Source: a virus. From it: DNA of 20,335 bases. The position numbers and the translations under genes were made by a program. The stretch's first letter is position 1; every line of letters begins with the position of its first letter. This document shows, in pieces, positions 1-20,335 of the stretch. The notes beneath the pieces were generated by a model. That model was not told the origin of the DNA. It made no database searches and saw nothing but the letters and a program-made list of their open reading frames with translations. The stretch lies in the IMG/VR virus record IMGVR_UViG_3300022890_000456, positions 1 through 20,335 of that record. One strand, 5' to 3'.

Positions 1-335
1 TGAAGTTCTGGATCCTCATGCTCCGGAAGGATACTGCGCTTATCAGGATCGGCGCCTAGATTAGCCATGCCGTCTACCGCCTGTGTGATAGGAGAGGGGT
101 CTTTGGGCTCATCGAATTCCGCAAGAATATCCGAAATATCGTCATCATCTGTACCAGTAGAAGCCGCATCAACTTCAGCGAGGATATCATCTACACTCGG
201 TTCTTCTGTTATTGCTGGCTCATCAAACTCAGCAAGGATATCTGAAACATCGTTGGGACCAGCAGGAGCTACAGGGGTTGCCGATTCCGTAGGATCTTCG
301 AACTCATCTAAGATATCTTGTACTGAACTAGCCAT
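1..335 (-). CDS. Repeat-bearing virion-associated protein, N-terminal part (runs off left edge)
   Basis: The reading frame opens at an ATG at 335 and stays open to base 1, giving at least 111 residues with the C-terminus outside the window. It starts 9 bp after the stop of the upstream gene, behind a weak TAGGTG ribosome binding site. The visible part is strongly acidic and Pro/Asp/Glu-rich. It carries four copies of a short motif close to SDILAEFDEP, with the DIL core at residues 7, 32, 50 and 69. Such spaced amphipathic-acidic motifs in a disordered N-terminus suggest docking peptides. From its place at the end of the structural block I infer a large internal-virion, ejection or tail protein, but no catalytic domain is visible. 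The frame and repeats are seen directly; the role is inferred. Confidence 0.8.
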   Translation of the reverse strand, partial: MASSVQDILDEFEDPTESATPVAPAGPNDVSDILAEFDEPAITEEPSVDDILAEVDAASTGTDDDDISDILAEFDEPKDPSPITQAVDGMANLGADPDKRSILPEHEDPEL

Positions 336-344
336 ATTAAACAC

Positions 345-1304
345 CTACACCTTTGCGTCGAGTATCTTCATTTTCCGCTCAAGTCTTATGCGCTTTGTCC
401 GACTCAAACCTTTCTTCTTTTCAGGGTTTGATAGAATAGCATCTATCTTTTCCAGCTCATCAGTCTCGGCAGGAGTGATCGTACCAGCTAAATCTCCAGA
501 AGCCGTTGCGCTTTCATCCGTAGTTACAGTTCCATCGGTTAAAGCCGCTTCCGGTGTTTCCGCTTCAGGAGCAACAGAGAAACCGGGTACTGCTTGGGCA
601 GCTGCAAGCCCTTTCTTGGCCATTGATTCAATAGCTGGGCTTTTAATATCTTGTACAAATGTAACACTTTCTGCAAGTGAAGCACTATAGTCTAAAGCCA
701 GTTCAAGAGCATTGAAAGCGCGGTCTGCATCCTTTTCGGATCTTGCCAATTTCGCCTCTTCCTTAAGCGCATTGATATCATTGGTGCCCTGCTGAACCAA
801 TCGGTCCATTTCGCCTTTGTCCACTGCTGTTTGCTTACCAAGGTTGCCAGTGTTCACAAGTTTTTGAAGAGCAAGCGCATTAGTAGCCGCTGTTTTTGCT
901 GCATCTGTCTTTGCTGTAGCTTGGAAGGTTGCCACGCGCTCATTTACCTCTGCTACTCCTAATCCAGCGTCACGTGTGCCTATATTTTTTACCTCTTGTA
1001 GCCGAACAGCATTATCGGCATCTTGCTGGCGGCGACCCACATTCCTTTGCCCCGGAGTCTGGAGTCCGGCATTCGAAGCTTCTCTACGCAAAGCCCGCGT
1101 CTCAGCAAGTCCAGTTGTACGTTCGCCGGCCACTATCTTACTCTTACGCAAGATGGATGCAGGGGAAGGCTTGCTTGCCAGATCTCTCGTTGTGTTCTGC
1201 TCACGGAGCAATCTAGCTGCCGGGCTTTCTACAGCATTACGGATGGCAGGTATTGCCGCCGCATCTATTCCTCGGGGTTTCAATTCAAATCCAGCCTTAG
1301 CCAT
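345..1304 (-). CDS. Ala/Lys/Glu-rich helical protein, probable internal virion/ejection protein
   Basis: A 319-residue protein that starts at an ATG 7 bp after a good AAGGAG and overlaps the upstream gene by 8 bp. It is almost entirely predicted helix: rich in Ala, Arg, Lys, Glu and Gln, with no Cys or Trp and long heptad-like stretches at about residues 75-215. A low-complexity Thr/Glu/Ala linker follows at about 235-285, and a very basic tail rich in KKK and RKMK ends it. There is no signal peptide and no membrane segment. Helical Ala-rich proteins of this kind next to tail genes are typical of podovirus DNA-ejection (internal core) proteins. That is the best guess from composition and position; no specific family is recognised. 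Confidence 0.75.
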   Translation of the reverse strand: MAKAGFELKPRGIDAAAIPAIRNAVESPAARLLREQNTTRDLASKPSPASILRKSKIVAGERTTGLAETRALRREASNAGLQTPGQRNVGRRQQDADNAVRLQEVKNIGTRDAGLGVAEVNERVATFQATAKTDAAKTAATNALALQKLVNTGNLGKQTAVDKGEMDRLVQQGTNDINALKEEAKLARSEKDADRAFNALELALDYSASLAESVTFVQDIKSPAIESMAKKGLAAAQAVPGFSVAPEAETPEAALTDGTVTTDESATASGDLAGTITPAETDELEKIDAILSNPEKKKGLSRTKRIRLERKMKILDAKV

Positions 1305-1545
1305 TTTCCAGCTCCTTATGTCCTAGACATTTGCAATAGTTTCTAAGTTTATCTTCTAATCGTTGTTTAATCCAGCCTGCATCTCCACCACCGCAACATT
1401 TTGGTTCGCCTTCGAACCGTTTACGTCTTCGGAGATTCCTTCTCGTATAGAGCATCTGTTCCGCAAATGCTATCAGCAATCGGGTAGCTTCGTCCTTTGG
1501 GTCTAGCTGCCTGATCTTCTCTACGAGTTTTGTAAATGCTGTCAT
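1297..1545 (-). CDS. Small Cys-rich basic protein (82 aa), unknown
   Basis: Starts at an ATG that shares one base with the upstream stop (TAATG), so its translation is probably coupled. A longer in-frame start upstream would lie inside the preceding gene and is not favoured. The first half is helical and basic, with a run of arginines (TRRNLRRRKRF). The second half holds a Cys cluster, KCCGGG followed by NYCKCLGH, which could bind a metal. It sits between a large beta-rich structural protein and the helical ejection-like protein. Function is not recognised; a small tail or assembly protein is possible. Confidence 0.75.
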   Translation of the reverse strand: MTAFTKLVEKIRQLDPKDEATRLLIAFAEQMLYTRRNLRRRKRFEGEPKCCGGGDAGWIKQRLEDKLRNYCKCLGHKELENG

Positions 1546-2825
1546 TATCCACCACCTTGATGATCGGCTGGACCTGACCCGTCGAGACCGCAATCATCCT
1601 CATACGGGAAGCCACTATCAACTCCACCCGACTTGTGGTAATGATCGGTGAAGTAATCCCAAGGCGTGAAGCATGTAGGACTACAGAGACTGGCACCATA
1701 GATGCACTCGAGCGTATCAGTATCAGGATAATCCTCAATACCATCAGCATCCGTGCAATGGTTCCACTGCCATACAGGACAGTAGATATCAGAAGCGTGC
1801 CAACGTGGAGCCCACTTCTCTATACGGGTTGCGGTACTGCCGTCATTGACTCCGATTGTAAGCGTTCCAAGTATGAACTTGCCTACGAGTATGTCTTCCT
1901 TCTTTTCGCCACTAGCTTTCAGGTCCATCCCGCGAGGATTGATACGAGTATATGGATTGACACCACCAGCCAAAGCGCACCAGCCCAGATCGTCTGCCTG
2001 TGTGTGGTCGCTGATGCTGTAGCTCTGATCCGGATATGTCCCTGCTCCAGCAGGAGCACTCTTGTGCGCCCGTAGGATAGGAATGTATCTGCTACCATCA
2101 TTGGCACCTACACCCCAAAGTGAATCGCATTTTGTTGCAGCAGGAAATACAGCTACTTCTATATAGACTATCCAGTTGCCGGCAGCCCCTGAAGGACTTT
2201 TGGCGAGTGTTGAATGATCGAATTTGAAATCTACATACTCAGGAGCACTCCCTAAATCACCACCAGGCCATTCCCAAGAGCTATTGCCAGCATACACAAC
2301 ACCGTTGTAGACCCGAAGGATATTGGAATATCGTTCTTTGCCTGTTAGGTTGGCATTGTGCTTCGGCTCTGCGTAGAAGGGGCCATTGTATCTGCCGAAG
2401 ATCTCAAAGCCGCCACCTGACTTGTCCCGTACTCCAAGGTTGTAGCCTGTGCCTGTGATACTACGGATGGCCTCTGCGATAGCTTCGTCATTGTTCTGGC
2501 CAGCCTCTATGATATCTACCTTCGGTTCCTCTTCCTCTTTGATAGAGTCTTCGACTTCGCGGATATCCAGCTTGGTCTCGAGTATCTTCAACCGGTTCAG
2601 CAGATTCGAAGGGTCCAGCTCGGCTGCTGCTGCACGCTGTTCCTTCCATGCTGAGTCCTGCTCACCAGCTACGAAGTCTTGGAAGTCCTGACGGATACCA
2701 GCAGGCATAGTGGCGTTCTCTCCAAAGAACATCTCAGAAAGTTGTTCACGCTCCTTGGGATCAGCCTTGGACGCAAGGAAACTGTTGATTGCGTCATTAG
2801 CTGGTTTGTCAAAGTCTTCATCCAT
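1545..2825 (-). CDS. Large structural protein (426 aa), unknown
   Basis: Start ATG at 2825 shares a base with the stop of the upstream gene (TAATG), with GGTGAT as ribosome binding site. The N-terminal 115 residues are charged and helical, including an acidic SIKEEEEPK stretch, and look like an assembly or coiled-coil segment. From about residue 120 the protein becomes Gly/Tyr/Trp/Asp-rich and beta-like. The last 80 residues hold several cysteines (CPVWQWNHC, LECIYGASLCSPTC, DDCGLDG) and a Gly-rich end. The split between a helical attachment part and a Trp/Cys-rich distal part resembles a tail or receptor-binding protein, but no family is recognised. Position among tail/neck genes supports a virion role. 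Confidence 0.8.
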   Translation of the reverse strand: MDEDFDKPANDAINSFLASKADPKEREQLSEMFFGENATMPAGIRQDFQDFVAGEQDSAWKEQRAAAAELDPSNLLNRLKILETKLDIREVEDSIKEEEEPKVDIIEAGQNNDEAIAEAIRSITGTGYNLGVRDKSGGGFEIFGRYNGPFYAEPKHNANLTGKERYSNILRVYNGVVYAGNSSWEWPGGDLGSAPEYVDFKFDHSTLAKSPSGAAGNWIVYIEVAVFPAATKCDSLWGVGANDGSRYIPILRAHKSAPAGAGTYPDQSYSISDHTQADDLGWCALAGGVNPYTRINPRGMDLKASGEKKEDILVGKFILGTLTIGVNDGSTATRIEKWAPRWHASDIYCPVWQWNHCTDADGIEDYPDTDTLECIYGASLCSPTCFTPWDYFTDHYHKSGGVDSGFPYEDDCGLDGSGPADHQGGG

Positions 2826-4267
2826 TAAGGTATCACCGGGTTGTCTGGGAGAATTACAGCGTAAGTATTGAGATAGCCATCCGTAGCGTCATTTGATGTA
2901 ATTGTCAACCATGTCTCACGCATCGCTACCCACAAGCCAAGATTGGAAAGATAGTCAATCCTACCGCCCTTATGAGCCTTCAAGTTATTCAGCAAAGGGC
3001 GATCAGAAGAATCGTTTGCCCAGTTGACTGCTGACTGTTCGCTCGTGGTTACACGCCTGCCGAATATAACACGCCATACAACGCCTTCATCTGAGGTCCG
3101 TATCTCCTGCTTGAAATTGTAGATGTCACCAACAGCACTGTTATTGCCTACCGTCGAACCAGTACCCGCCATCTTGCCTATGATAAATAGATCAGACAAC
3201 CCAGAATCATGTATCTTGCGTCTGACACCGCTATTCCTATAAGCTGTATTGTCTATGTCGAGGATGGCCTTGTTACTCAACGTCGTCAATAATGCGTCAG
3301 AAGTCTCCTTAGTAAGATTCGGAATCACGACAACAGCACGTTTCGGAAGTCCGGAAGATATATCCATATCTCGTTCTACAACGAAAGCAGCAGATAGGCT
3401 GGTATTCGTATTGACCACTTCGATATCGCGTGACATGAATACTTCGCCATCGGCCCGCTGCAGCACCGTTACATTCTTGGTAGCGATACCAGTACCGTCA
3501 CGATCCTCTGCACTACGCCATGCATTCAGCATACCTTGAGCACTGTCGATAGGTACGCCGAATGCTGTCTGGTGATCTACCCTCATATAGTCATGGAAGT
3601 TCACACCAGCAAAATAGGAATCCTCGCCCATAGTTCTAACAGATACAGGCAGGCTGGTCTCTGAATTCACATTCGTCCAAGTGACCTTGCGCTGGAACAC
3701 ATAGAAGGTGCAGGTACGGTCTCCACGAGGTTCTGTACCCCATCGCCTAGCTTCTATCGTGTAGCCAGAAAGCTCCAAGTCAGCATCTGCAATGCTTATT
3801 TCGCATACGCCTCGTGAGCTCCGGTCAAGGTATCGGTACTCCTGAACAACAGTATCTCCAGAACCAGGGTTATACTGAAATGACCTGTAGACTTCTACGC
3901 GCTGACTGTTAACTGGCTGGGGAAGTGTAGCCGCCGCGATAACACTTGTGGCGCCTGCAACCGTAGTCAGCCTTATCAGCTTCTGGCGAATAGTCACCCA
4001 TCTGCGGTTGTTCTCTATAACGATCACATCAGCGTTCGAGTAAACGCCTGTATAGGTCTCACCGTCTACTGTAGGGCCCGTAATCTGTGCGACCCCCATC
4101 AAGGTATTGCTCAGAGACTTAGCGACAGATGCTTTGATCTGAGTCCATTCACGCCACATTGTGCGGGAGTTGGCATCAGAAGTGGCATGTGTAACAGCCT
4201 CGTCAGCATCAGACCGAACGAATCTGGCTTCGCTCTCCGGTATCGTGGTTCTAAGTTTGCTTGCCAT
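2825..4267 (-). CDS. Large beta-rich virion protein (480 aa), unknown
   Basis: A 480-residue protein starting at ATG 4267, 7 bp after the previous stop, with a modest TAGGT ribosome binding site. The sequence is beta-rich (many alternating Val/Ile/Thr/Ser strands), soluble, and has no signal peptide or membrane segment. Its C-terminus ends in hydrophobic beta strands (LNTYAVILPDNPVIP). It is co-transcribed and coupled (TAATG) with the 426-residue protein that follows. I recognise no family; size and place after the head-tail connector genes fit a tail-tube/nozzle, neck or tail appendage protein of a short-tailed phage. A virion protein is likely; the specific role is unknown. Confidence 0.82.
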   Translation of the reverse strand: MASKLRTTIPESEARFVRSDADEAVTHATSDANSRTMWREWTQIKASVAKSLSNTLMGVAQITGPTVDGETYTGVYSNADVIVIENNRRWVTIRQKLIRLTTVAGATSVIAAATLPQPVNSQRVEVYRSFQYNPGSGDTVVQEYRYLDRSSRGVCEISIADADLELSGYTIEARRWGTEPRGDRTCTFYVFQRKVTWTNVNSETSLPVSVRTMGEDSYFAGVNFHDYMRVDHQTAFGVPIDSAQGMLNAWRSAEDRDGTGIATKNVTVLQRADGEVFMSRDIEVVNTNTSLSAAFVVERDMDISSGLPKRAVVVIPNLTKETSDALLTTLSNKAILDIDNTAYRNSGVRRKIHDSGLSDLFIIGKMAGTGSTVGNNSAVGDIYNFKQEIRTSDEGVVWRVIFGRRVTTSEQSAVNWANDSSDRPLLNNLKAHKGGRIDYLSNLGLWVAMRETWLTITSNDATDGYLNTYAVILPDNPVIP

Positions 4268-4274
4268 AAGTTAC

Positions 4275-5336
4275 CTACTGACTGGGGCTGTCTTCGTCTG
4301 TGGTCATATTTGTGAGCACCCATATCTTCCTGACATGGATGTGTGAACTCAAATCAGTTATCCGCAAAGCGAACTCGTGGCTCTGTGGTGTGGTCTCGAG
4401 ATCAATCGTAATACGGTTATAGTTTTCTTCGAAATTGTCTATAACTGCTGTGTGCTCGTTACCGAAGTCTCCGGTATCCAACTTCACATCAAATACTATC
4501 TCGCCTCGTGCAGCAGTCGTATTGTCGAATTCGAATGCTACCTGGCGTACAGGGAACGGACGCTGGTTAGAATCAGTCAGAGTCCGAGTTGTATAGCGGA
4601 AAGCTGTATTGTCTTCAAGGTACTTAAACAGCTTCTTCTTCTGGAGTGCGTATACGAAGTTCACGACATCCGTGCTGGGGTTAGAACCTATGACCCTGCG
4701 CTTATCCCTACCTATACGTAATACCTTGTTTGCGAACGTACTGAGTGCTGTACGGACGTTCACTGAAACCTCTGTGACCGCTCCACCAGCCCATGAGTAC
4801 AATCCGTTGGTATTGGATGTGTAGGCTACTTGGTCCAAAGGCGTAGCCCGATTCGCCGCTGTAGCGAACATCTGTTCTTCTACCTTGATATGGCGGTAGT
4901 CGCCATCAAATGATAAAGCATTAGGAATCCAGTATCCACCACCGGCGCTGGCTACATACATATCAGTAGTCCCAGCAGGGAAGAATGCTAATAGGCTATC
5001 GGCTGTCTCATCGAAAGCTATACCGTCAAGGTCTTGAGGAAAGATGACATCATCATATTCAGGAGACCCGTACAGTAGGGTTGTGCCATCAATGCGCCAG
5101 TTCCTACGAAAGAACCAAGTCCAGTCATCGCCTGATATCGTGTTCTGTTTGGCCGTGTAAGCATCGCCTGTACCGAGCTGTGCCGTATTGGCTACCAGTC
5201 GGCCAGGGTACTCTATATCGAAGCCGTACCCATCAGGAGTAAAGCCATCTTGTAGTTGCTGCACAGCCGTTTCAGTGTCCAACCCAGCAGGGAAGACAGA
5301 GGCGATTGGCAACCAGCGCATATCGGATCCAGCCAT
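4275..5336 (-). CDS. Beta-rich virion protein (353 aa), possible head-completion/tail protein
   Basis: Starts at ATG 5336 with a perfect AGGAGG 5 bp upstream, which decides the start. The 353 residues are rich in Thr, Asp, Phe and Tyr, with repeated beta segments and Gly turns. The N-terminal part (MRWLPIASVFPAGLDTETA) and the many W/F/Y-Gly turns recall beta-propeller or beta-sandwich proteins that close the portal channel in podoviruses. This is a loose resemblance in character, not an identified homology. It lies between the connector-like gene and the 480-residue protein, with 12 and 7 bp gaps, so it is in the same transcript. Confidence 0.82.
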   Translation of the reverse strand: MAGSDMRWLPIASVFPAGLDTETAVQQLQDGFTPDGYGFDIEYPGRLVANTAQLGTGDAYTAKQNTISGDDWTWFFRRNWRIDGTTLLYGSPEYDDVIFPQDLDGIAFDETADSLLAFFPAGTTDMYVASAGGGYWIPNALSFDGDYRHIKVEEQMFATAANRATPLDQVAYTSNTNGLYSWAGGAVTEVSVNVRTALSTFANKVLRIGRDKRRVIGSNPSTDVVNFVYALQKKKLFKYLEDNTAFRYTTRTLTDSNQRPFPVRQVAFEFDNTTAARGEIVFDVKLDTGDFGNEHTAVIDNFEENYNRITIDLETTPQSHEFALRITDLSSHIHVRKIWVLTNMTTDEDSPSQ

Positions 5337-5348
5337 AACCGCCTCCTG

Positions 5349-5735
5349 TTAGTCTTCGTCGAATGATGCTATGACTTCGGAATCTGTAGCTGCCGCCGCC
5401 GCTTTCTGGTCTCTATCCAGCAAGGCGCGTCTGAGCGCACTGGCGAATTCAGCCTTTACCGTGTCCAAGTCCTGATCGCCTGTCTTGTGCCCGTACTGAG
5501 TCAAGTATCTGTCGATACCTGCTTCAAGCACAAAGCCATGATCGGCGTCTATCGCAACAGTATCGTCAGTCGCTGTTACATGTGCAATAGCTGCAGAGAG
5601 GTTCGTATCAATCGAATAGATGTTTAACGCATTATTCGTTGCCCGGATGAAGTCATGCTTAAAACGATCAGAGCTGGCCTGCATGTTGTATTCATACAGT
5701 TTGGTTGCCCAAATCTTACCAAGGTTGAGTGCCAT
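5349..5735 (-). CDS. Head-tail connector/adaptor-like protein (128 aa)
   Basis: Start ATG 5735 follows AGGGGG by 5 bp. The 128-residue protein is mostly helical. It opens with a helix-rich segment (KIWATKLYEYNMQASSDRFKHDF), has a middle segment around IDADHGFVLEAGIDRYLTQ, and ends with a long helix (KAEFASALRRALLDRDQKAAAA). Length, helix content and the late part resembling a membership-by-column adaptor (a residue pattern of D.V..A...AL) fit gp6-type head-tail adaptors that bind the portal. Its position a few genes after the capsid gene agrees. The assignment rests on size, context and general fold impression only. Confidence 0.75.
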   Translation of the reverse strand: MALNLGKIWATKLYEYNMQASSDRFKHDFIRATNNALNIYSIDTNLSAAIAHVTATDDTVAIDADHGFVLEAGIDRYLTQYGHKTGDQDLDTVKAEFASALRRALLDRDQKAAAAATDSEVIASFDED

Positions 5736-5744
5736 CGCAGCCCC

Positions 5745-6185
5745 CTAGTCGTCCCAAAGTTGCAGGAACGCTTTGACAGTCTTATTCGAATCAGTAGCAC
5801 TGTGACCACGAAGCTCAACACGAGTCCGGACAAGCAACATAGGCTCAAAGCCGTTTGTGGCCGAACCAAGCTGTACACCCGAAGTATCGTGAACAGGTAC
5901 GCGAGGATAGATAGGAGCCGATGAAACAAATGCACCGTTCGAATAGATCGTCTGTTCCGTATCACAGTTGACGTTCGTGAGACATACGAGAGATACATTA
6001 CCAGTGACAACTGCTTCGTCAGCACTGAATGTGAGCCCTACGATGTAACCGTCAATAGGCTCAGTGGTGTAGGTAGTGTTCGTTGTGTCTTCTGATACTT
6101 CAATGACTAACGGAATACCGTCAGCTCCAGCGTAGACCAGACCAGCAACTAGACACACTACGAATGTGAGAAGTAGATTACGCAT
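5745..6185 (-). CDS. Secreted-type protein with N-terminal signal peptide (146 aa)
   Basis: Start ATG 6185 has AAGGAG 6 bp upstream. The protein opens with a classic Sec signal: MRN, then a hydrophobic core (LLLTFVVCLVAGLV), then YAG, with likely cleavage after VYA near residue 19. Cys11 lies inside the hydrophobic core and does not sit in a proper lipobox. The mature part is about 125 residues, beta-rich and Thr/Val-rich, with a single pair of cysteines (LVCLTNVNC) that could form a disulfide. It ends in LQLWDD. No family is recognised. A signal peptide in the middle of head and connector genes is odd; the product may be exported to the periplasm or cell surface rather than built into the virion. 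Confidence 0.8.
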   Translation of the reverse strand: MRNLLLTFVVCLVAGLVYAGADGIPLVIEVSEDTTNTTYTTEPIDGYIVGLTFSADEAVVTGNVSLVCLTNVNCDTEQTIYSNGAFVSSAPIYPRVPVHDTSGVQLGSATNGFEPMLLVRTRVELRGHSATDSNKTVKAFLQLWDD

Positions 6186-6206
6186 CGTTTGCTCCTTAAA
6201 GGGCAG

Positions 6207-6224
6207 GGGGGTCCGAAGACCCCC
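6207..6224 (-). other. Stable stem-loop with TTCG tetraloop between two genes
   Basis: On the minus (coding) strand a perfect 7-bp stem, GGGGGTC / GACCCCC, is closed by the very stable TTCG loop. It lies between the stop of the membrane-protein gene and the ribosome binding site of the signal-peptide gene. The downstream bases (CTGCCCTTTAAGG) have only three T residues, so it is a poor Rho-independent terminator. It more likely protects the 3' end of the upstream mRNA or tunes expression after the capsid block. Confidence 0.6.
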
Positions 6225-6235
6225 ACATCCCTAAA

Positions 6236-6907
6236 TTAGAGTTCCGCGCCAAGCCACGCATTCGTGGTAGGGCCGTCACCGTTCGGGTTGGAATACAGGA
6301 TAGCCTGTTCACCAGCGTCTAGTTCGACTGCCGAAGAATTCCACGAGCCAGAGGCTGCAATAGCCAACAGGTTCGTAGCATCAATGCTGTTCTGTATATA
6401 CGCAACCGTTACACCAGTACCGGTAGGACGCGCAAGTACAATCGTGTTTGTTATCGCAGTAGCAGAACCACTCGATGTAAACACATTAAGACCAGCTGCA
6501 ATCGTATTCGTTGATCCTTCGATCACCGCAACACTAGCCTGTGCATTAACCGACATGCCAGCAGATGTGATGCTGCCTTCGGTAATGATATCGCCGTTGT
6601 ACTCTACTGCCATTGTTTCAACGTAGATACGATCAGGGTTTTCGCCTGCACCCTTTTTAGCCAGTACGCCGTAACAGAGACTCGAAACGAACGTGACCAT
6701 TACCATCAGTCCGACTGCGATTGCCAGGCCGTTACGAACGAACCCACCTATTGCGCCATCACGATTCAGGTCAATACCCATCTGCTTCTCCAATATACGT
6801 ACTACTGCTTCAAGGCGAGTAACGCGCTTCTCTAGCCCGCTATTCTGTTTCTTCTCAGCTTTCGGCTCTGCCGGCTCGCTGGTAGCTTTATTTTCAGCCT
6901 TCGCCAT
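6236..6907 (-). CDS. Membrane-anchored beta-rich protein with coiled coil (223 aa)
   Basis: Start ATG 6907 follows AAGGAAG. Order of parts: a charged Lys/Glu/Ala N-terminus (residues 1-23), a short coiled coil (about 24-44, LEKRVTRLEAVVRILEKQ), and a DLNRDGAIGG loop at 46-55 with the D-x-N-x-D-G-x-I pattern of a calcium-binding EF-hand/dockerin loop. Then come a single transmembrane helix (about 60-82) and a Ser/Thr/Ala/Gly-rich beta domain to residue 223. The arrangement predicts a cytoplasmic N-terminus and an exported C-terminal domain, or a virion protein with a hydrophobic belt. It is the first gene after the capsid gene. No family is recognised; the calcium loop is a pattern match only. 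Confidence 0.8.
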   Translation of the reverse strand: MAKAENKATSEPAEPKAEKKQNSGLEKRVTRLEAVVRILEKQMGIDLNRDGAIGGFVRNGLAIAVGLMVMVTFVSSLCYGVLAKKGAGENPDRIYVETMAVEYNGDIITEGSITSAGMSVNAQASVAVIEGSTNTIAAGLNVFTSSGSATAITNTIVLARPTGTGVTVAYIQNSIDATNLLAIAASGSWNSSAVELDAGEQAILYSNPNGDGPTTNAWLGAEL

Positions 6908-6932
6908 TTGTTTCTTCCTTCTTTTAAGTTAA

Positions 6933-6958
6933 GGGAAGGGCTGTTTCCAACCCCTCCC
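6933..6958 (-). other. Imperfect stem-loop after the major capsid gene
   Basis: On the minus strand, GGGAGGGG pairs with CCCTTCCC (8 pairs, one G-T) around a 10-base loop. It lies in the 72-bp gap between the capsid stop and the next start. The following bases are TTAACTTAAAAG, without a T-run, so it is not a convincing intrinsic terminator. It may be an mRNA-stabilising or attenuating hairpin. Confidence 0.4.
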
Positions 6959-6979
6959 TCAACGATGTGTTCTTGTGGA

Positions 6980-7927
6980 TTAAGCTCCGCTGTTTCTGTG
7001 AACGTTCTTGGCCTGTGATCCTGCTACTGCGAACTGCACGTAGGCTTCCCAGCCTGCGACGATACGCTTGTACTCAGGACTCGGATAACCAAGGGATACA
7101 ACCTGGGGACGGGTAAGGAATGCAACGTGCAGACCCCACATGTCTTCCATTAGATCGCCCCAGCCATACCAGCCAGTCGTGCTCGTCAGGTAATCGTAAA
7201 CGATTACATCGAAGCGGTTTTCCCATACGTTCTTGGCATTCGTCGATGTCTCAGGCGTCTGGGATGAACCACGGATCTCAAGAGCCTTCTGCTCGTTGTC
7301 CGGAGACACGATCAGTTTCTTGAGAGTGATAGGGGCAATCATGCCCTTCTCGTTTTTGCGCTTACGCATGTTGACCCGCATGGTGTTGTAGGTCGTTGAC
7401 GTAAGTGCCGCTGCAGTTTCAACATTACTCCATGTTCCCGCACTCGGGTCTTCATGGTAGTGATCGTTAGCGAACAGGAAAGAGCCATCAGCTCCTGCCG
7501 TGGTCGTTCCGTTGTTGAATACATCTGCGTATGCGTATTCCAGCGTACGTGCCAGACTGTCCGGGAGCCCCTGCATCGCCATGCGGCGAATCTGCCCAGA
7601 ACGATCAATCTTCTCAATCGTCTGAGTGAAGCGGGTTCCCATACGGAATGTACGTATGTCGAGTGTCTTCGAATAACCGTCTGCCGGCTGCTCGAAGGGG
7701 AGTCTGTCGGAATCATCAACCCGGCGAAGGGACTTAAGAACACTACCATAGGTAGCAATCTTATGTTCCAGCGTCTCGGCTGTCTCTTCCTGGAAGAACT
7801 GAGCTCCCTGAATTGGTACGTTATCAGCACGCCTGTTGTACGTATCCTGTGTCTTATCATACAGATTAGGATACTGAGGATGCTGAATGAGGCCCGTCTG
7901 GCCCATGAATAGCTGTGTTGCTGCCAT
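6980..7927 (-). CDS. Major capsid protein (HK97 fold type)
   Basis: Forms the icosahedral head shell. The 315 residues are a usual size for an unprocessed HK97-fold capsid protein. Diagnostic stretches are DGSFLFANDHYHEDP (about 149-163), a pattern common to Mu gpT-like and related capsid proteins, a long spine-helix region, and a C-terminal part (GLHVAFLTRPQVVSLG) typical of the end of the A-domain. Start ATG 7927 has AAGGAG 7 bp upstream. It lies downstream of the scaffold-like and decoration-like genes, the usual order in phage head modules. No N-terminal delta domain is visible, which agrees with a separate scaffold gene. Identity as capsid protein is fairly secure; subfamily is not. Confidence 0.85.
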   Translation of the reverse strand: MAATQLFMGQTGLIQHPQYPNLYDKTQDTYNRRADNVPIQGAQFFQEETAETLEHKIATYGSVLKSLRRVDDSDRLPFEQPADGYSKTLDIRTFRMGTRFTQTIEKIDRSGQIRRMAMQGLPDSLARTLEYAYADVFNNGTTTAGADGSFLFANDHYHEDPSAGTWSNVETAAALTSTTYNTMRVNMRKRKNEKGMIAPITLKKLIVSPDNEQKALEIRGSSQTPETSTNAKNVWENRFDVIVYDYLTSTTGWYGWGDLMEDMWGLHVAFLTRPQVVSLGYPSPEYKRIVAGWEAYVQFAVAGSQAKNVHRNSGA

Positions 7928-7939
7928 TGTTCAGCTCCT

Positions 7940-8449
7940 TTAGCTTGACTGTACGTTAATAACTGAATCCAGTACCTTCACGTAGCCACGGGCATACGTG
8001 TCAGCCGAATCGTCGATGTACGGCGACTCAACCCAAGAGGGTTCGACCACGATGAAGCAGTCGTTGTCAGGGTCATCAACGTCGCACGAGCAAATATTGC
8101 TCGCAACATAGAGTGCATAACGCTTACCAATATCGGTCTCCGCAAAAACTGCGGTGGCGACTGAAGCGCTGAATGCGTTAATTTCGAAGATATCGTTAGC
8201 GTTAATAACGCCTACGATCTTCCGGGTAGTGTCGTTCCCAATAGCTGTTGCCACGTTCTCAAGCGCGAAGTACTGGAAGTCAACAGAGTTACTTGCCTCT
8301 GTATAAACCAATCCATCACTGTCATGCCTAAGAAACTGGCCAGCCTGGAACGTAGCTGCGCCGTCGATCTGAACGCGGCGTGTTGCCATAACGTCCGGAC
8401 CAGCTGCGTTATATCTACGCCTCGGGTTGACTAATGTCTGCTGAGTCAT
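7940..8449 (-). CDS. Capsid decoration-like protein (169 aa)
   Basis: Start ATG 8449 follows AAGGAG by 8 bp. The 169-residue protein is beta-rich. It carries a segment GAATFQAGQFLRHDSDGLVY (about 30-49) that resembles the 'keep what it binds, control of a Gly-rich beta turn' pattern of capsid-decoration proteins (DUF2190/gpD-like group). It ends with strands and a short Cys pair (NICSCDVDDPDNDC). It lies directly upstream of the capsid gene with a 12-bp gap, where decoration proteins are usually coded. The function is inferred from position plus sequence character and is not certain. Confidence 0.72.
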   Translation of the reverse strand: MTQQTLVNPRRRYNAAGPDVMATRRVQIDGAATFQAGQFLRHDSDGLVYTEASNSVDFQYFALENVATAIGNDTTRKIVGVINANDIFEINAFSASVATAVFAETDIGKRYALYVASNICSCDVDDPDNDCFIVVEPSWVESPYIDDSADTYARGYVKVLDSVINVQSS

Positions 8450-8479
8450 TTTAGACTCTCCTTTGCATCAGATGTTCAA

Positions 8480-9172
8480 TTACATCTGTGCCAGCATTTC
8501 CGCTTCATGTCGCTCTCTTGCGACTGTTGCGGCCATCTTCGCATCACTGCGTTTGATCTTCATACTGTCTTCACTCAACGATTCTCCGTCCTTAGCCAAG
8601 GTGTCGTCAGACTCCTTCTTGAGATCTTCAATTCGCATACGTGATTCAAGTCCAGCACGTTTCTCTTCCGCATAGTGAATTACCTCATCAATGAAGTACA
8701 ACCGAACATCGCCGTGGTCTGTTAATTCCCCGCCTTCAATAGCAGGAACATAACCACTGCCAATATACTGGCTGTGTTTTATCTTATCACCCCAAAAACG
8801 ATGTACGTTTGGAGGAATAATACCTTCTTTTATCAGGTGATTCTCTATTTCCGTGAGCGCATCCGTTTGCGGCACAGGGTTTGCTATAATATCAGGGGCT
8901 GCGGCTCTGCGTGAAACCTTGGCTTTCATAGCCCGTTCGTAATCAGCCTGAATCTGCGGATTGTCTGAGACTTTCTCAAACTTCATTGCATCCTTCTTAG
9001 GTGCTTCAACGGTTGTCGGTGGCGTAGTTGCCATCGGCGTTATGGTTGGAGCATCGCCAGATGTAGTATTCGCGTTCTTCATTTGGCACGCCACTTGGTG
9101 TGCCTTTCTGCCTGCTACGTGTGTGGTCACTTCTTCGCCACAAAACTCACAAGGTGTTTTTGGAAATGCCAT
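8480..9172 (-). CDS. C2HC zinc-finger protein of the head module (230 aa)
   Basis: Its ATG abuts the stop of the scaffold-like gene (TAAATG), so the two are translated in step. The N-terminus is a clear zinc finger: C8-x2-C11-x13-H25-x3-C29. A Thr/Pro-rich flexible linker follows (about 33-60). After it comes a middle domain around NVHRFWGDKIKHSQYIGSGY (about 120-140) and a long charged helical end with many Glu/Lys/Arg and a final EMLAQM. Phage proteins with this layout in the head module are of unknown function. The finger may bind DNA, RNA or the scaffold. Start and reading frame are clear; the role is not. Confidence 0.78.
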   Translation of the reverse strand: MAFPKTPCEFCGEEVTTHVAGRKAHQVACQMKNANTTSGDAPTITPMATTPPTTVEAPKKDAMKFEKVSDNPQIQADYERAMKAKVSRRAAAPDIIANPVPQTDALTEIENHLIKEGIIPPNVHRFWGDKIKHSQYIGSGYVPAIEGGELTDHGDVRLYFIDEVIHYAEEKRAGLESRMRIEDLKKESDDTLAKDGESLSEDSMKIKRSDAKMAATVARERHEAEMLAQM

Positions 9173-9952
9173 TTAACTTGCCTTCCTTCCGGATCTTTTG
9201 AAATCTTCAATTTCTGCTGGCGTTGCATTAGGCACCATCTGCCTGAACTTCGCCATATCTTCATTGCTCCACCCACTGCCACCTTCTGTACCGTGACCTC
9301 CTGTACCGCTACCGCCCGTACCAGCTGGTGCTGGCATTGCCGGCGCTGTACTAGGTAAGACCTTAACTGCTGTCAAAGCCTGTGCCCTAGTGAAACCTTC
9401 CGCTTGAAGTTTATCAATACGATCCTTATTTTCCTTGTATATCTCGCTGTTGGTATCCCGGTAGTCAGTGAAGCCGCCTTTCAGTTCGGCTATCTCCGCA
9501 TCCCGTTTCTCCAACTCAGCCCTGTACTTCGAGTCTATGTTCGCTTCGACATCGTTTGCCATACCGGCCATAAGGTCGATAACAGCTTCGTTGCCTCTTT
9601 CGTCCAAGTCTCTCAGTACATTATCACGGGCCTGCTGCTTCTCTGCTTCTGTCTGTTCGGGAGTTGCTGTCTTCGCTGCCGTTGCTTCTACGAGCTTCTG
9701 AAGCAGAGGATTCTCTGCCTGCTCGATCCGTTTCAGCATCGCTGCATTTTCCTGTTCAGCTTTAGTCGCACGACTCTGCATTTCCGTGTATGACTTTTCT
9801 GCCATGCTCGAGTCATCAAATTCGCGTCCTGCGAACTTGAATTTGTCACCCGTATCGCCACCGGCGGGGGGTGTACCTTTGCCTTCGGTATCAAGGGCAG
9901 GCGGCGTGTTGCCGTCTGGTATCTCTACTCCGGTGATGGGGTCTATTGCCAT
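9173..9952 (-). CDS. Scaffold-like assembly protein (259 aa)
   Basis: Guides assembly of capsid protein into the procapsid, if the assignment holds. The start is taken at ATG 9952 because a perfect AGGAGG lies 6 bp before it; the frame is open further upstream, but that part lies in an intergenic repeat. The N-terminus is flexible and Gly/Pro-rich. Long charged coiled coils follow at about residues 55-100 and 110-200 (rich in Glu, Lys, Ala and Gln, with runs such as AEKQQARDNVLRDLDERG). Then come a Pro/Gly linker (TGGSGTGGHGTEGG) and a basic C-terminal helix (ATPAEIEDFKRSGRKAS) of the kind that binds capsid protein. Composition and position before the capsid gene are the evidence. Confidence 0.8.
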   Translation of the reverse strand: MAIDPITGVEIPDGNTPPALDTEGKGTPPAGGDTGDKFKFAGREFDDSSMAEKSYTEMQSRATKAEQENAAMLKRIEQAENPLLQKLVEATAAKTATPEQTEAEKQQARDNVLRDLDERGNEAVIDLMAGMANDVEANIDSKYRAELEKRDAEIAELKGGFTDYRDTNSEIYKENKDRIDKLQAEGFTRAQALTAVKVLPSTAPAMPAPAGTGGSGTGGHGTEGGSGWSNEDMAKFRQMVPNATPAEIEDFKRSGRKAS

Positions 9953-9978
9953 TGCTGGCCTCCTGCTTATGATCTTTA

Positions 9979-10023
9979 CGGGCCTGACACCATGCCAGGG
10001 TATCGCTCTAATCAACGTAAATT
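9979..10023. repeat. 45-bp intergenic direct repeat, copy A
   Basis: Matches 10245-10289 at 42 of 45 positions in the same orientation, 266 bp apart. It lies in the gap between the 54-residue gene and the scaffold-like gene. On the coding strand it begins AATTTACGT and ends GGTGTCAGGCCCG. A weak 4-bp stem (CCTG/CAGG) is inside. Confidence 0.85.
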
Positions 10024-10026
10024 CTA

Positions 10027-10049
10027 CATCTTGTTCTATTCTGGCTATT
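10027..10049. repeat. 23-bp companion repeat, copy A
   Basis: Matches 10221-10243 at 19 of 23 positions in the same orientation. It overlaps the stop codon of the 54-residue gene and lies 3 bp from the 45-bp repeat. Core on the coding strand: AATAGCCAG.ATAGA. Confidence 0.6.
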
Positions 10050-10209
10050 TGGGCCTCTTGGCTGATTGCAGCTTGGACTTCTTTACAGCCTGTTTCGTCA
10101 ATTCTATCTCGCGGTTTAGTCTAGCCAAAGATTGGTTCAATTTTCTAATTGTTATTGCCGTCCTTGGCTTTACGGATTTTCCTGTTACTCTCTTTACCTT
10201 AGTCGCCAT
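10045..10209 (-). CDS. Small very basic helical protein (54 aa), unknown
   Basis: A short frame from ATG 10209 to TAG at 10045, with GAGGGG 7 bp before the start. The product is 54 residues with about 17 Lys/Arg and only two acidic residues. A helix covers about 19-45 (ITIRKLNQSLARLNREIELTKQ) with leucine/isoleucine heptad spacing, flanked by basic ends. It could bind nucleic acid or the acidic scaffold. Two pairs of direct repeats flank it on both sides, so it may be a duplicated or inserted cassette. No family is recognised. Confidence 0.65.
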   Translation of the reverse strand: MATKVKRVTGKSVKPRTAITIRKLNQSLARLNREIELTKQAVKKSKLQSAKRPK

Positions 10210-10220
10210 TGTTTTCCCCT

Positions 10221-10243
10221 CATCTAACTCTATGCTGGCTATT
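10221..10243. repeat. 23-bp companion repeat, copy B
   Basis: Second copy of the 10027-10049 element, one base left of the 45-bp copy B and just upstream of the ribosome binding site of the 54-residue gene. Confidence 0.6.
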
Positions 10244-10244
10244 G

Positions 10245-10289
10245 CGGGCCTGACACCATGACAGGGTATCGCTCTAACCTACGTAAATT
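10245..10289. repeat. 45-bp intergenic direct repeat, copy B
   Basis: Second copy of the 9979-10023 element. It starts within the stop codon of the upstream 68-residue gene and fills the gap before the 54-residue gene. Three mismatches to copy A. Confidence 0.85.
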
Positions 10290-10494
10290 AGCTGACTGGC
10301 ATCTTTGATCGCTTGATCTTGAACAACCGGTTATCGCCACAATCTATGGGCTTTCGGTTCTTCAATACTGCCTTGTAGCCTTTAAGCTCAAGCTCTGCCT
10401 GCGTATCTGGTGTTCCCCAGAAGGCATGTTCAGTCTTGCTCTTAATCAGGCCAATGTCTTTTGCATCTTGTTCTAAAAGTTCTAGCCCGGTCAT
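10288..10494 (-). CDS. Small protein (68 aa), unknown
   Basis: The start is placed at ATG 10494 (MTGLELLEQD) because GGAG lies 6 bp before it. In-frame ATGs further upstream fall in a tandem-repeat promoter-like gap and give the odd peptide MRHLRHMRHM. The protein is hydrophilic, starts with a helix, has a middle WGTPDTQAELELKGYKAVLK segment and a basic end (FKIKRSKMPVS). It follows the gap with the TGTCTCAT arms and may be the first gene of a transcript leading into the head genes. No family is recognised. Confidence 0.7.
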   Translation of the reverse strand: MTGLELLEQDAKDIGLIKSKTEHAFWGTPDTQAELELKGYKAVLKNRKPIDCGDNRLFKIKRSKMPVS

Positions 10495-10558
10495 TTGTCT
10501 CTCCATGTGTCTCATGTGTCTCAAGTGTCTCATTAGTTAATGAGACATGTCAAGGCAT
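10495..10558 (-). promoter_or_regulatory. Promoter/operator-like gap with tandem and inverted repeats
   Basis: Read on the minus strand, a perfect TTGACA (10553-10548) is followed at once by a 22-bp palindrome (arms TGTCTCATTA/TAATGAGACA on the plus strand, 10526-10547). Two more direct copies of GTGTCTCA(T/A) extend to 10507. A -10 box is weak (GACACT at 18-bp spacing). The palindrome sits where a repressor would block a promoter. The same arms recur at 13724-13758. Confidence 0.5.
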
Positions 10559-10816
10559 TCAACGCTTGCGGCGCCTTTTCATTTCTTTCACAACTTTGGG
10601 GCCACTCTCTAAAAGCAAAGATTTTTTAGCAGGGCCAGGATGACGCCGCTTCATTTCTGCATGTACTTTTTGAGGACTAGCCAAAAGCAAAGAACCAAAT
10701 GTCTTCTTAGCTATACTAGCTGTTTTTGGAATAACTCTCTTTGCAAGAGGAACGCCCGGTCCGATTACCGCAGCCCTAACAATCTTCTCTACCTTACTAC
10801 GTTTTTTCTTAGCCAT
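10559..10816 (-). CDS. Highly basic small protein with internal duplication (85 aa)
   Basis: Start ATG 10816 follows TAGGAG by 8 bp, 9 bp after the previous stop. About a third of the residues are Lys or Arg. The C-terminal half is a tandem duplication: FGSLLLASPQKVHAEMKRRH (about 40-59) and KSLLLESGPKVVKEMKRRRK (about 65-84). The N-terminal half has a Gly/Pro turn (VIGPGVPLAKRV). A nucleic-acid-binding or DNA-condensing virion protein, or an assembly factor, is plausible from charge alone. Located between a portal-associated helical protein and the promoter-like gap. No family is recognised. Confidence 0.75.
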   Translation of the reverse strand: MAKKKRSKVEKIVRAAVIGPGVPLAKRVIPKTASIAKKTFGSLLLASPQKVHAEMKRRHPGPAKKSLLLESGPKVVKEMKRRRKR

Positions 10817-10825
10817 ATTGAACTC

Positions 10826-11137
10826 CTATGCTGGTACTTCTGTTTCGGCATCCTTGTCGATACGTTCTATTGCGTCGTCAATGTCGCTTTCAAGGTCTTC
10901 CTGAAGGCCAATAGACTGCCAGTAAGCACCTACGTACTGGTTCCGCATCTCAACGCAAATATCTGTCGCCATCCCAAGCCGTACCAAATCAGCCTGGCCT
11001 TGCTTCAATATTCTTCCCAGTATCTTGAACCCCGGCTTTGTAGTTATAGCCTTCAGTTCCAGTAACTCGCGCTTCGTCATCTCTGTGACTGTGCCACAGA
11101 TGTTCGGAGCGTATACCACTTCATCTAGTTTGCTCAT
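10826..11137 (-). CDS. Portal-adjacent helical protein (103 aa)
   Basis: Coupled to the portal gene by an ATGA overlap. The 103 residues are helical. The middle (KRELLELKAITTKPGFKILGRILKQ, shown here in part as ELLELKAITTKPGFKIL) matches the general look of a small protein often coded right after podovirus and siphovirus portals. The C-terminus is a charged acidic helix (LESDIDDAIERIDKDAE). Two cysteines are isolated. Function in the family is unknown to me. Confidence 0.78.
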   Translation of the reverse strand: MSKLDEVVYAPNICGTVTEMTKRELLELKAITTKPGFKILGRILKQGQADLVRLGMATDICVEMRNQYVGAYWQSIGLQEDLESDIDDAIERIDKDAETEVPA

Positions 11138-13320
11138 TGGATTGATCCCGCTTCCCCTGCTATTATATCGCCATCGCCCTCACCTATTGTACGGGGCGGT
11201 GCCGCCCCTTCTTGTCCTGTTCCTACCCCTCCAGGAAGCTGTGGTGCGCCTGCCTGTGTGGCTGAGGCGAACTCTGCTTCCTGCATCTGCTTATGAATCT
11301 CAATATGTGCGTTAATCAGGTTCATAGCATCTTCTGCTATATCGCCATCAGGCATCATCTTGAAAAGGTTACGAGCATTGCCGTGGATTGCCATGTGTAC
11401 TTCGTGGTTCTGATCAGGTTTAGGCTGATCCCATATACCGTTCTGGAATGCCCGATTCTCTGAAGTAGCAATATGAGCTGCATCGCCCTCTTTCTCTGTC
11501 TCAAATATCTCGTCAACAGGGAAGTCCCTTGCACGGTAGATCCAGCGCAGAAGGTTGTTGGCGTTACGCTTGCCCATAGTGTCTTTGACTGCCGGGAAGG
11601 TATCGCGTATGAATGCATCCTGCTCACGCTGCACCATTACGTTTGTCTTGTAATCGTCAATAGCTGTGACCTTGACCCGTAGCGGTCCCCATATCTCAGC
11701 TGGCTTGATCTCTTCCAAGCTGCCCTGGTTGACCAACGAGAATGTAAGCTTCGGATCTGCAAACATACGCCACATCCGCATATCCCAAAGTGCTATCCAC
11801 TCGAGTAGGCGGGACATCATGCGTAGACGGTCATTGGATGGCTTCATAGACTGTTCAAATGCCTGTCGAGCTTCTGAGGCGCTGGTTCGTGAGCCCATAG
11901 GCTGACCAAGGAACGGGTCTGTGGTGCCGGCTGTCTCCTTAATACGTGCTTCTATATAGGCTATGAACGCCTGCATATCGCCAGTAACAGAGGGGACTTC
12001 GATACGCTTGAGCTTATCAATCATGCCCATCTGCATTTCCATCAGGCGTCTTGGCCCGAATGTCTTATCAGATGTATGGATAGCTCCGCGCTCGGTTATC
12101 CAGTTGGCGTTCAGCTGCAGATTCTTGTTATCAAACCACTGATCCAGTGTGGTCTTGTATTCTTGATAGGCCGGCCACAACAGATGAACGAATCCAAGGC
12201 TGTATGCGCCCTTGTTTTCCTCATCCCAATGCGAAGACTGCCAGAAATAGGGGATTTCGCCATTATCATCAGGATCATAGGCGTTGGGGTTGAGCTTGAC
12301 GCATACGGGGTTGCTCTGGGAGATATGGCCTTCGAACGTAGCCATGATACGCCTTGGGAAAATAGTGTCATCCCACTTGCCATCTGTGTCAATAGGAGCA
12401 AACATCACTACATCCCACTGGTCAAACTCACCAGTAGGCACATCAGAGCTACCGCCTGTATCAGCATTATCATGTACGTCCTGCTGTACGTTGGATGGCT
12501 GTTCGGTCTTAAATAGCTGATCGTTGGTAAGCTTGCTGATATTCTTGTAGGCGCCAGACTTCTGCTTCGAAAGCAGATCTGTCAGGACCGGGTAGGACCG
12601 CATCAAAATACATTGCTGTTTCTGGATATCCTTTATCATTGCATCCAGCCAAACATTGTCTATTCCGTAGGTGGTAAAGTGAGGATGCTGCCTGATTACC
12701 TTCTCTGTAACCCATTTACTGCCATTCGGCTTGCCTTCTTTGTCATAAATAGGCTTGCGGTAACGGTCTATCTTCTCATCATAGAGCCATTCCATACCGA
12801 CCATGCCGTTACAGTTCTTGTTGACATACCACTGGAAGTCTTGGAGCGCTGCTTTACGGTTATCTATCTCGAATGAGTACTCAAGCAAGACCTTCTGAAG
12901 ATTGGCCCGGTACATAGCATCGTCCCGGCTGTCGCCATCTATCGTATCAAGAGGCTTATAGGAAGCTCCTATCTCGTCTTGAGCATAAAGTGTCTCATTA
13001 TCATTCGCCGTGACAGCTCTGAGAGCTCTGAAGAATGCATCAGGAACGGTATCAATAGCATCGCGTGTCTTGTTCTCGTCCTGCTTAGTCTGGCCTTTTG
13101 CCATCCGGAACATCTGATCCGAATGTTTCAGGTCTTCTTCCATCTTGTCACGGTTCGACTGTGAATCAAACTTCGTAAAGTAGGTCTTGGCACGCTCCAG
13201 TACCTTCTTGACGGTCTCTTCGTTATCAGCCCAGTTGGCTACTTTGAGAGAAGGGTCTATATCTTTTTCGGGGGGTGCTGCCTTTTCGGGTTTCTCAGGA
13301 AGATCAACTGGTGCCGCCAT
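11134..13320 (-). CDS. Portal protein (728 aa)
   Basis: Forms the dodecameric ring at one capsid vertex through which terminase pumps DNA and to which the tail binds. Start ATG 13320 has AGGAGA 6 bp upstream and overlaps the GroES-like gene by 17 bp. The length of 728 residues is in the range of the large portals of podoviruses (P22-like group). Features are a charged N-terminus, conserved-looking clip/stem region signals (GGAGTTDPFLGQPMG-like segment about 470-490, then a helical RTSASEARQAFEQSMKP stretch typical of portal stems), and a long helical C-terminus ending in a Gly/Pro-rich tail. Position directly after terminase and before scaffold and capsid genes is the normal order. No key part seems to be missing. 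Confidence 0.87.
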   Translation of the reverse strand: MAAPVDLPEKPEKAAPPEKDIDPSLKVANWADNEETVKKVLERAKTYFTKFDSQSNRDKMEEDLKHSDQMFRMAKGQTKQDENKTRDAIDTVPDAFFRALRAVTANDNETLYAQDEIGASYKPLDTIDGDSRDDAMYRANLQKVLLEYSFEIDNRKAALQDFQWYVNKNCNGMVGMEWLYDEKIDRYRKPIYDKEGKPNGSKWVTEKVIRQHPHFTTYGIDNVWLDAMIKDIQKQQCILMRSYPVLTDLLSKQKSGAYKNISKLTNDQLFKTEQPSNVQQDVHDNADTGGSSDVPTGEFDQWDVVMFAPIDTDGKWDDTIFPRRIMATFEGHISQSNPVCVKLNPNAYDPDDNGEIPYFWQSSHWDEENKGAYSLGFVHLLWPAYQEYKTTLDQWFDNKNLQLNANWITERGAIHTSDKTFGPRRLMEMQMGMIDKLKRIEVPSVTGDMQAFIAYIEARIKETAGTTDPFLGQPMGSRTSASEARQAFEQSMKPSNDRLRMMSRLLEWIALWDMRMWRMFADPKLTFSLVNQGSLEEIKPAEIWGPLRVKVTAIDDYKTNVMVQREQDAFIRDTFPAVKDTMGKRNANNLLRWIYRARDFPVDEIFETEKEGDAAHIATSENRAFQNGIWDQPKPDQNHEVHMAIHGNARNLFKMMPDGDIAEDAMNLINAHIEIHKQMQEAEFASATQAGAPQLPGGVGTGQEGAAPPRTIGEGDGDIIAGEAGSIQ

Positions 13321-13699
13321 CTCGTTCTCCTAAAGCTACAACGCATTCAGGTACAGCTTCATCAATAAACCGCTCATCTTCAGCGTAAGGAGATAGTTTG
13401 ATGCCCCAAGGATGGTCGTCTGGCAATAAAATTATATCGTCAACCCTGTAGCAATCGCACATGCATCTTGAAACTTTACGCTCTTTGAGCAATTTAAAAG
13501 GCCAGCGTCTTTCGCGGCCAACCTCTGTACCGATAGCCAAAACTTCGAACCAAAGAGAATAGTCACGAGTCCATTCAGGTAGTATAAGTCCTTCTGGTTC
13601 AGGCGTTTCGCACCTTCGGCAATAAAGCCAATGACCATCAAGCCTCTTTATATGCACATTACATTTTGTGCCTACCCATGCAGAATGTTTACTATTCAT
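13304..13699 (-). CDS. GroES-like co-chaperonin (131 aa)
   Basis: Likely a phage co-chaperonin that caps host GroEL to fold capsid protein, as T4 gp31 does. The Cpn10 pattern is visible: a first strand (CNVHIKRLDG, about 13-22), GLILPEWTRDYSLWFEVLAIG (37-57, compare G-I-V-L-P and G-E-V-L-A-V-G of GroES), VDDIILLPDD (86-95, compare V-G-D-x-V), and a last strand ending ECVVAL. It is longer than the usual ~97 residues. A C-x2-C (27-30) and a C-x-C-x-C (79-83) sit in insertions and may bind zinc; ordinary GroES lacks most of them. GGGGGT lies about 6 bp before ATG 13699. A promoter-like gap precedes it. Assignment by motif reading only. Confidence 0.6.
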   Translation of the reverse strand: MNSKHSAWVGTKCNVHIKRLDGHWLYCRRCETPEPEGLILPEWTRDYSLWFEVLAIGTEVGRERRWPFKLLKERKVSRCMCDCYRVDDIILLPDDHPWGIKLSPYAEDERFIDEAVPECVVALGERDGGTS

Positions 13700-13760
13700 T
13701 TCATTACCCCCGAATGTATCATGTGTCTCATAAGTGTGTCAATAGCTTAAATGAGACATA
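13700..13760 (-). promoter_or_regulatory. Promoter with operator-like inverted repeat before the GroES-like gene
   Basis: On the minus strand, TTGACA (13742-13737) and TACATT (13718-13713, 4 of 6 to TATAAT) stand 18 bp apart, about 14 bp before the start codon. TGTCTCAT (13724-13731) and ATGAGACA (13751-13758) form an inverted repeat, one arm in the spacer and one just upstream of the -35 box. The same arms recur at 10507-10547. This is the best sigma70-type promoter in the window. Confidence 0.55.
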
Positions 13761-15494
13761 TTATATTACTCTTCCATTGCGAATATATCCCGTATATTCG
13801 TTCCCGGACTCCGCTCCTGCTCCAAGTGCGAGTTGGCTTCCCGAAGCCTCACCATCGTACCGTGGGTTCTGTAACATCAAATATTTCATGGCTGTCATCA
13901 AATGATCGTTGCCGTCTTCTGGTTCATCACGGCCTGGCTTCTTGCAGTATGATTCAATCTCTGTCCGGAACCGGTACAACGTATTGAATATATACAGCCG
14001 TGGGGCTCCTGTGATGGGATTGCCATTCACATCCATGATCGTGCCTGCCTTGATCTTCTTCATGCGCTCGAGGATATGCGGCCTATCAGGTATGGGCTCA
14101 AACCATTCCTTCACGATAGGGACAGCATTACGGTTGTGCATCCCGCTGCCTGGGATAGCCATAAGCCCATACGCAGCAAACATCTGACCTTGGGTTATGA
14201 CAGTCTGTGGACCTGGAGAGTTGAACGTACGTGGATCCATTACGGTGAAAGCATATTGCTCTGCCTGCTGTATTTCCTCGAATATCTTACGGATATTGCC
14301 GTATTCGTCACGGTCTTCGTCTATCTCTGCACGCTTGTTGCCGCACGCTTCTATCAGTGCCACGGCATTATCTTCCATCCCACCACCTGCATTGTAGTAT
14401 TCCCGATAGAACACAATATCACCCCAAGGCGCCACAGCAGCGCATATACACCCAAACACATCCTTACGTCCCGGATCAACACCACGGAACCTTGTCCAGC
14501 CCGTCGGTATCTCAAATGGGTCTATCCATTGCAGAGATCTATCCCAGTTATCGTATACAAGCCCCTCAGAGGACTCAGGGAGCCCGTAATACCTTGACCT
14601 ACCCTCACGTATCTTCTTCTGGTTTCCGACCTCTTGTGGCTTCAGTATGTACTTCTCATAGAGTTTCTGGCGCTTAGTCTCAGAGATCAATGCTACAGGT
14701 ACGTCGTCAAGTGAGATATGGTACTTCTCCCACGTTATACCCTTATCCAGTAGCCCGCCTGTCATACGTGTGACCCAGCAGTGTGCCCCAGTGTCTGGCC
14801 GGCCTTGAACGTAATGTGGTGTCATTGCGGTAGCGCACTGAAAATCGTCAATCGTTGTGCCACGAGCGTAGGCGCCGTCGAATTGGTCTTCCGGTACCTG
14901 CTCATCGAATGCCCACACATCGTAGGGATTGGACTCAAACGCCTGTTGATCCTGCTTATAGGCAAAGAAGTCGAGCCTAGAACCGCAAGCGAGTGGCAAA
15001 TCCGGTGCGCTATTCCATGAAGGATGCTTGCGCTTCATGCGCTTGTCTTTGGGGTGCCAATGCGCTGAGTACTCTCTGAGCTCGTCCATCGGCCATACTT
15101 CGGAGATGACAGGCCAAATCATGCGCTGTACCTGCTGGGTCATAATGTAACTGGCGATTGCGCCTTTGCGTGGTCCGGTCCAGTCCTTCGGCTTTAAGCC
15201 ATGCTCCCGGCAACTGTGCCAGTAATCGTGAATCGGCATCATACGCCTTGCAAGCCAGCATATAAGGGCCATGCTCTTGCCGTACTGATTACCGGCATAG
15301 ATGATTCCCATATCAACTTTATCGTTGTTGATGAAATCCATCTGGGGACCGTGACCCAGCAGGAACCCCAGCCGGTTCTCTTCATACTGCCGAAGGATCT
15401 CGCGCAAGGGCTCAGACTCTTCAGGCGGCATAGCCAGCAAGTCCTTATCGCTAAAGACATGCCACTGGTTATTAAATGGAAGTTTGTAGATCAT
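13761..15494 (-). CDS. terL: Terminase large subunit (packaging ATPase-nuclease)
   Basis: The motor that drives DNA into the procapsid and cuts it. The 577 residues match the family size. N-terminal ATPase: Walker A AGNQYGKS (67-74, the variant with Gln-Tyr seen in many podovirus terminases), Walker B with catalytic Glu VWAFDEQ (193-199). C-terminal RNase-H-like nuclease: GVDPG (Asp340), VMDP (Asp about 420) and DGNDHLMTAMKY (Asp about 530), the three acidic metal ligands. The start at 15494 overlaps the stop of the small zinc-ribbon gene by ATGA. No small-subunit gene is obvious next to it. The identification is secure. Confidence 0.93.
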   Translation of the reverse strand: MIYKLPFNNQWHVFSDKDLLAMPPEESEPLREILRQYEENRLGFLLGHGPQMDFINNDKVDMGIIYAGNQYGKSMALICWLARRMMPIHDYWHSCREHGLKPKDWTGPRKGAIASYIMTQQVQRMIWPVISEVWPMDELREYSAHWHPKDKRMKRKHPSWNSAPDLPLACGSRLDFFAYKQDQQAFESNPYDVWAFDEQVPEDQFDGAYARGTTIDDFQCATAMTPHYVQGRPDTGAHCWVTRMTGGLLDKGITWEKYHISLDDVPVALISETKRQKLYEKYILKPQEVGNQKKIREGRSRYYGLPESSEGLVYDNWDRSLQWIDPFEIPTGWTRFRGVDPGRKDVFGCICAAVAPWGDIVFYREYYNAGGGMEDNAVALIEACGNKRAEIDEDRDEYGNIRKIFEEIQQAEQYAFTVMDPRTFNSPGPQTVITQGQMFAAYGLMAIPGSGMHNRNAVPIVKEWFEPIPDRPHILERMKKIKAGTIMDVNGNPITGAPRLYIFNTLYRFRTEIESYCKKPGRDEPEDGNDHLMTAMKYLMLQNPRYDGEASGSQLALGAGAESGNEYTGYIRNGRVI

Positions 15495-15664
15495 TTACGC
15501 CAGCCGCAGGTACTGCATCGATTGTCCTCTATCTCGCTAGTGCAGACCGGGCATAGTAGTGCCGCCTTTCCCTCTTTCTTTTTGCTGGTTTTCCAGGTGA
15601 TAAAATCGTGGTTATCGTCGAACCGTGATTTATTCACTCGCTGGTCCGTATTCTTGATCGTCAT
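15491..15664 (-). CDS. Small zinc-ribbon protein coupled to terminase (57 aa)
   Basis: Frame from ATG 15664 to a TGA that overlaps the terminase start (ATGA). AGGAG lies about 9 bp before the start. The first half is basic and hydrophilic (KNTDQRVNKSRF, TWKTSKKKEGK); the second half is a zinc ribbon, C38-P-V-C41 and C50-S-T-C53-G-W. As the first gene before terminase it sits where a small terminase subunit is usually coded, but it is far too short and lacks the helical oligomerisation domain, so I do not call it that. It may be a packaging accessory or a regulator. Confidence 0.7.
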   Translation of the reverse strand: MTIKNTDQRVNKSRFDDNHDFITWKTSKKKEGKAALLCPVCTSEIEDNRCSTCGWRK

Positions 15665-15704
15665 TTCCTCTTGTCTCCTGTTCTCGTTCTGTTACTATAT
15701 CCCT
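15665..15704. promoter_or_regulatory. Short divergent gap, possible plus-strand promoter
   Basis: This 40-bp gap separates the divergent plus-strand gene and the zinc-ribbon gene. For the plus strand, TTGTCT (15671-15676) and TACTAT (15693-15698) are 16 bp apart, each 4 of 6 to consensus. That would start RNA at or next to the ATG at 15705, a leaderless mRNA, consistent with no visible Shine-Dalgarno. On the minus strand TATAGT is present without a clear -35 box. Confidence 0.35.
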
Positions 15705-16091
15705 ATGCCTAAACACGATGATTACGATGTAGCTATGAGAGCCCTTCGGAGGAAGAACATCCACGAATCCAAGGTCTTATTCAGGCCCATAGAGCGTAGC
15801 AAAGACAATACACTCATATTCAGAGTGCGTAGATTTGCTGGCCCAATGGCCCAGTGGCGTGAAGTCCCTATCTGGCAAGCCCAGCAGAACAAGGATGCTC
15901 TGATAGGGTTTATCTTCCCTGACGGTACGCTCCGCTCTGACGCTGAAATACTATGCTCTGAATTCGGTGGCATCAATCTTCCTATCTACGTAGCCTTCTG
16001 GAAGCCTCATGTTCCTCTCAACGAACGCAACTTTGTTGCTGATGGGAAACAGACAAGGCTTCAGGAACGTCCTACTATCCTTGTGCGGTAA
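15705..16091 (+). CDS. Plus-strand gene, unknown protein (128 aa)
   Basis: The only gene against the direction of all others. Frame from ATG 15705 to TAA 16091, 128 residues, soluble, basic N-terminal half (RRKNIHESKVLFRPIERSK), Trp-containing middle (QWREVPIWQAQQ), and a DGTLRSDAEILCSEFGG segment followed by a final NLPIYVAFWKP block. The composition and codon pattern look like a real protein. The minus-strand frame across the same bases gives an implausible Ser-rich product. It ends tail-to-tail with the next gene, 17 bp overlapping. No ribosome binding site is seen. It may be a moron or a regulator; no family is recognised. Confidence 0.7.
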   Translation: MPKHDDYDVAMRALRRKNIHESKVLFRPIERSKDNTLIFRVRRFAGPMAQWREVPIWQAQQNKDALIGFIFPDGTLRSDAEILCSEFGGINLPIYVAFWKPHVPLNERNFVADGKQTRLQERPTILVR

Positions 16092-16323
16092 CTTTCTTCT
16101 TCGCTGGTTTCTTGCTTGCTACCTTCTTCGGCTTATTCGAATCTTCCATGTACCCGCCATTGATTGCCATCGCTGTTGCCCAATCCATAGCCCCCTGCTC
16201 TGTATCAAAAGCAGAAGATGCATACTGAATCTTCTCCCCTATGAATAGAGTCGCTTTATACTTCTCTTTGCCTTCTGGCCCGGTAGCCTCTATCTTCACT
16301 TTCGCGTCACCCAGCGTCTTCAT
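16075..16323 (-). CDS. Small protein with Lys/Ala-rich tail (82 aa)
   Basis: Starts at ATG 16323 behind GGGGAGAAGAA and overlaps the upstream gene by 17 bp. Residues 1-58 look like a small alpha/beta domain (KVKIEATGPEGKEKYKATLF, then a helix EQGAMDWATAMAINGGY). The last 20 residues form a histone-H1-like tail (KPKKVASKKPAKKKVTAQG) that should bind nucleic acid. It is the last gene of the accessory chain, ending against the plus-strand gene. No family is recognised. Confidence 0.78.
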   Translation of the reverse strand: MKTLGDAKVKIEATGPEGKEKYKATLFIGEKIQYASSAFDTEQGAMDWATAMAINGGYMEDSNKPKKVASKKPAKKKVTAQG

Positions 16324-16549
16324 TTCTTCTCCCCAACTGATGTTTGATTACGTGTGGTACGCCTTCCGTCCACACTACACCCTGATCATAAAGTTTCAGC
16401 TTCTTATCAGGGTGTTTCTCATGCCGCCTGTCGAGCACTGCGTTAAGCAATGCCATACTCGTAGTCGTTACACAAATACCGCCCGAGTCAGACTCTTCGA
16501 GCCTGAACGGGACCGGTCTTGTTTCAGTCTTTTTCTTTGCTATTGTCAC
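16307..16549 (-). CDS. Small unknown protein (80 aa), GTG start
   Basis: Starts at GTG 16549 within a GTGA overlap with the previous stop and ends 17 bp inside the next gene. The N-terminus is basic (AKKKTETRPVPFRLEE), followed by a GGICVTTTSMALLNAVLDRR segment and a His/Lys/Gly-rich end. No motif is recognised. Translational coupling in the chain is the main support. Confidence 0.75.
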   Translation of the reverse strand: MTIAKKKTETRPVPFRLEESDSGGICVTTTSMALLNAVLDRRHEKHPDKKLKLYDQGVVWTEGVPHVIKHQLGRRNEDAG

Positions 16550-16890
16550 CCAACTCTTTTCCAGTTACCAGGCACTACAGAATCATGTTCCGGTAGCTCT
16601 ACTAACCGGTAACATAATAGTTCGTCTTTGCCCTCAAGTACAGCCTTAACAACACGATGGCACCCGTCATATATCTTGTTATCGGGTCCGAGTATGATCG
16701 GTATTCGTGTCACGCATTTCATTATGCGCTGGCAGTGATGAATCATATCCGTCAGCCTGGCACCGGGAAATCGCTTCATGTTCATGTCGAGATCGTCCAA
16801 CTTGACTGTCTCTATTTCAAGCCCCTTGCACGCTTCCTGCAGCGTTCTGTCTGTCCAGCGCCTACCTGTTGCAACATCTATATATGCCAT
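16546..16890 (-). CDS. ParB/sulfiredoxin-fold-like protein (114 aa)
   Basis: The central motif IPIILGPDNKIYDGCHRVVK (about 63-82) followed by AVLEGKDELLCYRLVEL matches the ParB/Srx-like core (P-I-x(n)-D-G-x-H-R-x(n)-A). A preceding VKLDDLD strand fits the first beta strand of the fold. In phages this domain occurs in ParB-like nucleases and in IbrB-like regulators. Here it is only 114 residues with no HTH. It starts one base after the previous stop, with AAAGGAAAC as ribosome binding site. A PP-loop (PAPS-reductase-like) gene lies upstream in the same chain; the two families are known to be paired. Family by motif, function inferred. Confidence 0.65.
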   Translation of the reverse strand: MAYIDVATGRRWTDRTLQEACKGLEIETVKLDDLDMNMKRFPGARLTDMIHHCQRIMKCVTRIPIILGPDNKIYDGCHRVVKAVLEGKDELLCYRLVELPEHDSVVPGNWKRVG

Positions 16891-16891
16891 A

Positions 16892-17062
16892 TTAGTTTCC
16901 TTTCGTCCTTCTTGCTTTCCTTCGTACGTTGCACCGTACTTCTTCCTGAATCTCAGGACAATATATAAGCTCTATGCAGTTTTGAGCCTCTTTGTGATCC
17001 TGCTTGAAATGATAACATTCCTTCCAGGTACACTTTGCCTTACCCGAACAGTTCATCTTCAT
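16892..17062 (-). CDS. Cys-rich small protein (56 aa)
   Basis: Frame from ATG 17062, in an ATGA overlap with the previous gene, to TAA at 16892; one base before the ParB-like gene. The 56 residues hold Cys at 5, 11, 16, 29, 35 and 44 and His at 18 and 23, a likely metal-binding or disulfide-rich fold, and a strongly basic tail (RRKARRTKGN). An internal start at Met3 is possible. No family is recognised; exact fit between two coupled genes is the support. Confidence 0.7.
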   Translation of the reverse strand: MKMNCSGKAKCTWKECYHFKQDHKEAQNCIELIYCPEIQEEVRCNVRRKARRTKGN

Positions 17063-17199
17063 CTCTTAGCTTTCTTACGTGACTGCCTAACCGTCCCCTT
17101 GTTGCCCTTGCCGCCGCCTGATCCGTCTTTCCTCGGTGTCCCGCCACAACTACCTTTTCGCTTTGCCATTTGCTCGTTCCTTTCTGTTGCGTTACTCAT
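17059..17199 (-). CDS. Gly/Lys/Arg-rich small protein (46 aa)
   Basis: ATG 17199 lies in an ATGA overlap with the upstream stop; TGA at 17059 overlaps the next ATG. The product is mostly Gly, Ser, Lys and Arg, with the stretch KGSCGGTPRKDGSGGGKGNK and a basic end (RQSRKKAKR). Small proteins with the GTPR-DGSG-G-GN pattern are common in phages; I do not know a function. An internal ATG at residue 11 (MAKRKGSCGG) is preceded by AAGGAACGAG and could be the main start. Confidence 0.72.
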   Translation of the reverse strand: MSNATERNEQMAKRKGSCGGTPRKDGSGGGKGNKGTVRQSRKKAKR

Positions 17200-17426
17200 T
17201 GGTTGCCTTTCTGCGCTTTATAGACATTAACAACCTGCACCATAGACTCGTCTGGGATTACCTGTTTGATCCAAGTGTTGCGGATAGCCGATCTAGCCTT
17301 CTTCTCACTGGCGTACACCATCAGCCTTGGTGTTGTACTAGACCCGCCGCGAGTGTACATAACTTCGCCATCCTCGTTGACTACTGCCCATAGTTGCGTC
17401 TCGGTTTTATCTCGGTTGTAGCTCAC
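17196..17426 (-). CDS. Conserved-looking phage small protein (76 aa), GTG start
   Basis: Starts at GTG 17426 in a GTGA overlap with the upstream mini-frame, 76 residues. The core LWAVVNEDGEVMYTRGGSST (12-31), then an ASEKKARSAIRNTWIKQ helix and a VQVVNVYKA strand, gives an alpha/beta layout that I have a general impression of from phage accessory proteins. The function is unknown. No Cys, no membrane segment. Confidence 0.78.
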   Translation of the reverse strand: MSYNRDKTETQLWAVVNEDGEVMYTRGGSSTTPRLMVYASEKKARSAIRNTWIKQVIPDESMVQVVNVYKAQKGNQ

Positions 17427-17482
17427 TTCTCCCCCCTCTCCAAGTCAATAGCCCTGTCTTGCTCGGTGGTGCGGTCGGTCAT
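17423..17482 (-). CDS. Possible 19-residue mini-gene in the coupled chain
   Basis: A frame of 19 codons fits exactly between two genes: its ATG overlaps the upstream stop (ATGA, 17482-17479) and its TGA overlaps the downstream GTG start (17426-17423). The peptide MTDRTTEQDRAIDLERGEK is close to the end of the nearby 200-residue zinc protein (DRAIQLEKDGEL). It may be a coupling peptide or the left-over C-terminus of a lost gene. Confidence 0.45.
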   Translation of the reverse strand: MTDRTTEQDRAIDLERGEK

Positions 17483-17700
17483 CCTTGCGCCCATGCCTTC
17501 TGCCTAGTGGTCTTGCCGTTTTTCCTTGCATTGCGCTTGATCTTCTTTAGCTCGGCCTGTGATTGCGCCAACGTAATCTCACCCGAACGCACTCTCTCTA
17601 TCAATGCCATCCGCACGTCAATGCTATCAGCAACACCCCCAGCATCTTCCGCGTTGTTCACTGCTACCCGTTTTCTATTTCGGTCCCAGAAGTCCATCAC
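17479..17700 (-). CDS. Small phage-type helical protein (73 aa)
   Basis: Start either GTG 17700 (GTGA overlap with the previous stop) or ATG at 17697; GGTGAG lies 5 bp before the ATG. The C-terminal part, MALIERVRSGEITLAQSQAE (31-50) and then LKKIKRNARKNGKTTRQKAW, is a two-helix basic unit with a pattern I have seen in other phage accessory proteins of unknown role. The N-terminus (DFWDRNRKRVAVNN) is basic. Probably cytoplasmic, perhaps nucleic-acid binding. Confidence 0.75.
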   Translation of the reverse strand: MMDFWDRNRKRVAVNNAEDAGGVADSIDVRMALIERVRSGEITLAQSQAELKKIKRNARKNGKTTRQKAWAQG

Positions 17701-18299
17701 AGCTCACCATCTTTCTCTAGTTGTATAGCGCGGTCCATCAAGGCCCGCCATGTCTTGTCGTCAAATGACTTACCGTAAGGTATGTAACACCTCCATAACT
17801 CGGCGAATGTGTCCAAATCGGCATACGCTCCCATTATCCCCAGCCTTGCTACCATCGCTATCCGCTCCCCATCCGTATTCGCAGGGATTGCTTGCGGGTG
17901 GGCTTCTCTCCAATCATCGCACACATGGATATTCATGTTCTTGACCTGTGTGGTATGGAGCAGGCAATAGTGGTTATCCTCTTGACTGTCGCAAGTGTCA
18001 CAGCTCTTGACTACTTCTGCCTTCCCCTCTCCCTCTGGCGGGTGGGCTTCGGGTTCTACTTCGGTATTAGGCAGTGTGTCCCTTGACGGAGACACATGGC
18101 CCCTCTCGCAGTGGTCATTCCCATTCAGCCTTCGCTCACGACTCTTTACAGGATCACCACATATAGGGCATCGGCCATAGCTGGACGCCACCCCCTCTCC
18201 CTCAGGCTGGGCGGTGGGGTCCTGTGCTTTCATGCAAGCCAAGCAGAGGCCACCCCAAAGTGCCATAAACTTTCCCTTGCATTTAATACATATTACCAT
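17697..18299 (-). CDS. Multi-zinc-ribbon protein with Glu/Gly linkers (200 aa)
   Basis: The start is taken at ATG 18299, just after the ribosome binding site AAAGGCGGCAG and overlapping the previous stop by 7 bp; longer frames upstream lie in the preceding gene. Three Cys modules follow: C4-I-K-C7 with C19-L-A-C22; C44-P-I-C47 with C64 and H68; C100-D-T-C103 with C112, H115 and C127. Between them are two similar linkers, QPEGEGVASS and PPEGEGKAEV, coded by near-identical purine-rich DNA. The last 60 residues are helical without Cys and end DRAIQLEKDGEL. It looks like a fusion of separate small zinc proteins. Function unknown. Confidence 0.75.
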   Translation of the reverse strand: MVICIKCKGKFMALWGGLCLACMKAQDPTAQPEGEGVASSYGRCPICGDPVKSRERRLNGNDHCERGHVSPSRDTLPNTEVEPEAHPPEGEGKAEVVKSCDTCDSQEDNHYCLLHTTQVKNMNIHVCDDWREAHPQAIPANTDGERIAMVARLGIMGAYADLDTFAELWRCYIPYGKSFDDKTWRALMDRAIQLEKDGEL

Positions 18300-18514
18300 C
18301 CTCTGCCGCCTTTCTCTTCTGCTGTCGGGGTGGGGGTTTGTGCCGCTATCCACTCACTAGCACACTGCATGGAGCAGAGGTCAAACTCTGACTCACACCC
18401 AACACTCGCTATAATCTTGACCCATCCCACCATCCCATAGCCGCCATACCGCGATGGCTTGGTTTGGAATTTTTCTCCACAGTTATCACAGACTCTATAT
18501 GCCACTTCACTCAT
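18293..18514 (-). CDS. Small treble-clef-like zinc protein (73 aa)
   Basis: Start ATG 18514 forms ATGA with the previous stop, behind an AGGGGAGGG ribosome binding site. Cysteines C9-D-N-C12 and C47-S-M-Q-C51 give a treble-clef pattern; C40 is extra. The end, TPTPTAEEKGGRGW, is coded by the repeated junction cassette (18297-18336). No further family is recognised. Confidence 0.73.
   Translation of the reverse strand: MSEVAYRVCDNCGEKFQTKPSRYGGYGMVGWVKIIASVGCESEFDLCSMQCASEWIAAQTPTPTAEEKGGRGW
18297..18336. repeat. Junction cassette class II, copy 1
   Basis: Identical to 19063-19102 at 39 of 40 positions. On the minus strand it codes the tail PTAEEKGGRG of one gene, contains the ribosome binding site AAAGGCGG and ends with the ATG of the next gene. 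Confidence 0.85.
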
Positions 18515-19065
18515 ACCCTGCCCTCCCCTGCGGTGGCGGTGGGCAAAGGCATCCAGTGAGTGACCTTGCTTCTTTGCGTGCTTCCAAACTCCAATGCCCA
18601 CATCTGCGTGGTCATGTTTGACGGGATGGAATATCGCGACACGTTTATGCCCCCGCGCCCCCATTTCTCGCTGTAATACTTCACCACTTTCAGATTAGCA
18701 TCTTCTGGCAACCCATCCTCAACGCTGATCCACTCCCCCGCCGCCTGCTGTGGGGCGCGGGTGGCAAGCTCTTGCTCAAGTTCAGCTATTCTCTGAGCGG
18801 GTGTTTTGCCGTATCCACGCCTGACAGTAACCTCAAATGTTTCACCCTCGCTCCTCATGTCTAACGTGATGAAATTTGGAGCGGAATAATGCGTCAACAC
18901 CTTGCCAAGCTCGTAAGCCATCTTAGCAAATATAGGATGTTCAGTAATGATCTCGCACCCGTTCTTATCCATGTGGACGCTGTGAATAGTCGCATCCTCC
19001 TTCAACTCACCCGCCCCCTTGCAGAGATTGTCGCCGCTTACACTCGTTGTCTTGCTATCACTCAT
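18511..19065 (-). CDS. DUF551-domain protein (184 aa)
   Basis: The start at ATG 19065 is in an ATGA overlap with the previous stop, with AAAGGCGG as ribosome binding site. Residues 112-175 show the DUF551 hallmarks: an opening WISVEDGLPED and a closing VTHWMPLP. The first 85 residues are a different alpha/beta segment, and residues 88-100 form a short coiled coil (AQRIAELEQEL). The joining segment ATRAPQQAAG is coded by a 32-bp repeat shared with the gene at the right edge. The DUF551 role is unknown; it is widespread in Gram-negative prophages and phages. Confidence 0.8.
   Translation of the reverse strand: MSDSKTTSVSGDNLCKGAGELKEDATIHSVHMDKNGCEIITEHPIFAKMAYELGKVLTHYSAPNFITLDMRSEGETFEVTVRRGYGKTPAQRIAELEQELATRAPQQAAGEWISVEDGLPEDANLKVVKYYSEKWGRGGINVSRYSIPSNMTTQMWALEFGSTQRSKVTHWMPLPTATAGEGRV
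18522..18533. repeat. Junction cassette class I, copy 1
   Basis: The plus-strand 12-mer CCTCCCCTGCGG (minus strand CCGCAGGGGAGG) is the ribosome binding site for the 73-residue zinc protein. Same 12-mer at 19825-19836 and 20016-20027, each just before an ATGA junction. Confidence 0.8.
18737..18768. repeat. 32-bp coding repeat (class III), copy 1
   Basis: Matches 20153-20184 at 31 of 32 positions. On the minus strand it codes LATRAPQQAAG, the linker before the DUF551 domain. Confidence 0.85.
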
Positions 19066-19817
19066 CCTCTGCCGCCTTTCTCTGCTGCTGTCGGGGTGGG
19101 GGCTGTCATTGCTTCGCACATTGCCCCGCATTCGGGCAAAATGATTTTGCAGTCTCGCCCCGCTTCTGCGTCTAGCTCATCAAGAAACACGCCATTGATA
19201 CACGAATGGCCTATGTCGCGCTCCATCAGTGATCGTGATTTGAACACATCAGGGAAATCAATGCGTATCTTATTCCAATACCCCATGCCGCCCTTGACAC
19301 ATCCCACGCAGTTATTATTGGGGTAGCCCTTGTCATACATTACGGGCCTCGCTATGCCAGCCTGCTCAAGAATGCCGTGAGCATCGGCCTTTGAAAGCCC
19401 TGCCTCTATCAGCGGAAACTCATGCCTTTCTTCTGGCATTGAAGCCTCAAGGCGTTCTGCCCTTTTGCGTTCCCCGTCATCAAATCCCCAGACATAGCGG
19501 AAGGTGTTGAAGAATCGCGTTTGCCCCTCCCACTCTTGGCGCACCCTGCGCTTGAGCAGCCTAGAGCAAGCTGCGCCATGCGGACTACTCACAAAGGCCA
19601 TGCCCCGGCACGCATTTTCAACAGACTTATATGGTGACTCCGTAACCTGAATCACCTTGCCAAACCATTCCTCACATTCCCTGACAAAGCGCATTGTATC
19701 GGGGTGTTGATCTTCAATGTGCTGATATATGATCGTGTCTATCTGGCTAATCATTAGCTTTGTCGCTACCGCTGACGAAACGCCCGCGCTGAACCACGCT
19801 ACAGTTTGCTCTTTCAT
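19062..19817 (-). CDS. PP-loop / PAPS-reductase-like ATPase (251 aa)
   Basis: Start ATG 19817 is in an ATGA overlap behind an AGGGGAGGG ribosome binding site. The N-terminus WFSAGVSSAVATKL (8-21) is the PP-loop nucleotide-binding motif (S-x-G-x-x-S) of the PAPS reductase/ATP-sulfurylase-like family, in the form common to phage members. A later PNNNCVGCVKGGMGYWNKIR has a C-x2-C that may bind metal. The classical ECGLH reductase motif is absent, so true PAPS reduction is unlikely. Phage members are thought of as nucleotide-activating enzymes or as IbrA-like regulators acting with a ParB-like partner; such a gene lies about 2 kb downstream. The last residues PTPTAAEKGGRG come from a junction cassette. 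Confidence 0.8.
   Translation of the reverse strand: MKEQTVAWFSAGVSSAVATKLMISQIDTIIYQHIEDQHPDTMRFVRECEEWFGKVIQVTESPYKSVENACRGMAFVSSPHGAACSRLLKRRVRQEWEGQTRFFNTFRYVWGFDDGERKRAERLEASMPEERHEFPLIEAGLSKADAHGILEQAGIARPVMYDKGYPNNNCVGCVKGGMGYWNKIRIDFPDVFKSRSLMERDIGHSCINGVFLDELDAEAGRDCKIILPECGAMCEAMTAPTPTAAEKGGRG
19063..19102. repeat. Junction cassette class II, copy 2
   Basis: Second copy of the 18297-18336 element (39 of 40 identical), joining the PP-loop gene and the DUF551 gene. Confidence 0.85.
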
Positions 19818-20008
19818 CCCCTGCCCTCCCCTGCGGCCTTCTGCGGCAACTCTATACAGTGTCCAACAGCATCAGCCCCCGGCGTTGGAAACGTGGCACC
19901 AGTACACCATTTCCAGCCCCGAATGACTCTTGTCCAAAAGCCACCATTTATGGCATGGGCCTTTGTGCCAAGCGGATAGCAACACCACGGCTTGTCTCTC
20001 TCTTTCAT
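19814..20008 (-). CDS. Small Trp/Gly-rich phage protein (64 aa)
   Basis: Start ATG 20008 and stop 19814 both lie in ATGA overlaps. The core CCYPLGTKAHAINGGFWTRV then RGWKWCTGATFPTPGAD is a small Trp-rich beta-type unit whose look I associate with accessory proteins of Gram-negative phages. It ends QKAAGEGRG, the class I cassette tail. Function unknown. Confidence 0.76.
   Translation of the reverse strand: MKERDKPWCCYPLGTKAHAINGGFWTRVIRGWKWCTGATFPTPGADAVGHCIELPQKAAGEGRG
19825..19836. repeat. Junction cassette class I, copy 2
   Basis: CCTCCCCTGCGG on the plus strand, just upstream of the PP-loop gene start; serves as its ribosome binding site. Confidence 0.8.
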
Positions 20009-20335
20009 GACTTATCCTCCCCTGCGGTGCTTACTTCGTTTCCGCAGTCATTGCAGACATACGCCATGCCCTCTGTGCCGTCTGATCGATGGCTAATAGT
20101 CCTATCGAACCAGTTGCCGCTACTGGCAGCGCATTTGCAGATTTGATCGTCACCCGCCGCCTGCTGTGGGGCGCGGGTTGCAAGAGCTACGTTAATAATC
20201 TCCTGCATCTCGCTTTCGAGCGGCGCGATGCCGTGCTCTTGATACAGCAGATCAAATAGAGGCTGGTATCGCGCAACCTGTTTCGCTACCGCTGTCTCCG
20301 TGCGGAGATTGCCGCCCGATTCGATTTTAGTTTCG
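20005..20335 (-). CDS. C-terminal part of a zinc-ribbon-ended protein (enters from right edge)
   Basis: The frame is open from the window edge at 20335 to TGA at 20005, at least 109 residues, so the ATG at 20208 is internal rather than the true start. The first half is helical (QVARYQPLFDLLYQEHGIAP, then LESEMQEIINVALATRAPQQ). A zinc-ribbon-like end has C-K-C and C-N-D-C. The linker ATRAPQQAAG is the same as in the DUF551 gene, and the end STAGEDKS is the class I cassette. Function unknown. Confidence 0.75.
   Translation of the reverse strand, partial: ETKIESGGNLRTETAVAKQVARYQPLFDLLYQEHGIAPLESEMQEIINVALATRAPQQAAGDDQICKCAASSGNWFDRTISHRSDGTEGMAYVCNDCGNEVSTAGEDKS
20016..20027. repeat. Junction cassette class I, copy 3
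   Basis: CCTCCCCTGCGG on the plus strand, 8 bp before the ATG of the Trp/Gly-rich 64-residue gene. Confidence 0.8.
20153..20184. repeat. 32-bp coding repeat (class III), copy 2
   Basis: Second copy of 18737-18768 (31 of 32 identical), in the same reading frame, coding the same linker in an otherwise unrelated protein. Confidence 0.85.

What the first reader, a model, noticed from the sequence alone, without database searches (positions are those of the whole stretch)
18297..20027. Reusable gene-junction cassettes that join unrelated small genes
Two kinds of short repeat sit exactly on gene borders. Class II (40 bp, 39 identical) at 18297 and 19063 and class I (12-mer CCTCCCCTGCGG plus neighbours) at 18522, 19825 and 20016 each supply the last residues of one protein (KGGRG or AGEGRG), the ribosome binding site and the overlapping start of the next gene. 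The genes they join are unrelated. This looks like a modular 'connector' that lets small genes be swapped by homologous recombination without losing translational coupling.
Basis: partly seen in the sequence, partly recalled or inferred. Interest (0 to 1): 0.72.

Follow-up and report, generated by a model that had tools for sequence, protein, structure and literature searches.

The report
Repeated gene-junction linkers in a phage
A tailed phage joins a row of small overlapping genes with a few short repeated DNA linkers that carry the end of one gene and the start signal of the next, and a near-identical phage differs from it by one clean gene-piece gain or loss beside two such linkers, a local version of repeat-bordered gene turnover already described in other phages.

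Summary
The repeats are real. Two class II copies (40 bp, 39 identical) and three class I copies sit exactly on five consecutive overlapping gene junctions. Each supplies the last codons of one gene, the ribosome-binding region and the ATG of the next; the gene bodies are unrelated. The class II tail is absent from homologues of the PAPS-reductase gene, so it is an add-on.

The window's phage is 99.97% identical to a 53-kb IMG/VR contig except for one 369-bp in-frame indel. Its ends lie in D5 and next to a class-I-like copy. It removes or adds a DUF551 module and leaves an open, correctly joined gene.

The cassettes were found in no other virus searched, so exchange between phages is not shown. 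Repeat-bordered gene gain and loss, and repeated start-site elements, are already described in mycobacteriophages and T4-like phages. I read this as a dense local variant: duplicated junction linkers that act as small homologies for gene and domain turnover. The recombination role rests on one indel; translational function is inferred.

The parts
20005..20335 (-). gene running off the window end: N-terminal module + D5 linker + zinc-ribbon-like module (...ATRAPQQAAG|DDQICKC...AGEDKS*)
   Evidence: open frame; the 53-kb relative has a 235-aa version with a DUF551 module between the two
20150..20184 (-). D5 repeat, inter-domain linker copy; the 369-bp indel junction (9 bp TCACCCGCC, window 20150-20158) lies at its edge
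20005..20027 (-). class I junction copy: AGEDKS*, Shine-Dalgarno GGGGAGG, 4-bp overlap with the next ATG
19814..20008 (-). 64-aa ORF, no family match
19809..19836 (-). class I junction copy: AGEGRG* + ATGAAAGAG
19062..19817 (-). PAPS-reductase-like protein (251 aa) whose homologues lack the cassette-coded tail TAPTPTAAEKGGRG
   Evidence: phrog_424 1e-35; tail comparison
19063..19102 (-). class II junction cassette: PTPTAAEKGGRG* + ATG
18511..19065 (-). 184-aa protein: N-terminal part, coiled-coil-like stretch, D5 linker, DUF551
   Evidence: PF04448 3e-9
18734..18768 (-). D5 repeat (ATRAPQQAAGEW), linker in front of DUF551
18506..18533 (-). class I junction copy: AGEGRV* + ATGAGTGAAG
18293..18514 (-). 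73-aa small CxxC protein ending in the class II tail
18297..18336 (-). class II junction cassette: PTPTAEEKGGRGW* + ATG (7-bp overlap)
17697..18299 (-). 200-aa protein with several CxxC modules separated by repeated PEGEG linkers (D7, 18019 and 18187)

Best explanation
The repeats are duplicated junction linkers in a block of small, accessory, tightly overlapping phage genes. Each copy carries a disposable protein tail, a ribosome-binding region and the next start codon in fixed register. Any crossover between two copies of one class would therefore leave a legal stop/start overlap (gene level), and crossovers between linkers inside genes can leave an open fused frame (domain level). I infer that gene bodies were gained or lost between copies by short-homology recombination, probably during phage replication with help of the phage's own exonuclease-VIII-type protein, and that the linkers spread locally as a by-product and were kept because the junctions still worked. 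Shown: position, register, add-on tail, and one near-identical phage pair differing by an in-frame module at linkers. Inferred: recombinase, direction (gain or loss), translational coupling, selection.
For: All five consecutive junctions carry a cassette. Class II is 39/40 identical with unrelated gene bodies on both sides. Copies are spaced 766, 1303 and 191 bp apart, none a multiple of 3, yet each sits in the same register to its own stop and start. The class II tail is missing from about 45 PAPS-reductase homologues whose ends were read. The two DUF551 copies share DNA at their ends (D5 on one side, class I on the other) but much less in the middle. Window and 53-kb contig: 5 mismatches over 16,112 bp, then a 369-bp in-frame indel with 9 bp of shared sequence. 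Two further differences in the 186 bp after the junction suggest a different donor allele (Fisher p = 0.0017). The phage encodes an exonuclease-VIII-like protein (phrog_412, 1e-50; PF12684). In another phage a 71-bp repeat with RBS and start flanks the homologous PAPS-reductase gene on both sides.
Against: The cassettes are private to this phage in the collections searched. There is one indel only, seen in one contig pair, 186 bp from a contig end. The 9-bp match overlaps the class-I-like 12-mer by only 2 bp. The chance that both ends touch repeats is about 0.02 (0.006 with frame), and it was computed after the fact with an interval that included the breakpoint. No crossover between two class I or two class II copies has been seen. 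No annealing protein was identified beside the exonuclease.
Confidence: 0.6

Rival explanations
1. Start-associated regulatory elements: the repeats are kept because they do a job in translation initiation or bind a factor, like SAS/ESAS of Cluster K mycobacteriophages; recombination is incidental.
For: Position at starts and Shine-Dalgarno content of class I. SAS are short, highly conserved, start-linked and shared by unrelated genes (PMC3203893); similar motifs in Microbacterium EF phages (PMC7302621).
Against: Class II is nearly all coding, has a weak Shine-Dalgarno and no stable fold. There are only 2-4 copies, all in one 2.4-kb block. D5 is inside genes and not at starts.
Confidence: 0.15
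2. Plain local duplication: an ancestral gene-plus-junction unit was duplicated and the bodies diverged or were replaced; the linkers are leftovers with no role.
For: Copies only within this block. The two DUF551 copies look like one unit with shared ends.
Against: Bodies next to class II show no similarity while the linker is 97.5% identical, so simple divergence does not fit. The indel ends at linkers.
Confidence: 0.18
3. Convergence: ATGA overlaps plus a Shine-Dalgarno force similar codons, so the sharing is mostly constraint.
For: AGEG/AGEA ends with GCAGGGGAGG also occur at starts in unrelated phages; about the chance number of AGEGRG*ATGA motifs in IMG/VR by a rough estimate.
Against: Cannot explain 40 bp of class II or 35 bp of D5; explains only part of class I.
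Confidence: 0.07

Closest known systems
Repeat-bordered gene gain/loss in Cluster O mycobacteriophages (Corndog gene 14, YungJamal gene 60; PMC4351075)
   Same: Short direct repeats (17-24 bp) at gene ends and starts flank a gene present in one phage and absent in relatives, which have one repeat copy; in YungJamal the repeat changes are synonymous for the upstream gene's end except its last residue
   Different: There, isolated cases; here five consecutive junctions with two interleaved classes, plus a linker class inside genes
Start-Associated Sequences (SAS/ESAS), Cluster K mycobacteriophages (PMC3203893) and Microbacterium EF phages (PMC7302621)
   Same: Short conserved repeats at ribosome-binding sites of unrelated genes
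   Different: SAS are 10-19 copies of 13 bp spread over the genome and conserved among relatives; these are 2-4 copies, longer, coding, local and private
PeSL mobile regulatory cassettes of T4-like phages (Arbiol 2010, Comeau 2014; seen only as cited in PMC4503421)
   Same: Repeated regulatory junctions proposed to mediate gene shuffling
   Different: PeSLs carry promoter and stem-loop terminator; here a protein tail, RBS and start, no stable hairpin
Ea22/DUF551 portable domains of lambdoid phages (PMC10834534)
   Same: DUF551 as a portable C-terminal domain behind a coiled-coil region, mosaic genes
   Different: Here the DNA linkers at the domain borders are themselves repeats
Lambdoid nin-region 'linkers' (Clark et al. 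2001; from memory, not read here)
   Same: Conserved short sequences at junctions of small overlapping genes, proposed as recombination sites
   Different: Not compared; a lead only

Membership tests
Start-Associated Sequences (SAS) | short motif immediately upstream of start codons, containing the Shine-Dalgarno | tested here: met
   class I copies, GGAGG 7 nt before ATG; class II only weakly
Start-Associated Sequences (SAS) | many copies (about 10-19) spread over the genome | tested here: not met
   3 exact + 1 one-mismatch class I and 2 class II copies in 53 kb
Start-Associated Sequences (SAS) | motif conserved among related phages with different genes | tested here: not met
   no other IMG/VR contig carries class II or D5; but no moderately related phage was found, so this is a weak test
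Repeat-bordered gene indel (Cluster O type) | direct repeats flank a segment present in one genome and absent in a close relative | tested here: met
   369-bp in-frame indel, 9 bp shared at its ends; the segment is a domain module, not a whole gene, and the exact repeat is shorter than the 17-24 bp of Cluster O
Repeat-bordered gene indel (Cluster O type) | single repeat copy remains in the shorter genome at the junction | tested here: met
   TCACCCGCC once at the window junction, twice in the relative
PeSL mobile regulatory cassette | early promoter plus stem-loop | tested here: not met
   no fold better than shuffles in class I/II; promoter not scanned; coding on both sides
DUF551 domain | Pfam PF04448 score above cut-off | tested here: met
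   38 bits vs cut-off 22 for the 184-aa protein; the second copy, in the 53-kb relative, 20.4, just below

The most novel reading that the evidence does not exclude
The block is a working gene-and-domain exchange system: a small set of standard linkers, valid both as gene junction (tail + RBS + start) and as inter-domain peptide, lets the phage population shuffle small genes and protein modules by short-homology annealing with nearly every product translatable.
Probability: 0.15. Interest if true: 0.7.

Novelty: new variant of a known kind. Interest (0 to 1): 0.42.

Why it matters
Whether phage mosaicism arises at short homologies at gene borders or by random joining followed by selection is an old debate. 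A block where every junction carries a reusable linker, with a near-identical pair that differs at such linkers, gives a concrete place to count breakpoints in population reads. It also shows how a junction could double as a peptide linker, tying gene shuffling to domain shuffling.

Tried and rejected
Exact and codon-degenerate searches for class II and D5 in viruses: only the same phage. AGEGRG*ATGA pattern: 40 contigs, one hit each; I estimate about 47 by chance if IMG/VR holds about 1e11 bases on both strands (mean contig length assumed). Class I hits in L006-L009 are ordinary RBSs, partly because the pattern itself included the ATG. D5 peptide in GTDB genomes: 26 scattered hits, none in a DUF551 context. 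Hairpin or terminator idea: folds no better than shuffles. Small proteins of the block in 83 other phage fragments: no tblastn hit (no positive control was included). DUF551 proteins against INPHARED phages: no match. Chimeric assembly as the cause of the indel: unlikely with only 9 bp shared and a window-specific base at 20180, but reads were not available.

Full report
What is there. The window is a 20,335-bp IMG/VR virus fragment of a tailed phage: a terminase large subunit and a major head protein match PHROGs families, and the genes read on the - strand. The same phage is in a 53,263-bp IMG/VR contig, IMGVR_UViG_3300025736_000033 (G001; pieces L023, L024, L025), 99.97% identical over 16.1 kb. 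Two shorter contigs cover only parts of the window to the left of the repeats.

The repeats. Class II is 40 bp with 39 identities at 18297 and 19063; class I shares the 12-mer CCTCCCCTGCGG at 18522, 19825 and 20016. Read on the coding strand, each copy ends one gene and starts the next with a 4-bp (once 7-bp) overlap. In the block L024:13648-16663 all five consecutive junctions are of this kind, in the order I, I, II, I, II, while most other gene pairs in the 53-kb contig have gaps (a simple gene call of my own). Spacings of 766, 1303 and 191 bp are not multiples of three, so the shared register is set by the repeats themselves. Class I is partly a strong Shine-Dalgarno: only CGCAGGGGAGG is invariant as a run over all aligned copies, so part of it could be constraint. 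Class II cannot be explained that way.

A third repeat, D5 (35 bp, RAPQQAAG), lies inside genes as a linker: at 18734 in front of DUF551, at 20150, and with a further copy in G001 (L024:16326). A class-I-like copy with one mismatch (L024:16108) is also inside a gene in G001, coding AGEAG. The 200-aa gene downstream has repeated PEGEG linkers between CxxC modules (D7). Gene junctions and inter-domain linkers are therefore related kinds of sequence here (inference).

Add-on tails. PAPS-reductase-like homologues from other phages mostly end shortly after the CG-x-x-CE motif; the window protein continues with TAPTPTAAEKGGRG, the class II tail. Two homologues at 66-68% identity have different short ends. 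The two DUF551 copies are alike in DNA at their borders (D5 before, class I after) and diverged between.

A near-identical pair. Window and G001 agree to window 20161 with five mismatches over 16,112 bp, then G001 has 369 extra bases (L024:16101 against 16470). The junction is TCACCCGCC, present at both ends in G001 and once in the window. One end is in D5; the other is next to the class-I-like copy and overlaps its 12-mer by two bases. 369 is 123 codons, and the window frame is open across it...ATRAPQQAAG|DDQICKC.... The missing part is a linker plus a DUF551 module. Setting aside the mismatch in the junction itself, two of the six differences lie in the 186 bp after the junction (Fisher p = 0.0017), which hints at a different donor allele rather than a simple deletion, although contig ends are error-prone. 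The chance that both ends of a random indel touch repeats is about 0.02, or 0.006 with frame; this is post hoc, and one of the intervals was drawn to include the breakpoint.

Elsewhere. Class II and D5 are in no other IMG/VR contig, even with degenerate codons, and only one other allele of the block was found. As a base rate, 4 of 79 other phage fragments have a repeat that spans an RBS and start at two places. PAPS-reductase genes are flanked by direct repeats in 3 of 64 loci (L035, 71 bp; L041; L030) against 4 of 546 control genes (Fisher p = 0.03). In L035 each 71-bp copy holds the upstream stop region, an RBS and an ATGA start.

How it likely works. Because every copy carries stop, RBS and start in one register, recombination between copies would keep the operon readable. 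The phage has an exonuclease-VIII-like gene, and phage recombinases of the Rad52-like kind are reported to drive mosaicism on diverged homologies (PMC3945230). No annealing partner was identified here, and none of this was tested.

Comparison. Repeat-flanked genes present in one phage and absent in relatives are described in Cluster O mycobacteriophages, including a repeat at a gene end whose changes are nearly all synonymous (PMC4351075). Repeated start-site motifs are described as SAS in Cluster K and Microbacterium EF phages. PeSLs of T4-like phages are mobile regulatory cassettes (known here only through PMC4503421). [quoted passage not shown] The present case differs in density (every junction of a block), in the coding nature of the linkers and in spanning genes and domains. 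I call it a new variant of a known kind, with moderate interest.

Noticed in passing
L035:4931-5001 and 5720-5790: 71-bp direct repeat (about 96% identical) with stop region, RBS and ATGA start flanks a PAPS-reductase-like gene on both sides in an unrelated phage; only two copies in its 49-kb contig.
   Followed up: partly
L072 (its contig G009, 42,917 bp): SAS-like motif CGAAGGGAGCAC: nine places, all on one strand, with up to one mismatch, none for the reversed control; two repeat pairs span RBS and start.
   Followed up: partly
window 9976-10023 and 10242-10289: 48-bp repeat (44 identical) just upstream of two genes; fold not better than shuffles. Role unknown.
   Followed up: partly
L025:896-920 and 9816-9840: 25-bp identical repeat in opposite orientation at the starts of two unrelated genes, both coding MSKST after GCAAGACC.
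   Followed up: partly
L025:3928-3951 and 4479-4502: 24-bp repeat at two possible gene ends coding DEVAE[FL]*; an RBS-like GTTTTAGGAGG also recurs beside them.
   Followed up: no
L041:558-602 and 1352-1396: The start of the gene downstream of a PAPS-reductase-like gene is also present upstream of it, as if the gene had landed in that start.
   Followed up: no
window 10333-10449: Four of the few differences between the window and the 53-kb contig cluster here, beside the 48-bp repeat.
   Followed up: no
L025:15236-15263 and L023:5804-5831: The last 28 bases of the 53-kb contig are identical to an internal stretch in its first part; may be an assembly end effect.
   Followed up: no
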